A DNA stretch of 64,000 nt, taken from positions 1-64,000 of the forward strand of contig JANSYQ010000005.1 in the NCBI GenBank assembly GCA_024742305.1, written 5' to 3'. The DNA is from a bacterium (GTDB lineage Bacteria; Bacteroidota; Bacteroidia; Flavobacteriales_D; Crocinitomicaceae). A model generated the notes under the pieces. That model saw nothing but the letters and a program-made list of their open reading frames with translations. It was not told the DNA's origin and searched no databases. The translations under genes and the position numbers were made by a program. Shown here piece by piece: positions 1 through 64,000 of the stretch (the first letter of the stretch is position 1; every line of letters starts with the position of its first letter).

Positions 1-84
1 ACAATGACCATCCTTTCAAAACAAATCCCAATACCTCTCGATCTTGGGACACTTAACTCAGCTCGTTTGCTCGTAAGCGGACCG

Positions 85-114
85 CAAAGATATGCATCTC
101 TTTTATATCAACAA
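85..114 (-). promoter_or_regulatory. Bacteroidota-type promoter reading off the left edge
   Basis: On the minus strand TTG (114-112), a 19-nt spacer and TATCTTTG (92-85) match the Bacteroidota consensus TTG-N19-TAnnTTTG exactly. It lies downstream of pfkA and points left, so it should drive a gene beyond the window. A minus-strand ATG at 11-9 may be that gene's start, but too few bases are visible to say. A short inverted repeat (26-31 with 44-49) lies in the would-be leader. No gene is supported in 1-183. Confidence 0.6.
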
Positions 115-183
115 CACTTTTAAACAATCTTTTTTTGAAAAGCGGACAAGAAAGATACGAAATCTTTTGTAATAACCTATAAA

Positions 184-1158
184 TCAAGTCACTGTTTTTA
201 GCAATTTTATTGCATTTAATTTGGAAACTTCTGCATGAGCCGTATTATTCACTGCATCTTGCAATGAAATCGTGTGCAAGTCATCACCTTTTACACCGAC
301 CATTAGATCCGATTCACCCTTTTCTAATAACTCCACAGCGAACACTCCCATGCGGGTTGCCATTAGACGATCAAAAGCAGAAGGGCGACCGCCTCGTTGA
401 ATATGACCGAGAATGGTATATCTAAGTTCATACCCTTCCATCAACGGAAGTAGTTTATTATAGATATCAGCTGCTCCACCCGCATCATCGCCTTCAGCAA
501 CAACTACAATAAGGTTTCCTTTTCGTTTGCTTTGAGATTTTAAATCTTCTGCCAATAAATCAATATTGGATCTTTCTTCCGGGATTAATACACTAGCAGC
601 TCCTGAACTTAAGGCTCCATCCAAGGCAATAAAGCCAGCATCGCGCCCCATTACCTCCACCAAAAAGATTCTTCGATGCGAACCTGCGGTGTCTTTTATT
701 TTGTCAACAGCTTCCACGACCGTGTTTAAAGCGGTATCAAATCCAATAGTTCGATCAGTACCATACATATCATTATCTATGGTACCCGGAATTCCAATTA
801 CGGGAATGCTCATTTCTTCTGATAACGCTTGCGCTCCTTTGAAGGAACCATCACCGCCGATACATATAAAACCATCGATATTGTTCGCACGTAAATTGTG
901 AATTGCTTTTGCGCGCCCTTCCTTGGTCCGAAATTCCGTGCTTCGTGCCGTTCCGAGAATGGTCCCTCCATATTGGATGATATTTTTCACATCGGAAGAG
1001 GACATCTCTTTAAACTCATTGTCCATCATTCCTTGGTAGCCATTATAATATCCTACTGGAGTAATACCTTTCGACAAGCATGTTTTCACAATTGCACGTA
1101 TGCATGCATTCATTCCTGGAGCATCTCCACCGGAGGTAATTAGAGCAATTCGTTTCAT
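184..1158 (-). CDS. pfkA: ATP-dependent 6-phosphofructokinase
   Basis: Phosphorylates fructose 6-phosphate to fructose 1,6-bisphosphate with ATP, the committed step of glycolysis, in the cytoplasm. The 324 residues match the bacterial group I PfkA length (about 320). Visible motifs are the ATP-binding GGDAPGMN (residues 10-17) and GGDGSFKG (101-108), the catalytic PGTIDND (124-130, catalytic Asp128), EVMGRD (168-173) and LGHIQRGG near the C-terminus, which contributes to the sugar-phosphate site. Gly at the position after GGDG is typical of ATP-dependent rather than PPi-dependent enzymes. The gene is divergent from the sigma factor at 1232, with 73 nt between the starts. A separate promoter just downstream points off the left edge. 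Confidence 0.96.
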   Translation of the reverse strand: MKRIALITSGGDAPGMNACIRAIVKTCLSKGITPVGYYNGYQGMMDNEFKEMSSSDVKNIIQYGGTILGTARSTEFRTKEGRAKAIHNLRANNIDGFICIGGDGSFKGAQALSEEMSIPVIGIPGTIDNDMYGTDRTIGFDTALNTVVEAVDKIKDTAGSHRRIFLVEVMGRDAGFIALDGALSSGAASVLIPEERSNIDLLAEDLKSQSKRKGNLIVVVAEGDDAGGAADIYNKLLPLMEGYELRYTILGHIQRGGRPSAFDRLMATRMGVFAVELLEKGESDLMVGVKGDDLHTISLQDAVNNTAHAEVSKLNAIKLLKTVT

Positions 1159-1231
1159 GAGACGAATTTAAGAAGAAAAGAAATCCATTTATCTTTATGG
1201 AATTCTATTAATACGTTCATCTTAACATCAG

Positions 1232-1807
1232 ATGTTTTCCAGTAAGCGAAAAAAATACAAGCAACTAGAGGATCAAGAGCTGTTACTGGCTTATCGTGAT
1301 TCTGCGACCTCCGAGATAATTGGAGAATTTTATCGACGCTATGGACATCTTGTAATGGGTACTGCAATGAAGTACCTTAAAAATCGGTTCGATGCAGAAG
1401 ATTTGGTGATGCATCTATTTGAAAAATTACCAGGCAAACTGCAGTCGCACAACATTCAACATTTCAAATCATGGTTGTACATGGTTACCAAAAATGAATG
1501 TTTGATGCTTCTACGAAAGAAAGGACGCGTAACGGCGGAACTGACAAAAGAATTAGAAGCTGGTGACGAATTAGAACTGACGGTAAAAAAAGAAGAACAA
1601 TTGGTTGCTTTAGAAGATGCTATTGACGACTTAAAAGAAGAACAACAATCCTGTATCAAGTTGTTTTATCTCGAAAGTCGATCCTATCAGGAAATATCAG
1701 CACTTCTGAAGATGGATCTAAAAAAAGTGAAAAGCGCCATTCAAAACGGAAAGCGCAATTTGAAGTTAAACTTAGAGGGTAGAAATGAATTTAAAACGGA
1801 TTACTAA
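1232..1807 (+). CDS. RNA polymerase sigma factor, sigma-70 (ECF-like) family
   Basis: A 191-residue alternative sigma factor that would direct RNA polymerase to a specific promoter set. Region 2 lies at about residues 25-65 and includes an aromatic-rich helix with YRRYGHLVMGTAMKYL and the DAEDLVMHLF segment. Region 4 lies at about 125-180, with helix-turn-helix SYQEISALLKMDLKKVKSAI. The length and the absence of regions 1 and 3 fit an ECF sigma. The last 23 nt overlap the start of the next gene, which encodes a single-pass membrane protein, the usual arrangement for a sigma and its membrane anti-sigma. The regulon cannot be read from the sequence, and no clear TAnnTTTG promoter is visible in the 73-nt divergent gap. 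Confidence 0.87.
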   Translation: MFSSKRKKYKQLEDQELLLAYRDSATSEIIGEFYRRYGHLVMGTAMKYLKNRFDAEDLVMHLFEKLPGKLQSHNIQHFKSWLYMVTKNECLMLLRKKGRVTAELTKELEAGDELELTVKKEEQLVALEDAIDDLKEEQQSCIKLFYLESRSYQEISALLKMDLKKVKSAIQNGKRNLKLNLEGRNEFKTDY

Positions 1808-2885
1808 AATATTTGGAGCGAGTCCGCCACTCAGCCGAAAGGATATTGCCGAATATGGTAAGAGTTCTGACGCTTCCACGCAGCATAGCGTAGAGTCTAA
1901 GGGCGTATCGAGTTCTTTTGAGGCAGATGCCATGGAAGGCTGGGAGGCAATGGATTATGATGTCAGCGTGATGAAGAATCTTGACAAGAAGTTCATGGGC
2001 TCTTCGAATCTAGGGTGGTACATTACCGCATCGGTAGTTGTGGCGGCAACTGTAGTTACGGTGATTTTGTTAAACTCCGACCCTGAGAAAAATACAAATA
2101 TGCCTTTGGCTCAATCCAACGAAAAGTTAACTGAGCTACTTGAGGACCAAGAAGTAACCTTGGAGCAAACGGATATCATCCTCCCCGACTCTATCTCTAA
2201 CCTTCAAGATGCTCCAATTGAGTTACAAATTGAACCGAAGAAAATTGAGAGTGAATTCAAGGAAATGAAGTCGGAGTACAAATTTAAAGCGCCTCCTGTA
2301 ATCGAAATGATTCCTTTAGATGAAGTTCGTATGCAAATTCGTCAGGTGGAGCCGGAATTCATTAAGGAAAGTAAAAAAGCGGCTGAACTGTATTTGTACC
2401 GTCTAAAACTTGTCGACTACCGAAAGTATCGATCCAAGCCAACGGTAAAAACAAAACAAGTGGTACTCACGGGAACTCCAGCGAGTAAAGAGGGCAAAGA
2501 GTCTGAGGAGCCTGTTTCAGAAATGAAGGATATTGAAATTCCTTACATTGAATACCTCAGCAAGACGATGCGCAAGTTCTCTCGTGGCTCCTACAAAAAT
2601 GCACTTTCGCGCTTTGACATCATTTTAGAAACATACAAGGACGACGTTAATGCCAATTTTTACAGTGGCTTGTGTTTGTACAACCTTGGGCAGTACGAGG
2701 AGGCGATTGACCGATTTTTGGCGTGTAGACTGAGCATTTATTCGAATTTTGATGAGGAGGCCCAATGGATGACCGCAATGTCGTATGAGGAATTAGGCCA
2801 GGACGACAAAGCGCGCACCTACTTTCAAAAAATAATTGATCAAGGTGGATTCTACAAAAAACAAGCTCAGGCTAAAATGAAATAG
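1785..2885 (+). CDS. Membrane-anchored TPR protein, probable anti-sigma-like partner
   Basis: A 366-residue protein whose first ~75 residues are cytoplasmic. They contain the segment FEADAMEGW (about 45-53), similar to the DAxEGW/Y motif of Bacteroidota anti-sigma-like proteins. One transmembrane helix follows (about 77-96). The long periplasmic part is acidic and low-complexity and ends with TPR-like helices (about 265-365: SRGSYKNALSRFD, LYNLGQYEEAIDRF, YEELGQDDKARTYF). The ATG lies inside the sigma gene (23-nt overlap), so translation is probably coupled. I infer that it restrains the sigma factor and senses an envelope cue. A canonical zinc-binding anti-sigma domain is not visible, so this is inference from layout and topology. 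Confidence 0.7.
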   Translation: MNLKRITKIFGASPPLSRKDIAEYGKSSDASTQHSVESKGVSSSFEADAMEGWEAMDYDVSVMKNLDKKFMGSSNLGWYITASVVVAATVVTVILLNSDPEKNTNMPLAQSNEKLTELLEDQEVTLEQTDIILPDSISNLQDAPIELQIEPKKIESEFKEMKSEYKFKAPPVIEMIPLDEVRMQIRQVEPEFIKESKKAAELYLYRLKLVDYRKYRSKPTVKTKQVVLTGTPASKEGKESEEPVSEMKDIEIPYIEYLSKTMRKFSRGSYKNALSRFDIILETYKDDVNANFYSGLCLYNLGQYEEAIDRFLACRLSIYSNFDEEAQWMTAMSYEELGQDDKARTYFQKIIDQGGFYKKQAQAKMK

Positions 2886-2950
2886 ATTTTTTCGCGTTGT
2901 TTTTAATAGGAACCTCTTTTTTTCGTTATTTCATAAAGAGAAAGATCAAC

Positions 2951-4423
2951 GTGAAGCACGCTTATTTCTATTTCCTGACTGCAGGTTTTCTTCTGTTAAC
3001 CTCACTCCGTTACTCTGATACCATTACTGATCAGCAGGAAGATTTTCGCGTGTTCCGAACTATTTTGGAAAGCAAAGAAGGTACGCTGGATATGCACCTC
3101 AGTTCCGATAGCATCAGTTACTATCTTGACCAATTACAAGTAGAATTATCCAAGGATAAGTCCCAATTAGAAGAGTTCAAGCTGTATTCGGAGATGATTG
3201 CCCGGTTGGATCAAGGTCATACGCAGGTACTGAACAACCGTAAAATTCAGGCGGAATGGCTTTTGGAACAGAAATCCTTACCCATTGACCTTTATCTGTT
3301 GGATCGCCATTTAATTGTTGGCGAGGTAATTCAAGACGATTACGAAAATACTATCCGAGATAATGATCCCGAAGGCGGACCTTCTGAAATTCCTGTTGGA
3401 TCTGAAATTCTCAGCATCGATGAACACACCGTACCCGAGATGATGGAAGGGATTGGTAAATATCTGTCCGGTGATGAAGGTGCTATCGGTTTCAAATATT
3501 ATCAAGCCCAGGAACTGTTTGAGTTTTATCGACACCTTGCCTTCCCATTGGATAAAGATTCTGTGGAGGTGACTTACATCACGCCAAAATCCGATACGGT
3601 TACCCAATACTTACAACCTGGAAAAGCTCCCATTCACTCTATGAATCGTAGGCTGATGAAAGCCTCAGAGGAATACCTTGAAAACGAAACGAATATTGGA
3701 AAGTTCAAAATTGTCAGTGGTAAGTATGGTTACTTCCGCTTTACAACATTTGCTCGATCCTCGGGAGCAGAATACGATGTCTTTTTAGAGGAATCGTTCC
3801 GGGAACTGAAGGACAATAGTATTGATGAACTGGTCATTGATCTTCGAGGAAATACAGGAGGCGTAATGCAATATGATTTCATCAAATACTTTGTAGGAGA
3901 AGGAGTCAATATTGGTCGATATGTCATTGCGAAACCATTCAAAGGACTGGACAATAAGTACGTGAAGAAGGTCAATATGCCATTCATCCGTTATGCCTAC
4001 CTGAGTTGGTCGCAGAAACGTCAGGTAAAAAATGGCACCTTTGACAACGGGACAGTTTACACGGATTGGGTCGATGATGATTTGCGTTTCAAGGGGAAAG
4101 TAGCCGTAATCACCGATGAGGGAACGTTTTCTTCGGCAGCGATTCTCGCTTGTCAACTGAAGACTTTAGCCAAAGCCAAAATTGTTGGTCGACCAGCCGG
4201 CGGAAGTTTTTACTCTGGAAATGCGGGAACACTTCTTGTTAAGTTGCCTGAATCAGGACTTCTGATCTCTGTGAATCCGAACACTTTTTATTCGCACTTA
4301 ACTCCGGTTGATGATCCGCTTGAAATTCGCCAACCCGATGCATACGTGGATGCTTTGGTTCTTGATGAAAAAGAGCGCAACAAGTTGTATTTCAAGGCAG
4401 CAGTAGCACTATTTAGGGATTAG
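2951..4423 (+). CDS. Secreted S41-family peptidase (C-terminal processing peptidase fold)
   Basis: The reading frame is open from a TTG at 2897, but the GTG at 2951 is preferred. It yields a short basic N-terminus and a hydrophobic signal sequence (KHAYFYFLTAGFLLL), giving 490 residues. A PDZ-like region is followed by the S41 core with VIDLRGNTGG and the nucleophile segment EGTFSSAAILA. The expected CtpA-type lysine motif (GxxTxGKG) is replaced by GRPAGGSFYSGNAG. It therefore resembles the IRBP/tricorn-like S41 subgroup rather than a Ser-Lys CtpA. Likely a periplasmic or exported protease of unknown substrate. It starts 65 nt after the TPR gene (11 nt if the TTG were used) and may share its transcript. 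Confidence 0.8.
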   Translation: MKHAYFYFLTAGFLLLTSLRYSDTITDQQEDFRVFRTILESKEGTLDMHLSSDSISYYLDQLQVELSKDKSQLEEFKLYSEMIARLDQGHTQVLNNRKIQAEWLLEQKSLPIDLYLLDRHLIVGEVIQDDYENTIRDNDPEGGPSEIPVGSEILSIDEHTVPEMMEGIGKYLSGDEGAIGFKYYQAQELFEFYRHLAFPLDKDSVEVTYITPKSDTVTQYLQPGKAPIHSMNRRLMKASEEYLENETNIGKFKIVSGKYGYFRFTTFARSSGAEYDVFLEESFRELKDNSIDELVIDLRGNTGGVMQYDFIKYFVGEGVNIGRYVIAKPFKGLDNKYVKKVNMPFIRYAYLSWSQKRQVKNGTFDNGTVYTDWVDDDLRFKGKVAVITDEGTFSSAAILACQLKTLAKAKIVGRPAGGSFYSGNAGTLLVKLPESGLLISVNPNTFYSHLTPVDDPLEIRQPDAYVDALVLDEKERNKLYFKAAVALFRD

Positions 4424-4428
4424 TTTTG
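4421..4428 (+). promoter_or_regulatory. Candidate -7 element (TAGTTTTG) upstream of the lipoprotein at 4458
   Basis: TAGTTTTG matches TAnnTTTG and overlaps the stop codon of the S41 gene. No TTG is found at the preferred distance, so this is a weak call based on one half-site and its position 29 nt before the next start codon. Confidence 0.3.
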
Positions 4429-4457
4429 TAGATTTACGAAGAACCAAAACTACACAC

Positions 4458-5225
4458 ATGAAATCCTACTTCATGATTTTGGCTATTGGTGCTGCGCTTA
4501 TCGCATGCAAAGACAAGAAGCCACCCAAGCAAGAAATTAAGATTGAAACAGTTGCCGCGGAAATCCCGGAGGAGGACAACTTTCCTTACGACACTCTTCA
4601 GGGCTTGTATATGGCCGACTTCGGCGGAAGTCCAATTCGCATCGCTTTAAACTATGTGAGCGGCACCAACGCTATTGGCTACGATTTACATAAAGGTTTG
4701 CAACGCAATATCACAGGGTCCGTAACACGAAGTGGTGATAGTATTCAACTGGTGCTGTCTGAGCCAGGCGACAATAAATATGACGGTGTTTTTACCATCG
4801 ACTTTATTGGAATTGATTCAAAGCCGAAAGGAGTATGGGTGGCCAATGATGAAAAAATTCCGAGTCAGGAGTTCACTCTAGAGAAGATGATTTTTGATGA
4901 GGATAGCGAAAGTGAAGAGATCACCATGTTCAATTTCGCGCAAAAATTCGGCGAGATGTCCGATACGCTTGGTCAATACACTTTCATGGAAGATGGACTT
5001 GTCTTGTTGAAATACTATCCGGACAATGTTAAAGATTGGGACCAACAGCAATACGAGGAAATCAAGGGGTCTTGGAGCTTAGATGGAGACAAAGTGACCA
5101 TCAATTGGGAGCCCAATGATATTTTCAAAGGCAATCGCTTGGATCTTACCATCGAAAAATACGGTGAGTACGAATATTCATTGAAAGGCAAGGGCAAACA
5201 CGAACTTTGGATGATGTGGTGGTAA
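4458..5225 (+). CDS. Hypothetical lipoprotein
   Basis: A 255-residue protein with a lipoprotein signal ending in LIAC (Cys17), then a charged linker (KDKKPPKQE). It is predicted to be anchored in an envelope membrane. The body is beta-rich, with two repeat-like segments that each describe a small beta-sheet domain (about 45-140 and 160-255). The second has the GSWSLDGDKVTINW pattern common in lipocalin-like lipoproteins of this phylum. No catalytic motif is recognised. The stop codon is immediately followed by the ATG of the DUF2306 gene with no spacer, so the two are probably translated together. Confidence 0.75.
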   Translation: MKSYFMILAIGAALIACKDKKPPKQEIKIETVAAEIPEEDNFPYDTLQGLYMADFGGSPIRIALNYVSGTNAIGYDLHKGLQRNITGSVTRSGDSIQLVLSEPGDNKYDGVFTIDFIGIDSKPKGVWVANDEKIPSQEFTLEKMIFDEDSESEEITMFNFAQKFGEMSDTLGQYTFMEDGLVLLKYYPDNVKDWDQQQYEEIKGSWSLDGDKVTINWEPNDIFKGNRLDLTIEKYGEYEYSLKGKGKHELWMMWW

Positions 5226-5903
5226 ATGAACATTAAATCTTTCGGACAACAGTTTCTTAGCCTCGGCGTTTTTTTGGCTATTGCCTACGCCTCTTATTTG
5301 CTCATTCTTCTTTCATTACCATATGTTGATGGTGAATCGCACGTTGGATTTCTTCGTGATAAGCAATTGATTTACCACATCAAAACTTGGCGCTACAGTT
5401 TCTATACGCATGTTTTTACTAGTCCAATTGTCATTATTGCCGGGCTCCTACAATTCAATAGATGGGTGCTGGCCAATTGGCCCAAGGTTCATAAGATTTC
5501 AGGATATACCTATACACTCGTTGTATTATTTGTTACGGGACCAGCTGCCTTTGTCATGTCCTTGATGGCGAATGGAGGCTATCCAGCGCAAATTAGTTTT
5601 ACTACTCTTTCCGTTCTTTGGATTTTCTTCACCTACCTTTCGTACTACCACATTAAGCGTGGAAGCGTTCGCGCACATCTAATTTGGAACATGCGTAGCT
5701 TTGCCTTGACGCTTTCTGCCGTCACCCTTCGGGTTTATGTGTACTTGCTGAACTCTTACGGGCCTCAAATGGGACAGGAAGAAACGTATATTTTGGTTTC
5801 CTACCTCAGCTGGATTCCGAATTTACTTATCGTGGAGTTGCTGATTCTATTGAAGTACCCTGAGTACCTTATGAATTATCGAAAATTAGTTCGAGGTAAG
5901 TAA
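5226..5903 (+). CDS. DUF2306-family integral membrane protein
   Basis: 225 residues with about six hydrophobic helices and conserved polar positions typical of DUF2306 (COG5395-like): the segment WRYSFYTHVFTSPIVIIAG, a HKISGYTY motif and HLIWNMRSFALT. The function of the family is not established. The ATG abuts the stop codon of the preceding lipoprotein gene (TAA then ATG). The last 18 nt overlap the end of the convergent TPR lipoprotein gene, so there is no room for a conventional terminator between them. Confidence 0.8.
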   Translation: MNIKSFGQQFLSLGVFLAIAYASYLLILLSLPYVDGESHVGFLRDKQLIYHIKTWRYSFYTHVFTSPIVIIAGLLQFNRWVLANWPKVHKISGYTYTLVVLFVTGPAAFVMSLMANGGYPAQISFTTLSVLWIFFTYLSYYHIKRGSVRAHLIWNMRSFALTLSAVTLRVYVYLLNSYGPQMGQEETYILVSYLSWIPNLLIVELLILLKYPEYLMNYRKLVRGK

Positions 5904-7037
5904 ACTTACTTCCTCTTCTACAATCTTTCCTGCCTTAGTAATGCGGAAGTTTTGCGTACCCACTTTTTTGTACGAAAGAATTTTGTTTTCGTAATAACCG
6001 TGCTCATCCGGATCTTTTTGATACTTCGGCTTCACTAGCTCACCCGAAATAGTAAGGTCTTTGTTCAGTGTAGATTGGAGGTAAACCCCGTCCAAATCTG
6101 AATCCGAGCTTCCGGCAATAATTCTCTTGTCGATAAGTTTTCCCTCATGCGTAAAGGTTGCCATTTTATATCGAAGCGGTGCCGCATCCCCCATCCATTC
6201 ATCCTTAACAACGTAGACTAACGCTACAAACTTATCTGTTTCGTAAGCATTGGCATAATAGAGGTAGCTACTGGTCACATCACGGGCGAATTTCGCGTCG
6301 CGCATCTCCGAAATGTACTTTTCGTAATCATAGGAAATGTACTCCAGTGCTTGCGACTCTTCTTGGCTCAATGCCATTTTCAATTTGATTGGTTTTCCGA
6401 GAGCAGGGAACATCTTCGTGAATTGCAACCAAAACAGATTCTCAGCATTTGAAACGCCTCGAAGTCCTCTGTCTACTGCCTTTTGGAAAGTGTATTTGTT
6501 GGAGCGTAAGTTTTCTAAATCGCTGTCATTTTGCATGTGTGCCACATTGGTATAACCAGCTTGAAGCGCATATTCCAAATATTTAGCAGAGAGTTCCGTA
6601 TCCTTCTTCAAGGAATATATACATGCTTTGTTGTACAGAATTTTGGAGAAGGGTTGATATCCCAATTGCTCTGCTAGCTTATAGGCGTTCAGTGCATCCT
6701 CGTAGTTTTTTTGATCCATGTGTACATTTCCCAATTCGAAGTATGCTTTTGCGCTTGGCTCTTTCAAAATGGAATTGGTAAAATATACGACCGCGCTGTC
6801 CAATTTTTTGTTATTTCTGTAGGAATCTACCCCGCGTAGAAATAATGTATTGGATTCTTGAACGTATTTCTTGTCGTTCTCTAGAAAAGCTGCCACTAGG
6901 TTTCCTTTGAAAATATCCTCTTCAGAAAGGACAACATCTTGCCTTTGCTTTTGAACTTTTGCAGGTAACTTATTGATATCCCCACATGACGCAAGTACAA
7001 TGGAAGCTGTAGCAGTGAGTAAAATCAGGTTTTTCAT
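5886..7037 (-). CDS. TPR-repeat lipoprotein
   Basis: A 383-residue envelope lipoprotein with lipobox LASC (Cys18). TPR-like helices at about residues 65-160 (DSAVVYFTNSILKEPSAKAYFELG, YEDALNAYKLAEQLG, TELSAKYLEYALQAG) suggest a protein-binding scaffold. The C-terminal half (about 210-383) is beta-rich and unassigned. It has no enzymatic motif. It is monocistronic, flanked by a convergent gene (18-nt overlap) and by the minus-strand acyl-CoA genes. The 100-nt gap at 7038-7137 upstream holds no clear promoter. Confidence 0.75.
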   Translation of the reverse strand: MKNLILLTATASIVLASCGDINKLPAKVQKQRQDVVLSEEDIFKGNLVAAFLENDKKYVQESNTLFLRGVDSYRNNKKLDSAVVYFTNSILKEPSAKAYFELGNVHMDQKNYEDALNAYKLAEQLGYQPFSKILYNKACIYSLKKDTELSAKYLEYALQAGYTNVAHMQNDSDLENLRSNKYTFQKAVDRGLRGVSNAENLFWLQFTKMFPALGKPIKLKMALSQEESQALEYISYDYEKYISEMRDAKFARDVTSSYLYYANAYETDKFVALVYVVKDEWMGDAAPLRYKMATFTHEGKLIDKRIIAGSSDSDLDGVYLQSTLNKDLTISGELVKPKYQKDPDEHGYYENKILSYKKVGTQNFRITKAGKIVEEEVSLLTSN

Positions 7038-7137
7038 AGCGCGTAATTTTACCTAAAAATAAAAAATCAGACGTAAACTTCTGTTTTACAGTAGTTTTTT
7101 TGTTGCCCAAAAGATCATCAAGACTCCAATTCCTTTC

Positions 7138-8295
7138 TTATCCAAAGAAACGTTCGTTGTTGCGCACCATTCGGCGTAAAAGCGGACTTGGGCGGTAACG
7201 ATCCTCACCGTACTCATGAAACAAGGTTTCCAATCTTTCTAGAACTAAAGCCAATCCAATGTCATCGGCCCATTGTAAGAGTCCTTTTGGATAGTTAACG
7301 CCTTTGGTCATCGCCAGATCGATATCTTCCTTCGTTCCTATATTCAAGAACAATGCATCGATGGCTTCGTTGATCAACATGACCACAATTCGGTCTACAA
7401 TTTCTTGTCCCAAAACTGGGTCTTCTTTCGGAGCTGGATTCTCGGCATCTTCGGAATAATCAAAGTAACCTCTACCCGATTTTCTTCCCAAATACCCTGC
7501 TTCTGCATGACGTTTCTGCGTAAATGATGGCTTGTATCGTGGATCGTAATAGAACGCTTCGAAAACGGTTTCTGTTACGGTGTAATTGACGTCGTTTCCG
7601 ATATAATCCATCAAAGTAAATGGTCCCATTCGGAATCCTCCCAAACTCGTCATTGCCCAATCAATCGTAGCGAAATCGGCAATTCCCTCTTCATAAATAC
7701 GCAATGCTTCACCATAAAACGGACGTGCAACACGATTCACTATGAACCCTGGAGTGTCTTTACAAAGTACCGTGACCTTTTTCCACGAATCAATTAAATC
7801 ACGAGCCGTCTTTAACGTTGCTTCCGAAGTTTGAACAGCAGGAATGATTTCCACCAATGGCATTAGCGGCGCAGGGTTGAAAAAGTGAATTCCAATCATT
7901 AAAGATGGTTCCTCCAAAGCGGCACCAATAGAAGCAATAGACAAAGAACTCGTATTGGATGCTAGAATACATCCTTTTGGTACAATCTGTTCTATCTGAC
8001 AGAAAACTTTTGTCTTGACCTCTAAGTTTTCGATAATCGCTTCGATTACGATACCACAATCTCTAAAGTCGTGAATATCTTGACTGTACTTTACGTTAGC
8101 CTGCGTTTGATCAGCTTGCTCTTGTGTGATTTTTTCTTTTTCCACAAGACGTTCCATGATTTTTTTTAGCTTCGTTTTCGAGCTATTTAATATCCTATCG
8201 TTCAGATCTACCAGTACTACCTGATGTCCGTTCTGTGCAGCAACCTGCACAATTCCTGATCCCATGGTTCCTGCTCCTAATACTCCTACTGTCAT
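7138..8295 (-). CDS. 3-hydroxyacyl-CoA dehydrogenase
   Basis: Oxidises (S)-3-hydroxyacyl-CoA to 3-ketoacyl-CoA with NAD+, in fatty-acid beta-oxidation or the lower phenylacetate pathway. The 385 residues begin with the Rossmann motif GVLGAGTMGSG (residues 4-14). They continue through the conserved NTSSLSI and GIHFFNPAPLMPLVEII segments to the family signature DTPGFIVNRVARPFYGEALRI. A second C-terminal 3HCDH domain is present (about 290-385), as in PaaH/PaaC-type monofunctional enzymes; no hydratase domain is fused. It lies 65 nt downstream of a PaaG-like gene on the same strand, and a small hairpin (8319-8337) sits in the gap. Substrate range cannot be decided here because no ring-cleavage paa genes are nearby. 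Confidence 0.92.
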   Translation of the reverse strand: MTVGVLGAGTMGSGIVQVAAQNGHQVVLVDLNDRILNSSKTKLKKIMERLVEKEKITQEQADQTQANVKYSQDIHDFRDCGIVIEAIIENLEVKTKVFCQIEQIVPKGCILASNTSSLSIASIGAALEEPSLMIGIHFFNPAPLMPLVEIIPAVQTSEATLKTARDLIDSWKKVTVLCKDTPGFIVNRVARPFYGEALRIYEEGIADFATIDWAMTSLGGFRMGPFTLMDYIGNDVNYTVTETVFEAFYYDPRYKPSFTQKRHAEAGYLGRKSGRGYFDYSEDAENPAPKEDPVLGQEIVDRIVVMLINEAIDALFLNIGTKEDIDLAMTKGVNYPKGLLQWADDIGLALVLERLETLFHEYGEDRYRPSPLLRRMVRNNERFFG

Positions 8296-8318
8296 TGTTA
8301 TAATTTTGGTGAGAGGTG

Positions 8319-8337
8319 AGAAGTGAAAGGCACTTCT
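8319..8337. repeat. Small intergenic hairpin between the two acyl-CoA genes
   Basis: AGAAGTG-aaagg-CACTTCT forms a perfect 7-bp stem. It lies in a purine/pyrimidine-iterated stretch (8308-8350: gagaggtgagaagtg, then cttcttacttatctcttatcacttcttac) that looks like the phrase-like intergenic filler seen elsewhere in this window. It has no T-tract, so it is not an obvious terminator. Confidence 0.5.
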
Positions 8338-8360
8338 TACTTATCTCTTATCACTTCTTA

Positions 8361-9134
8361 CTATTTTCCCTTAAACTCCGGTTTTCTCTTTTCCATGAAC
8401 GCTGCGACTCCCTCATTGAAATCGTATGTTTGTCCGGCTTCCGTTTGAAGCTTTTCTTCTACGTCCAATTGTTGGTTTAGCGAATTCGTCCAACTTTCAT
8501 TCACGGCTTTTTTTGTGAGTCCCAAACCGCGGGTAGGCATTTTCGCCAATTTTGCTGCAAATTCACTTACGGTTTCTTCAAAAACGTCGTCAGCTACGGC
8601 TTTATAAATCATGTTCATTGCTTCGGCTTCCTTGGCACCTACTTTATCTCCCGTCATCATCAGCGCTAGCGCCTTTTGCATTCCGACAATTCTTGGCAGG
8701 AAGAAGGTTCCACCTGAATCGGGAATCAATCCAATTTTTGAAAATGCTTGAATGAAGCTTGCGCTTTCTTTCGCGAATGTGATATCACAGGCAAGTGCGA
8801 TGTTTGCTCCTGCTCCGGCTGCTACACCGTTCACTGCTGCTATAATCGGTTTTTCAATTTCTCGAATGCGACGAATTATTGGATTGTAGTGTTCCTTGAC
8901 AATACTCTTCAACTCTGGACCGTTTGGATCAGTGGCCTCCGCCAAGTCTTGTCCGGCACAAAACGCTTTTCCTTCACCCGTAATAATGATTGCACGAACC
9001 TCTGCATTTTGTTCACAGTCGTCCAACGCTTTTTGAAGCGCCATGGCCATTTCTTTGTTGAAAGAGTTAAAAACATTTGGGCGATTTAGCTTCAATTCGC
9101 AAACGCCGTTGTTCTGAGTAATGATTAATTCCAT
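8361..9134 (-). CDS. Enoyl-CoA hydratase/isomerase, PaaG type
   Basis: A 257-residue crotonase-fold enzyme. The oxyanion-hole segments are FCAGQDLAEATD (about 58-69) and NGVAAGAGANIALACD (about 104-119). The stretch FSKIGLIPDSGGTFFLPR (about 131-148) carries the Asp found in PaaG-type isomerases instead of the usual Glu pair of plain hydratases. This pattern is typical of 2-(1,2-epoxy-1,2-dihydrophenyl)acetyl-CoA isomerase, although the same subgroup also handles ordinary enoyl-CoAs. With the dehydrogenase downstream it forms a two-step hydration/oxidation module. No other phenylacetate genes are visible, so I leave the symbol empty. Confidence 0.9.
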   Translation of the reverse strand: MELIITQNNGVCELKLNRPNVFNSFNKEMAMALQKALDDCEQNAEVRAIIITGEGKAFCAGQDLAEATDPNGPELKSIVKEHYNPIIRRIREIEKPIIAAVNGVAAGAGANIALACDITFAKESASFIQAFSKIGLIPDSGGTFFLPRIVGMQKALALMMTGDKVGAKEAEAMNMIYKAVADDVFEETVSEFAAKLAKMPTRGLGLTKKAVNESWTNSLNQQLDVEEKLQTEAGQTYDFNEGVAAFMEKRKPEFKGK

Positions 9135-9237
9135 AGTCTTTTTCGAATCTCCGATAAAGATAAATAGAATGATGGATTATGAATTAGGAATGTCGAATGA
9201 TTACTAGTGGATATTGAAAATTAGAGCGTTGAGGATA

Positions 9238-10227
9238 TCAAATCATTTTCTTAGCTCTTTTGGCGATCTCTTTTTGAAGAGATTTTGGTTCTAAAACACG
9301 AATTTCGCCTCCGTAACTTAAAATTTCACGTATCAGCTCTTCCGTGATGGACACGTGCAACTGAAACACAAAATGATCGTCGTGCATTTCCTTTACCTTT
9401 TGGGATGGATGTATAGGCAAACTATCCAAGTACTTGGCGGCAACGGTACCCACCTGCAATAATACATTTTCGGGTGTCGCGTTACCACTGGTAATTCCCA
9501 CTGCGTGCTTGAAATAATTATCGGGATCAAAATCAATGGGTTTGCTCGACTTCTCCTCGCTTACTTCCAGGTCCTCGATTCGATCTAAGGCGTAGGTGAT
9601 ATAGTCTTGTTTGTCTGCATCGAAGGAGATTAAATACCACCGGTTTCGGTACTGTTTTAGCAAAAGAGGTAGCACTTTACGAGGCTTCAATTGTCCTGAT
9701 ACAAAGCTCGCGTAATCGAAATGAACAAAGTTCTCGGTTTTGATGGCTTCAAGCAAAGGCGGTAGAAATTCATTACCTCCATCGGCTACCGCGCTTTCAA
9801 ACTGGATGAATTCCCGTGCGTCTTGATCTTGAGAAACAGCTACGTGATCTACAATCTTGTCGATTGCACTTCCAAACTGCCGAAACATTTCTACATTCTT
9901 AAACTGCATGAGTGTTTTTGCCGCGAAAGCGATGGCCTCCATGTCGTTATCCGTAAGTGGAATATCGTTCATGGTGAAGTTCGGGTCTTCGTAATAATAG
10001 CCTTTCTCTCGCTTGCTATACTTAATCGGAGCATCATGCTCTTCTCGCATTGCAAACATGTCCTTCTCAATCGTTGAATTGCAAATGTGGCCGCCGCCAA
10101 TGCTGCCGTATAATTCTTCTTCGCAAGCTTCTCGTAGCTCCTGCTTCGAAGGGAAGGGCTTGTATTTATTTCGAATGCATCGATCAATAATTCGATAACG
10201 GATCAATGCGTTTTTTATGTGCGGCAT
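9238..10227 (-). CDS. WYL-domain transcriptional regulator
   Basis: 329 residues: an N-terminal winged-helix region (about 1-75), then a WYL domain (about 160-230) with KPRKVLPLLLKQYRNRWYLISFD, and a C-terminal WCX-type dimerisation segment (about 250-329). WYL proteins are ligand- or nucleic-acid-responsive regulators, often of DNA-damage or defence genes. It starts only 3 nt after the stop codon of the upstream 471-residue gene, so both are almost certainly one transcript. I infer that it regulates that gene or senses a related metabolite. There is no defence locus in the surrounding sequence. Confidence 0.85.
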   Translation of the reverse strand: MPHIKNALIRYRIIDRCIRNKYKPFPSKQELREACEEELYGSIGGGHICNSTIEKDMFAMREEHDAPIKYSKREKGYYYEDPNFTMNDIPLTDNDMEAIAFAAKTLMQFKNVEMFRQFGSAIDKIVDHVAVSQDQDAREFIQFESAVADGGNEFLPPLLEAIKTENFVHFDYASFVSGQLKPRKVLPLLLKQYRNRWYLISFDADKQDYITYALDRIEDLEVSEEKSSKPIDFDPDNYFKHAVGITSGNATPENVLLQVGTVAAKYLDSLPIHPSQKVKEMHDDHFVFQLHVSITEELIREILSYGGEIRVLEPKSLQKEIAKRAKKMI

Positions 10228-10230
10228 ATA

Positions 10231-11646
10231 TTAGGAAACTGTCTCCGTTTTCTCGTAACCAAACAATTCGTAGAACTTAATCGCTTTTACCACTTCTTGC
10301 GGCACGTCTTCCTCCCAAGAAGTTGATTTCGCTTTGATTTTCGAGAGTACGTCGTCGGACATTATGTGCAACAATTTCGGATTATACGATTCAATCGGTT
10401 CTATTTTGTTGTTCGCCCGCATGTAGGTTAGTAATCCACGGAGGTTTTCAGGGATAACGAAATTGTTCAAGTCGTAGATTTCACCCGTTTCAACATTGTT
10501 GGCAGGATACACGTACATCTTCACAGCATGACCGAATCCGCGACCGAAGGCTTCCAAAAGTCCACCAGGGAGGTTGTCGTAATAGCGCTCGTCGAAAATC
10601 GTTTGTAAGTTGTAAATACCAACGATGACACCCATTTGATATCCTCGAGCTATGGTAGAGAGATAATCGACCATTTTGTAGTGCTTGAGGTAGTTGGAAA
10701 TCATCACCGTGTAGCCGAGCGTTCCCAAAAGTTCAGCACGATCTACGAAATCCTTATCGGAAATTTTACCATCTGCCGTCAAATCCTTCAAGGTTAACTC
10801 AAACACGACGCGTAGATTGTCTTCGTCGATATCTTCTTTCAAGAACTGCGACTTCCCGCGTTCAATCATGTCGATGTGTACTTTCGTAACCGGACGGAAA
10901 CGTCCACGCATCAACAAAATATTCTTTTTATACAGTGCCGTTGCAGGCTGAAGGACATTGCCACTTAAATCGAACATGGTGGCATCTGTAATTCCTCGCT
11001 TCACCAAGTTCAAAGCAATAATTCGGTTGTCTACATCTTCAAAATCGGGACCTGAAACACGCAACATATCCACCTCCATGCGTTCTCTTGGAAGTCGGTG
11101 CATCAAACTTTCTAAAAACTCTGACAAATCATCGTTGTGAAAGTAACAAGCATGCACAAGATTTACCCCCAAAATTCCGAGAGCATCTTGCTGTGCTCTG
11201 TTACTGTTATCGTGCATTTTAACGTGCAGAATAACATCGTTTGGCTTTCCTTTAGGGTCCAATTGGAAACGCATTCCTACCCAACCTTGTCCTTGATTTG
11301 TTTTGTGATAATTGAGAGATTCTACCGTATTCGAGAATGCAAAAAATCGCGCTTCTTCAAACTTTTTCGGAAGTCGTCCTTTCAAGTTGTTGTACTCGGC
11401 ATCGAGCATAGTAATGAGACGTTCTTCACAAACGTACCGCTTCGCATCGCCGTACATCGAATCGGATACTTTCATATCATACGCCGACATCGTGTACGCG
11501 ATTGTTCCGGAGCTTCCACCGGCTTTGAAGAAGTTGGCAGCTACTTCCTGCCCTGCACCAATTTCGGCAAAACATCCGTAGATATCAGATGTTAAGTTGA
11601 TTTTCAGTGCTTTTTCTTCTGTAGTAAGTCTTCTTTCGTCTATCAT
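10231..11646 (-). CDS. Conserved protein of unknown function (471 aa)
   Basis: A soluble 471-residue protein with no signal peptide or membrane helix. The N-terminal signature FAEIGAGQEVAANFFKAGG (about 26-44) is followed by GTIAYTMSAYDM. A conserved C-terminal block reads IVGIYNLQTIFDERYY (about 366-381) and GGLLEAFGRGFG. I recall proteins with this signature across Bacteroidota and some other phyla carrying inconsistent automatic names (receptor or adenylyltransferase). Nothing here supports either: it has no beta-barrel or TonB box and no HxGH nucleotidyltransferase motif. It is co-transcribed with a WYL regulator (3-nt spacing). Confidence 0.75.
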   Translation of the reverse strand: MIDERRLTTEEKALKINLTSDIYGCFAEIGAGQEVAANFFKAGGSSGTIAYTMSAYDMKVSDSMYGDAKRYVCEERLITMLDAEYNNLKGRLPKKFEEARFFAFSNTVESLNYHKTNQGQGWVGMRFQLDPKGKPNDVILHVKMHDNSNRAQQDALGILGVNLVHACYFHNDDLSEFLESLMHRLPRERMEVDMLRVSGPDFEDVDNRIIALNLVKRGITDATMFDLSGNVLQPATALYKKNILLMRGRFRPVTKVHIDMIERGKSQFLKEDIDEDNLRVVFELTLKDLTADGKISDKDFVDRAELLGTLGYTVMISNYLKHYKMVDYLSTIARGYQMGVIVGIYNLQTIFDERYYDNLPGGLLEAFGRGFGHAVKMYVYPANNVETGEIYDLNNFVIPENLRGLLTYMRANNKIEPIESYNPKLLHIMSDDVLSKIKAKSTSWEEDVPQEVVKAIKFYELFGYEKTETVS

Positions 11647-11684
11647 AATGCTCTCTCTTCCTCTACAAAAAAAGTAAATATAAT

Positions 11685-12764
11685 CTACTCGGGCTCTTGA
11701 AAATCCGGATTATTGACAAAGGATTCATCCGTTAATGTCAAAAGGAACGCCTTGAGTAAATCTTTTTCAAACTGATCCAGCTGAACACCACCTTGATTGG
11801 CAAATTCAATCAGCGGATCAATTGTCGGACTCATTTGGACCCCGTGAGAATAATGGTCGATCACCTCATCGAGATTCTGAAAACGTCCGTCATGCATATA
11901 TGGTGCCGACAATGCAATATTTCGCAAGGTTGGCACTTTGAATTTGCCCGCATCGCTCATATCACCCGTGACATCTGCTCGCCCTAAATCTGTAAACGTT
12001 GCATCAAGACCGTTATTGCTGAATTTCTCAACGCGCATGAGCGGTCCGTTGTGACAATGGAAACAATCGGCGCCATTCAAACTTTGAAACAAATCGTAGC
12101 CCGCATTTTCTTCTGGCGTAACTGTCGCAAGGATTGCCTGTTCTTCCGGTGTAAGCGGAATAAAATTGGCGTTTTTGTACATCACGTCGAATTTAGAGCT
12201 CCCAGAAATCATAGTTCGCAAAAACTGCGCCACGGCCTTCGCTGCCAGGTATTTATCAATGGGTTGATCACCAAATGCACGATAGAACATATTTCTGTAC
12301 TCAACATCTTGGGAGATTTCCGAAATCGCATTCGACCAATCCTCGTGCATTTCAATAGGGTTTTCCACTGGCTCCAACACCAAATCCTCTAGCGTTTTTG
12401 CACGTCCATCCCAAAAATAGAATGAGTCCCAACCGAGATTGATCAGAGCCATGGCATTACGATTTCCTATCGAACCGTCAATTCCTTCAGAGAACTGATT
12501 GGGATCTGAGAACGCCGCCTGAGGAGAATGACAACTTCCACAAGACATCGTGTTGTCTCCGCTCAATTTTTTCTCGTAGAAAAGCTTTCGACCCAATTCA
12601 ACTCCTTCTACCGTCATTGGGTTGTCGGCTGGAATCGGCATATCCGGGAAGTGAGAAGGAATTTTCAACTCGTAAGGAGTTGGCTCGTACCCAACTTTGT
12701 CTTTTTTACACGCCAAAACAATGGCAGCAACAACAAACAACATGGAAATTAGAATGTACTTCAT
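11685..12764 (-). CDS. Di-heme cytochrome c peroxidase-like lipoprotein (MauG/MbnH type)
   Basis: A 359-residue envelope protein with lipobox VLAC (Cys19) and two c-type heme sites, CGSCH (75-79) and CFHCH (234-238). PYMHDGRF (about 288-295) is conserved in the bacterial di-heme peroxidase/MauG superfamily. These enzymes use H2O2 or high-valent iron to oxidise a substrate, which in MauG and MbnH is a tryptophan in a partner protein. It starts 4 nt after the stop codon of the MbnP-like lipoprotein gene, its likely partner. The heme count and context fit MbnH better than a detoxifying peroxidase, but this is inference. Confidence 0.88.
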   Translation of the reverse strand: MKYILISMLFVVAAIVLACKKDKVGYEPTPYELKIPSHFPDMPIPADNPMTVEGVELGRKLFYEKKLSGDNTMSCGSCHSPQAAFSDPNQFSEGIDGSIGNRNAMALINLGWDSFYFWDGRAKTLEDLVLEPVENPIEMHEDWSNAISEISQDVEYRNMFYRAFGDQPIDKYLAAKAVAQFLRTMISGSSKFDVMYKNANFIPLTPEEQAILATVTPEENAGYDLFQSLNGADCFHCHNGPLMRVEKFSNNGLDATFTDLGRADVTGDMSDAGKFKVPTLRNIALSAPYMHDGRFQNLDEVIDHYSHGVQMSPTIDPLIEFANQGGVQLDQFEKDLLKAFLLTLTDESFVNNPDFQEPE

Positions 12765-12768
12765 ACGA

Positions 12769-13521
12769 TCAAGGAGTTAGGGCTTCTTTAAAATTCTCCA
12801 TCACTTTTGTCGTAAGAGCCTCCTGACCGGGAGCAGAATGCGTTGAATTTTCCGTTTGTAAATTGATGGTATGCAGTGCCGATTGAAGAAACTCACTCAT
12901 GTCAAGCTCCATCGAAAGTTGATCTTTATGATCACTGACACTGGTCCAGTTCAAGTTTGAAAAGCTTACCGTTTGCAAGTTTGCGTTGCCTCCAGCATGG
13001 AAAATGACAAATTGGTCGAATACGTCATTCGCATCCTGAATGGTATCTACACGGGCTTCAACTTTCACAAAAATATAGCCCGGGTTCCATCCCCAGTGCA
13101 TGTCATTTGACTTGGATATGTTCAACCAGCTATCGTTGTCAAAAGCAGCCGGATCGCTATTATTCTTGGCAGGACCCACACCAAGATTTGCCGTCAATGA
13201 AGAAAAATTGCTCGCCTCACCTTCACCTTCAAAAAGTAAGGTTCCTCGAGAATCATAGTCAAACAGCATGGCATCGGTCAACTGAATTGCGCCGTTTCGG
13301 ACATCTTCCAAATAAAACTTGATGTCTGTGAATTGCACTTTATGTCCCTCCACTGTTGTGTAGGTGGAGTCCAAGTAGAGGTCAGCTCCATTAAAAATTG
13401 GCTGCACATCAATGCGCACCGTATCCACCGGAACAGGCTCGGGTGCTGGCGGGTCTTCTTTGCAACTTACCGAAGTAAGCAGCACAAAACCGATCAATCC
13501 TACTAAAATAGACTTATTCAT
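12769..13521 (-). CDS. MbnP-like lipoprotein, probable substrate/partner of the di-heme enzyme
   Basis: An upstream in-frame ATG exists at 13551, but the ATG at 13521 is chosen. It begins a clean lipoprotein signal (MNKSILVG...SVSC, Cys20), and a -7 promoter element (13527-13534) ends 5 nt before it. The 250-residue protein has the MbnP-family pattern: FTDIKFYLEDV near the start of the domain, a FDYDSRGTL strand and the signature MHWGWNPGYIFVKVE (about 141-155) with two tryptophans. MbnP proteins bind copper after a Trp is oxidised by the partner MbnH. The gene pair occurs here without any methanobactin genes, so a role in copper acquisition is possible but unproven. Confidence 0.8.
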   Translation of the reverse strand: MNKSILVGLIGFVLLTSVSCKEDPPAPEPVPVDTVRIDVQPIFNGADLYLDSTYTTVEGHKVQFTDIKFYLEDVRNGAIQLTDAMLFDYDSRGTLLFEGEGEASNFSSLTANLGVGPAKNNSDPAAFDNDSWLNISKSNDMHWGWNPGYIFVKVEARVDTIQDANDVFDQFVIFHAGGNANLQTVSFSNLNWTSVSDHKDQLSMELDMSEFLQSALHTINLQTENSTHSAPGQEALTTKVMENFKEALTP

Positions 13522-13526
13522 GTTAT

Positions 13527-13534
13527 CAAATTTA
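13527..13534 (-). promoter_or_regulatory. -7 element for the MbnP/peroxidase operon
   Basis: On the minus strand TAAATTTG fits TAnnTTTG and ends 5 nt before the preferred ATG at 13521, so transcription would start at or next to the start codon. No TTG sits at the ideal -33 distance. The position also argues against the longer start at 13551, which would place the element inside the coding region. Confidence 0.4.
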
Positions 13535-13590
13535 GCGAAATAGTGCCGCATTTAAAAGTTGATAACGACCATATTTCAACTGATTTCTAC

Positions 13591-13620
13591 TTGTCAAACT
13601 CCCCCACTTATGTACTTTTA
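13591..13620 (+). promoter_or_regulatory. Promoter for the helicase-nuclease gene
   Basis: TTG (13591-13593), a 19-nt spacer and TACTTTTA (13613-13620) match the Bacteroidota promoter with one mismatch at the last base. The element ends 7 nt before the ATG, predicting a nearly leaderless transcript. Confidence 0.45.
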
Positions 13621-13627
13621 AATAATC

Positions 13628-16600
13628 ATGAGCGAAAACCTCCAAAAACCTCTACAAATTCTGAATGCCTCTGCAGGTAGCGGTAAAACGTATCGACTTG
13701 TTCAGGAATACATTCAGTTGCTTATTGGAGAAAACGCCTCTCCAACAGAGTTCAAGCATCTTATAGCTATGACGTTTACCAACAAGGCTGCGTTGGAAAT
13801 GAAAGAACGCATCATACAAGCTTTAGACGGTATTGGCAATGAGGACCTTTCAAAGGAGCCACTAAAATTGGCGCTGGCTCAAGCATTGAAAATATCTCCC
13901 GATGAAGTCTTGAAGCGATGTCAACGCGTTTTGGAAATGATACTGCATCAATATGAGGACTTCCATGTAATGACGATTGACAAGTTCAATTTGCGGTTGA
14001 TTAAGTCGTTTAGCCGTGATTTGGACCTGCCTGGTGAGTTTGAAGTGGTGTTGGATGAGACAGAGCTCATTGAAAAGGTCGTCGATGATCTATTGAATCA
14101 ATTGGGAAATACTGAAAACAGTGCATTGAACAGCTTGATGATTCAATATGCGAAAAGCAACATTGACGAGGAAAAAGCGTGGAACTTTCGTAGAAACCTC
14201 ATTGAATTTGGGAGCATTTTAAAGAACGAGCGCCATCAGGAAGGGGTGAAGCAACTTCTTGATCTTGAGCTTACAACCGAACGATACCGAGAACTTCAGG
14301 CACGGCAGAAGAAAATCGATCATCAATTTGTACAGCTGGTGCAACCCTTACGCGAGGAAGTTGAGCTGCTTGATTCCAAATCCATTCATGGTGGAGGCCA
14401 CACGATAAATGACATTCGGAGCATCATTCAGCACGATCAATTTCCTGTTCAACCCGAATTGATTAAAAAGCGATTGGCTGGAAACCTAGAGAAACAAGAT
14501 GGAAAGAAGGACATTCCCAATGCTATTCGCTCTCAACTTTTAGAGGTGAATCAATTTTGGGAAAACGAACTACAACAATACGCTGCCACACATTTGTTTC
14601 TGAAGAATTTCTTCAACATGGCGCTATTGCAGCACATGGCACGAGCGCTGAATGCTTCTAGAAACGATGCTCAATTGATTCGAATTTCGGAGTTTAACAG
14701 TTTGATTTCGGATTTGATTCAAAATGAAAATGCTCCGTTTATCTATGAGCGACTTGGTACACGTTACCATCATTTTTTACTGGATGAATTTCAGGACACT
14801 TCGCATTTACAGTGGTTGAACTTAGTTCCGTTAATTCACGAATCCATTGGGCAAAACCATCCGAACTTAATTGTCGGCGATCCCAAGCAGTCCATCTATC
14901 GTTTTAAAAATGGCGTTGCCGAGCAATTTGTCGAGCTTCCCGCGATTTACAATCCGAACAGCGACCCGAAAATTGCTGCTACTTCCTCCTATTTCCAAAA
15001 TATGGGAGGCGTTGAACAATTGGAAAACAACTGGCGCTCCAGTCCAAGGATCGTTCATTTCAATAACGCTTTTTTCGAGGAGTTTCGCTCCCACTTACCG
15101 GAGGAAACCGCCACTTTCTACAATGCCGTGAAGCAGGAACCGAAGAGTTCCAAAAATGGTTTGATTTACATTGAATCGCGTGAAGAGAAGGATAGTCACG
15201 GAGCGATTGTAGCGCAGTTGATTGAATGGATCGAGCAATGTCTCTCCGATGGCTACGAAGCGTCGGAGTTGTGTATTTTAGGACGTAGAAACCGAGAATG
15301 TAATGCCTGGGCGGTTGCACTTGATCAGGCCGGGTACAAGGTCGTTTCCTCTGATTCCTTGCTGATAGACTCCAGTGCAGAAGTTCGATTGACGATTGCA
15401 TTTTTAAAATGGCGATTGAAACCTTCAGGCGAAAACGAGAAGAAGCAATTCTCTGAAATGTTCCTTCGACTTAAGCACGAGAGTTATGAAGTGTATCGCC
15501 AATACTTGAAGGAAGGGACATCTCAAAGCGGGCGAAGATATCGTTATTTTGATGACACGCAGTTCTTAAGGGATCATTTCGGTTCGAAGGAACGCTTTTT
15601 CTTCAAATTCGAGCACTTATACGACTTAATTCAAGGCTTTTATCGTATCGCAAATCTGCATGAATTAGAGAATCCTTACTTACACCACCTCGCCGATTGG
15701 GCGCATGAATATGGTTTGAGTCGCGGTCCCAATTTAGCCTTGTTCATTGAGGAATACGAACGTAAAAAAGGAAATATCGCGGTACAAGTTCCTGCTGCGA
15801 AGGACGCGATTAACATCATGACCATTCATAAGTCGAAAGGATTGGAGTTTCCCGTGGTTATTTTGCCCTCCTTCAATATTAATTTAGATCTGAAAAGCAG
15901 TTTTCTTGTTGATTGGAACGACTTCTTGCTCTACAAACAACCATCGCAATCCGACGTTTTAAACCCTTTGGTTACTTTGTACGAACAAGAGAAAAATCAG
16001 ATTCTCACAGATATTGTGAACCTGTGCTACGTAGCAATGACACGTCCTGTAGAACGTTTGTATGTGAGGAATGTTTTTGAAAAACGAACGTTTGGTGCCT
16101 TGTTTCATGAAATCTTGGATGGAACAAATTTGGCAGAAACGGAAGACGATTCTTTGATTTTATCGATTTCAGATGGCGAACGTACGCCACCTAAGAGTGA
16201 AGGCTACGCGAAGAACTTTTTTCCAGAGGACATCAGCGACCGACTTTGGTTTCCGCACATTGCCTTTCAAGACACGGAAGAGTTACAGCAAGAGGATTAC
16301 TTGAGCGATGAAATACAGTTTGGAATAGCGTTTCACCTCATGGCGAGTCGCATTTTTGCTTCGTCCGAGATCAATACAGCGCTCGATAAGGCGTTATCCG
16401 AGGGGGTTATTGAATCAAAGCAGCGCGAGGGCTTGGAAGAAATGTTGGCTCAGTTATGGAGCAATTCGGACTATATTATCATACATGAACGATCTTCCAA
16501 ACGACTTTCTGAGCAAGCAATTTTATTGGAGAATGGTATTTCCATTCGGGTGGATGCGATTTTCCTTTCGGAAGATAAGACGGTTGTCTTGGATTACAAA

Positions 16601-16732
16601 ACGGGGGTTCCCTCAGAAAAAGATGTGAAGCAAATTCGACAATACCAACAGGCGCTAGCAGCAATGGGCTACCCCGATGTTCGGGCGTATTTGTATTACA
16701 CAGCCCTGGATGAAATGCGGTTGATCGGGTGA
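13628..16732 (+). CDS. UvrD/RecB-like helicase with C-terminal PD-(D/E)XK nuclease (AddA-like)
   Basis: A 1034-residue DNA repair enzyme expected to process double-strand breaks, unwinding DNA with ATP and cutting it to load RecA. Superfamily 1 helicase motifs are visible: Walker A NASAGSGKT (13-21), motif Ia MTFTNKAALEMKER, Walker B LLDEFQDTSHLQW (about 380), GDPKQSIYRFKNG (motif III), IMTIHKSKGLEFPVV (motif V) and YVAMTRPVERLYV (motif VI). The C-terminus carries the RecB-type nuclease motif RVDAIFLSEDKTVVLDYKTG (about 977-996) with the Asp and Lys of the active site. The AddB-like nuclease that often accompanies this gene in Bacteroidota is not adjacent; here it is flanked by the divergent MbnP gene and convergent hutU. 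Confidence 0.92.
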   Translation: MSENLQKPLQILNASAGSGKTYRLVQEYIQLLIGENASPTEFKHLIAMTFTNKAALEMKERIIQALDGIGNEDLSKEPLKLALAQALKISPDEVLKRCQRVLEMILHQYEDFHVMTIDKFNLRLIKSFSRDLDLPGEFEVVLDETELIEKVVDDLLNQLGNTENSALNSLMIQYAKSNIDEEKAWNFRRNLIEFGSILKNERHQEGVKQLLDLELTTERYRELQARQKKIDHQFVQLVQPLREEVELLDSKSIHGGGHTINDIRSIIQHDQFPVQPELIKKRLAGNLEKQDGKKDIPNAIRSQLLEVNQFWENELQQYAATHLFLKNFFNMALLQHMARALNASRNDAQLIRISEFNSLISDLIQNENAPFIYERLGTRYHHFLLDEFQDTSHLQWLNLVPLIHESIGQNHPNLIVGDPKQSIYRFKNGVAEQFVELPAIYNPNSDPKIAATSSYFQNMGGVEQLENNWRSSPRIVHFNNAFFEEFRSHLPEETATFYNAVKQEPKSSKNGLIYIESREEKDSHGAIVAQLIEWIEQCLSDGYEASELCILGRRNRECNAWAVALDQAGYKVVSSDSLLIDSSAEVRLTIAFLKWRLKPSGENEKKQFSEMFLRLKHESYEVYRQYLKEGTSQSGRRYRYFDDTQFLRDHFGSKERFFFKFEHLYDLIQGFYRIANLHELENPYLHHLADWAHEYGLSRGPNLALFIEEYERKKGNIAVQVPAAKDAINIMTIHKSKGLEFPVVILPSFNINLDLKSSFLVDWNDFLLYKQPSQSDVLNPLVTLYEQEKNQILTDIVNLCYVAMTRPVERLYVRNVFEKRTFGALFHEILDGTNLAETEDDSLILSISDGERTPPKSEGYAKNFFPEDISDRLWFPHIAFQDTEELQQEDYLSDEIQFGIAFHLMASRIFASSEINTALDKALSEGVIESKQREGLEEMLAQLWSNSDYIIIHERSSKRLSEQAILLENGISIRVDAIFLSEDKTVVLDYKTGVPSEKDVKQIRQYQQALAAMGYPDVRAYLYYTALDEMRLIG

Positions 16733-16844
16733 TACAATTTGGCATTTGTATAATTCTGCAATTAGGTAATTAGACAAAAGCTGAAACAAAACTTGATAAG
16801 TGGTTGGGAATCCACAATAACAATTCCGATGTTCTAAGAATACC

Positions 16845-16872
16845 AAAAAAAAGACCGCCATTTCTGACGGTC
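16845..16872 (-). terminator. Rho-independent terminator of hutU
   Basis: On the minus strand, a stem of about 7 bp (16872-16866 with 16859-16853, one mismatch; GACCGTC/GGCGGTC core) is followed by eight T (16852-16845). It lies 6 nt past the hutU stop codon. The rest of the 16733-16844 gap between the convergent genes holds nothing recognisable. Confidence 0.85.
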
Positions 16873-16878
16873 CTAGAA

Positions 16879-18888
16879 CTATTTTACTTTTTCGAATATT
16901 CCATTGATAATGGCGTCATCGACCAATTCTGGTACGGTGACTTTTAATCTCGGTTCCATTTCCATGGCTCGTTTGATGGCAAACATCGCCCCTTCATTTC
17001 TCGCCCAGCTTCTACGTGAAATTCCGTTGTTTACGTCCCAATGTAGCATTGATGTTAGCCTGCGTTCAGCATCGGCACTTCCATCTAACAACATTCCGAA
17101 TCCACCGTTCATTACTTCGCCCCAGCCAACGCCGCCACCATTGTGGATGGATACCCAAGTTGCACCACGGAAGGCATCTCCAATCACATTTTGAATGGCC
17201 ATATCTGCGGTGAATCTAGAACCGTCATAGATATTCGAAGTCTCTCGGTACGGAGAGTCGGTTCCCGATACATCATGGTGATCGCGCCCTAAAATCACAG
17301 GACCGATTATACCTTGTTGAATAGCATCGTTGAAGGCTTTCGCAATTTTCATCCTTCCTTCGGCGTCTGCATATAAAATACGTGCTTGAGATCCTACAAC
17401 CAATTGATTCTCCTGAGCGCCTTTTATCCACTGGATATTATCCGCCATTTGCTGCTGAATTTCTGAAGGACTATTGCGCATTATCTCTTCAAGCACTTCA
17501 CAGGCCAAATCGTCTGTTTTTTGAAGATCTTCCGGCTTTCCTGAGGCACAAACCCAACGGAACGGACCGAAGCCGTAATCAAAGCACATAGGTCCCATGA
17601 TGTCCTGTACGTAAGAAGGATAGCGGAAATCAATTCCATTTTCCGCCATGATATCTGCACCGGCTCTTGAAGCTTCCAGCAAGAATGCATTTCCATAATC
17701 GAAGAAATACATTCCTTTCTCGGTGTGTTTGTTGATTGCTGCTGCGTGTCTGCGCAAGGTGCTTTGAACATTCTTCTTGAAGTTCTCAGGATCATTCGCC
17801 ATCATTTCGTTGGATTCCTCGAAAGACAATCCCACCGGATAATATCCTCCGGCCCAAGGGTTGTGCAAGGATGTTTGATCCGATCCTAAGTCGATATGTA
17901 AGTTGGCTGCATCGAACTTTTCCCATACATCAACAATGTTACCTAGGTATGCCAATGAAACCGCCTCTTTATTTTCCTGTGCTTCACGAACGCGTGTTAC
18001 CAATTGGTCCAAATCTTCAATGATCTCGTGTACCCAACCTTGCTCGTGCCGAATTTTTGTAATCTTTGGATTGACCTCAGCACATACAGTCACACATCCG
18101 GCAATAGTTCCTGCTTTCGGTTGAGCGCCACTCATTCCGCCCAATCCTGAGGTGACAAATAGCGAACCTGCTGGCTCCTTTTTAATTTTTCGAAAGCCGT
18201 TAAGTACCGTGATGGTTGTTCCGTGTACAATTCCTTGTGGACCAATGTACATGTATGAACCAGCGGTCATTTGTCCGTATTGAGTTACGCCTAACGCATT
18301 AAATTTCTCCCAGTCGTCTGGCTTGGAATAATTTGGAATCATCATTCCATTGGTTACTACAACGCGCGGTGCATCCTTGTGGCTCGGGAATAATCCCATC
18401 GGGTGTCCGGAGTACATGACCAAAGTTTGCTCTTCCGTCATTTCAGCGAGGTACTTCATCGCTAATCGATATTGTATCCAATTTTGAAAAACGGCTCCGT
18501 TTCCTCCGTAGGTTATCAATTCGTGAGGATGTTGTGCCACGGCATAATCAAGATTGTTTTGGATCATCAACATGATCGCTTTTGCTTGATCGCACTTTCC
18601 CGGATATTCATCAATGGAGCGCGCATGCATTTTGTACTTTGGACGGTATCGAAGCATGTAAATACGACCGTAATCGTCTAGCTCCTGCATGAACTCAGGT
18701 GCCAATTGGGCGTGTTGTTCTTTTGGGAAATAACGAAGTGCGTTGCGCAGTGCCAACTTACGTTCTTCTTCCGTCAATATCTGTTTGCGCTTTGGCGCAT
18801 GATTGATGCCTGTTTCTTGCTCAGGTGCTGCAGGAATTTCTGTTGGAATTCCCGCTAATATGTCATTTTGAAATTCTTGATTCGTCAT
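16879..18888 (-). CDS. hutU: Urocanate hydratase
   Basis: Converts urocanate to 4-imidazolone-5-propionate in histidine degradation using tightly bound NAD+. Conserved blocks are ITYGGNGAVFQNWIQY (about 125-140), MYSGHPMGLFPS, the NAD-binding TSGLGGMSGAQ, GSDQTSLHNPWAGGYYPVGL, FGPFRWVCASG and GRDHHDVSGTDSPYRET. At 669 residues it is about 110 longer than the classical enzymes of Bacillus and Pseudomonas (about 550-560). The extra length includes an N-terminal ~60 residues, as I recall for other Bacteroidota. No hutH, hutI or hutG is adjacent, so the pathway is not clustered here. It has its own promoter (18988-19015) and terminator (16845-16872). Confidence 0.95.
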   Translation of the reverse strand: MTNQEFQNDILAGIPTEIPAAPEQETGINHAPKRKQILTEEERKLALRNALRYFPKEQHAQLAPEFMQELDDYGRIYMLRYRPKYKMHARSIDEYPGKCDQAKAIMLMIQNNLDYAVAQHPHELITYGGNGAVFQNWIQYRLAMKYLAEMTEEQTLVMYSGHPMGLFPSHKDAPRVVVTNGMMIPNYSKPDDWEKFNALGVTQYGQMTAGSYMYIGPQGIVHGTTITVLNGFRKIKKEPAGSLFVTSGLGGMSGAQPKAGTIAGCVTVCAEVNPKITKIRHEQGWVHEIIEDLDQLVTRVREAQENKEAVSLAYLGNIVDVWEKFDAANLHIDLGSDQTSLHNPWAGGYYPVGLSFEESNEMMANDPENFKKNVQSTLRRHAAAINKHTEKGMYFFDYGNAFLLEASRAGADIMAENGIDFRYPSYVQDIMGPMCFDYGFGPFRWVCASGKPEDLQKTDDLACEVLEEIMRNSPSEIQQQMADNIQWIKGAQENQLVVGSQARILYADAEGRMKIAKAFNDAIQQGIIGPVILGRDHHDVSGTDSPYRETSNIYDGSRFTADMAIQNVIGDAFRGATWVSIHNGGGVGWGEVMNGGFGMLLDGSADAERRLTSMLHWDVNNGISRRSWARNEGAMFAIKRAMEMEPRLKVTVPELVDDAIINGIFEKVK

Positions 18889-18987
18889 TGCTTTCTATTT
18901 CGGTGTTTACTTCTTTTTTCAGAGGGAAGCAATACCTAAGGATAGCGGGTATTAGAGCGAAATTCAATCTTGGATAAATGCATGTTG

Positions 18988-19015
18988 CAAAGTTAGTAAG
19001 AATCAAATGCAACAA
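18988..19015 (-). promoter_or_regulatory. Promoter of hutU
   Basis: On the minus strand TTG (19015-19013), a 17-nt spacer and TAACTTTG (18995-18988) match the Bacteroidota promoter. The implied leader is roughly 95 nt. Confidence 0.5.
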
Positions 19016-19030
19016 GAAATTTACTGCCTA

Positions 19031-19567
19031 CTAAAGAGGCTCACCAAAGCTAAATCCAATGGAAAGTCCAATCATTGGAGTAGCTATCCGTTGACCTGCA
19101 AATTCATAGTATGGAATACCCGTTGTGCCGTCGCTCCAACTTGTAGCTCCCAAACGTAATTTAAACAACAAGCCTTTTGGGCCGTTGTAGCTCCAACCGG
19201 CATAATATCCAACTCCTACACCGTTGTATGCATCCTGTGATGTGACCCCTTTAAATTCGAGACCAAGTGAGATAAACGAATTTGCTACGCCGTATTGAAA
19301 TGATGGGGAAACTCCGAAAAACTGAATTGGATAAGAATCAAACAAAAAGCTGGCGTCAATAATTTGAAGTCCTAAACCGGCAGAACCTGCAACACTAAAA
19401 TATGTCTTCTCCTTCTTGGCAAAGTTCCTACCATAAGAAACGCCTATGAGTCCGCGATTCATATAACCGTGCTCAAAATTTACTTCATTTCTAGGGACAT
19501 GAATTCCATCTTGTGCAGCAGAATGAAATGTAAGGCAAAGTAGCAGTCCGAATAGCAGTTGTTTCAT
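19031..19567 (-). CDS. Predicted outer-membrane beta-barrel protein (hypothetical)
   Basis: 178 residues with a Sec signal peptide ending HSAAQ (about residue 19). Alternating amphipathic strands rich in Gly, Tyr and Phe follow, ending in GLSIGFSFGEPL, as in small outer-membrane barrels. The function is unknown. It is transcribed from the minus strand and preceded by the terminator of the large T9SS gene (19625-19668), so it is probably monocistronic. A clear promoter is not visible in 19568-19624, where an imperfect dyad (ctttct...agaaag) is present. Confidence 0.65.
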   Translation of the reverse strand: MKQLLFGLLLCLTFHSAAQDGIHVPRNEVNFEHGYMNRGLIGVSYGRNFAKKEKTYFSVAGSAGLGLQIIDASFLFDSYPIQFFGVSPSFQYGVANSFISLGLEFKGVTSQDAYNGVGVGYYAGWSYNGPKGLLFKLRLGATSWSDGTTGIPYYEFAGQRIATPMIGLSIGFSFGEPL

Positions 19568-19624
19568 TGTAACAATTTGATTACAAGGTACTAAATCTTT
19601 CTGCTATACAACTTGTAGAAAGTA

Positions 19625-19668
19625 AAAAGCCCCTGATCATCGAGCGGAGTCGAGATGCAGGGGCTTTT
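19625..19668. terminator. Bidirectional terminator containing a repeated hairpin core
   Basis: AAAAGCCCCTG (19625-19635) pairs with CAGGGGCTTTT (19658-19668), an 11-bp perfect stem with A/T tracts on both sides. It lies just after the stop codon of the T9SS type B gene on the minus strand. The loop is a second dyad, the 20-nt core described separately at 19638-19657. Confidence 0.85.
19638..19657 (-). repeat. Repeated hairpin core, copy 1
   Basis: On the minus strand this reads CATCTCGACTCCGCTCGATG, identical over all 20 nt to the plus-strand copy at 57104-57123. It is itself partly self-complementary (CATC/GATG and CGA/TCG). Here it is nested inside the loop of a terminator. Confidence 0.8.
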
Positions 19669-19690
19669 AAGATTATTATTCTCTAGTATA

Positions 19691-22315
19691 CTATCGAATC
19701 ACGTTGACGTGACCACTGTATTCGTATTTATCGTCGTTGAGAGCATCTGCGGCGCGTATGAACCACGTATAGGTTCCATCTTGTACTTCGCGACCGTTAA
19801 CGCCATAGGTACCATCCCATCCAACTGAAATATCTTTTGATTCCCAAACAATTTCACCCCATCGGTTGTAAATGGTGAGGCTAAAATCTTGTAGGTCGAT
19901 TCCTTCCATGTACACTTTCCAGTTCTGATTGAACTCATCTCCATCTGGCGTAAATGTATTCGGAGCATAAATCAAAATTTCAGGGAAGACGATCAATTCA
20001 TAATCCATGGTATCCGAACAACCCAATTCTGATGTAGCGATCAACGTTATGTTGTACGATCCTGTTTGACCATCAGGGAACATCACTTGAACGTTGTTGT
20101 TCAACTGTGAAGTTGCCGGTGTTCCTTCTTCAAAGAACCATTGGTAGTCAACTGCTCCAACAGAGTAGTTTTGGAACAACACATTTGTATTGAACATCAA
20201 CACTGGATTAGGAGAGTGCTTGAAGTTGGCCGTTGGTTGACCTTTCACATGCAATGCATCATCAAATGTCAAGGAATCGATACATCCTAAGTCAGTGGTG
20301 ACGATCATTTGCATGTCATAGAATCCTTCCATCAGCGTATCCGTAACGATGGTATCCACGTTGAGGTACTGCATGTTTGGTTCTACCCACCAATATACGT
20401 ACTCGCTCAAAGCCGGATCTGTTGTGTTCACAATAGTAAATACTGCTGGTTCACACTGTTCCGGATCTAGAACTTCATATTCAGGAACCGGCAAAGGTGC
20501 CACGTACACTTGCGTAGTAGTTGTCCATGGTGTTGTTTCACAGCCATCATTCACCGTTACCGAATAGGTTGTCGTTTGCGGTGGATTCACTGAAATTTGA
20601 TGGTTATCAGGCCCCGTTTGCGTATCCGTTGTACTCCATGTAAACGTATACGGTTGACCAATTCCACCTGAACAGTTCGCCCAAATGTCTGTTGGGTACC
20701 CCGGGCAAATAGTATCAAAAGGAGAAATATTTCCTGATAACGGTGGGTGCAAGTTTACATTGATGTCCTCTGTCGCAGATACACATCCGTAGACATTCTC
20801 TACATAAACTGTGTAGTTGGACGGCGATACTGGGTTTACTTGCTGCGATGAATCGTTACTTGCTGTGTGTCCCCAGTAGTACGTGTACGGACCTCCGCCA
20901 CCGCCAGTACCTTCTGCTACTAACGTTGCTGTTCCGTTCTCACACACGATTGTGTCATTACTTACAAGCACTTCAGGAGTTGGAAGTATGGTGATATCAA
21001 ACGTATCAGGAGTACCTGTACAAAACGCCGTCGATGGTGTCACAATAATTGTTGAAGTTTCTACAACCCCAATTGCGTTTCCGGTCCAAGCGGCAATATC
21101 TCCTGCTCCAGGATTACCAAGTCCTGTTGTTGTATTAGAATTCGTCCAGTTATAATCTGTATTCGCAACGGATCCAGTGAACGTTACTGTAGTTGTTAAA
21201 TCTCCATGACAAACCGTTTGGTCAGGACTTGGATCTACCGTAGGCACTGGATTTATTACAACAATTGTTTCTGCAGTATCGGCACTTGGACAACTGCTAT
21301 CTGTTAAGATCAATTGGTAAGTTCCGGCCATTGCTAGCGTTGAGTTAGGAATTACTGGGTTTTGAACGTTTGATGTAAACCCGTTCGGCCCAGTCCAATT
21401 GTACTGATAGGTTGGAACCCCTCCAGGACCTTGTAATTGAATATCTTCTCCTTCACAGTATGGCCCTGTGTTGGCAGCCGTTGCTTGAATTCCTCCTACG
21501 TAGGTAATGGTAATAAATCCGTTTCCACTATTACTCGCTGGGTTACAATTGGCACCCGCTGGTACAAAGCTGGAACCACCGCCACCGCCACCGCCACCAT
21601 TGGCGAAGTGACAGCAGTTATCGGATCCTCCACCTCCACCGCCGAAGTAGCCACCGCCACCTCCGCCGCCGGATGCGAAATCATAATAACCTCCATTACC
21701 TCCTTGAAATGCGCTTCCTGGGAAACCTTGCTGTCCGCCGCCCCAAGGGGGACCGCCAGCACCTCCAGCAACCTGAGTACCTCCTCCTCCACCAGTTCCG
21801 GTGTAGATGGAACCTGGACCTTGAACTCCATTGGCACATCCTCCGCCACCGCCACCGGCAGCAGATGGGTCTCCTCCTGCGGCACCACCTCCGGCACCTG
21901 CAAGAACTAAAAGGGTTCCACCCAATTCAATGGCAGAGTAACCTCCACCACCTCCTGAGCCGGAAGATCCTCCAACACCAGCCCAACCTTGTCCTCCTCC
22001 GGGCCAACCCGCATTAGGAACTCCTCCTTGACCACCAACGGTCAAATCGAATGTTTGTCCAGGTGTAACAGGAATTGTAGCCGTAATGGTTGCTCCGTTT
22101 CCGCCAAAGGCGTTATTACCTCCACCGGTACCAACGCCACCACCTTGTCCACCAGCAACAGTTACGGTGATACTAGTAACACAGACAGGCACGGTCCATT
22201 GCTGAACGCCTCCGGTAAAGTTGAATGTTTCTGTTGTTTGACCAAACGCACCAGTAAGTGCGAATGTCGCAATGTAAAAACAAATAGATTGTAAGCTGAA
22301 TAATTTCGCCTTCAT
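19691..22315 (-). CDS. Glycine-rich secreted protein with Ig/PKD-like domains and T9SS type B sorting domain
   Basis: The ATG at 22315 is preferred to the one at 22387 because it starts a signal peptide (MKAKLF...TGAFGQ, cleaved near residue 25). The 874-residue protein then has FNFTGGVQQWTVP, a long glycine-rich domain (about 52-275, with runs of up to eight Gly and a few Cys) and several Ig/PKD-like repeats (about 280-775) with NWTGPNGF and YSVTVNDGCETTPW-type strands. A gliding-motility-associated C-terminal domain ends it (about 785-874: APNTFTPDGDEFNQ, IYNRWGEIVWES, GWDGTYGVNG, DGTYTWFI). That domain directs T9SS export and surface attachment. The likely role is adhesin or surface polymer, with ligand unknown. 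No promoter is clear upstream. Confidence 0.88.
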   Translation of the reverse strand: MKAKLFSLQSICFYIATFALTGAFGQTTETFNFTGGVQQWTVPVCVTSITVTVAGGQGGGVGTGGGNNAFGGNGATITATIPVTPGQTFDLTVGGQGGVPNAGWPGGGQGWAGVGGSSGSGGGGGYSAIELGGTLLVLAGAGGGAAGGDPSAAGGGGGGCANGVQGPGSIYTGTGGGGGTQVAGGAGGPPWGGGQQGFPGSAFQGGNGGYYDFASGGGGGGGYFGGGGGGSDNCCHFANGGGGGGGGSSFVPAGANCNPASNSGNGFITITYVGGIQATAANTGPYCEGEDIQLQGPGGVPTYQYNWTGPNGFTSNVQNPVIPNSTLAMAGTYQLILTDSSCPSADTAETIVVINPVPTVDPSPDQTVCHGDLTTTVTFTGSVANTDYNWTNSNTTTGLGNPGAGDIAAWTGNAIGVVETSTIIVTPSTAFCTGTPDTFDITILPTPEVLVSNDTIVCENGTATLVAEGTGGGGGPYTYYWGHTASNDSSQQVNPVSPSNYTVYVENVYGCVSATEDINVNLHPPLSGNISPFDTICPGYPTDIWANCSGGIGQPYTFTWSTTDTQTGPDNHQISVNPPQTTTYSVTVNDGCETTPWTTTTQVYVAPLPVPEYEVLDPEQCEPAVFTIVNTTDPALSEYVYWWVEPNMQYLNVDTIVTDTLMEGFYDMQMIVTTDLGCIDSLTFDDALHVKGQPTANFKHSPNPVLMFNTNVLFQNYSVGAVDYQWFFEEGTPATSQLNNNVQVMFPDGQTGSYNITLIATSELGCSDTMDYELIVFPEILIYAPNTFTPDGDEFNQNWKVYMEGIDLQDFSLTIYNRWGEIVWESKDISVGWDGTYGVNGREVQDGTYTWFIRAADALNDDKYEYSGHVNVIR

Positions 22316-22504
22316 AATTCTCAAGTAGTTCTTCGAGTAAGTTAGTTGTAAAAGGTAGTTAAACTCAAATTCACTACATAGACGCAAGTTACTTTGAAGA
22401 GTTGCGCAGTCACAAAAAAATAGTACGAAAAACTACTTTATTATTGGTTTCTTATCTTGTTTGTGAATTTTATAACAAAATACGACAAGAATCAGCGGCA
22501 ACTA

Positions 22505-23797
<1,293 letters not shown>

Positions 23798-24898
23798 TTA
23801 TTTATTCTTCTTCATGTTATCAACGAACTGATCGAAGAGGTAACGCGAATCGTGCGGACCTGCCGATGCTTCCGGGTGGTATTGTACCGAGAAGATATCC
23901 TTCCCTTTCAACTCAATTCCCGCTACAGTATCGTCATTCAAGTGGATGTGCGTCACATCAATGTTCGCATTGGCCTCAGCGCTTGCTTTTGAAATAACGA
24001 ACCCATGGTTTTGAGAGGTAATCTCGCCTTTCCCTGTTTTTAGGTTTTTAATTGGATGGTTGATTCCGCGATGTCCGTTGAACATTTTTTCTGTTTCCAA
24101 CCCTTGGCTCAACCCTAAAATTTGATGTCCTAAACAAATTCCAAAAACAGGCTTGTTCAATTCAACAATGGATTTAACCAAATCAATCGAGTTTGGCATC
24201 GCTGAAGGATCGCCAGGACCGTTCGAGAGCATGTAGCCGTCCGGTTCAAACGCATTGACTTCTTCCAATGTAGCATTTAAAGGAAATACTTTAACATGAC
24301 AACCACGGTCCACCAAACAACGAACGATATTGCGCTTTACGCCGAAGTCTAATAGTGCCACCTTCAACTCAGGGTTGTTCGGCTTCACTTCGTACGCTTC
24401 GGTTGTTGCAACTTTGGAGGACAACTCCAATCCTTCCATGGATGGCACCTCTTTCAATTGCGCTTTCAGCGAATCAATGTCTATATTTTCAGAAGAAATA
24501 ATGCAGTTCATTGCTCCTTTGTTTCGGATATGGCGAACGAGTGCCCGCGTATCGACATCGGAGATGCCTACCTTATTATAGTCTTCCATGTATTCTTGCA
24601 GAGACTTCATTGCTGAAGGTCGAGAATAACCGTCGGAGAATTTTTTGATTACCATTCCTGCGACTTTAATTCCATCTGATTCAACTTCGTCCTCGTGAAC
24701 ACCGTAGTTTCCGATATGAGCAGTATTCATAACCAAAATTTGACCAAAGTAGGAAGGGTCCGTAAACACTTCTTGATACCCTGTCATTCCTGTATTGAAG
24801 GCAATTTCTCCAGTAGTGGTTCCAATTTTACCGATGGCTACTCCGTCAAAAACGGTTCCGTCTTCTAGAACGAGAACGGCATCTTTTTTCTCCTGCAT
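23798..24898 (-). CDS. carA: Carbamoyl-phosphate synthase small (glutaminase) subunit
   Basis: Hydrolyses glutamine and passes ammonia to CarB to make carbamoyl phosphate for arginine and pyrimidines. The N-terminal domain begins VLVLEDGTVFDGVAIG and contains GEIAFNTGMTGYQEVFTDPSY. The class I amidotransferase domain has the nucleophile Cys in FGICLGHQILG and the catalytic QYHPEASAGPHDS near the C-terminus. The frame allows a start at 24916 (372 aa), but a TAACTTTG promoter element occupies 24914-24921, so the ATG at 24898 (366 aa) is preferred. carB is not in the window. It leads the carA-eno operon. Confidence 0.95.
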   Translation of the reverse strand: MQEKKDAVLVLEDGTVFDGVAIGKIGTTTGEIAFNTGMTGYQEVFTDPSYFGQILVMNTAHIGNYGVHEDEVESDGIKVAGMVIKKFSDGYSRPSAMKSLQEYMEDYNKVGISDVDTRALVRHIRNKGAMNCIISSENIDIDSLKAQLKEVPSMEGLELSSKVATTEAYEVKPNNPELKVALLDFGVKRNIVRCLVDRGCHVKVFPLNATLEEVNAFEPDGYMLSNGPGDPSAMPNSIDLVKSIVELNKPVFGICLGHQILGLSQGLETEKMFNGHRGINHPIKNLKTGKGEITSQNHGFVISKASAEANANIDVTHIHLNDDTVAGIELKGKDIFSVQYHPEASAGPHDSRYLFDQFVDNMKKNK

Positions 24899-24913
24899 GC
24901 TGAAAATTTTTGA

Positions 24914-24921
24914 CAAAGTTA
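24914..24921 (-). promoter_or_regulatory. -7 promoter element of carA-eno
   Basis: TAACTTTG on the minus strand matches TAnnTTTG and lies 15 nt upstream of the preferred carA ATG. A TTG at 24936-24934 is closer than usual (12-nt spacer), so -33 is uncertain. A second candidate, TTG (25044-25042)-N16-TAATTTTG (25025-25018), lies further upstream. The remaining 24899-25180 region, AT-rich and without an ORF of note, shows nothing else. Confidence 0.4.
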
Positions 24922-25180
24922 GGGAATCGTTCGCAACCTAAAACGATTTTAAACAGATAGATATTCACGGTTGTTAATAATTCCTTGACATTGATACTAA
25001 ATGTTTCCTTGAAATCGCAAAATTACTTGAGTTAGGTTCTTCAAAAATTCAAAGATTCGCAGGGAGAATTATGGATAATTTGTTCTTATCGACCTTTTAG
25101 AATTAAAATCAACATGCAGTGATTTACTCTTTTTCTGTATTGAAAATGATTTTTTTATCTAGATCGCCTAAAACCTTGAC

Positions 25181-25247
25181 ACAAATTGCACTTTTCTGAC
25201 ATTAATTGCACTGCGTGCGAAATGTGTTAATGCCCCGTGCAATTTGT
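25181..25247. promoter_or_regulatory. Operator-like array of ATTGCAC sites upstream of the T9SS cassette
   Basis: An 11-bp perfect inverted repeat, ACAAATTGCAC (25181-25191) and GTGCAATTTGT (25237-25247), brackets a 45-nt interval. That interval contains another ATTGCAC (25205-25211, 20 nt from the first) and an ATTAA...TTAAT dyad (25201-25205 with 25227-25231). The right arm covers a possible -33 TTG (25244-25246), and a near-consensus -7 element, CATCTTTG, follows at 25273-25280. The arrangement looks like cooperative binding sites for a dimeric regulator, and no known site was recognised. Confidence 0.5.
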
Positions 25248-25358
25248 TCAAATCCAGCCGAAAGAAGAATGGCATCTTTGTGATGTCAATGACACAAGCG
25301 AAGTCGGAGACGCTACATTAAAAATCATTAATCATTAACTCGCTTAAAATTAATTAAC

Positions 25359-26345
25359 ATGAAAAACCTTAAACTTTTACTAATCGCCCTTGTCGCACCA
25401 ATGACACTATTTGCACAACAAGGAATCAATTATCAAGCTGTAGTTCGCGATGGCGGAGGAGCCATTGTTGCCAACCAAGCTGTTGCTGTTGAGTTTAGCA
25501 TTCGTGAAACATCAGCAAACGGAAACATCGTGTATACGGAAACACACGACCCTAACACAAACGATTACGGTTTGATCAATGTTGTGATCGGACAAGGTAA
25601 CGTTCAATCAGGTGTTTTTGCCGACATCGATTGGGGTGGAGACATTCACTTCTTGGACATCACTATTGATGGAAACAACTTAGGATCTGTTGAATTTCAA
25701 GCGGTTCCTTACTCATACCATGCAAATGCTATGACGAACGTCACTCCAAACACTGCAGCGGCAGACGTTCACATTGAAGCTGATGACGATTTCGCAACAA
25801 TGATGATCAATCCAACTTCGGCAACTTCGAATGACAGTTCTGCTATTCTATTCGGAGAAGGTACAAACACTGGAAACGGAATGGCTATTACTTACAATGG
25901 CGTTGACAACGTGTTGAAAGTATCCGGAAGCACGAACGTAAACTCTTACATAGGGCCATATCTTTCTATTAGTCGTGATCAAGGAACAGCTACCTTCTCT
26001 AACGGAGTTGAAGTTGTAGAGACGACAGAAACACCAGCACCGAATACAGTTTACGGAAACTCCGGACCTTTGGCTTACGGTTACTTCAGTGGAACGAACA
26101 TCACAACTGATTTTGGCGTGGCGTCTATCGCAAGCCCAGGAGTTGGTGAGTTCACCGTTGTTCTTGATAACGCTTGGTTAGGAAGTCCTGTGGTAGTAGC
26201 AACTTCTTTGAACAACTCAGCAGATACTGAGCACATCACGTACAGTACGACAGGAAGTAACACAATCAACATTCGTATTGTTGATGAGAACAACAACCCT
26301 GTAACTTCGAACTTCTCACTAGTGGTATACGGTAACGCACAATAA
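25359..26345 (+). CDS. Secreted protein with Bacteroidota adhesin-type N-terminal domain
   Basis: A 328-residue protein with a signal peptide (MKNLKLLLIALVAPMTLFAQ). It has the N-terminal module common on Bacteroidota surface proteins: QGINYQAVVRDGGGAIVANQ (20-39), FSIRETSANGNIVYTETH, IDWGGDIHFLDITID and a VPYSYHANAM end (about 118-127). The C-terminal domain (about 235-328) is beta-rich and resembles tail-fibre-like ends (GEFTVVLDNAW, SNFSLVVYGN). No sorting domain is present, so export to the surface may rely on its partner gene. Codon choice (many AAC, GGA, GTT and ACG) resembles that of the ribosomal genes nearby, suggesting high expression. An 11-nt gap separates it from the next gene. 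Confidence 0.75.
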   Translation: MKNLKLLLIALVAPMTLFAQQGINYQAVVRDGGGAIVANQAVAVEFSIRETSANGNIVYTETHDPNTNDYGLINVVIGQGNVQSGVFADIDWGGDIHFLDITIDGNNLGSVEFQAVPYSYHANAMTNVTPNTAAADVHIEADDDFATMMINPTSATSNDSSAILFGEGTNTGNGMAITYNGVDNVLKVSGSTNVNSYIGPYLSISRDQGTATFSNGVEVVETTETPAPNTVYGNSGPLAYGYFSGTNITTDFGVASIASPGVGEFTVVLDNAWLGSPVVVATSLNNSADTEHITYSTTGSNTINIRIVDENNNPVTSNFSLVVYGNAQ

Positions 26346-26356
26346 TCAGAAGAGCC

Positions 26357-26848
26357 ATGAAAAAGTTATTATTTACCATTTTTCTTGGAGCTACAACTTT
26401 AGGAAATGCACAAACTGCAGATTTATATCTGATCGGTTCTCTAGGAGGAGAGTTCTCTAACGCGAGTATCGATGTAAACTTCTCGGCCGGTGAGGCAGTA
26501 ATTCAAACCATGAGCGACGCAAACGTGATTGTCACTCAAGGATTCCATCAGCCCACTTCGGAATTGAATTCCATTTTTGAAATCAGTAAAGCCGATGAAT
26601 TGAAATTGTATCCTAACCCCGTTCAAAGTGAGTTGAACATCGAGTACAACTCAAATGGGGGTGGAGAAGCAACTGTTCAAATCTTTGACGCATTTGGTCG
26701 ACTTGTGTTAAGCGACCAAATAAATGTCGGGAACAACAGTGAGGTAACACTAAAGGTTGACGCGTATTCATTTGAACCTGGACAATATCAAGTAGTAATA
26801 CTTAGTGACACAGGCGAAACCGCTCGATCGAAGTTTATTAAGCTTTAG
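26357..26848 (+). CDS. Small T9SS type A sorting-domain protein
   Basis: 163 residues: signal peptide (MKKLLFTIFLGATTLGNAQ), a short domain (about 20-72) with GSLGGEFSN, VNFSAGEAVIQTM and TQGFHQPT, then a type A T9SS C-terminal domain (about 82-163: LKLYPNPVQSELNIEY, VQIFDAFGRLVL, GQYQVVIL). The GGxxSN...GE.V.QT...TQGFHQP pattern recurs in small Bacteroidota proteins encoded beside larger surface proteins. It is translated 11 nt after the adhesin-like gene and closed by a strong terminator, so the two form a compact operon. Its function is probably surface display or anchoring, by inference. Confidence 0.82.
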   Translation: MKKLLFTIFLGATTLGNAQTADLYLIGSLGGEFSNASIDVNFSAGEAVIQTMSDANVIVTQGFHQPTSELNSIFEISKADELKLYPNPVQSELNIEYNSNGGGEATVQIFDAFGRLVLSDQINVGNNSEVTLKVDAYSFEPGQYQVVILSDTGETARSKFIKL

Positions 26849-26867
26849 TTTTAGACATCCAATGATT

Positions 26868-26898
26868 AATGGCCCCCGAAAGGGGGTCATTTTCTTTT
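26868..26898 (+). terminator. Rho-independent terminator of the two-gene T9SS operon
   Basis: A 10-bp stem (AATGGCCCCC, 26868-26877, with GGGGGTCATT, 26882-26891, including one G-T pair) closes on a GAAA tetraloop. A T-rich run (26890-26898) follows. It lies 19 nt after the stop codon. Confidence 0.9.
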
Positions 26899-27124
26899 GG
26901 TACCTACTAAGATACACTCAATTACATTAAACTCACCACGAAGGCAAAGAGGACACCAAGGAATAGGAACCACACCCTTCAACTGGGACACAAGATTATG
27001 ACTTTGTCATATTCCTTTACGTACTTGATAAAGATATGCACAGCAATACTTGCCTCTTTTGCGACTTTGCGGTTAATTATTTACCGTGGGCTTCGTTCAC
27101 TCGTACAAATTAAAAGTCGCATCA
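26899..27124. other. Intergenic region with degenerate phrase-like repeats
   Basis: No gene is visible. It contains ccacgaaggcaaagaggacacc (26937-26958), and roughly 100 nt later the near-complementary phrase ttgcctcttttgcgactttgcgg (27051-27073). These resemble the accacgaaggcacaaaggc-type filler sequences I recall between genes of many Bacteroidota. It separates the convergent T9SS operon and arylsulfotransferase gene. Confidence 0.45.
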
Positions 27125-28825
27125 TTAATGCAACACGTTTACTTGCGTTGTTTTCATTCCTTCCACGAACAAGTAGTACGTTCCATTACTCAAGCTGCTA
27201 ATATTCAAAGTAGTGGTTGCCTCAGAAATTGGGAAAGACATCACCTTTTGACCTAAACTGTTGCAAATAAATGCTTCTGAATCCATAGGGGCATCCGCTA
27301 CGATAATAAGTTCAGAATTCGCCGGGTTTGGATATACGCCCAATTCTCCTAATGCTACTTCATCAATTCCTGCAAAACCAGCACAATTGTATGGAACTGG
27401 ATAGTTTCCTTCGATTGGCTCAATGTTTCCATTAAATGTTTTTCCTGTAAATCCGAAGAAGTCTTTGTGGTACTTCAATGCGCGGAAAACTGGGTTTCCA
27501 GTTCCTAATGCAAAAGGTTGCAAAGAATCTCCTTGATTTAGAATTGCTCCCTGCACGATAGGGCTGTAATATTCCCAAACGATGTCCTTGTTAGCATCAA
27601 TCTCGAACAATCGACCGTAGGCACCGTCGCAAATCAAAGTGTTTCCGTTGTAAATAGCTTGTGCACCTGAAATATATCCGCTGTAAAACTCTGTTCCATG
27701 AGAAAGAACATTGGTAGTATCCAAATACTCCCAGTAAGGTGCTTGTGGTTCAAACGCCGTTCCGGCAGTGTAATCGTATTTATTGGTTTGATCGTTCCAT
27801 GGGAGATCCAACTTAACCACATTTGACCAGTTATCTGCACCGGGACGCTGCCAACCATTGTTAAACACCAACATTTTGTTCGGACCTTCTAGGCTGTCGG
27901 GAATCCATTGAACGTCGTGTGCCCCAAATAACTGACAATCTGCGCTGATCCCATGATCATAAGCGACAGGATTTCCCCAACGGTACAAAATATCGCCTCC
28001 CATTCCCGAGTTACCTCCGGTATGACCCGCTGCTTCTTGTGTAGTCGTGCTATGATCCACAATATAAAATTCACCTGTATGTCGGCTGTTCATCACGATT
28101 TGATCCAACTCGGCATTGTAAGCTATCGTATTTGCATGAATCCAATCATCCAATCCTGGCGTGCTGATAAGACCGTGATAATTGATATCCATTAACTCTG
28201 GATGATCCACGACCACTCCGTAATTGTTCTTTGTAGAGTCAAGATCTTGAACGATGTGGTCCCATAACCACCATTCCCAAACAATTTGATCGGTATTCGG
28301 ATCCACTTCGATAATGTGCTCGCTCCAAATTACACTGTCCGTTAAGAAGTTGGGATCTCTTCCCGAATCGATACAGTCGTTGTAATCGTGTAGGTCCCAC
28401 GCTAAAATTAAAACATTCCCGTTTGGTAGAATCTCCACATCATGATGTGCGCGAACCATATCATTGAAGTATTCATACTGCCAAAGCACGTTTCCATCCC
28501 AATCTACTAATTGGACGTATTGACCACCGCCACCACCAGTAATTACTGTCGGGGGCAATGGATTCTCGCGTGCAGTTTTTAAAAGGGTACCATCTTCCAA
28601 TAGTTCTACCGTATTCCCTCCAAGATTGGTTCCTGTATACCAATGGTGCACCAATTCACCACAGTTGTTTATTAGGTAAACATCAGGATTCAGTAGTGGC
28701 ATAAATAAGGTATATCCATCCGATACTCCGTGATAAGCTTTATTCAAACCTAGCTGAACCAGTGTTTGAGAGTATAAATTAGAGGAAATAGTCGTTACTA
28801 ACGTGAGAAGTAGAATTCGTAGCAT
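27125..28825 (-). CDS. Aryl-sulfate sulfotransferase (ASST) with T9SS type A sorting domain
   Basis: The ATG at 28825 is preferred over 28867 because it opens a signal peptide (MLRILLLTLVTTISSNLYSQ). The 566-residue protein has ASST-type beta-propeller sequence: YLINNCGELVHHWY, VQLVDWDGNVLWQYEY, AHHDVEILPNGNVLILAWD (with the His-His-Asp cluster), DWIHANTIAYNAELDQIVMNSR and FGAHDVQWIPD. ASSTs move sulfate between phenolic compounds. The C-terminal ~75 residues (LGVYPNPANSELIIV...NGTYYLFV) form a type A T9SS sorting signal, so it should be surface-bound or released. Catalytic His residues appear present, but activity on sulfate esters is not proven by sequence alone. It is encoded convergently to the T9SS pair. 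Confidence 0.85.
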   Translation of the reverse strand: MLRILLLTLVTTISSNLYSQTLVQLGLNKAYHGVSDGYTLFMPLLNPDVYLINNCGELVHHWYTGTNLGGNTVELLEDGTLLKTARENPLPPTVITGGGGGQYVQLVDWDGNVLWQYEYFNDMVRAHHDVEILPNGNVLILAWDLHDYNDCIDSGRDPNFLTDSVIWSEHIIEVDPNTDQIVWEWWLWDHIVQDLDSTKNNYGVVVDHPELMDINYHGLISTPGLDDWIHANTIAYNAELDQIVMNSRHTGEFYIVDHSTTTQEAAGHTGGNSGMGGDILYRWGNPVAYDHGISADCQLFGAHDVQWIPDSLEGPNKMLVFNNGWQRPGADNWSNVVKLDLPWNDQTNKYDYTAGTAFEPQAPYWEYLDTTNVLSHGTEFYSGYISGAQAIYNGNTLICDGAYGRLFEIDANKDIVWEYYSPIVQGAILNQGDSLQPFALGTGNPVFRALKYHKDFFGFTGKTFNGNIEPIEGNYPVPYNCAGFAGIDEVALGELGVYPNPANSELIIVADAPMDSEAFICNSLGQKVMSFPISEATTTLNISSLSNGTYYLFVEGMKTTQVNVLH

Positions 28826-28890
28826 GTAATATTTGTTTTGTTTGATAATAGGAACGGAAAAGAACAAAAAAGGTTGAGGAAATTCACAAA

Positions 28891-28921
28891 AAAAAGGGAC
28901 ACTTTTCGAGTGTCCCTTTTT
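28891..28921. terminator. Terminator of the ribosomal supercluster (after rplQ), bidirectional
   Basis: GGGACACT (28896-28903) pairs with AGTGTCCC (28909-28916) around a 5-nt loop, with A-tracts to the left and T-tracts to the right. On the minus strand it gives a stem followed by eight T, 16 nt past the rplQ stop codon. Confidence 0.9.
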
Positions 28922-28936
28922 GTACTAGAGGTTATC

Positions 28937-29581
28937 TTATTTATCCTCAGTTTTTTCTGCGTCGTCATCAGAAGATTCGTCAGTAGATTCCGCTTTTGGA
29001 GCTTCTTCCGCTTTCGCTTCGGCAGCCGGTGCTTCCTCTGCTGGTGCCTCTTCTGCTGGAGCTTCCACCTTAGCTTCTTCAGCTGGAGCTTCCGCTTCAG
29101 TTGCAGTATCTTCTGTAGTTTCGGTTACTTCAGTAGCTTCACCAGCTGCTTGTGCACCTCCACCACCGCCACCGCGACGTGAACGACGTGTTGTTTTCTT
29201 CTTCCCTTCGTTGCTGTACAACTCGTTGAAGTCAACCAATTCGATCATACACATTTCAGCGTTGTCACCCAAACGGTACCCTGTACGGATAATACGAGTA
29301 TATCCTCCCGGACGATCTGCTACCTTTGGTGCCACTTCGCGGAACAACTCTGCAACGGCTTCTTTATTTTGCAAGTACCCGAATACAGTACGACGAGAGT
29401 GTGTCGTATCGTTCTTTGATTTTGTGATCAATGGCTCAACGTACCCACGCAATGCTTTTGCTTTCGCAACAGTTGTGTTAATTCGCTTGTGTTCAATCAA
29501 TGAACAAGCCATGTTTGACAGCATTGCTTTTCTGTGTGCTGTTTTTCTTCCTAAGTGGTTGAATTTTTTACCGTGTCTCAT
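28937..29581 (-). CDS. rplQ: 50S ribosomal protein L17 with long acidic C-terminal tail
   Basis: The first ~115 residues are standard L17 ([63 protein letters not shown]), at the exit-tunnel side of the large subunit. After a basic [12 protein letters not shown] linker, about 75 residues of Ala/Glu/Thr-rich repeats follow ([10 protein letters not shown] type), ending in an acidic [14 protein letters not shown]. The total of 214 residues is well above the ~120-160 of most bacteria. The tail is low-complexity and probably disordered; its role is unknown. It is the last gene of the cluster, 127 nt after rpoA. Confidence 0.95.
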
Positions 29582-29675
29582 AACTTAAATTTCGTAAGTA
29601 ACGGTTAACTGAACTTTGTTGTGTGTATCGCGACAGCTCAGTCACCTATTACGCCATTTTTAATTTTAATGCTCC

Positions 29676-29695
29676 TTCGCTGAAGCTTCAGCGAA
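29676..29695. repeat. Perfect 20-bp palindrome between rpoA and rplQ
   Basis: TTCGCTGAAGCTTCAGCGAA equals its own reverse complement. It lies 13 nt downstream of the rpoA stop codon in a 127-nt gap and has no T-tract, so it is more likely an RNA-processing or repeat-derived hairpin than a terminator. Confidence 0.7.
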
Positions 29696-29708
29696 AGCGT
29701 TGCGATAC

Positions 29709-30701
29709 TTATTCTTTGTCTAATTTGTATTTAGAAACATTCATTCCGAAAGAAAGACCTTTGTTGTCTACCAAGTCTTCCAACTCAGTCAAGGACTTCT
29801 TACCGAAGTTACGGAACTTCAATAGGTCGTTCTTGTTGTACGACACCAAATCTCCTAGCGTTTCTACGTGTGCTGCTTTCAAACAGTTCAAGGCACGTAC
29901 GGAAAGATCCATATCTACCAATTTCGTTTTCAACAACTGACGCATGTGCAATGAAGTTTCATCGAATTCTTCTGTCTCCGCTTTTACTTCGCTGTCCAAA
30001 GTGATGCGCTCATCAGAGAACAACATGAAGTGGTGGATCAAGATTTTTGCGGCTTCTTTCAAAGCATCTTTCGGGTGGATAGAACCATCCGTTGTGATGT
30101 TGAATACCAATTTTTCGTAATCTGTCTTTTGCTCTACACGGAAGTTTTCAATTGCGTATTGTACGTTCTTGATTGGTGTAAAGATAGAGTCAACGAAAAT
30201 GGTTCCGAAAGGAGCGTTTGCATCTTTGTTTTCTTCTGCCGGGTAGTATCCACGACCTTTAATGATCGTCAATTCCATTTCCAACTTAACTGAAGGCTCC
30301 ATGTTACAGATCACCAACTCTGGGTTCAATACTTGGAACCCTGAAGTGAATTTACCAATATCACCAGCAGTCAATTTGTCTTGACCAGCGATAGAAACCA
30401 CTACAGTTTCTGAGTCAGTCCCTTCAATTTGTTGTTTGAAACGTACTTGTTTCAAGTTCAAGATGATTTCTGTCACGTCTTCTACGATTCCTTTGATCGT
30501 TGAGAATTCGTGATCAGCACCTTCGATGCGAACTGAGGAGATTGCGAAACCTTCCAATGAAGACAAAAGGATACGACGCAATGCGTTTCCGATTGTGATA
30601 CCATAACCTGGTTCTAAAGGACGAAATTCAAACTGTCCTTCGTGTTCATCGGACTGGATCATAATTACCTTGTCCGGCTTTTGAAAATCTAAAATTGCCA
30701 T
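29709..30701 (-). CDS. rpoA: RNA polymerase alpha subunit
   Basis: 330 residues. The N-terminal assembly domain contains [28 protein letters not shown] (about 25-52) and the C-terminal domain (about 255-325) has [19 protein letters not shown] and [13 protein letters not shown], which contacts DNA and activators. It dimerises to nucleate the polymerase. It is the standard length for Bacteroidota. It follows rpsD by 98 nt, where a nested hairpin (30738-30769) is present, and precedes rplQ. Confidence 0.97.
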
Positions 30702-30737
30702 GTGTTTTTCTTCTTTTTAATTGTTTCCCGGTTGCGC

Positions 30738-30769
30738 GGTTTGAAAGATTGAAGAAGGTCAATCAAACC
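30738..30769. repeat. Nested hairpin in the rpsD-rpoA gap
   Basis: GGTTTGA (30738-30744) pairs with TCAAACC (30763-30769), and inside it TTGA pairs with TCAA. It lies in the leader of rpoA just after rpsD, a place where S4-dependent control occurs in other bacteria, but no resemblance to the known S4-binding pseudoknot could be established. Confidence 0.45.
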
Positions 30770-30799
30770 CTTTGGCCGAAATCCAATGTGTTTATATGA

Positions 30800-31405
30800 T
30801 TACTTAGAGTACAATTCGACGATAAGCTGCTCTTTGATGTTCTCTGGGATCATCTCACGAGTTGGTACGCTTACCACTTTTCCTTCCATTTGTGATGGGT
30901 TCCACTCCAACCAATCGAATGATTGTGTATTCGCTGTCAAAGAGTTTGAAATTGCTTCCAAAGATTTTGACTTCTCACGAACTCCAATCACATCTCCTGT
31001 TTTGGTAGTGTATGAAGGAATGTTTACTACTTCTCCGTTCACAGTGATGTGTTTGTGAGACACCAACTGACGTGCACCACGACGCGTTGGAGCAATTCCC
31101 AAACGGAATACTGTGTTATCCAAACGTGCTTCACACAATTGCAACAAGTTTTCACCGGTAATTCCTTTCATTCGAGACGCTTTTTCGAACAAGTTCGAGA
31201 ATTGACGCTCAAGGATACCGTAAGTGTACTTCGCTTTTTGCTTCTCACCCAACTGGATTGCATATTCTGATTGCTTACCGCGACGTTTGTTTGGACCGTG
31301 TTGTCCTGGACCGTAGCTTCTTCTATCCAACGCTTTGTCTGGTCCAAAGATTGGATCTTTGAAACGACGTGCGATTTTTGATTTTGGACCTGTATATCTT
31401 GCCAT
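30800..31405 (-). CDS. rpsD: 30S ribosomal protein S4
   Basis: 201 residues; binds 16S rRNA and nucleates 30S assembly. The N-terminus [14 protein letters not shown] lacks the four-Cys zinc knot of zinc-type S4, so this is the C-minus form. The S4 RNA-binding domain follows ([42 protein letters not shown]). It is separated from rpsK by 142 nt that contain a hairpin, and from rpoA by 98 nt. Confidence 0.97.
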
Positions 31406-31493
31406 TTTTATTTGTGTTTGAGGGAGATCATGAATTAAGGCTTATCCTCCGATGAACTTGAGTCCCTCTGATTAAAAAATTCTAAATTGAAAA

Positions 31494-31532
31494 TTGAAGG
31501 ATTCAAAAATTCTAGAATACCGGAATCTTCAA
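31494..31532. repeat. Imperfect hairpin in the rpsK-rpsD gap
   Basis: TTGAAGGATTC (31494-31504) pairs with GAATCTTCAA (31523-31532) with one bulged base. It sits within an AT-rich phrase-like stretch (attctaaattgaaaattgaagg...). Together with the similar element at 32837-32882 it suggests a family. Confidence 0.5.
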
Positions 31533-31547
31533 ATCCTCGAATCTCTG

Positions 31548-31931
31548 TTATACGCGACGACGTTTTGGTGGACGGCATCCGTTGTGTGGAAGTGGAGTAA
31601 CGTCAATGATTTCTGTTACTTCGATTCCTGCGTTGTGCAAAGAACGGATAGCTGACTCACGACCGTTTCCTGGCCCTTTAACGTAAACTTTTACTTTACG
31701 AAGACCTGCATCGTGTGCTTCTTTCGCTGCATCCTCAGCTGCTACTTGTGCTGCGTAAGGTGTGTTCTTTTTAGACCCACGGAATCCCATTTTTCCCGCA
31801 GAAGACCAAGAGATTACTTGACCTGAATTATTCGTCAAAGAGATAATTACATTGTTGAAAGTCGCTTGGATGTGTGCTTGTCCAAGTCCATCAACTTTGA
31901 CGTTCTTTTTCTTTTTTTGTGTCTTTGCCAT
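31548..31931 (-). CDS. rpsK: 30S ribosomal protein S11
   Basis: 127 residues; sits on the 30S platform near the mRNA exit. The family signatures [41 protein letters not shown] and [18 protein letters not shown] are intact. It starts after an unusually long 222-nt gap from rpsM and ends 142 nt before rpsD. Confidence 0.97.
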
Positions 31932-32153
31932 TTTATTAGCTTTTTGCTTTTACTGTCATCTCGACAGGCTTGATGTCCGTAAAAGCGTTAATGTTTATTG
32001 CTTTCAGTTGAATAGGAGACTTACTCCTGCTCTGCCTCTTCTACCTTGGGGACGATTATTACAGATTTGAAAATTATCTGAGGACCGTCTAACCGCAACG
32101 CCGAAGAACCTGATTTGAAACAACGCGAACGTCGATTCTCATCAGTAGCATCA
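31932..32153. other. Enlarged rpsM-rpsK intergenic region
   Basis: 222 nt with no convincing gene. Near the rpsK start it contains ctgtcatctcgacag (31954-31968), a 5-bp hairpin whose catctcgac (31958-31966) matches the first 9 nt of the repeated 20-nt core. A small AGTAG-catca-CTACT dyad overlaps the rpsM stop codon. No promoter consensus was found. Confidence 0.4.
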
Positions 32154-32519
32154 CTACTTCTTCTTATTCGCAACCGTTTTTCTTCTTCCTTTTCTTGTAC
32201 GAGAGTTGTTCTTAGTACGTTGTCCGCGTAATGGCAATCCTGCTCTGTGGCGAATTCCACGCTGACATCCGATGTCCATCAATCGCTTGATGTTCAATTG
32301 TACTTCTGAACGCAATGCACCTTCAACTTTGATACTGCTAATTGCTTCTCGGATTGCTGACATTTGATCATCAGTCCAATCTTGAACTTTGATGTTCTCA
32401 TCAACTCCTGCAGTAGTCAATACTTTTGAAGCTGTGCTTCTTCCGATTCCGTAGATGTACGTCAATCCGATTACACCTCGTTTGTTTTTTGGTAGGTCAA
32501 TTCCTGCTATACGTGCCAT
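32154..32519 (-). CDS. rpsM: 30S ribosomal protein S13
   Basis: 121 residues; contacts the P-site tRNA and the central intersubunit bridges. The start [26 protein letters not shown] and the C-terminal signature [24 protein letters not shown] are intact. An 80-nt gap separates it from rpmJ; the part nearest rpsM carries iterated gaattatgaattatgaatg sequence. Confidence 0.97.
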
Positions 32520-32599
32520 AATTTCTTTGAATTATGAATTATGAATGTTGAATTATGAATTGAGTTTCCTCACTCACATTCCGCACTCACAACTCAAGT

Positions 32600-32716
32600 T
32601 TACCCTTGTCTTTGTTTAAACTTTGGGTTCTTCTTGTTGATCACGTAAACCCTTCCTTTTCTCTTTACGATCTTACAGTCTGCAGATCGCTTTTTTACTG
32701 ATGCTCTTACTTTCAT
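32600..32716 (-). CDS. rpmJ: 50S ribosomal protein L36 (zinc-free form)
   Basis: A 38-residue protein read directly from the minus strand (ATG at 32716, TAA at 32602-32600), beginning [20 protein letters not shown] and ending NPKFKQRQG. Only one of the four zinc ligands of classical L36 (C-x2-C...C-x4-H) remains, so it is a C-minus, zinc-independent version, as is usual for Bacteroidota. Its position between infA and rpsM is the expected one. It is 173 nt downstream of infA, with a strong hairpin in the gap. Confidence 0.95.
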
Positions 32717-32836
32717 CTTTTTTGTATTAATCCGTTTTCAGATCTTGGGAGTTAAGATCTAATCTTCCAAAACATTTGTTTCTCAACTTGATCATGCTTC
32801 CCCACTAAAAACATCTATTTCAAATTCAATTATTCT

Positions 32837-32882
32837 AAAATTGGAGGATTCTAATGTTTGAATTTCTTAATCCTCCAATTTT
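32837..32882. repeat. 14-bp perfect inverted repeat between infA and rpmJ
   Basis: AAAATTGGAGGATT (32837-32850) pairs with AATCCTCCAATTTT (32869-32882) around an 18-nt loop, 7 nt past the infA stop codon. The stem itself ends in T on the minus strand but is not followed by a run of T. It could act as an attenuator, an RNA-processing site or a repeat insertion. Confidence 0.65.
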
Positions 32883-32889
32883 TGAATTT

Positions 32890-33108
32890 TTACTTGTATC
32901 TAAATGTAATTCGTCCTTTTGTCAAATCGTACGGCGACATCTCTACTTTCACTTTGTCTCCTGGCAGAATCTTAATGTAGTACATTCTCATCTTTCCAGA
33001 AATGTGAGCTGTGATCACGTGACCGTTTTCCAATTCTACGCGGAACATTGCATTTGATAATGCTTCAATAATGACTCCGTCTTGTTCTATGGATGCTTGT
33101 TTCGCCAT
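32890..33108 (-). CDS. infA: Translation initiation factor IF-1
   Basis: 72 residues, the canonical length, with a single OB-fold S1-type domain ([48 protein letters not shown]). It occupies the A site of the 30S subunit during initiation. It starts 3 nt after the secY stop codon; the adk and map genes found here in many other bacteria are absent. Confidence 0.97.
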
Positions 33109-33111
33109 ACC

Positions 33112-34479
33112 TTAAAATCCTGACATTTCGTTTTGCGTTCTTCTTCCTTTCACGCGTGTTCCTTCCATCAAGCCGTCCATTTGACGATTCAATAGGTACG
33201 ATTCAATTTGTTGCAATGTATCGAGTACTACCCCAACCATAATCAACAATGAAGTTCCTCCAAAGAACATGGCAAACGAAGCGTTGACACCAGCCATACT
33301 TGCAAATGCAGGAATAATTGCGATGAACGCCAAGAACAATGATCCTGGGAACGTAATGCGTGAAACTAACGTATCAATGTAGCTGGCAGTTTCCTCCCCT
33401 GGACGAACCCCTGGGATAAATCCACCGCTTTTCTTCAAGTCGTCCGCGATTTTACGCGGATTGATCATGATAGCCGTGTAGAAATACGTAAATACAACAA
33501 TTAGGATAAACATGATGGCATTGTACCCGAATCCGAAGATGTCTCCGAAAACGCGTGATGCCCATCCGCTTGCATCCTGACTGGAGAAGATCATCACGGG
33601 AACTGTCATAATCGCCTGCGCGAAGATGATTGGCATTACCCCTGATGCATTCACTTTAATTGGAAGGTAGCTACGCGCACCCTGATTCCCAACGTTACGT
33701 GAACCTACAACGCGTTTGGCTGTCTCCAATGGAATTTTTCGTACCCCTTGAACAATGAGTATTGTACCGAGTACCACGACCATAAACGCGAATACTTCCA
33801 ATACGATTTTAATCAAGTTTTCTGATTCCAATCCGATCTCTGCCATAAATGCTTGTGGCAATCGAGCGAGGATACCCACAGTAATCAAGAGGGAAATACC
33901 ATTTCCAACTCCTTTGTCTGTGATGCGCTCACCCAACCAAACAGCGAACATTGCTCCTGCAACCAATAGTCCAATCGCAGCGATCCACATAAAGGATCCT
34001 GTTCCATGATCAAAGGCTGATTGCATTCCGTTTCCAATATTTGCCTGCTTGCTTGTTGCGTACAAAGAGATGTACGTTGGCGCTTGTGCAGCACAAATAA
34101 TGATCGTTAGAAGTCGCGTGTAATTGTTGATACGTTTTCTACCGGATTCTCCTTCTTGCTGTAGCTTCTGCACGGCTGGTACTGCCATACCCAACAACTG
34201 CATAATAATGGATGCAGAAATGTAAGGCATAATACCCAAAGCCATAATGGAAACGTTGGTGAAACTACCTCCTGTAAATAGGGAAAGTAGGTCTTCCAAC
34301 ATGTTTGTGTTTCCACCACTTGCATTGTTAGCAGCCTGAAGAACAGTATAATCAACACCAGGAAGGATGATGAAGGAACCAATTCTGTAAATCAGAATAA
34401 TGAAAAGCGTCAATAGAATACGCTTACGTAGTTCTTCTACCTTCCAGATGTTTTGTAGATTTTGAATAAACTTTTTCAT
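33112..34479 (-). CDS. secY: Preprotein translocase subunit SecY
   Basis: 455 residues and ten predicted transmembrane helices forming the Sec protein channel. Recognisable segments are RKRILLTLFIILIYRIGSFI, GIMPYISASIIMQLL, WLGERITDKGVGNGISLL and NPRKIADDLKKSGGFIPGVRPG. The loop between helices 2 and 3 is long, as is common in Bacteroidota SecY. It lies between rplO (25 nt) and infA (3 nt). A TAAATTTG sequence at 34503-34496, within the rplO-secY boundary, might give an extra promoter. Confidence 0.97.
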   Translation of the reverse strand: MKKFIQNLQNIWKVEELRKRILLTLFIILIYRIGSFIILPGVDYTVLQAANNASGGNTNMLEDLLSLFTGGSFTNVSIMALGIMPYISASIIMQLLGMAVPAVQKLQQEGESGRKRINNYTRLLTIIICAAQAPTYISLYATSKQANIGNGMQSAFDHGTGSFMWIAAIGLLVAGAMFAVWLGERITDKGVGNGISLLITVGILARLPQAFMAEIGLESENLIKIVLEVFAFMVVVLGTILIVQGVRKIPLETAKRVVGSRNVGNQGARSYLPIKVNASGVMPIIFAQAIMTVPVMIFSSQDASGWASRVFGDIFGFGYNAIMFILIVVFTYFYTAIMINPRKIADDLKKSGGFIPGVRPGEETASYIDTLVSRITFPGSLFLAFIAIIPAFASMAGVNASFAMFFGGTSLLIMVGVVLDTLQQIESYLLNRQMDGLMEGTRVKGRRTQNEMSGF

Positions 34480-34504
34480 CGGTAAAAAATGTTGGCAAAT
34501 TTAA

Positions 34505-34951
34505 TTAGATTTCTGAACAATTCCCACCTTGTCCTTCGATTGCTGCTTTTGCAGAAGCCGAGAATTTGTGAGCTGTTACATCAATCTTAGCTGTCAATTC
34601 ACCTCTACCAAGAATTTTCACCAATTCGTTTTTCGAACACAACCCGTTCTCTTGCAATACAGTAGGATTGATTTCCTTCACTTTTTTGCGGTCGATAAGG
34701 TTTTGAATGATATCAAGGTTGATTGCCTTGTACTCAACACGGTTAATATTTTTGAAACCGAATTTAGGTACGCGACGCTGAAGTGGCATCTGACCTCCTT
34801 CAAATCCAACTTTCTTTGAATATCCAGATCTTGATTTTGCTCCTTTGTGTCCACGTGTTGAAGTACCGCCACGCCCAGATCCCTGACCACGTGCGATGCG
34901 CTTTCTATTCTTCGTAGAACCCTTCGCCGGAGTTAAATTATGTAAATTCAT
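34505..34951 (-). CDS. rplO: 50S ribosomal protein L15
   Basis: 148 residues. The glycine/arginine-rich N-terminus MNLHNLTPAKGSTKNRKRIARGQGSGRGGTS and the C-terminal VTAHKFSASAKAAIEGQGG motif are typical. It folds late in 50S assembly. It is 56 nt from rpmD and 25 nt from secY. Confidence 0.96.
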   Translation of the reverse strand: MNLHNLTPAKGSTKNRKRIARGQGSGRGGTSTRGHKGAKSRSGYSKKVGFEGGQMPLQRRVPKFGFKNINRVEYKAINLDIIQNLIDRKKVKEINPTVLQENGLCSKNELVKILGRGELTAKIDVTAHKFSASAKAAIEGQGGNCSEI

Positions 34952-35007
34952 TTTTAGTGCTTTTTGTGCTTTTCTGAGAATGGATCTCAGTTTAAGCGGT
35001 TTGATTT

Positions 35008-35184
35008 TTACTCAACAACCTCGATAAGGTGTTGAACTTTGTTAATCATTCCACGGATTTGCGGAGTCTCCTCGTGTTCTACCACTTGGTTCAATTTGCT
35101 AAATCCTAATGCTTTAATCGTTGCTTTTTGTCTTGCTGTACGATTAATAGCGCTTCTTACTTGCTTAATTTTGATTTTCGCCAT
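35008..35184 (-). CDS. rpmD: 50S ribosomal protein L30
   Basis: A 58-residue protein read directly from the minus strand (ATG at 35184, TAA at 35010-35008). It begins MAKIKIKQVRSAINRTARQK and has the L30 core KATIKALGFSKLNQVVEHEE, followed by a TPQIRGMINKVQHLI helix. The length and its position between rpsE and rplO are canonical. It starts 11 nt after rpsE. Confidence 0.96.
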   Translation of the reverse strand: MAKIKIKQVRSAINRTARQKATIKALGFSKLNQVVEHEETPQIRGMINKVQHLIEVVE

Positions 35185-35195
35185 GATTGCCTTTA

Positions 35196-35711
35196 TTAAC
35201 CGTTAAACACTTTCTCAAGTGAAACCCCACGCTGACGAGCTACATCGTTTGCATCGCGCATTTGCGACAATGCATCGATAGTTGCTTTTACAACGTTGTG
35301 TGGGTTAGATGAACCTTGAGATTTTGCCAAGACATTGTGTACACCAACGCTTTCCAATACAGCACGCATCGCACCACCGGCGATTACTCCTGTACCTTCT
35401 GCAGCTGGGCGCAACAACACTCGAGCACCACTGTATTTTCCTTTCTGAATGTGAGGAACAGTTCCGTGAAGGATTGGAACGCGAATCAAATTCTTCTTCG
35501 CATCGTCAATTCCTTTCGCGATTGCTTCTGTTACCTCTTTTGCTTTACCAAGACCGTGTCCTACGATACCGTTTTCATCACCGACAACTACGATAGCAGA
35601 GAAACTGAACGTACGTCCACCTTTCGTAACTTTCGTTACACGGTTCACGGCAACAAGCTTGTCTTTAAGCTCGATATCTGCAGATTTTACTCTGTTTGCT
35701 TCTTTTGCCAT
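35196..35711 (-). CDS. rpsE: 30S ribosomal protein S5
   Basis: 171 residues with the double-stranded RNA-binding-like N-terminal half ([30 protein letters not shown]) and the conserved [17 protein letters not shown] and [22 protein letters not shown] segments. It guards decoding fidelity and mRNA entry. It is 6 nt from rplR and 11 nt from rpmD. Confidence 0.97.
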
Positions 35712-35717
35712 TTCCTC

Positions 35718-36068
35718 TTAAAATTTTAGTCCGCCTTCTCTTGCTGAGTCAGCCAATGATTTAACTCTACCGTGGTACAAGTATCCGTTACGATCGAATA
35801 CTACTGATGTGATCCCGGCTTTTACTGCTTTTTCTGCTACCTCTTTACCTACTACTGCAGCAACTTCAGTTTTGTTTCCTTTTGCTGCTTTGTTATTGTA
35901 AGATCCAGCTGAAACCAATGTTTTTCCAGTTGTATCATCAATAATTTGTGCGTAGATCTGTTTGTTGCTTCGGAAAACAGACAAACGAGGCATCTCTGCA
36001 GTACCAGAAATGTTCTTTCTGATTCTTCTTTTGATTTTTGCTCTTCGAGCGTTCTTGTCAAATGCCAT
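35718..36068 (-). CDS. rplR: 50S ribosomal protein L18
   Basis: 116 residues with the basic N-terminus [30 protein letters not shown] and the C-terminal [23 protein letters not shown] signature. It binds 5S rRNA with L5. It is 23 nt from rplF and 6 nt from rpsE. Confidence 0.97.
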
Positions 36069-36091
36069 AACTTAATTAATGTATCTTGTTA

Positions 36092-36643
36092 TTACTTCGC
36101 TGCTGCTTTACCAGCTTTTCTTCTTAATTCTTCACCTACGTATTTAACACCTTTTCCTTTGTATGGTTCAGGCTTGCGGAGGGAACGAATTTTGGCAGCG
36201 ACTTGTCCTACTAGTTGTTTGTCGTGCGACTCCAATGTTACAATTGGCGCCTTACCTTTTTCAGACACTGTTGATACCTTAATTTCTTTAGGAAGCTCGA
36301 TGATAAATGGGTGAGAGTAACCTAGAGACAACTCAAGTTGTTGACCTTGAGCGTTCGCACGGTATCCTACTCCAATTACTTCAAGTTCCTTTTTGAACCC
36401 TTCCGAAACGCCTGTGATCATATTTTGAACCAAAGCGCGGTATAAACCATGCTTAGCTCGGTGATCCGGTGCGTCTGATTCGCGGGTGAAAGAGATGGTT
36501 CCATCTTCGATAGACATTGTTACACAAGAATCCATTTCCTGTGTCAACTCGCCTTTAGAACCCTTAACCGTAACTACGTTACCGTCAACTTTCACTTCTA
36601 CTCCACTCGGGATTGTTACTGGGGATTTACCTATCCTTGACAT
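36092..36643 (-). CDS. rplF: 50S ribosomal protein L6
   Basis: 183 residues with two tandem L6 domains (MSRIGKSPVTIPSGVEV; GVGYRANAQGQQLELSLGYSHP; C-terminal RKPEPYKGKGVKYVGEELRRKAGK). It sits near the factor-binding site of the 50S subunit. It is 50 nt from rpsH and 23 nt from rplR. Confidence 0.97.
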   Translation of the reverse strand: MSRIGKSPVTIPSGVEVKVDGNVVTVKGSKGELTQEMDSCVTMSIEDGTISFTRESDAPDHRAKHGLYRALVQNMITGVSEGFKKELEVIGVGYRANAQGQQLELSLGYSHPFIIELPKEIKVSTVSEKGKAPIVTLESHDKQLVGQVAAKIRSLRKPEPYKGKGVKYVGEELRRKAGKAAAK

Positions 36644-36693
36644 TCTACTTAATTTATGCTTTCGCCGACAGAATCGACAAATGCGTTAAAATA

Positions 36694-37092
36694 TTAATAT
36701 ACGTAAGCGAGAACCTCTCCTCCTACGTTTTCTTTCTGTGCTTGTTTACCTGTTAGTACACCTTTCGATGTAGAAACAATAGCAATTCCTAAACCGTTCA
36801 AAACGCGCGGCATTTCTGTTGCGCTGCTGTACTTACGAAGTCCCGGACGAGAAGCACGTTGCAATTTTGTGATTGCCGGCACTTTCGTTGAGTTGTTGTA
36901 CTTCAAAGCGATTTTGATGATTCCTTGCTTGTTGTCCTCTTCGAATTTGAAGTTAGTGATGTACCCTTGGTCAAACAAGATTTCTGTCATTGCTCGTTTC
37001 ACTTTCGAACCTGGGATTTCCACTACCTTCTTACGTGCCGCGCTTGCGTTACGAATTCGCGTAAGGTAATCTGCGATTGGATCTGTATTCAT
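36694..37092 (-). CDS. rpsH: 30S ribosomal protein S8
   Basis: 132 residues from the ATG at 37092 ([16 protein letters not shown]), the universal S8 start. The same frame stays open upstream to 37170, but those 26 residues have no counterpart in S8 and are rejected. The C-terminus [31 protein letters not shown] is intact. S8 represses the spc operon in E. coli. Here it is preceded by an unusual 261-nt gap with hairpin, direct repeats and a -7 element, so it could head its own transcript. Confidence 0.96.
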
Positions 37093-37203
37093 ATTTGTTA
37101 TTTGCGGAAACGGTTTTCGGTGTTTGTTTTTCCGAACCTGAATCCAGTTAATACTTGTTTTTCGGCTCATCTCGCATTTGCTTGATGATAGCCTTTGACC
37201 TTT

Positions 37204-37253
37204 TGACTGCTTGACTTTTAGACGATTCGAAGGGTCGAAAAGTCAAATAGTCA
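37204..37253. repeat. Long hairpin in the rpsN-rpsH gap
   Basis: TGACT-gc-TTGACTTTT (37204-37219) pairs with AAAAGTCAA-at-AGTCA (37238-37253): 9 + 5 bp with a symmetrical 2-nt internal loop and an 18-nt loop that contains its own small dyad. No T-run follows on the minus strand. Confidence 0.65.
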
Positions 37254-37280
37254 GGCTGTCAAGCCGTCATTTTGGGAGGG

Positions 37281-37288
37281 CAAAGATA
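37281..37288 (-). promoter_or_regulatory. Candidate internal promoter of the ribosomal cluster
   Basis: TATCTTTG on the minus strand is identical to the -7 element of the rpsL promoter and of the left-edge promoter. The matching TTG at -33 is not present. It lies in the only large gap of the cluster's first half, about 190 nt before rpsH. Confidence 0.4.
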
Positions 37289-37353
37289 TAAAGACAAAAG
37301 ATGATAGCCTAATTGACCGTCATCTTTTATCTAATTTCTAATTGCTCTCTTGT

Positions 37354-37668
37354 TTACCAGCTTGCCTTTTTGACACCTGGGATCTTTCCGTCAAGGGCCA
37401 TTTCACGGAATGTAACACGTGAAATTCCGAACTGACGCATGTACCCGCGAGGACGTCCAGTCAAACCGCAACGGTTGTGTACGCGAACTTTTGATGAGTT
37501 AGCTGGAAGCTTCTGCAATTTGATCATTGCTTCTTGCTTCTTCTCCCACATCTCGTCAGAGTCATCTTGAGATTTCAAGATTTTCGTTAACTCTGCGCGT
37601 TTTTCCGCGTAGCGAGCTGCTAGTCTTTCTCTTTTGCGCTCACGCGCTTTCATTGATTCTTTTGCCAT
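37354..37668 (-). CDS. rpsN: 30S ribosomal protein S14 (zinc-free, long form)
   Basis: 104 residues. The start [27 protein letters not shown] and the end [27 protein letters not shown] are typical. Only one Cys remains, so the zinc site is absent. It is longer than the 89-residue S14 I recall for most Flavobacteriia. The extra ~15 residues (around 28-48, [20 protein letters not shown]) line up with the region present in the ~101-residue E. coli protein. It is 6 nt from rplE. Confidence 0.96.
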
Positions 37669-37674
37669 CTCTTT

Positions 37675-38226
37675 TTACTTTTTCATGAATGGGAATCCGA
37701 AGGCATCAAGCAATGCTTTTCCTTCTTCATCGTTTTCCGCTGTAGTAACGAAAGTGATGTCCATACCCATGATACGGTTAACTTTATCAATATCAATTTC
37801 CGGGAAGATGATGTGTTCCTTCACCCCCATGTTGAAGTTTCCTCTTCCGTCGAATCCTTTTGGATTTACTCCACGGAAATCTCGTGTACGAGGCAATGCA
37901 ACTGCAAGCAAACGATCAAGGAAATCATACATGTTATCTCCTCGCAATGTTACTTTGGTTCCAATCGGCATTCCTTTACGCAACTTAAAGTTGGAAACGT
38001 CTTTTTTGGAAATTGTTGCTACAGCGCGTTGTCCAGCAATACGAGAAAGATCTTCCACTGCTGTGTCAACCAATTTCTTATCTGCTACAGCATCACCGAT
38101 ACCTTGGCTGATAACAATCTTTGTAAGTTTCGGCACCTGCATTACAGATTTGTAACCGAACTTTTCAGTAAGGGCAGGAATGATACTTGCCTTATACTGT
38201 TCTCGAAGTCTTGGTGTGTAACTCAT
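37675..38226 (-). CDS. rplE: 50S ribosomal protein L5
   Basis: 183 residues; binds 5S rRNA and contacts the P-site tRNA. Recognisable are the N-terminal [64 protein letters not shown] and the C-terminal [26 protein letters not shown]. The ATG shares a base with the rplX stop codon (TAATG), so translation is coupled. Confidence 0.97.
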
Positions 38227-38543
38227 TACTTAATCTCCTCTCCTGTTTTCTTAGAATAACGTACTGATTTTCCGTTCTTGTCTTTTTTACGGCCGATGCG
38301 TGATGCTTCGCCTTTTACGACAATCATAAGGTTAGAAACGTGTACTCCAGCTTCTTTTTCCACGATTCCTCCTTGCGGATCTTGCGCACTTGGTTTTTGG
38401 TGTTTCTTAACGATGTTTACACCTTCAACAGTTGCACGCATGCTTTTCTTATCGATCGAAAGTACTTTTCCTTCCTGACCGTTGGACTCTCCAGTAATAA
38501 CTTTTACTGTGTCCCCTACTTTAATGTGTAATTTCTGTGACAT
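38226..38543 (-). CDS. rplX: 50S ribosomal protein L24
   Basis: 105 residues from the ATG at 38543 ([28 protein letters not shown], a KOW motif). In-frame ATGs at 38552 and 38576 are possible, but the latter would intrude into rplN and adds no conserved sequence. It initiates 50S assembly. The stop codon overlaps the rplE start by one base. Confidence 0.95.
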
Positions 38544-38556
38544 GACTTCCATTATT

Positions 38557-38925
38557 TTAAAGTACCTCAGGAGCAAGTGATACTACTTTCATGTAGTCTG
38601 CATCACGAAGCTCACGAGCAACGGGTCCGAAAATACGAGTTCCTCTCATCTCACCTGCTTGATTCAAGATAACGCATGCGTTATCATCGAAGCGGATGTA
38701 CGAACCGTCTGGACGACGTACTTCTTTCTTTGTTCTTACTACTACTGCCGTGGCAACAGTTCCTTTTTTGACCTGTCCGTTTGGCATTGCACTTTTCACA
38801 GTAACGACAATCTTATCTCCTACTGAAGCATAACGACGTCGTGTTCCTCCAAGAACGCGAATACATAGTACTTCTTTCGCTCCTGAGTTGTCTGCTACCT
38901 TTAGTCTTGATTCTGTTTGTATCAT
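38557..38925 (-). CDS. rplN: 50S ribosomal protein L14
   Basis: 122 residues, the invariant family length: [27 protein letters not shown] at the start, the [33 protein letters not shown] core and [14 protein letters not shown]. It bridges the two subunits. It is 9 nt from rpsQ and 13 nt from rplX. Confidence 0.97.
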
Positions 38926-38934
38926 TACTCCAAA

Positions 38935-39198
38935 TTATTTAGCGCGTTCAACAATCTCCACTAGTCTCCAGTTCTTTGACTTAGAAAGTGGACGTGTTTC
39001 CATGATACGAACAGTATCTCCTTCTCCGCACTCATTCTTTTCATCGTGAGCTACGAACTTAGTTGTGTTCTTAATGAACTTTCCGTACTTCGGGTGTTTT
39101 ACACGACGCTCAACAGAAACGACAATTGACTTGTCCATTTTGTTGCTCGTCACGATCCCGATACGTTCTTTTCTTAGATTTCGCTTTTCCATCTTCAA
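38935..39198 (-). CDS. rpsQ: 30S ribosomal protein S17
   Basis: 87 residues from 39198 ([40 protein letters not shown]); the third codon is also ATG and gives 85 residues, so the start is ambiguous by two codons. The OB-fold signature [22 protein letters not shown] is present. It is 19 nt from rpmC and 9 nt from rplN. Confidence 0.95.
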
Positions 39199-39217
39199 GC
39201 TAATTTCTCACCGGGGC

Positions 39218-39412
39218 CTAAGCCTCAGCTTGACGTTTTGTTAATTCTGTTTTCAATCTTGCGATGGATCGTCTCAAGTGACGGATTTGCAAAGGGTTTT
39301 CCATTGGTGACACAGCGTGTCCCAATTTCATCTTGTGCAATTGCTCAGTTCGGTTTGAGATCTGATCCTGTAGGTCCTGTGCGGACAACTTTGAAATTTC
39401 TTCCTGCTTCAT
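39218..39412 (-). CDS. rpmC: 50S ribosomal protein L29
   Basis: 64 residues of mostly helical sequence (MKQEEISKLSAQDLQDQISNRTEQLHKMKLGHAVSPMENPLQIRHLRRSIARLKTEL-type pattern), the usual size. It lies by the exit tunnel where trigger factor and SRP dock. It is 7 nt from rplP and 19 nt from rpsQ. Confidence 0.95.
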   Translation of the reverse strand: MKQEEISKLSAQDLQDQISNRTEQLHKMKLGHAVSPMENPLQIRHLRRSIARLKTELTKRQAEA

Positions 39413-39419
39413 CCTTCAA

Positions 39420-39848
39420 TTATTTTGTAGGTACAACATAATCGTTACGCGTAACGAATTTACATTTCACAGGAAGCTTCTGTGCCGCTAGTCGCATTGC
39501 TTCTTTAGCCACTTCGTATGGTACTCCGTCAGCTTCGAACATGATACGACCTGGACGCACTACAGCTACCCAGTGACTTGGTGCCCCTTTACCTTTACCC
39601 ATACGTACCTCTGCTGGTTTAGCAGTTACTGGTTTGTCTGGGAAAATGCGGATCCATACTTTTCCTTCACGCTTCATGTAACGCGTAACTGCGATACGAG
39701 CTGCTTCGATCTGGCGAGATGTGATCCATCCTGGCTCCAAAGTCTTCAATCCAAAAGATCCGAACGCCACTGTACTTCCTCTGTGAGCAAGTCCACGGTT
39801 TCGTCCCTTCTGAGCCTTTCTAAATTTGGTTCTTTTCGGTGATAACAT
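39420..39848 (-). CDS. rplP: 50S ribosomal protein L16
   Basis: 142 residues with [72 protein letters not shown] and a final LPVKCKFV. It positions the A-site tRNA near the peptidyl transferase centre. It is 48 nt from rpsC and 7 nt from rpmC. Confidence 0.97.
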
Positions 39849-39896
39849 TTTCTCCTAGTTTTTTCTGTTATTCCCATCCGCTAGGCGGTGAGAAAT

Positions 39897-40613
39897 TTAT
39901 TTTTTAGGTCTTCTTTTGTTACCTCCACCGCGTTTTCCACCGCCTCCTTTACCAGAAGCTTGTCCAACGTTTGGAGATAAATCGCGTTTTCCGTACACTT
40001 CACCTTTACAGATCCAAACCTTGATTCCAAGGCGACCGTAGGTAGTGTGTGCTTCTGAAAGCGCATAATCGATGTCAGCACGGAACGTATGTAACGGAGT
40101 ACGTCCATCCTTGTACATCTCTGAGCGAGCCATTTCTGCGCCATTCAAACGTCCGGAAATCTTAATCTTGATTCCTTCAGCTCCCATACGCATTGTGGAG
40201 GCAATAGCCATTTTGATTGCTCGGCGGAAAGAGATACGTGCTTCCAATTGACGAGCGATTCCATCTGCTACCAATCGAGCATCCAATTCTGGACGTTTCA
40301 CCTCGAAGATGTTGATTTGGATTTCTTTTTTCGTCAATTTTTTAAGCTCTTCTTTCAGCTTATCAACCTCTTGACCTCCTTTTCCGATAATCACTCCCGG
40401 GCGCGCTGTGTTGATAGTAACGGTTACCAACTTGAGGGTACGCTCGATGATGATTTTCGAAATGCTTGCTCTAGATAAACGAGCGCGTAGGTAACGTCGG
40501 ATTTTGTCATCTTCGATGATTTTGTCGCGGTAATCGTCACCTCCATACCAGTTAGATTCCCATCCTTGGATGAAACCTAATCTATTTCCTATTGGATTTG
40601 TTTTTTGTCCCAT
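39897..40613 (-). CDS. rpsC: 30S ribosomal protein S3
   Basis: 238 residues: [23 protein letters not shown], a KH domain with [15 protein letters not shown] and the C-terminal domain [24 protein letters not shown]. It ends in a Gly/Arg/Lys-rich tail ([19 protein letters not shown]). It forms part of the mRNA-entry helicase with S4 and S5. It is 10 nt from rplV. Confidence 0.97.
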
Positions 40614-40623
40614 TTATCTAAAA

Positions 40624-41025
40624 TTATTCTGCGTCCTTACCGTCTACGACGATAGTTACGTGATTTGATCTTTTACGAATTCTGTGCGCTCGTCCTTGTG
40701 GAGCTGGCTGGATACGTTTTAGCATACCTGCAGATCCTACTTGGATTTCCTTCACATAAAGTGTTTCTTCCTCGATGTTTTTGTCTTCGTTTTTCTGCTC
40801 CCAGTTAGCGATGGCAGAACGCAACAATTTCTCAAGGCTGGTAGACGCTTCTTTAGCGTTGTGTTGTAGTATATTCAAAGCTTTGTTCACTTCCTCTCCG
40901 CGAACTAGGTCTGCAACCAAGCGCATTTTACGAGGAGCGATCGGCGAATTGTTCAACTTTGCAAATGCAATTGATTTGTTCGCTTCTTTACGAGCTTCTG
41001 CTTTTAATCTTTTTCTAGCACCCAT
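40624..41025 (-). CDS. rplV: 50S ribosomal protein L22
   Basis: 133 residues. The helical core [28 protein letters not shown] and the C-terminal beta-hairpin region [24 protein letters not shown], which lines the exit tunnel, are intact. A short Lys/Ala-rich N-terminal extension ([16 protein letters not shown]) precedes the core. It is 11 nt from rpsS and 10 nt from rpsC. Confidence 0.97.
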
Positions 41026-41036
41026 AACTTGCTATT

Positions 41037-41312
41037 TTATCTTTTCTTATCCTTTTTCCCTGCGTGACCACGGAAGTTACGTGTTGGAGCGAATTCCCCC
41101 AATTTGTGACCTACCATGTTCTCTGTACAGAATACAGGGATGAACTTATTACCATTGTGTACCGCGAAAGTCAATCCAACAAAATCAGGAGTAATAGTAC
41201 TTGCTCTTGACCATGTTTTGATAACTTGTTTGTTACCTGACTCTTGTGCAGCTAGAACTCGTTGGTTCAATTTGTAGTGCACAAACGGTGGCTTTTTTAA
41301 TGAACGACTCAT
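41037..41312 (-). CDS. rpsS: 30S ribosomal protein S19
   Basis: 91 residues: [49 protein letters not shown] and [20 protein letters not shown]. It sits in the 30S head and contacts tRNA with S13. It is 7 nt from rplB and 11 nt from rplV. Confidence 0.97.
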
Positions 41313-41319
41313 ATCCTAA

Positions 41320-42144
41320 TTATTTTTTACGTCTTTCGATGATGTACTTATCTGAATACTTCTTCTTCGCACGTGTTTTGTAGCCTTTTGCTGGCATACC
41401 GTTACGTGAACGAGGGTGACCTCCGGCGTTACGACCTTCACCACCTCCCATTGGGTGATCAACAGGGTTCATAACTACACCACGTACTCGTGGACGGCGA
41501 CCTTGCCATCTTGTACGTCCTGCTTTACCAGAAACAGTCAAGTTGTGTTCAGAATTGGATACGGATCCGATCGTTGCCAAACAAGTCGTCAAAATCATAC
41601 GAGTTTCCCCGGATGGCATTTTCACGATTGCGTAGCGACCGTCTCGTGCGTTCAATTGAGCGTAAGTACCTGCTCCACGAGCGATAGCACCACCTTTACC
41701 AGGTTTAAGCTCAATGTTGTGAATTACAGTTCCCAAAGGAATGTCAGAAAGGAACATTGCGTTCCCTACATTTGGTGTTGCTTTCTCACCAGAGATCAAA
41801 GTATCTCCTACTTTCAATCCTTCTGGTGCAATGATGTAGCGTTTTTCACCATCTGCATAGTACAACAAAGCAATACGTGCAGTTCGGTTTGGATCGTATT
41901 CGATCGATTTTACCGTTGCAGGTACCCCATGCTTGTCGCGTTTGAAATCAATGATACGGTACTTTTGTTTGTGACCACCACCAATGTAGCGCATGGTCAT
42001 TCGTCCGTCATTGTTTCGTCCACCATTTTTACTCTTTCCTTTAACGAGGCTCTTTTCTGGAGCACTTTTCGTTACTTCGGAGTAATCGTGGTTGACTTTG
42101 TGTCTTTGCCCTGGAGTTGTAGGCTTGAACTTTTTAAGACCCAT
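41320..42144 (-). CDS. rplB: 50S ribosomal protein L2
   Basis: 274 residues; required for subunit association and peptidyl transfer. Visible are [40 protein letters not shown] and the C-terminal signature [17 protein letters not shown] with its conserved histidine. A long open frame on the opposite strand (41416-42168) is a codon-bias shadow. It is 13 nt from rplW and 7 nt from rpsS. Confidence 0.97.
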
Positions 42145-42157
42145 TTTTTAAATCAAC

Positions 42158-42451
42158 TTAAAAGTTAAACAAATCAATCGTTTCTCCATCTGCAACTGTT
42201 ACTACCGCTTTTTTCCAGCGACGGCTTGGTTGCTCAACGATACCTCTATTCGTGTATTTCGTAGAGGGTTTTCCACCGCCATAATTCATGGTACGTACGT
42301 CAGTTACCTGAACTCCGTACATGTTCTCGACGGCATTCTTTATCTCAATCTTGTTCGCAGATGGTGCTACTTCGAAAGTGAAACGGTTTTCCATTTCGCT
42401 TTGCATTGTCGCTTTCTCTGTGATGATTGGCTTTTTAATAATTGTCTTCAT
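42158..42451 (-). CDS. rplW: 50S ribosomal protein L23
   Basis: 97 residues: KPIITEKATMQSEMENRFTFEVAPSANKIEIKNAVENMYGVQV, with the Gly-rich loop MNYGGGKPSTKYTNRG. It is the docking site for trigger factor at the tunnel exit. It is 6 nt from rplD and 13 nt from rplB. Confidence 0.97.
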   Translation of the reverse strand: MKTIIKKPIITEKATMQSEMENRFTFEVAPSANKIEIKNAVENMYGVQVTDVRTMNYGGGKPSTKYTNRGIVEQPSRRWKKAVVTVADGETIDLFNF

Positions 42452-42457
42452 TCCGAA

Positions 42458-43084
42458 TTAGTTTAGAATCTTTTCAATTGCTTCAACTGAAGAGGCATCC
42501 ATCACTACTTTGTTCGCGTTCAACACATCAAAAGTGTTCACGGAATCAGCAGTTACGACTTTCACCTTCTTAAGGTTACGAGATGACAAGTAAACGTTGT
42601 CATTTTTCTCACCGATGATGAAAAGTACCTTTTCGTTGTCCAATTTCAAGTTGTTCAACAATGCTTTGAAATCAGCTGTTTTGATCGCGTCGAATTTCAA
42701 ATCTTCGATGATCATGATTCCATCGGCTTTTGCTTTGTGAGAGAACGCTGACTTACGCGCCAAACGTTTTGTTTTCACATTCACTTTGAAGCTGTAGTTA
42801 CGTGGACGCGGCCCAAAAATACGACCTCCACCTACACGTGTTCCAGACTTGATTGAACCCGCACGAGCTCCACCAGTTCCTTTTTGCTTCTTGATCTTTT
42901 TAGTTGATCCTTGAATCTCTCCTCTTTCCTTCGCCTTGTGTGTTCCTTGGCGACGGTTTGCAAGATGTTGTTTAACGTCCAAATAAATTGCGTGGTCGTT
43001 CGGTTCGATTCCGAAAACATCTTTTGACAAGCTCACTTCCTTAGAAGTAGCAGCTCCTTTTGCGCTTGTTACTTTTAATTTCAT
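42458..43084 (-). CDS. rplD: 50S ribosomal protein L4
   Basis: 208 residues. The long internal loop that reaches the exit tunnel is seen at about 45-95 (RQGTHKAKERGEIQGSTKKIKKQKGTGGARAGSIKSG). L4 also represses the S10 operon in E. coli. Its ATG overlaps the rplC stop codon by one base (TAATG), so the pair is translationally coupled. Confidence 0.97.
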   Translation of the reverse strand: MKLKVTSAKGAATSKEVSLSKDVFGIEPNDHAIYLDVKQHLANRRQGTHKAKERGEIQGSTKKIKKQKGTGGARAGSIKSGTRVGGGRIFGPRPRNYSFKVNVKTKRLARKSAFSHKAKADGIMIIEDLKFDAIKTADFKALLNNLKLDNEKVLFIIGEKNDNVYLSSRNLKKVKVVTADSVNTFDVLNANKVVMDASSVEAIEKILN

Positions 43085-43701
43085 TACTTCTCAATTGTTA
43101 CGGTTGAACCTTTAGGTCCTGGTACGGACCCTTTTACTAACAATAGGTTTTTGTCAGCCAACACCTTCAAGACCTCTAGGTTTTCAATCTTAACGCGCGC
43201 ATTTCCCATTTGTCCTGCCATGCGCATTCCTTTGAATACACGTGCCGGGTAGGATGCTGCACCGATTGAACCGGGTGCTCTCATTCTGTTGTGCTGTCCG
43301 TGAGTTGCTTGTCCAACACCACCAAAATTGTGACGTTTTACAACCCCTTGGAAACCTTTACCTTTGGACGTTCCAACTACTGAAACGTATTCTCCTTCTT
43401 CGAAAATGTCTACGCCTACTGTGTCTCCGAGATTCAATTCTGTATCGAATCCGTCAAACTCAGCAAGGTCAGTCTTTGGAGTGGTTTTAGCTTTTTTGAA
43501 GTGACCTTTCAATGCGTTCGGAGTGTTTTTTTCTTTACGCTCTCCGAATCCCAGTTGAATAGCCTCGTAACCATCTCTGTCTTGTGTCTTAACCTGCGTC
43601 ACTACACAAGGACCAGCCTCTATCACTGTGCATGGCATCGCTTTACCCTCGGCACTGTAAACGCTAGTCATTCCGATTTTTCTACCAATAATTCCTGGCA
43701 T
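43084..43701 (-). CDS. rplC: 50S ribosomal protein L3
   Basis: 205 residues: [51 protein letters not shown] and the central extension [29 protein letters not shown], which approaches the peptidyl transferase centre. It is 36 nt from rpsJ and overlaps rplD by one base. Confidence 0.97.
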
Positions 43702-43737
43702 ACTTTAACTATTAATTATTAAACCTTGTTTGCTTCC

Positions 43738-44043
43738 TTATACTTTAATCTCCACGTCTACTCCGCTTGGCAATTCCAAACGCATCAACGCGTCAACTGT
43801 TTTTGATGATGAAGAGTAGATATCCATCAAACGCTTGTACGCACATAGTTCGAACTGCTCACGCGCTTTTTTATTTACGTGTGGTGACTTCAATACTGTG
43901 TAGATACGTTTGTGAGTTGGAAGTGGAATTGGTCCGCTTACTACTGCTCCAGTCGACTTTACAGTTTTTACGATCTTCTCAGCTGACTTGTCTACCAAGT
44001 TGTGATCGTAAGACTTAAGTTTTATTCTGATTTTCTGACTCAT
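43738..44043 (-). CDS. rpsJ: 30S ribosomal protein S10
   Basis: 101 residues, the conserved size: [54 protein letters not shown] and [16 protein letters not shown]. Also known as NusE for its role in antitermination. It follows fusA directly (12 nt); tuf, which lies between them in many bacteria, is missing. Confidence 0.97.
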
Positions 44044-44055
44044 CTTTTTTTACAA

Positions 44056-46158
44056 TTAAGCTGTTACACCTTTAACTTTTGCGATCACTTCTTCAGCTAC
44101 GTTTTTCGGAGCTTCAGCGTAGTGTGAGAACTCCATTGTTGAAGTTGCACGACCTGAAGTAATTGTACGCAATTGCGTTACGTATCCGAACATTTCTGAA
44201 AGTGGCACATCCGCCTTAACTACTTTTGAACCTGCTTTGTCATCCATACCTTTCATGATACCACGACGACGGTTCAAATCCGCTACAACGTCACCCATGT
44301 TTTCTTCCGGAGTGATTACGTCCAATTTCATCATTGGTTCCAAAAGAACTGGGTTACATTTAGGCAATGCTGAACGGAAAGCCATTTTCGCCGCCAATTC
44401 GAAAGACAATTGATCGGAATCCACTGGGTGGAATGATCCGTCTACCAATTCTACTTTCATTGCGTCGATAGGGAATCCTGCCATAACACCATTTACCATA
44501 GCATCTTTGAATCCTTTCTCTACAGATGGAACAAATTCTTTTGGAACGTTACCTCCTTTAATAGAGTTAATGAATTCCAATCCAACTTTTTCCGGATCGT
44601 CTTGCGGAGAAATTTTCACTACGATGTCTGCGAACTTACCACGTCCACCTGACTGCTTTTTGTAAACTTCACGGTGATCGATAGGAGTAGTGATGTTTTC
44701 ACGGTAAGCTACCTGAGGTGCACCTTGGTTCACTTCTACCTTAAATTCACGCTTCAAACGGTCGATCAAGATATCCAAGTGCAACTCTCCCATTCCAGAG
44801 ATTACTGTTTGACCTGAATCCTCGTCTGTTTTTACTTGGAATGTTGGATCCTCTTCAGCCAATTTTGCCAAACCAGTTCCCAATTTATCCATATCCGCTT
44901 TTGTCTTAGGCTCAATTGCTACCCCGATTACTGGATCTGGGAAGTCCATTGACTCCAATACGATTGGTGCGTTCTCTGCACAAAGAGTATCTCCAGTTTT
45001 GATGTCTTTAAATCCAACCAAAGCTGCAATATCTCCAGCACCTAGCTCATCAATTTGATTTTGCTTGTTTGCGTGCATTTGGAAGATACGTGAAATACGC
45101 TCTTTCTTTCCTGTTCGTGAGTTGTGTACGTACGATCCTGCTGGCAATTTACCAGAGTAAGCACGTGTAAAACACAAACGACCTACGAATGGGTCCGTTG
45201 CAATTTTGAATGCCAACGCTGCGAAAGGCTCATCGAAAGAAGGCTTACGTTTAGCGGGCTCATCTGTTCTTGGATCAATTCCGTCGATAGCTTCAACATC
45301 TGTTGGTGAAGGAAGAATTTCCATTACCATATCCAACATTGCTTGAACTCCTTTGTTCTTAAATGCAGATCCACACATCATTGGTACTACTTTACCAGCG
45401 ATTGTTGCTTCACGCAATGCATCTAGGATTTCACGCTCTGTCAAAGATTCTGGATCTTCGAAGTACTTCTCCATCAAGTTATCGTCGAATTCAGCAACTG
45501 CTTCCAAAAGCTCTTCACGCAATTGTGTTGCTTCATCCAAAATATCCGCTGGGATTTCCACTTCGTTAAAAGTCATTCCCATATCTTCTTCGTTCCACAC
45601 GATTCCTTTGAAGTTGATCAAATCAACCACACCTTTGAAATCGTCCTCTGCACCGATGTTGATTTGTAGTGGCAACGCGTGGCTACCCAACATTTCTTTC
45701 ACCTGAGCACAAACGTTCAAGAAGTCAGCTCCTTGACGGTCCATTTTATTTACGAACCCGATACGCGGTACGTTGTAGTTGTTTGCCAAACGCCAGTTAG
45801 TTTCTGACTGAGGCTCAACACCGTCAACAGCAGAAAACAAGAAAACCAATCCATCCAATACGCGGAGAGATCGGTTTACCTCTACTGTAAAGTCAACGTG
45901 ACCCGGAGTATCAATAATGTTCATGTGGTAATCTTGTCCACGGTAGTTCCAGTTCAAAGTAGTGGCAGCAGAAGTAATCGTGATTCCTCGCTCTTGCTCT
46001 TGCTCCATCCAGTCCATTGTTGCACCACCATCGTGTACCTCACCAATTTTGTGGTTGATACCTCCGTAGTAAAGGATACGCTCAGTTGTCGTCGTTTTAC
46101 CAGCATCGATGTGTGCTGCAATACCAATGTTTCTTGTGTATTTAAGATCTCTTGCCAT
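44056..46158 (-). CDS. fusA: Elongation factor G
   Basis: 700 residues; the GTPase that translocates tRNAs and mRNA. G1 is [16 protein letters not shown] (14-29), G3 DTPGHVDF, G4 NKMDRQGAD; domains II-V follow, with [18 protein letters not shown] and the C-terminal [18 protein letters not shown]. All motifs look functional, so this is the translational factor and not a divergent paralogue. It is 5 nt from rpsG and 12 nt from rpsJ. Confidence 0.98.
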
Positions 46159-46163
46159 CTTTC

Positions 46164-46634
46164 TTAGAATCTGAAATGTGAGAATGCTTTGTTCGCTTCA
46201 GCCATGCGAAGCGTGTCTTCTTTCTTCTTGAATGCTGCACCTTCTTCTTTTGATGCTGCAATGATCTCTGCTGCAAGTTTTTGAGCCATTGTTTTTTCGT
46301 TACGCTTGCGTGCGTATCCGATCAACCATTTCATACCCAAAGAGTGCTTACGAGACTCGCGCACTGGAGTTGGAATTTGGAACGTCGCCCCTCCAACACG
46401 GCGGCTACGTACCTCAACAGATGGATTTACATTTTCCAATGCTTTTTTCCACGTTTCCAATCCTGTTGCGTCTTCTACTTTGCTATCTACGATTTCAATT
46501 GCATCGTAGAAAATTTTGAATGCCAAGTTTTTCTTTCCGGAGAACATCAAGTTGTTAACGAACTTCGTTACTTGCGTGTCGTTGAATTTCGGATCCGGAA
46601 GGATGGCTATTTTTTTCGCTTTTCTTCTTCTCAT
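46164..46634 (-). CDS. rpsG: 30S ribosomal protein S7
   Basis: 156 residues: [56 protein letters not shown] and the C-terminal [20 protein letters not shown]. It nucleates the 30S head. It is 18 nt from rpsL and 5 nt from fusA. Confidence 0.97.
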
Positions 46635-46652
46635 CGTTCAATGCTTAAAAGG

Positions 46653-47027
46653 TTATTTCTTAGGACGTTTTGCTCCGTACTTAGAACGGCGCTGAGTACG
46701 ACCTTCTACTCCCGCTGTATCTTCCGCACCGCGAACGATGTGGTAACGTACCCCTGGTAGATCTTTAACACGACCTCCACGTACTAATACTAGCGAGTGC
46801 TCCTGTAGGTTGTGACCTTCACCTCCGATGTAAGCATTCACTTCATTCCCGTTCGTCAATCTGACACGGGCTACTTTTCGCATAGCCGAATTCGGCTTCT
46901 TAGGTGTAGTGGTGTACACACGCACACATACTCCTTTACGCTGAGGGCAAGAATCCAAAGCCGCAGACTTTGATTTCTTAACCACCTGCTTTCTCCCTTT
47001 GCGAACTAATTGTTGGATAGTTGGCAT
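46653..47027 (-). CDS. rpsL: 30S ribosomal protein S12
   Basis: 124 residues: [60 protein letters not shown]-type sequence. The Lys in TPKKPNSA and the [13 protein letters not shown] loop, the usual streptomycin-resistance sites, are wild type. It heads the ribosomal cluster, 52 nt or so downstream of the predicted transcription start. Confidence 0.97.
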
Positions 47028-47085
47028 AAAAAATACTGTTAACTTTAATTAATATAAAATCAGCCCAAACACACTTTTGGGGGTG

Positions 47086-47115
47086 CAAAGATAGAAGGAT
47101 AATTTTATAAATCAA
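47086..47115 (-). promoter_or_regulatory. Promoter of the ribosomal supercluster (rpsL)
   Basis: On the minus strand TTG (47115-47113), a 19-nt spacer and TATCTTTG (47093-47086) exactly match the Bacteroidota consensus and have the same sequence and spacing as the left-edge promoter at 85-114. Transcription should begin near 47080, giving a leader of about 52 nt. Confidence 0.75.
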
Positions 47116-47377
47116 GGGACTTCGCAAAAAAAGACGTGTTTTTTCACATTGGTATATTTACATCTTCTTGCGAACAAAAAATGAAAATCCTTATTTGAGA
47201 ATTCCGAATATGATTTCGGCGCGATTTTCACCTACTCAAATATAAAAATCTGTTGATGGAATTGTAAATAGAGAGAATTGAAGTTTTCAACAAGATATTA
47301 ACTGAGACGCTAGATGCTAGACCGCTCGACTAATGACCGATGGAAACTAGGAAAGAAAAATGTACGCCTGAAAAGCT

Positions 47378-47397
47378 CTTCTCGGCTCCGCTTAATG
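47378..47397 (+). repeat. Degenerate third copy of the hairpin core
   Basis: CTTCTCGGCTCCGCTTAATG matches the 20-nt core at 16 of 20 positions. It ends 3 nt before the stop codon (minus strand) of the glycosyltransferase gene. Confidence 0.5.
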
Positions 47398-47400
47398 AAC

Positions 47401-48870
47401 TTATCTAGAATCCCTTTTTTCCGGGCGGTTGCCTTCTTTTACAATGAAAACATGATGTCCAACATTCTCTAATGAGTCCATCAATGATTCTGTTGGCATA
47501 CCTATATAGGCAGTTGCGTTGGTATGAAACATATATTCGATTGGGTGCTCGGTATTAAAGATGACGGCATCGGAAGTATTATCTGGAGATCTTTCGAAAT
47601 CATGAATATCACTTTGCCAATCCGGCATCTTTGGAATTCCCTGGAAGGGCTTTAGTCGCTCCAAGCTATAACGAACGGGTAAAGCGAAAAGTAAAACGAG
47701 CAAAGCATAGCGGAGCCAGTTCCATTTGATTTTGATCTCTTTATTAAGAAGCTTATCGATGAACAGAGCGGAGATGATAAACAAAGCCGACGAACAAAAT
47801 GCAATGTAACCTTGGAGCTTCGTTGCGGAGAAGGAAAAGAATAAAAACGGAATGATGACCCAAATCAAGAGTGTCCAATAACGCCCATCTTTCTTCTTTC
47901 TAAATGCCTGTACTATGAACCAAATAAATGGAATGTATATCAACTCGCCGAAGGACACGCGCATGACATCCGCATAGTAATAAAATGGCTTACCTGTGTT
48001 TTCCAAATCTTGATACAAGTGCATGACATTGTACTTACTCTCCCAAGCTGCCTCTAAAGGGAAATTAGCATGTATGTACAATTGCCATGGAAGCGCAACG
48101 AGTACTACAACAAGGACCAACGCTACCCCATGAAAGAAGAATTGTTTAAAGCTCCATTTATAATGTAGTAGAAGTAATAACCATATCGGCAATACGATGA
48201 GCGCGGGAAGCCATTTACATAAAATCGCCATCCCGATGAATAGTCCGCAAAGAAGATTCCACCAATACTTACGTGTTTGAGCAAAGTTCAAAGCGCATAA
48301 AACAGACAAGGTAACAAAGAACAAAAAGAACACATCGACATGATCTGTTGCCATTCGTGCTCCGACCAAATCGAATATGAGTCCATTTATTGTGAAGAAA
48401 AAAGCGGCCATAAGTCCTACTCGTGGATTGAAAAGTTTTCTTCCGATTCGGTAGGTCATAAAAACACATGCAGACGCCATGAGTATTGAAGGTAAGCGTA
48501 CGGCAATCACATTCGTTCCGAAAAGTTTTAGACTAGCGGCAATCCCCCAAAGCGTAACGGGTTGTTTGTGTACCCAAATATGATTACCAGCCCACTGCTT
48601 ATAATCGTAAGGCAAAATAGGGTTCTCGTATAAAGTTGGATAGAAAGGATGGCTCATTAGGTTCTTTGCCACCAAAGCATGATAGCGTTCATCCCAAGGT
48701 TGCAAGCTCCAAGTAGACGCCATGAAAGCGTATAAGCCGATACTCATGACAACCAGCGCAACGGCAGAAAGATCGTATTTGTTTGCCTTATACAAGCTTC
48801 GTGACCACCATAGCATGGAAGCACAGAAAACAATTAGCAATACTCCACTTAGGATGAGCTCCATCTTCAT
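47401..48870 (-). CDS. Glycosyltransferase family 39 (ArnT/PMT-like) membrane protein
   Basis: 489 residues with about eleven to twelve hydrophobic helices. The first extracytoplasmic loop has the acidic motif in QPWDERYHALVAKNL (about 58-72), the expected catalytic site of GT-C enzymes that take sugar from a polyprenyl-phosphate donor. A PVTLWGIAASLKLFGTN segment and RLPSILMASACVFMTYRIGRKLF follow, as in family 39. The acceptor is unknown. It is divergent from another polytopic GT-like gene at 48936 (65-nt gap), suggesting related envelope glycan work. Confidence 0.82.
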   Translation of the reverse strand: MKMELILSGVLLIVFCASMLWWSRSLYKANKYDLSAVALVVMSIGLYAFMASTWSLQPWDERYHALVAKNLMSHPFYPTLYENPILPYDYKQWAGNHIWVHKQPVTLWGIAASLKLFGTNVIAVRLPSILMASACVFMTYRIGRKLFNPRVGLMAAFFFTINGLIFDLVGARMATDHVDVFFLFFVTLSVLCALNFAQTRKYWWNLLCGLFIGMAILCKWLPALIVLPIWLLLLLHYKWSFKQFFFHGVALVLVVVLVALPWQLYIHANFPLEAAWESKYNVMHLYQDLENTGKPFYYYADVMRVSFGELIYIPFIWFIVQAFRKKKDGRYWTLLIWVIIPFLFFSFSATKLQGYIAFCSSALFIISALFIDKLLNKEIKIKWNWLRYALLVLLFALPVRYSLERLKPFQGIPKMPDWQSDIHDFERSPDNTSDAVIFNTEHPIEYMFHTNATAYIGMPTESLMDSLENVGHHVFIVKEGNRPEKRDSR

Positions 48871-48897
48871 TTACTTCAAATTGACTGTCAATTTTAG

Positions 48898-48931
48898 TTG
48901 AACAAATAACGTAAAAAGAAACTTATATTTG
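48898..48931 (+). promoter_or_regulatory. Promoter of the membrane protein at 48936
   Basis: TTG (48898-48900), a 23-nt spacer and TATATTTG (48924-48931). The -7 element ends 4 nt before the ATG, so the mRNA should be leaderless. Confidence 0.5.
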
Positions 48932-48935
48932 GTCC

Positions 48936-50705
48936 ATGTCTTGGCACAGAACCCTTTCCGGCAAAATTCTCATTCTTCTTACACTTGTTTTTGCCTTCAC
49001 GACGTTCGATAAAATTTCGGCCGTTACATCGGGTGATAAACCATGTTTGTGTGCACATGACGGGTACGGTTATTATGCCTACCTACCGCGCATTTATGAA
49101 ACTGGCGATTTAAAATTCGATCAGGAGTGGATGCAACGTCGCCAAGATCAATATTGCTTTGGAGCTTATGCCTATCAATTAGAAAAACGCGATTTAAAAG
49201 GAGAAATTAACATCTACCACATGGGACTGTCGTTTGTACTGCTTCCCTCGTACGCCATATCAGACGTCGTGGCACGAGTTGGTGGATATCCCACAGATGG
49301 ATTCTCCATGCCCTACCACGTTGGCTATCAACTCAACGCATTACTCTTTATATTTCTCGGACTGTTTTACCTCCGAAAGCTACTGCGGTGTTTTGCTAGT
49401 GAAGTCGCCACCATGATTACATTGATCCTTGTCGCCTTGGGAGCAAACACCTACTTCATTTTCAATTATCAATACGATCTACCGCATTTGTATTTATTCA
49501 CCATTAACGCTGCTTCATTCTATCACTTGATTCAATACACCTGTGAGAAGCGCATGCGTTCTTTTTGGTTTTTTGCGCTCCTCTTTGGACTTGCCGTTTG
49601 CATTCGACCTACGCAGTTGATCTTCGGAATCATTCCTTTCCTTTTATTGCTCAAAGAGTTTGGAAAAACGAAGAACTTCGTTCGGCACATGTTATTGATT
49701 GGAGCAGCGATACTTTTTTGTAACATCCCTCAAATTCTTTACTGGAAAATAGTTGGAGGCGATTGGATTATCTTGAACTTACATACAGAAGACATCGTTT
49801 TGAGCGATCCGAATTTGAGTGACTTCCTCTTCTCTTATAGAAAGGGTTGGCTTTTGTATTCGCCGTTGTTTTTAATCACACCAATTGGTTTTTGGTTGAT
49901 GTACAGAAAGCGTCGCACCTTGTTTTGGGCAACTCTTTCCTTCACTGTCTTGTACATTTATGTAATGAGCGCATGGGAGTGTTGGTGGTACGCCCACTCT
50001 TTCGGGCAGCGGGTGATGGTGGACATCTACCCAATCCTTGCAATTCCTTTGGTGTTTGTCATTGATGCATTGAAGACAAGAGTAAAACAAATAACGGCCG
50101 GTCTCTTCTTTTTGGTCTGTGTCGTGTTAAACTTATTTCAAAGTGCGCAAGTTCAGTTGGGAATCATTCCGGGAGATCGAATGACGGAGGAACATTACTG
50201 GTTGGTTTTCGGGGAATTGAATCCGTCCGAGATACACCATCGCTACTTACTAATAAACCGTGGCGATTTGAATTGGCCAAAGCAATTGTCTAAACATGAC
50301 GACCTACCGTTTACGATAAGGTCAAGAAGGATTTACAGTCGAGTGGACTCCATTACGGTGCCAGCAAACGGAGCCATTTCCCTCGGGAAGATCCATCTAA
50401 AGAAAACGTTTGAAACCGATGAAACCTTAGTAGAAGTTCCGTTGATTTTTTCTACTTCAGACTCAACTCAAAGCGCTGTTCTCAGAATGGAATGCATCAG
50501 TAAATATAATTGTTACAGTTGGGATAATATTGAACTATCCTTAGGAAGAAGGTTAGGTATGGATAATTACGATACCTTGCGCTTCAACCTTCCTGACTTT
50601 AGACATGATGCAGACTCTATGCAGATTTATATTATGAACATGGGGACTGCACAAGTTGGGTTGAAGGAGTTTACTATCGACGCTACGAGTATTTTCCGAA
50701 AATAA
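48936..50705 (+). CDS. Polytopic membrane protein, probable GT-C-type glycosyltransferase
   Basis: 589 residues with about ten membrane helices in the first ~400 and a soluble beta-rich C-terminal domain (about 430-589). Just after helix 1 the extracytoplasmic loop has CAHDGYGYYAYLPRIYETGDL (about 38-58), an Asp-containing motif in the place used by GT-C enzymes. Conserved CIRPTQLIFGIIPFLLLLK and SFGQRVMVDIYPILAIP segments resemble uncharacterised glycosyltransferase-like proteins. I do not recognise a specific family or product. It is divergent from the GT39 gene. Confidence 0.7.
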   Translation: MSWHRTLSGKILILLTLVFAFTTFDKISAVTSGDKPCLCAHDGYGYYAYLPRIYETGDLKFDQEWMQRRQDQYCFGAYAYQLEKRDLKGEINIYHMGLSFVLLPSYAISDVVARVGGYPTDGFSMPYHVGYQLNALLFIFLGLFYLRKLLRCFASEVATMITLILVALGANTYFIFNYQYDLPHLYLFTINAASFYHLIQYTCEKRMRSFWFFALLFGLAVCIRPTQLIFGIIPFLLLLKEFGKTKNFVRHMLLIGAAILFCNIPQILYWKIVGGDWIILNLHTEDIVLSDPNLSDFLFSYRKGWLLYSPLFLITPIGFWLMYRKRRTLFWATLSFTVLYIYVMSAWECWWYAHSFGQRVMVDIYPILAIPLVFVIDALKTRVKQITAGLFFLVCVVLNLFQSAQVQLGIIPGDRMTEEHYWLVFGELNPSEIHHRYLLINRGDLNWPKQLSKHDDLPFTIRSRRIYSRVDSITVPANGAISLGKIHLKKTFETDETLVEVPLIFSTSDSTQSAVLRMECISKYNCYSWDNIELSLGRRLGMDNYDTLRFNLPDFRHDADSMQIYIMNMGTAQVGLKEFTIDATSIFRK

Positions 50706-50707
50706 AA

Positions 50708-50730
50708 AAGCCGCACATTTCTGTGCGACT
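50708..50730. terminator. Bidirectional terminator between convergent genes
   Basis: AAG-c-CGCACA pairs with TGTGCG-a-CTT around a TTTC loop (stem core 50712-50717 with 50722-50727), with an A-rich run before it and a T-rich run after it. It serves both the gene ending at 50705 and the one ending at 50755 on the other strand. Confidence 0.75.
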
Positions 50731-50754
50731 TTCGTTCTCTCTATGTTAGTAATC

Positions 50755-51324
50755 CTACTGTCCAAATGGGTAGTAAAGGGCAGCGCCAATCAAAAACTTA
50801 TTCGTTTTAATATCAGGCAAACCTTCTGTAGAACGATTTACTCCATACGTGAAAGCTGCTCGTAGTCCGTATAGTCTATCTCGAATTTCAAACTGTCCCC
50901 CCAAGCCAAATTGTGGTCCAACAACAGCTCCCGATTCAGCACCGAAAAACGGATCGCTGTAGGCGGTGTAAGAAGCAGAGAAACCAGCTCCAAAATAAAA
51001 ACAGGCATCATCTAGATCACCAAGCACCAGTTCACCCAGGACAGGCAGTTCAGCACCAAATCCTCCTGAGCCACCAGTTTGAGAATTAAAGTTTAACGAC
51101 AACCCCAAAAATGGATAAGCCGAAACAGCAAAAGAAGGACCACGTCTATTTTCAAATAATAAAGTTGATTTATACACTAGACCCGGAGTTCCAAATGAGG
51201 TTGAACTACCTTCCCTTGAAAACACGGCTTGGTTAACTTGAACGCCCAAACCGTGATAGTAATCTTGTGCATTTACGGTTCCACTCGCAAGGATTACCCC
51301 GGCGATGATCAATAATTTTCTCAT
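50755..51324 (-). CDS. Predicted outer-membrane beta-barrel protein (hypothetical)
   Basis: 189 residues with a signal peptide (MRKLLIIAGVILASGTVNAQ). Amphipathic Gly/Phe/Tyr-rich strands follow (YKSTLLFENRRGPSFAVSAYPFLGLSLNF, FYFGAGFSASYTAY), ending in FLIGAALYYPFG. It looks like a porin-like or OmpA-barrel-like outer-membrane protein of unknown function. It has a -7 element (51350-51357) 26 nt upstream and shares the terminator on its 3' side. Confidence 0.65.
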   Translation of the reverse strand: MRKLLIIAGVILASGTVNAQDYYHGLGVQVNQAVFSREGSSTSFGTPGLVYKSTLLFENRRGPSFAVSAYPFLGLSLNFNSQTGGSGGFGAELPVLGELVLGDLDDACFYFGAGFSASYTAYSDPFFGAESGAVVGPQFGLGGQFEIRDRLYGLRAAFTYGVNRSTEGLPDIKTNKFLIGAALYYPFGQ

Positions 51325-51592
51325 AACTATACTTGTATTTTAGTAGTCACAAAGATACCCTGGTAATCAATAAGCACTATTCACAAATTGATTAGTCTTT
51401 CTTAAGCCAATGATTATGCATTACTTACAAATTAAAATCAAGGGATATCCCTTAGAGTCTCTTTACAGTAGTTGTATCGATTCTGTGAATTAATTGCGAC
51501 TTGAGACTTGGCTGAGAAAGAACTCTGAATCACGCGCCATAAAAAAAGGAGGCTCAATGACCTCCTTTGCTATTATAATCTTGATGATCTAA
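51325..51592. other. Intergenic region between the outer-membrane protein and pdhB
   Basis: No gene. A TATCTTTG -7 element (51357-51350, minus strand) lies upstream of the outer-membrane protein gene without a well-placed TTG. A perfect 14-bp palindrome, AAGGGATATCCCTT, lies at 51440-51453 and could be an operator. The pdhB terminator lies at 51541-51568. Confidence 0.5.
51541..51568 (-). terminator. Rho-independent terminator of pdhB
   Basis: AAAGGAGG (51545-51552) pairs with CCTCCTTT (51561-51568). On the minus strand the stem runs straight into seven T (51547-51541). It lies 24 nt past the pdhB stop codon. Confidence 0.85.
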
Positions 51593-52573
51593 TTAGTTTC
51601 TGTATAAGGTAGATTTCACCGCATTTACGATTCGCTCCACATTTGGTAGTGCTTCATCAATTAGTGTTGGTGAGAAAGCGAACGGTGTATCGGTTTGAGT
51701 AACGCGCATTACAGGAGCATCCAAGTAATCGAACGCATAGCGCTGTAAGTGATAAGCAATTTCTGAAGAAATGGAAGCCAACGGCCAGGATTCCTCTACA
51801 ACCACGCAACGGTTCGTCTTCTTCACAGATTCTACCACAGCGGCATAATCAATTGGACGCACTGTTCGCAAGTCGATGATTTCGCATTCAATACCGTCTT
51901 TTGCCAAAGCTTCCGCAGCTTCATGAGCTACTTTAATGATTTTTCCAAAGCTTACGATTGTAACGCTGTGTCCTTTACGCTTGGTATCAGCAACTCCTAT
52001 TGGAATGATGTATTCTCCTTCAGGCACCTCACCTTTGTCACCATACATTTTCTCTGACTCCAAAAAGACTACAGGATCTTCATCTCGAATTGCTGCTTTT
52101 AACAATCCCTTCGCGTCATAAGGCGTTGATGGCGTGATTACTTTCAACCCTGGAACGTGCGCGTAAAACGCTTCAAAAGCCTGAGAGTGCGTTGCTGCTA
52201 ATTGTCCTGCTTGACCATTTCCTCCTCGGAAAACGATGGGACAATGATACTGTCCACCGGACATTTGCAACATCTTTGCCGCACTATTGATAATTTGATC
52301 CGCTGCCAAAATCGCAAAGTTCCATGTCATGAATTCCACTATAGGACGCAAACCATTCATCGATGCTCCCACTCCAATTCCAGTGAAACCTAACTCGGCA
52401 ATTGGTGTATCGATTACTCGATCCGGACCGAACTCGTCAAGCATCCCTTGCGACACCTTATAGGCACCATTATATTCTGCTACCTCTTCTCCCATGAGAA
52501 ATACGCTATTATCTGCACGCATCTCCTCTGACATCGCCTCTCGTAAAGCCTCGCGGAATTGTAATGTTTTCAT
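51593..52573 (-). CDS. pdhB: Pyruvate dehydrogenase E1 component, beta subunit
   Basis: 326 residues; the beta chain of the alpha2beta2 E1 that decarboxylates pyruvate with thiamine diphosphate. Conserved are REALREAMSEEMRADNSVFLMGEEVAEYNGAYKVSQGML (about 7-45), FGPDRVIDTPIAELGFTGIGVGA, GQAGQLAATHSQAFEAFYAHVPGLKVITPSTPYDAKGLL and the C-terminal RRCVVVEESWPLASISSEIAY region. Branched-chain ketoacid E1-beta is a close relative, but the DTPIAE and EFMTWNF segments fit the pyruvate enzyme. pdhA and pdhC are not adjacent. A -7 element (TAATTTTG, 52599-52592) lies 18 nt upstream. Confidence 0.93.
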   Translation of the reverse strand: MKTLQFREALREAMSEEMRADNSVFLMGEEVAEYNGAYKVSQGMLDEFGPDRVIDTPIAELGFTGIGVGASMNGLRPIVEFMTWNFAILAADQIINSAAKMLQMSGGQYHCPIVFRGGNGQAGQLAATHSQAFEAFYAHVPGLKVITPSTPYDAKGLLKAAIRDEDPVVFLESEKMYGDKGEVPEGEYIIPIGVADTKRKGHSVTIVSFGKIIKVAHEAAEALAKDGIECEIIDLRTVRPIDYAAVVESVKKTNRCVVVEESWPLASISSEIAYHLQRYAFDYLDAPVMRVTQTDTPFAFSPTLIDEALPNVERIVNAVKSTLYRN

Positions 52574-52892
52574 GATAGTTATTTAAACGGTCAAAATTAA
52601 GACAAAATAGACGCCAAATGTACAAATTTCATGTTTCAGAAAAAAGAAATCAGCTGAAGTCTTATGGTATTATTAACCATAAGTATTAAATGCAATCTTT
52701 CCTCCTAGGAATTCATTGGATCAATTGTGTATCCTTTTTAACTCCTTTTTCAGTAATTCCATCTATTTTTTTCTGAAAAACGAGGCAAAAGTCAGAGATT
52801 ATTTAAAATGTATCCTATATCTATGCTCTATCCGCTACTTTTTCCCCTCAGAATTTACTATTTTCGCGTTCGATTTTAAAGCAAAAAATCTC
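52574..52892. other. Divergent pdhB-etfB intergenic region
   Basis: 319 nt, AT-rich. Toward pdhB, the minus-strand element TAATTTTG (52599-52592) fits TAnnTTTG, with TTG at 52617-52615 (15-nt spacer) or 52625-52623 (23-nt). Toward etfB only imperfect elements (tactattttcg near 52858) are seen. The frame of etfB is open upstream but has no conserved sequence. Confidence 0.4.
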
Positions 52893-53633
52893 ATGAAAAT
52901 TCTTGTATGTATAAGTAAGTCTCCGGACACAACTTCCAAGATTGCCTTTACAGATGGTGATACGAAGTTTGATGAAAACGGAGTACAATATATCGTCAAT
53001 CCTTATGACGAATGGTACGCGTTAGTGCGTGCTCTTGAATTGAAAGAAGCTGGAGGTGGATCTGTATCCATTATTACAGTGGGAACAGCTGCAGACGATG
53101 CAGTAATTCGAAAAGCATTGGCAATTGGTGCAGACGAGGCAGTTCGTATCGACGCAGCTCCAACAGATGCTTATTACACAGCTATGCAGATTGCTGAGTA
53201 CGCAAAATCGAATGGTTTTGATTTGGTGATGACCGGAAAAGAGACGATTAACTATAATGGCTCTCAAGTTGGTGGAATGATTGCCGAAGGAATGGATGTT
53301 CCTTTTGTATCTCTAGCATCTCGCTTGGAGGTGAATGGATCAACAGCTACCCTAGACACAGAGATCGTTGGTGGAATCCAAACGGTTGAAGTAAGTCTAC
53401 CAGCTGTAGTTTCTTGTGCGAAAGGAATGGCCGAGCAACGTATCCCGAACATGCGTGGAATTATGGCGGCTCGAACAAAACCATTGAACGTTGTAGCACC
53501 AGCAGACATTGATGCCTTGACATCTTTCACAAGCTACGCATTGCCACCGGCGAAATCAGAATGCAAAATGATCGACCCGGAAAATATGGACGAATTGGTA
53601 GCCTTGTTACACAACGAAGCGAAAGTCATTTAA
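52893..53633 (+). CDS. etfB: Electron transfer flavoprotein, beta subunit
   Basis: 246 residues from the ATG at 52893 (MKILVCISKSPDTTSKIAFTDGDTKFDENGVQYIVNPYDEWYALVRALELKEA-type sequence), the canonical EtfB start; the frame is open further upstream without homology. It binds AMP and half of the FAD site. The segment KETINYNGSQVGGMIAEGMDVPFVSLAS and the recognition loop VSCAKGMAEQRIPNMRGIMAARTKPL are intact. It accepts electrons from acyl-CoA dehydrogenases and passes them to ETF-quinone oxidoreductase. It is followed by etfA after 81 nt of low-complexity pyrimidine-rich sequence. Confidence 0.95.
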   Translation: MKILVCISKSPDTTSKIAFTDGDTKFDENGVQYIVNPYDEWYALVRALELKEAGGGSVSIITVGTAADDAVIRKALAIGADEAVRIDAAPTDAYYTAMQIAEYAKSNGFDLVMTGKETINYNGSQVGGMIAEGMDVPFVSLASRLEVNGSTATLDTEIVGGIQTVEVSLPAVVSCAKGMAEQRIPNMRGIMAARTKPLNVVAPADIDALTSFTSYALPPAKSECKMIDPENMDELVALLHNEAKVI

Positions 53634-53714
53634 CTAGATAAAAGACCGAGAGAACAAAGACAAAAGACGTCTTTACTCTTTCTTCTTTTCATCTTTTATC
53701 TCAAAAAAGAAATT

Positions 53715-54653
53715 ATGTCAACATTAGTATATATCAACAGTAACGACGGCTTGGCGAAGAATGCTTTGGAAGCTGTTACTTATGGAAAGAAACTTGGTGC
53801 CGATGTAACAGTAGTTACTACTGGTGGTGCCGATGAATCCACTTTGGCTTCATTAGGTGAGTACGGCGCTAGTAAGGTGATGGTAGATCGCTCCGTGACT
53901 ACCAACGATCCAGGGCAAATTGCCAATGTAGTTAAGGCTGCGGCTGATGCTACAGGTGCTTCGACTATCGTTTTTTCTCACGATTTTATTGCAAAAGCGG
54001 CTGCACCACGTGTATCGGTAAAACTGAAAGCAGGATTGGTAAGTGGAGCTATTGGTGTTCCTGAAGGAAACAAAGTGAAAGTGAATGTTTTCTCCGGAAA
54101 GGCATTTGGTTTTGTAGAAGTAAACACCGCTACTAAAATTATTTCTCTTCTTCCAAATAGCTTTCAACCAGAAGCTGGTGGAAGCGCTTGCGGTGTAGAA
54201 GAGTTTAATGGAAATGCTGGTGAAGCAGCCATTAAAGTAATTGAAACGAAAAAACCAGAAGGAGATATTCCATTGCCCGAAGCAGAATTGGTAGTTTCCG
54301 CAGGTCGTGGATTGAAAGGACCTGAAAACTGGGGCATGATTGAAGAGTTGGCCTCTGAATTGGGAGCGGCTACGGCTTGTTCTCGTCCAGTAGCTGACAT
54401 CGGTTGGCGCCCTCACCACGAACACGTGGGACAAACAGGTGTTGCCATTCGTCCGAATTTGTACATCGCAGCTGGAATCTCGGGAGCTATTCAGCACCTC
54501 GCTGGAGTTAACGGTTCTAAAGTGATTGTTGTTGTGAACACAGACGCCGAAGCACCATTCTTCAAAGCAGCCGATTACGGAATTGTTGGAGATGCTTTCG
54601 AAGTAATTCCACGATTGACAGAAGCTGTGAAGAAATTCAAAGCGGCGAATTAA
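53715..54653 (+). CDS. etfA: Electron transfer flavoprotein, alpha subunit
   Basis: 312 residues; holds the FAD of ETF. The C-terminal FAD-binding half is complete: VVSAGRGLKGPENWGMIEELASELGAATACSRPVADIGWRPHHEHVGQTGVAIRPNLYIAAGISGAIQHLAGV-type sequence at about 195-270, then VVVNTDAEAPFFKAADYGIVGDAFEVIP. The N-terminal domain (about 1-190) pairs with EtfB. It is the second gene of the etfBA operon and is followed by a strong terminator. Confidence 0.95.
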   Translation: MSTLVYINSNDGLAKNALEAVTYGKKLGADVTVVTTGGADESTLASLGEYGASKVMVDRSVTTNDPGQIANVVKAAADATGASTIVFSHDFIAKAAAPRVSVKLKAGLVSGAIGVPEGNKVKVNVFSGKAFGFVEVNTATKIISLLPNSFQPEAGGSACGVEEFNGNAGEAAIKVIETKKPEGDIPLPEAELVVSAGRGLKGPENWGMIEELASELGAATACSRPVADIGWRPHHEHVGQTGVAIRPNLYIAAGISGAIQHLAGVNGSKVIVVVNTDAEAPFFKAADYGIVGDAFEVIPRLTEAVKKFKAAN

Positions 54654-54677
54654 TTAGAAGTACTATTTTTATACCGT

Positions 54678-54702
54678 CAGGGAAGCCCCAAAAGCTTCCC
54701 TG
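54678..54702 (+). terminator. Terminator of the etfBA operon
   Basis: CAGGGAAGC (54678-54686) pairs with GCTTCCCTG (54694-54702), nine perfect base pairs around a 7-nt loop, followed by the modest T-rich ATTGTTTG. It lies 24 nt after the etfA stop codon. Confidence 0.8.
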
Positions 54703-54727
54703 ATTGTTTGAAAAGCCGCACCACACC

Positions 54728-55321
54728 ATGGAAAAAATAAAACTCGAAATTGTTGGACTTTCATACAGTCAGACGCAGTCCGGCGCCTATGCCTTGGTGC
54801 TTTCGGAAGCGAATGGCAACAGACGTCTACCAATTATCATTGGTGGATTTGAAGCTCAAGCCATCGCCATCGAGTTAGAAAAAATGGTTCCTACCCGTCC
54901 TTTGACCCACGACCTTTTCAAAAATTTCGCGCAAGCGTTCGAAATTACAGTGAAAGAAGTCGTTATTTACAATTTGGTCGAAGGAATTTTCTATTCAAAA
55001 TTGGTATGCGAACAAAACGGCGAATCTCTAGAGATTGACGCTAGAACCTCCGACGCCATAGCCATTGGTGTTCGATTCAACTGCGCCGTGTACACATACG
55101 AATCCATTCTTTCAAGTGCGGGCATCATGCTTGATGAAAACGACGGTGAAGAAGATTTGATCGCGGAAAGCATGGAGGAAGAGCCTGCTGAAGGCGGTAA
55201 CAAGCTTGAATCGTTGACAGATGACGAGCTCAATCAACAAATGCAGGAAGCGGTCGACAACGAAGACTACGAGCTAGCATCGAAAATTCGAGACGAACTC
55301 AACCGGCGCTCAAGCAACTAA
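54728..55321 (+). CDS. Bifunctional nuclease family protein (DUF151) with C-terminal UVR motif
   Basis: 197 residues from the ATG at 54728 (MEKIKLEIVGLSYSQTQSGAYALVLSEANG-type start); eight upstream residues are open but not conserved. The DUF151 domain (about 1-130) has RRLPIIIGGFEAQAIAIELE and RTSDAIAIGVRFNCAVYTYESIL, as in proteins with reported RNase/DNase activity. An acidic linker leads to a UVR-type coiled segment (about 165-197: LTDDELNQQMQEAVDNEDYELASKIRDELNRR) of the kind that binds partner proteins in UvrB. It sits between the etf operon and a nucleoside transporter, a neighbourhood I recall as common in Flavobacteriia. Confidence 0.88.
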   Translation: MEKIKLEIVGLSYSQTQSGAYALVLSEANGNRRLPIIIGGFEAQAIAIELEKMVPTRPLTHDLFKNFAQAFEITVKEVVIYNLVEGIFYSKLVCEQNGESLEIDARTSDAIAIGVRFNCAVYTYESILSSAGIMLDENDGEEDLIAESMEEEPAEGGNKLESLTDDELNQQMQEAVDNEDYELASKIRDELNRRSSN

Positions 55322-55324
55322 TCG

Positions 55325-57085
55325 GTGAATAAGATTTCCTACATACTACTACTTCCCATTTTTCTCTTGGGCTACTTATCGGCGACGGCGCAGAGTTCTG
55401 TTGATGCAAAAAGCTTAGAGGGTAACTGGACTTCCAAACGCGGAAAGCACTTCATCGAATTTACAGGAAATCAATTCCAACATAATTTCGGGAGAGCCAA
55501 AGACACGATTAAAGGTGTATGGACACTTGAAGGAAAAAAACTTCGACTGGTTCAAGATCTCGATATCACACAGAACATCGACTCTACAGTTTTGGTTCGT
55601 GAAGGAAGTTCGTCCAAAATCCTTCATTACAGTGATGGAGCACATGTTGCCACAACAATTGGTGACTCGCTTATACAAGAAATTGGCGTTCAAAACCTGA
55701 ATATATCACGAAAAAAGACCGGGGTAGTTCTTAAAGGAGACGGAATTAATACCGTTGTCTATCAGGCAACTAAAATGAATACGGATTCGGGCATGAGCTT
55801 TAACTTCATGTCTGTTCTAAGAGGGCTACTTGGTATGGCGTTCCTGATTTTCATCGCCTACCTTTTCAGTACAAATCGAAGTGCGATCAACTGGAGTTTG
55901 ATTGGCAAGGGAGTTGCATTACAGTTCATTATTGCTTTCTTGGTTTTGAAAGTACCTTTTGTCGAAGGTGCCTTTAGTTGGATCAGTGGAAAGTTTGTAG
56001 AACTCATTGCTTACACAGATGCCGGGGTTGAGTTCCTCTTTGCCAACATGGCAACGGGCGTGATGGATACGGCTTTGGGTAATTTCGCCTTCCGTGTTCT
56101 TCCAACAATTATTTTCTTTTCAGCACTTGTCAGTCTCTTTTACTACTGGGGCGTCCTTCAAAAAGTAGTCTACGTCTTCGCATGGATCATGAAGCGTTTC
56201 ATGAAGCTATCTGGAGCAGAGAGTTTAGCGGCTGCCGGAAACGTATTCTTAGGACAAACCGAAGCACCGTTGTTGGTAAAACCCTACTTGCTCGGAATGA
56301 CGAAGTCAGAGTTGATGTGTTTAATGACTGGAGGAATGGCAACCATTGCTGGTGGTGTATTAGCCGCCTATGTTAGTTTCCTCGGTGGGGACGACCCTGA
56401 GCAACAAGCATTCTTCGCGAAACACCTATTAACCGCCTCCATTATTTCCGCGCCAGCTGCCATTATTGCGGCCAAAATTTTAGTTCCGGAAACAGAGCAA
56501 ATCAACGAAAAGATGTCTATTTCGAAAGAGAAAATCGGTGTCAACGCGTTGGAAGCCATCTCAAACGGAACTACCGACGGGTTGAAACTAGCCGTAAACG
56601 TAGGTGCTATGCTCCTTGTTTTTACCGCTCTAATGGCACTCGGAAACGGTTTGTTAGCATGGGTCGGTGATGTTTCTGGCGCGAACAAAGCGATTGCAGA
56701 AGGAGGCGTGTATACGGGACTTTCTTTTGAGTTTCTTTTGGGATACGCCTGTCGACCAATAGTTTGGATGATGGGAGTCGAATGGAGCGATTCTGTCTAT
56801 GTAGGTGAACTTCTTGGAACCAAAACGATTCTGAATGAATTCGTCGCATATCCGAGACTCGGCGAAATGAAAGAAGCTGGAATGATCGGTCAGAAGTCCA
56901 TAATCATGAGTACGTATATGCTCTGCGGGTTTGCCAATTTTGCCTCCATAGGAATTCAGATTGGAGGAATTGGTTCTTTGGTACCAACACGCAAAGGATT
57001 GTTATCTAAGCTTGGTGTTCGTGCGCTCATTGGAGGAACTATTGCTTGTTTGCTAACGGCAGTCATAGTTGGGATGACCTTGTAA
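55325..57085 (+). CDS. CNT-family nucleoside transporter with N-terminal lipocalin-like domain
   Basis: 586 residues. A GTG start at 55325, 3 nt after the upstream stop codon, opens a signal peptide (NKISYILLLPIFLLGYLSATAQ). Residues ~25-150 form a beta-rich lipocalin-like domain (LEGNWTSKRGKHFIEFTGNQF, GVWTLEGKKLRL). The transporter core (about 165-586) has concentrative nucleoside transporter motifs: GQTEAPLLVKPYLLGMTKSE, MTGGMATIAGGVLAAYV, GLSFEFLLGYACRPIVW and NEFVAYPRL. It would import nucleosides with Na+ or H+. The extracytoplasmic extension is absent from NupC of E. coli. Confidence 0.88.
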   Translation: MNKISYILLLPIFLLGYLSATAQSSVDAKSLEGNWTSKRGKHFIEFTGNQFQHNFGRAKDTIKGVWTLEGKKLRLVQDLDITQNIDSTVLVREGSSSKILHYSDGAHVATTIGDSLIQEIGVQNLNISRKKTGVVLKGDGINTVVYQATKMNTDSGMSFNFMSVLRGLLGMAFLIFIAYLFSTNRSAINWSLIGKGVALQFIIAFLVLKVPFVEGAFSWISGKFVELIAYTDAGVEFLFANMATGVMDTALGNFAFRVLPTIIFFSALVSLFYYWGVLQKVVYVFAWIMKRFMKLSGAESLAAAGNVFLGQTEAPLLVKPYLLGMTKSELMCLMTGGMATIAGGVLAAYVSFLGGDDPEQQAFFAKHLLTASIISAPAAIIAAKILVPETEQINEKMSISKEKIGVNALEAISNGTTDGLKLAVNVGAMLLVFTALMALGNGLLAWVGDVSGANKAIAEGGVYTGLSFEFLLGYACRPIVWMMGVEWSDSVYVGELLGTKTILNEFVAYPRLGEMKEAGMIGQKSIIMSTYMLCGFANFASIGIQIGGIGSLVPTRKGLLSKLGVRALIGGTIACLLTAVIVGMTL

Positions 57086-57103
57086 TTCAAAATTCATAAT
57101 GCA

Positions 57104-57123
57104 CATCTCGACTCCGCTCGATG
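57104..57123 (+). repeat. Repeated hairpin core, copy 2
   Basis: CATCTCGACTCCGCTCGATG, identical to copy 1 at 19638-19657 (minus strand). The outer flanks GCACAT and ATGTGC extend the stem (57101-57106 with 57121-57126), and the whole is bracketed by near-identical aattcataat phrases. There is no T-tract. It separates the transporter gene from the LuxE-like gene. Confidence 0.8.
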
Positions 57124-57137
57124 TGCTAATTCATAAT

Positions 57138-57145
57138 TACCTTTG
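57138..57145 (+). promoter_or_regulatory. -7 element of the LuxE-like gene
   Basis: TACCTTTG matches TAnnTTTG and ends 4 nt before the ATG at 57150. No TTG lies at -33. It argues for the ATG at 57150 over the upstream in-frame ATG at 57099. Confidence 0.45.
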
Positions 57146-57149
57146 TTCT

Positions 57150-58115
57150 ATGCATCCGCTGGAAAAACGCATTCGTAATTTTGATGGTTCCGATTTTAAA
57201 TCGTTGGCGTTAGACGTGTTCCAATTTCAGTACGAGCATGTTTCTGTTTACAGAGATTTCTGCAATTTTTCCGGAAGAATTCATCCCTCAACGCTTGAAG
57301 AAATTCCTTTCTTGCCGATTCATTTTTTCAAAAGTCATCGCGTCATTGCCGACGGCTATAAACCTAATGTAGTATTCAAAAGTAGTGGAACAGGTGGAGA
57401 TCGAAGTACGCACCTTATCGCTTCCACAAACTTATACGAACATACTTTTCGTAAGATTTATCGCGAGCAAATTGGCAACCCTCAAGAACAAGTGATTTTG
57501 GCATTACTTCCGAATTACCTCGAACAAGGGGAGTCAAGTTTGGTCTATATGGTTGATCATTTAATTAAAGACACGCAATCAGAACAATCTGGATTTTTTC
57601 TTAATGAGTACGATGAAATTGTTAACCGCTATCGGAAAGCACAGGCTTCGGACAAGCAAGTGGTCATTTTTGGGGTATCGTATGCCCTACTCGACCTAGC
57701 TGAAAGAAACCCAGATTTATCAGAGGCCATCGTCATTGAAACTGGCGGCATGAAAGGACGACGAAAGGAAATGACCAAAGCTGAATTGCATCACGCTTTA
57801 AAAACCGGCTTGAACTGCGAGCATATTTCCTCGGAATACGGTATGACAGAGTTACTCTCTCAGGGCTACAGTAGAAAAGACGGCCTGTTCGTTCCCGGAC
57901 ATACGATGCAACTGCTCATTCGCGAGGTAAATGACCCGTATCACTTCATTTCTAGCGGAAAAACTGGCGGCATCAACATCGTCGATTTAGCCAATTTGTA
58001 TAGCTGTTCTTTTATCGAAACACAAGATTTAGGCAAGCTTAACGAGAATGGATTCGAAATTATGGGGCGCTTTGATCACTCGGACGTACGGGGGTGTAAT
58101 TTAATGGTGCAGTAA
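57150..58115 (+). CDS. LuxE/PaaK-like acyl-protein synthetase family protein
   Basis: 321 residues from the ATG at 57150 (MHPLEKRIRNFDGSDFKSLALDVFQFQYEHV), chosen because a -7 element precedes it and the upstream 17 codons lie in hairpin repeat sequence. The adenylate-forming core has LPIHFFKSHRV, VVFKSSGTGGDRSTHLI (P-loop-like SSGTTG variant), SSEYGMTELLSQGY and a final GRFDHSDVRGCNL. LuxE-like enzymes activate fatty acids as AMP esters. No lux genes are near, and in Bacteroidota such proteins are often orphan. The substrate is unknown. Confidence 0.82.
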   Translation: MHPLEKRIRNFDGSDFKSLALDVFQFQYEHVSVYRDFCNFSGRIHPSTLEEIPFLPIHFFKSHRVIADGYKPNVVFKSSGTGGDRSTHLIASTNLYEHTFRKIYREQIGNPQEQVILALLPNYLEQGESSLVYMVDHLIKDTQSEQSGFFLNEYDEIVNRYRKAQASDKQVVIFGVSYALLDLAERNPDLSEAIVIETGGMKGRRKEMTKAELHHALKTGLNCEHISSEYGMTELLSQGYSRKDGLFVPGHTMQLLIREVNDPYHFISSGKTGGINIVDLANLYSCSFIETQDLGKLNENGFEIMGRFDHSDVRGCNLMVQ

Positions 58116-58121
58116 ATTCCG

Positions 58122-58129
58122 TACTTTTA
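58122..58129 (+). promoter_or_regulatory. Near-consensus -7 element of the TauE/SafE gene
   Basis: TACTTTTA (one mismatch to TAnnTTTG) ends 4 nt before the ATG at 58134, repeating the spacing seen at 48936 and 57150. Confidence 0.35.
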
Positions 58130-58133
58130 TCCT

Positions 58134-58526
58134 ATGGAAACGCAAACGCTTCTCATTCTTATCGCCATTGGAGTTGGAGCTGGAATCCTCAGTGGATTTG
58201 TTGGTATCGGTGGTGGCGTAATCATTGTTCCAGCCCTCATGTATGCTTTTAGCATGTCACAATATGAGTCACAAGGAACCAGTCTTTTTGTACTACTTCT
58301 ACCTGTGGGAATTTTGGCAGTACGCAATTATTGGATTTCGGGTAATATAAACTGGAAATTTGGAACTGTAGTAGCACTGACTTTCGTTGTGGGCGGATAT
58401 ATCGGATCTAAATTGGCACTTCGAATCAACCCGGCCATAGTGAAGTTGGTCTTCGGTTTATTGATGGCTTATGTTTCCATTCGCATGATTACATCAGGAG
58501 TTAAGACTTTGAACGATGAATTCTGA
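58134..58526 (+). CDS. TauE/SafE-family membrane protein (half-size)
   Basis: 130 residues with four hydrophobic helices and one TauE/SafE repeat: GVGAGILSGFVGIGGGVIIVPAL (about 13-35), then SQYESQGTSLFVLLL and FVVGGYIGSKLALRI. Full-length members have two such repeats in ~250 residues and export sulfite or other organosulfur anions. This half-size form would have to dimerise. It overlaps the M20 hydrolase by 11 nt, so the two are co-translated. Confidence 0.82.
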   Translation: METQTLLILIAIGVGAGILSGFVGIGGGVIIVPALMYAFSMSQYESQGTSLFVLLLPVGILAVRNYWISGNINWKFGTVVALTFVVGGYIGSKLALRINPAIVKLVFGLLMAYVSIRMITSGVKTLNDEF

Positions 58527-59706
58527 ACGCAAGAATAACATAAAAACTATAGCGGATCACATCTACGAAAAAGTACGTGGATATCGCGAGCACCTGCATG
58601 CAAACCCTGAACTTTCTTATCAGGAGCACGAAACGATGAAATTCGTTAGCGAACAGTTAACCGCTATTGGCGTCGAGCATAAAACAGGTGTAGGAGAAAC
58701 AGGAGTTGTTGGGATCATTCGGGGAGATCATCACGATCAAAACGCCTCTTGTGTTGCCTTGCGTGCAGATTTGGATGCGCTACCAATAGCAGAAGCTAAC
58801 GATGTTCCGTACAAATCCAAAGTGGAGGGCGTGATGCATGCTTGCGGACACGATGTTCATACTTCAGTGTTGTTGGGAGCTGCGGAAATTTTACAAGAAA
58901 TTCGAAACGAATTACCACAACCCGTAAAGTTGATCTTTCAGCCGGGTGAGGAGAAAAATCCTGGAGGAGCGACCTATATGATTCGAGATGGCGCACTGGA
59001 AAATCCAAAAGTAGATCGCATTTTCGCTTTGCACGTTTTTCCCGATATGGAAACCGGACATGTCGGATTTAAGGAAGGTCTGTACATGGCTTCTTGTGAC
59101 GAAGTACACTTAACTATAATTGGAAAAGGTGGACACGGAGCGACGCCTCACCGATGCATCGACCCTATATTTACCGGAGCGGAAATCATCACATCGCTAC
59201 AGCAAATTGTAAGTAGAAAGTGTGATCCGAAAATTCCATGCGTTCTTTCCTTTGGGCATTTCGAAGCCTTGGGTGCTACAAACGTAATTCCGGAAAAAGC
59301 GCACATTAAAGGAACTTTCCGAACCATGAATGAACCTTGGCGCGAGGAAGCATTAGCACTTATAGAAAATAGCATTCGAAGCATTGCTAAATCTAATGGT
59401 GCCGAAGTGGACCTAAACATCAGTCGTGGATATCCTTATCTGGAGAATCATCCGGAAACCACGGCAAACATGCGCGAATTGGTGAAAGAATATCTCGGGG
59501 AAGCGGTTGTTCATGACCTCCCGATTCGACTTACAGCGGAAGATTTTTCTTACTATTCCCAAGAAGTTCCTGCATGTTTCTTCAGATTGGGCGTGCGAAA
59601 CGAAGCAAAAGGCATTGTTCATGGTGTGCATCATCCGAGGTTTGATATTGACCCGGAAGCGTTGCGCATTGGAATTCAAATGATGGCATTGGCACCATTC
59701 AGCTAG
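58516..59706 (+). CDS. M20-family metallohydrolase (N-acyl amino acid amidohydrolase type)
   Basis: 396 residues. The metal ligands are visible: HACGHDVHTS (about 111-120; Cys and His), the Glu pair in FQPGEEKNPGG (about 146-156), His in FALHVFPD and the C-terminal GVHHPRFDID. The dimerisation lid domain (about 185-300) has KGGHGATPHRCIDP. The family removes acyl groups from amino acids (aminoacylase, hippurate hydrolase) or hydrolyses related amides; the substrate is unresolved. It overlaps the TauE/SafE gene by 11 nt and is followed by a lipoprotein gene 1 nt later. Confidence 0.92.
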   Translation: MNSERKNNIKTIADHIYEKVRGYREHLHANPELSYQEHETMKFVSEQLTAIGVEHKTGVGETGVVGIIRGDHHDQNASCVALRADLDALPIAEANDVPYKSKVEGVMHACGHDVHTSVLLGAAEILQEIRNELPQPVKLIFQPGEEKNPGGATYMIRDGALENPKVDRIFALHVFPDMETGHVGFKEGLYMASCDEVHLTIIGKGGHGATPHRCIDPIFTGAEIITSLQQIVSRKCDPKIPCVLSFGHFEALGATNVIPEKAHIKGTFRTMNEPWREEALALIENSIRSIAKSNGAEVDLNISRGYPYLENHPETTANMRELVKEYLGEAVVHDLPIRLTAEDFSYYSQEVPACFFRLGVRNEAKGIVHGVHHPRFDIDPEALRIGIQMMALAPFS

Positions 59707-59707
59707 C

Positions 59708-60130
59708 ATGAAAAACTTCGTATTCATATTACTGCTTGTGTTTGTTGCCTTGAGTTGTGACAAACAGAAAAAGCATGCACGGCAAATGGACGGCACTTGG
59801 ACCATCTACAGTTACACCCGCATCACAGGAATTGGATTTAAAACGGAGTATCCGGCAGAAGGAACCGTTACTTTTGAAGATTTGGGAAATGGCAACCTGA
59901 AATATACTGAAGACTTCACCTACAAAGACGGAACAAACGCAATTCCTATGAACCGCGTCGGTGATATGACAATTGTTGGGGAGCAGTCGAAATCGTTCGA
60001 ATTGACATTTACGAGCCCCACGAATTCAACAACGCAATACAATACCATTCACGTTGTCAGCAAGGACGATTTAAAAATTGAATTTCAGGAAAACGGAATT
60101 GGGCACTTATTCGTTCTACAAAAGAACTAA
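59708..60130 (+). CDS. Hypothetical lipocalin-like lipoprotein
   Basis: 140 residues with lipobox ALSC (Cys17). A single beta-sheet domain (MDGTWTIYSYT, GTVTFEDLGNGNLKYTEDF, NTIHVVSKDDLKIEF) resembles the lipocalin-like lipoproteins common in this phylum. The function is unknown. It starts one base after the M20 gene stop codon and its stop codon overlaps the end of the convergent recQ by 4 nt. Confidence 0.72.
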   Translation: MKNFVFILLLVFVALSCDKQKKHARQMDGTWTIYSYTRITGIGFKTEYPAEGTVTFEDLGNGNLKYTEDFTYKDGTNAIPMNRVGDMTIVGEQSKSFELTFTSPTNSTTQYNTIHVVSKDDLKIEFQENGIGHLFVLQKN

Positions 60131-62295
60131 TTCGCCATTTCACTCATGAATTTGATGCGCATCAATCGCAATTCTTCCTCGGAATAATCTCCGTCGAACT
60201 CTTTATACGCCTCAATTAAATCATCGGTTTCGGCCTCAGCGAAGTACTCATAAATTTCTTCTTGATTGTCCTCGTCCAAAATATCATCGATGTAATAATT
60301 GATATTTACGCGAGTCCCTGAGGAAACAATCGCCTCAATTTCGTCAATGATTTCATCAACCGACTTCCCTTGAGCATTTCCAATGTCTTCTAATGGCAGT
60401 TTGCGATCGATATTTTGAATCAGTTTGACCTTCAATCCTGACTTGTTTACAACAGACTTCACTACCATATCTTGCGGACGGTCGATATTGTTTTGGTCTA
60501 CGTAATCCTTTACCAAACGCACAAAAGGCGCTCCATATCGCGTCGCTTTTCCGTTTCCAACACCTTGAATATTTGTAAGCTCCTCAATGCTAGTTGGATA
60601 TTGCAAACACATGTCCTTTAGCGATGGTTCTTGGAATATAACGAAAGGCGGCACTTCCATTTTTTTCGAAAGCGTTTTACGCAGCTCGATTAATTGCGTG
60701 TACAAGGCTTCATCAAATGCGCCACCTTTGTTGGATTGCACAACAGGTTCATCGTCTGTAACCAGGTAATCGCGTTCTTCAATGAGCAAGAACGACTTGG
60801 GAGATTCGATGAACTCGCGTCCTTCATCGGTCAACTTCAAAACCCCGTAGGTTTCAATGTCTTTTCGAACCAATCCTGTCACTACCGATTGTCGAATTAC
60901 AGCGTTCCAAAAATGCTCGTCCTTGTCTTTGCCAATTCCGAACAATTCGTGTTGATCGTGTTTGTACGCTTTCATGTCGGCTGTGACCTTCCCGGCAAGG
61001 AACGCACAATAATGTTTCGATCGCTGAGTTTCGTTAAGTGCCTCGATGGTTTTCAGTAGGTTCACCACGTAGTCTTTTCCTTCCGATTTATTACGCGGAT
61101 TCTTACAGTTGTCACAGCCATCATTGCATTTCTTCTCGTCGAATTCCTCTCCAAAATAGTGGAGAATCATCTTTCTACGACAAACAGAAGTTTCGGCATA
61201 CGACGCAATTTCATTCAAGAGCTGACGACCAATTTCTTGTTCTGCAACAGGCTTTCCCTGTAGAAATTTCTCCAGTTTCTCAACATCCTTGTAGCGATAA
61301 AAGGCGATACATTCTCCTTCTCCACCATCACGTCCTGCACGACCCGTTTCCTGATAATAACTTTCGAGTGATTTCGGAATATCGTGATGGATCACAAATC
61401 GAACGTCTGGCTTGTCGATTCCCATACCAAAAGCGATGGTCGCTACGATGACATCCACCTCTTCCATGAGAAACATGTCCTGATGTTTCGCTCTTGTTGC
61501 GGCGTCCAATCCGGCATGATACGGCAAAGCATTCACGCCATTCACTTGTAGTAATTCCGCAATCTCCTCTACTTTCTTTCGGCTCAAGCAGTAGATAATT
61601 CCACTCTTGCCTTCTTTCGTTCGGATGTATCGAATGATTTGCTTCTCGACTTCCTTCTTCGGATAGATTTCGTAGTACAAATTCTCGCGGTTGAACGACG
61701 ATTTGTAAACCGTTGCATCCAGCATATTCAAGTTCTTCTGAATATCGTATTGAACCTTCGGCGTTGCTGTTGCAGTTAGCGCGATGATCGGAACATTTGA
61801 AATGCGCTCAAAAATTTCTCTCAGTCGGCGGTATTCCGGTCGGAAATCATGTCCCCACTCCGAAATACAATGTGCCTCATCGATAGCGAAAAAACTAATA
61901 TTTACTGAGGTTAGGAAATCAATATTGTCACTTTTTATCAAGGACTCTGGAGCTACGTATAGCAACTTAGTCTTTCCTTCACTAATGTCGTTTTTCACAC
62001 GGGTGATTTCCGTTTTGGTCAATGAAGAGTTTAAAAAGTGTGCAATGGATTCGTTATTGCTCACGTGTCGAACGGCGTCTACTTGATTTTTCATCAAGGC
62101 GATAAGCGGCGAAACAACAATGGCAGTTCCTTCGGAAATTATGGCGGGTAGCTGATAACACATGGACTTACCGCCACCTGTAGGCATAATTACAAAGGTA
62201 TTCTTTCCGTTGAGGACATTGTGAATGATCTCTTCCTGTTCCCCTTTAAAACTATCGAAACCGAAGTACGATTTCAACGCGTCTTTTAAGTCCAT
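60127..62295 (-). CDS. recQ: ATP-dependent DNA helicase RecQ
   Basis: 722 residues, a 3'-5' helicase for recombination and fork repair. It has RecQ motif 0 YFGFDSFKGEQEEII, Walker A MPTGGGKSMCYQLP (about 38-51), the DEAH box FAIDEAHCISEWGHDFRPEYR, motif V-VI ATIAFGMGIDKPDVRFVIHHD and QETGRAGRDG. The zinc-binding RQC segment has four Cys (CRRKMILHYFGEEF...KKCNDGCDNC). A winged-helix domain and an HRDC-like domain (about 525-605) follow. It ends with an acidic C-terminal extension. No recA or repair operon is adjacent. Confidence 0.95.
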   Translation of the reverse strand: MDLKDALKSYFGFDSFKGEQEEIIHNVLNGKNTFVIMPTGGGKSMCYQLPAIISEGTAIVVSPLIALMKNQVDAVRHVSNNESIAHFLNSSLTKTEITRVKNDISEGKTKLLYVAPESLIKSDNIDFLTSVNISFFAIDEAHCISEWGHDFRPEYRRLREIFERISNVPIIALTATATPKVQYDIQKNLNMLDATVYKSSFNRENLYYEIYPKKEVEKQIIRYIRTKEGKSGIIYCLSRKKVEEIAELLQVNGVNALPYHAGLDAATRAKHQDMFLMEEVDVIVATIAFGMGIDKPDVRFVIHHDIPKSLESYYQETGRAGRDGGEGECIAFYRYKDVEKLEKFLQGKPVAEQEIGRQLLNEIASYAETSVCRRKMILHYFGEEFDEKKCNDGCDNCKNPRNKSEGKDYVVNLLKTIEALNETQRSKHYCAFLAGKVTADMKAYKHDQHELFGIGKDKDEHFWNAVIRQSVVTGLVRKDIETYGVLKLTDEGREFIESPKSFLLIEERDYLVTDDEPVVQSNKGGAFDEALYTQLIELRKTLSKKMEVPPFVIFQEPSLKDMCLQYPTSIEELTNIQGVGNGKATRYGAPFVRLVKDYVDQNNIDRPQDMVVKSVVNKSGLKVKLIQNIDRKLPLEDIGNAQGKSVDEIIDEIEAIVSSGTRVNINYYIDDILDEDNQEEIYEYFAEAETDDLIEAYKEFDGDYSEEELRLMRIKFMSEMAN

Positions 62296-62415
62296 GTAGC
62301 AAAAAAATTATAGCTATTTATCCTATCTAAGATACACAATTTTTTAACAATCATCACTCCGGCTTTCAAAATAATTCACGCGAAGGAAATACACGTGTTA
62401 TTGGGTATGATTCGC

Positions 62416-62423
62416 TATTTTTG
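62416..62423 (+). promoter_or_regulatory. -7 element upstream of tatC
   Basis: TATTTTTG matches TAnnTTTG and ends 8 nt before the tatC ATG. The nearest TTG (62401-62403) is too close, so the -33 part is uncertain. Confidence 0.35.
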
Positions 62424-62431
62424 TCGTCGCT

Positions 62432-63217
62432 ATGGCAGATGATAAACGCATGTCTTTTTTGGAACATCTCGAGGAATTGAGATGGCGCTTGGTGCGTTCT
62501 GCAATTGCTATTCTTTTGATTGCCGTAGTGATTTGGATTTTTCAGGAATGGATCCTTGACAACCTCTTCCTGAACATGCGCTACAAGAACTTTCCAACAT
62601 TCGCCATGATGTGTGATTACTTCGGCGTATGCGTGGAAAACGTTCCAGTTCGAATGCAGAGTAATACAGTTACCGGTCAATTCTCTTACGCGTTGATGAT
62701 GAGTATTATGGGAGGATTTGTAATCGCATTCCCCTTCGTATTCTATCAGTTTTGGGGATTTGTTAAACCTGGATTACGTCAAAATGAACAGTCTGTGGCC
62801 AAGGGTATTATCTTATACGTATCTCTGCTCTTTTTCACAGGAATTGCCTTTGGGTACTACGTTGTGGCGCCGCTTTGTATTCAGTTCTTCGGGGGATATG
62901 TAATGTCTGAGCAAATCGAAAATATCTTCACCATTAACTCGTACATGAGTATGGTGTTATCTACCGTTTTTTACTCGGGATTGTTGTTCTTACTTCCAGT
63001 GCTTTCGTATTTGTTAACGAAGATTGGAATTCTTGGTCCCGATTTTCTCAAGAAATACAGAAAACACGCCATTATTGCCATTCTAATTCTTTCGGCATTT
63101 ATTACACCTCCCGACCTTATTAGTCAAGTAATCGTTGGTATTCCTATTCTTATTTTATACGAAGTAGGTATCCTCGTTTCGAAGCGTGTTGAAAAACAGC
63201 GAAAAAATCAAGTGTAA
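62432..63217 (+). CDS. tatC: Sec-independent protein translocase TatC
   Basis: 261 residues and six predicted helices; the receptor for twin-arginine signal peptides in the Tat export system of folded proteins. The N-terminal FLEHLEELRWRLVRSAIAIL (about 9-28), including the conserved Glu, the FYQFWGFVKPGLRQNE loop and the late SAFITPPDLISQVIVGIPILILYE segment are typical. tatA is not adjacent in the window. It is divergent from recQ. Confidence 0.95.
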   Translation: MADDKRMSFLEHLEELRWRLVRSAIAILLIAVVIWIFQEWILDNLFLNMRYKNFPTFAMMCDYFGVCVENVPVRMQSNTVTGQFSYALMMSIMGGFVIAFPFVFYQFWGFVKPGLRQNEQSVAKGIILYVSLLFFTGIAFGYYVVAPLCIQFFGGYVMSEQIENIFTINSYMSMVLSTVFYSGLLFLLPVLSYLLTKIGILGPDFLKKYRKHAIIAILILSAFITPPDLISQVIVGIPILILYEVGILVSKRVEKQRKNQV

Positions 63218-63271
63218 TCGCCCACCATTTCGGTAATTTCTTCGTTATTTTACTACTGCTATAAAAGAACC

Positions 63272-64000
63272 ATGCATCGAGTATTACTAGCTTTCTTTCT
63301 GCTATTAAGCGCTACGTCTTTGGGTCAAAAAACGATCGTAAAGGGTGTTGTCACAGACGGTGACACTGGAGAGCCGCTGCCTTTTGTAAAGGTGCAGTTT
63401 GTGGATGCTAAGATTGGAACCTTTACGGATTCTGCGGGTGGATATTATCTTGAAACCTACTACGCTACGGATTCCATCATCATACGATTTGCTGGCTACA
63501 CACCACGAACCATCGCCGTTCAGAAGGATGTCGCACAGGAGATTAACGTGAGTCTCGATCTCATTCAAACAGAAATTGGTCCGGTAACCGTACAAGCACC
63601 CGATGAGCGCCCATCGGACATCTTGCATCGTAGAATGGTGCAAAACAAACCCGCAAACAATAAGGAAAAGTTGGGCTCATACGAGTACGAGGTCTACAAT
63701 AAAGTACAATTGGACGTCAACAACATCGGTGATAAATTCAAAGATCGAGATATTGTGAAGCGCATGGATCTCATTACCGCTTACCTTGATTCCGCTGAAA
63801 ATGGAACGAGTTTTCTGCCGGTGATTTTAAGTGAATCCGTCTCTGACTTCTACTTTAGAAACAATCCGAAAAAGAAAAAAGAGGTAGTAAAAGCGACACG
63901 AATTAGCGGGGTGGAGAACTTACAATTGAATCAATTCTTGGGTGATATGTATCTGGATTTCAATATCTACGACAATTACCTGAACATGTTCAACAAGCAG
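63272..64000 (+). CDS. Outer-membrane protein with carboxypeptidase-like regulatory domain (DUF5686 type), partial
   Basis: The first 243 codons are visible; the frame runs open to the edge. A signal peptide (MHRVLLAFFLLLSATSLGQ) is followed by a carboxypeptidase-regulatory-like/beta-sandwich module (about 22-100: VKGVVTDGDTGEPLPFVKVQF, GTFTDSAGGYYLETYY). Then comes the sequence ILHRRMVQNKPANNKEKLGSYEYEVYNKVQLDVNNI that I associate with DUF5686 outer-membrane barrels of Bacteroidota. Such proteins are predicted to form TonB-independent barrels of unknown role. It starts 54 nt after tatC and may share its transcript. Confidence 0.8.
   Translation, partial: MHRVLLAFFLLLSATSLGQKTIVKGVVTDGDTGEPLPFVKVQFVDAKIGTFTDSAGGYYLETYYATDSIIIRFAGYTPRTIAVQKDVAQEINVSLDLIQTEIGPVTVQAPDERPSDILHRRMVQNKPANNKEKLGSYEYEVYNKVQLDVNNIGDKFKDRDIVKRMDLITAYLDSAENGTSFLPVILSESVSDFYFRNNPKKKKEVVKATRISGVENLQLNQFLGDMYLDFNIYDNYLNMFNKQ

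Follow-up and report, generated by a model that had tools for sequence, protein, structure and literature searches.

A conserved candidate uS8-binding leader RNA ahead of rpsH in a Crocinitomicaceae genome and its relatives

The window analyzed here, a 64,000-nt stretch of DNA from a Crocinitomicaceae genome, carries a ribosomal protein operon on its minus strand in which rpsN and rpsH are separated by a gap of 261 nt (37093-37353). Read along the minus strand, the gap is made up of three modules, a putative promoter (A), a palindrome (B) and a structured RNA (C), and the features discussed below are located as follows.

36694..37092, minus strand: rpsH (uS8), directly behind the leader; its translation contains an STS tripeptide
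37099..37155, minus strand: module C, candidate uS8-binding leader RNA, from the R1 model, de novo structure and covariation
37105..37111 (3' strand) and 37140-37146 (5' strand), minus strand: lower helix P1 of the consensus structure
37112..37118, minus strand: GAAAACC, forming the S8-like core on its 3' side; no variation at columns 60-65 across 49 sequences
37134..37139, minus strand: AGGTTC, forming the S8-like core on its 5' side; descriptor match at 37139, no variation at columns 17-21 across 49 sequences
about 37156..37273, minus strand: module B, absent from 9/12 aligned gaps (alignment A2, 12 gaps)
37184..37194, no strand assigned: second copy of GATGATAGCCT, inside module B and absent from two sisters
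37281..37288, minus strand: -7 element TATCTTTG of module A, a TAnnTTTG promoter motif conserved in relatives
37292-37304 and 37320-37332, minus strand: arms of the module A hairpin over the upstream part of the promoter, 13 nt each and 92% complementary
37300..37310, no strand assigned: first copy of GATGATAGCCT, inside module A and common to both sisters
37354..37668, minus strand: rpsN (uS14), the gene before the gap; its end at 37354 includes the stop codon

The first-pass annotation had recorded the 261-nt gap, a stem at 37204-37253 and the GATGATAGCCT direct repeats 116 nt apart, all of which are present as it described them, but it overlooked the conserved element at 37099-37155. Taken as RNA of the coding strand, the gap folds with -77.4 kcal/mol (z -6.9), and none of 200 shuffles was as good. 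An in-frame ATG at 37170 opens a longer rpsH frame (36694-37170, minus strand; 158 aa) that runs through the leader and may be chosen by gene callers; the conserved start is at 37092. We take the meaning of the gap from what is conserved in relatives, to which the first-pass annotation had no access.

Module C is 57 nt long, with its 5' end at 37155 and its 3' end 6 nt ahead of the rpsH ATG, and matches the R1 covariance model in the window with 64.4 bits (E 8.9e-15). The common form of this block of ~55 nt before rpsH is AACTGG...CAGGTTC...GAAAACCG..ACCGCAA. In a MAFFT alignment of 49 leaders (A1), the structure obtained de novo consists of a lower helix, a bulged A, a GGUU/AAAACC core and an apical hairpin. 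When a fuller structure specified by us is applied to A1, 86.5% of the cells pair and 10 of the 15 pairs have changed on both sides, with a covariation score of 0.343 vs 0.187 for shuffled alignments (0/500) and at most 0.119 when the structure is slid. The middle pairs of P1 are often non-standard, three of them being unpaired in 24, 23 and 16 of 48 A1 rows. A further set of 63 loci (A3), one row of which is also in A1 and 62 of which are new, gives 90.7% pairing cells and a covariation score of 0.363 vs 0.173 for shuffled alignments (0/500; at most 0.126 when slid), although A3 was fitted to the R1 model and its members were found by R1, which biases it towards the structure as A1 is not. 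Thirteen columns of A1 are invariant, and eleven of them lie in the core (A17, G18, G19, U20, U21, A60-63, C64 and C65); the remaining two are a single A on either side of the lower helix. Module C thus has the conserved, covarying structure, syntenic with a ribosomal protein gene, that characterizes an r-protein leader.

The distribution of the leader was followed in several partly overlapping sets. We found rpsN in 57 of 60 related genomes and took the loci of the best 30 (same genus, own genome included); the leader stands directly 5' of rpsH in 27 of these, even in gaps of ~60 nt, and is absent from three (L021, L027 and L028), where the gaps are ~17-22 nt. In L027 and L028 the S8 N-terminus reads MYTDP, and in the other loci compared it reads MNTDP. 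Among 80 named rpsH loci, which partly come from the same genomes as the same-genus set, 79 could be judged (L082 begins inside rpsH) and 36 of these carry the leader. By record label the carriers include Aquimarina, Gelidibacter and Subsaxibacter; the four Fluviicola-labelled records are divided into two with the leader and two without, and it is missing in two Lishizhenia and three Brumimicrobium records. Taken together, the 168 loci with both genes comprise 142 distinct gaps, 108 with the block and 34 without; these loci were selected by closeness or by the model, and the shares are not population frequencies. All 34 block-free gaps are 15-34 nt long, so that a long junction consists of the block plus whatever is upstream of it.

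Genome searches with R1, in which strict filters were used and weak matches were lost, returned matches in 30 of 399 genomes of the order (28 from the own genus, own genome included, and two from another genus of the same family) and none in the other 369. In the class, 14 of 395 genomes matched, own genome included, and 381 did not under the same strict filters. The highest share was in one family, probably Flavobacteriaceae since the named carriers belong there, with 160 of 249 genomes (150 of 235 genera). We followed 91 R1 loci: the order search supplied 30, the class and family searches together supplied 41, and 20 were chosen by coordinates, 18 of the last being the weakest among the matches listed for this family. 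By tblastn, rpsH lies directly downstream of the R1 match in 90 of the 91; the exception (L215) is a second, weak match (E 0.0016) in one genome. The distance from the core end to the AUG is 19-22 nt across the R1 loci; 17 loci were scored at 14-15 nt with a second AAAACC as the anchor, and 15 of these have 20-21 nt otherwise.

In an rpsH tree of 80 rows the carriers form two groups with non-carriers between them, which forces two changes and means either partial loss of an old leader or two gains. Because its columns are few and many of its forks are open, the tree is used for this two-change statement only. If there is any S8 control in the leader-free species, it would be by other means. 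Three sequences in the tree, L071 (Glaciecola amylolytica, CP034120.1) and L047 and L055 (with Sphingomonadales and Candidatus Planktophila titles), group with Crocinitomicaceae-like sequences, and look like wrong labels or contaminants.

The core of module C resembles the site at which S8 binds 16S rRNA. This site is described as containing the base triples A595-(A596-U644) and (G597-C643)-U641, an invariant A642 and a variable position 641, and the STS tripeptide of S8 is reported to stack on A642 (PMC4176348). On the 16S scale, the leader has A at 595, G-C at 596-644, G-C at 597-643, U-A at 598-640, U-A at 599-639, and A at both 641 and 642, with minus-strand position 37139 equivalent to A595 and 37114 to A642. 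No 16S rRNA was found in the own genome, and helix 21 was for this reason taken from eight SSU loci of the order (L145-L151 and L153), where it reads AAGUCAG ... UUGA(U/A)ACUG; because these relatives have U or A at 641, the A641 of the leader is natural. An SSU match in a same-genus genome (L152, G018:C84:3672-5258) is AT-rich with an odd helix-21 region, perhaps an organelle-like contamination, and was excluded. The rare variants of the core parallel rRNA as well, with A596-U644 in L214 and C599-G639 in L168 and L213.

Written as a descriptor, this core is matched by 102 of 109 leaders vs 5 of 2180 shuffles, figures to be read with the facts that the descriptor was composed after the leader had been seen and that the 102 homologous leaders are not independent. 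The seven leaders missed are L035, L040, L107, L108, L164, L168 and L208, some of them by an upper-helix mismatch. Across both strands of the window together, the descriptor matches six places. In the MG1655 stretch it gives no site at the E. coli spc operator, and a strand-permuted version gives two matches, neither at the rplE start; given this failure, we do not use it to claim the absence of S8 sites elsewhere. The descriptor supports, and does not prove, S8 as the ligand. A true leader with uL6, uL18, uS5, uL15 or some other factor as its ligand would also suit an RNA that precedes a run of ribosomal protein genes, and the likeness to the S8 site was recognized post hoc with a descriptor that matches those six places in the window. 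We consider such a ligand unlikely, however, in view of the immediate neighborhood of rpsH at 90 of 91 loci and of an invariant core whose rare compensated variants track the S8 site.

Rather less likely still is that the hairpin tunes only the translation initiation of rpsH or the stability of its mRNA with no specific protein bound. The end of the hairpin is close to the AUG, and mRNA structure near the start is described as tuning initiation in Flavobacterium johnsoniae (PMC6847099); yet the invariant unpaired bases, the bulged A and the AA on the 3' side, would be superfluous in a plain hairpin, and the helix sequences vary freely while pairing is kept. 

The core has what is expected of a uS8 operator, namely the bulged 595, the paired 596-644, G597-C643 and A642, and it is located in cis, within the same spc cluster as the S8 gene. 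The initiation region of rplE, where such an operator would be placed, is not where it is found; since it precedes rpsH instead, we file it as a variant and not as an E. coli-type operator. We therefore read module C as probably a leader through which uS8 regulates its own synthesis, in some cases accompanied by a separate promoter, and put the probability of this reading, in which binding and repression are predictions from the sequence comparisons, at roughly 0.75.

Upstream of the leader, module A contains the 8-mer TATCTTTG, which the first-pass annotation had found identical to the -7 element before rpsL; the same 8-mer does stand there, at 47086-47093. The word by itself is not significant, with four occurrences in the window vs 3.03 expected. 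Its form at 37281-37288 is that of the Bacteroidota sigma-A -7 element, TAnnTTTG having been mapped as the sigma-A -7 consensus in Flavobacterium psychrophilum (PMC9723704), and the sequence on its flanks is conserved as well. The claim of a promoter element is borne out by conservation: TAnnTTTG is present in 16 of the 25 leader-bearing gaps that have at least 25 nt of extra sequence upstream (shuffle mean 1.2, maximum 4 in 200 rounds), and our script did not find it in the other nine. L142 (the same-genus locus L030) has TATCTTTG, but the pattern cut it and it stands outside the count. In 12 of the 16, by the script's count, the motif is 16-20 nt before the leader, the exceptions being the own genome (131 nt), the sisters G021 (100 nt) and G018 (140 nt), and L164 (32 nt). 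A transcript from this promoter would, as read from these distances, begin near the leader in relatives and ~110 nt earlier here. The other 83 of the 108 leader-bearing gaps have no room for a promoter, and the promoter is accordingly optional.

At the -33 position there is a weak TTA(G) 21 nt upstream of TATCTTTG, not TTG; the promoter of rpsL, also in the window, does have TTG, 20 nt ahead of its copy of TATCTTTG, and PMC7366714 reports that no -33 motif was identified in F. johnsoniae. Simple scans of 36900-37500, built for other promoter types, returned no sigma-70 promoter and no intrinsic terminator. The module A hairpin with its T-rich flank could serve as a terminator for readthrough from rpsN. 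A mobile promoter block was considered and rejected; the 25-nt promoter sequence matches the own genome once elsewhere, with 3 mismatches.

Module B lies between promoter and leader in 3 of the 12 aligned gaps, those of the own genome and two sisters. Within it, the palindrome at 37195-37262 is an imperfect inverted repeat with 34-nt arms (74% complementary), built from units of period 8 with TTGAC on one side and GTCAA on the other. The stem at 37204-37253 consists of 5 + 9 pairs around a 2-nt mismatch, and a perfect 9-bp stem is reached in 8 of 400 dinucleotide shuffles. The TTGAC unit pattern is matched 20 times across the genome, two of the matches being in the palindrome and several overlapping in arrays, vs one for a reversed control. 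At another genomic place (L002 1480-1600) the unit is also seen, within sequence rich in TTGACT, and at 53636-53701 of the window there are likewise palindromes or arrays of short units that contain GAC and repeat with a period close to 8. By eye, the two sisters have palindrome-like stretches where module B lies, but built from another word, CTAGAC. The literature searched held nothing relevant on the palindrome.

The first-pass annotation had explained the gap as the scar of an element bounded by direct repeats that had introduced or kept the promoter and so divided the cluster. Its observation of an inserted-looking stretch holds as far as the hairpin region 37195-37262 goes, which is present in only 3 of 12 gaps, but a repeat-bounded scar is not what the alignment reveals. 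The GATGATAGCCT copy at 37300 sits within the promoter block, is present in both sisters and so does not flank an insert, and relatives with nothing at the place of module B keep the promoter block. These relatives had been expected to lack one repeat copy plus the interval; they lack the second copy and the palindrome instead. The first-pass annotation had also stated that the same gap in distant relatives without the repeats would speak against an insertion, and in part this is what is found, since promoter and leader occur there repeat-free. A repeat-bounded insert that supplied the promoter is thus very improbable. In its favor are the lack of module B in 9 of the 12 aligned gaps, the recurrence of the unit pattern across the genome (20 matches vs 1) and the placement of the 11-nt repeat on both sides of the palindrome. 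Against it, aligned relatives that lack module B still combine the promoter with the leader, the 37300 copy is part of the promoter block, and 11 of 400 dinucleotide shuffles reach an exact repeat of 11 nt. On the same grounds we rejected an insertion with target-site duplication, the copy at 37300 lying inside the promoter block and the relatives in the 12-row alignment keeping the promoter interval. As the aligned gaps read, module B is a repeat particular to this lineage, placed between a promoter and a leader that are both older, and not a carrier of the promoter.

The structure, its conservation and synteny, the core resemblance and the promoter conservation are read from sequences, and on them we base a proposal for S8 binding, repression, coupling, the transcription start and the cluster split. 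In the uS8 leader reading, the RNA of module C would bind uS8, the product of the adjoining rpsH, by mimicking the S8 site of 16S helix 21, namely the bulged A at 595, the pair 596-644, G597-C643, the unpaired A's at 641 and 642, and U598-A640; the mimic would stand on the lower helix P1, below the apical hairpin. S8 in excess over free 16S rRNA would bind the leader, whose 3' edge is ~13 nt before the AUG, and the bound S8 may block 30S loading. The output of S8 would then fall and, via translational coupling, also that of rplF, rplR, rpsE and onward to secY. Here and in some relatives, the sigma-A type promoter in the gap would start a second transcript upstream of the leader, which would make the second half of the spc cluster separately transcribable. 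The palindrome between promoter and leader (own genome and two sisters) would lengthen the 5' UTR by ~110 nt and is probably incidental. More broadly, and with somewhat less assurance than for module C itself, we think it likely that a uS8 feedback RNA is widespread in much of the probable Flavobacteriaceae and in one Crocinitomicaceae-like genus, that it controls the second half of spc with the feedback point at rpsH and not at rplE, that it has repeatedly been paired with a promoter that splits the near-universal S10-spc cluster in those species, and that at least two gains or losses took place among the species of the rpsH tree.

Rfam 15 gave no match to module C in 36900-37500, at 13 carrier loci, or at this place in a whole-window scan. 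Table 1 of Eckert and Weinberg, which gives new leaders, has no S8 entry (PMC7247131), and rpsH is absent from the main text of the F. psychrophilum transcriptome paper, whose 64 structured 5' regions are in its supplement (PMC9723704). We found no report of an S8 leader of this kind in the open-licence literature; an earlier report elsewhere is possible. A 2024 review names S8 control for E. coli and Vibrio cholerae and states that its phylogenetic study has not advanced (PMC10931766, section 2.6); by the same account the question of S8 control beyond E. coli and its kin is open, and the leader, as a short and well-delimited RNA whose core hardly varies, makes it directly testable. Leaders with variants at 596-644 and 599-639 are a natural set of S8 sites for the study of rRNA mimicry, and the leader-free species are natural controls. 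The findings also suggest that r-protein feedback points move within a nearly fixed gene order.

Compared with known systems, module C has its closest counterparts in an rRNA helix, a local leader and the E. coli operator. With 16S helix 21 it shares the bulged A, G597-C643, U598-A640, A642, the variable 641, and paired 596-644 and 599-639; in the leaders, 596-644 is mostly G-C and 599-639 mostly U-A, and the lower helix and apical loop are short and unrelated to helix 21. The S4-Flavobacteria r-leader (RF03141) is found in the same window at 31426-31457 (minus strand), directly before rpsD, with 40 bits (cut-off 35.2), and is likewise a short hairpin before its regulator's own gene in the same operon, but with a different sequence. 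Like the uS8 operator of E. coli spc (PMC10931766), module C is a cis RNA in the spc cluster near a start codon, for which we propose uS8 as the repressor and helix 21 mimicry. Whereas the E. coli operator is at the rplE start, module C stands before rpsH, often paired with a promoter, as a candidate for uS8 binding; and the rRNA-type descriptor that fits the leaders has no counterpart site at E. coli rplE. We rate module C as an RNA that would act like an S8 operator, with binding predicted from its sequence, and that differs from the E. coli type in both place and sequence.
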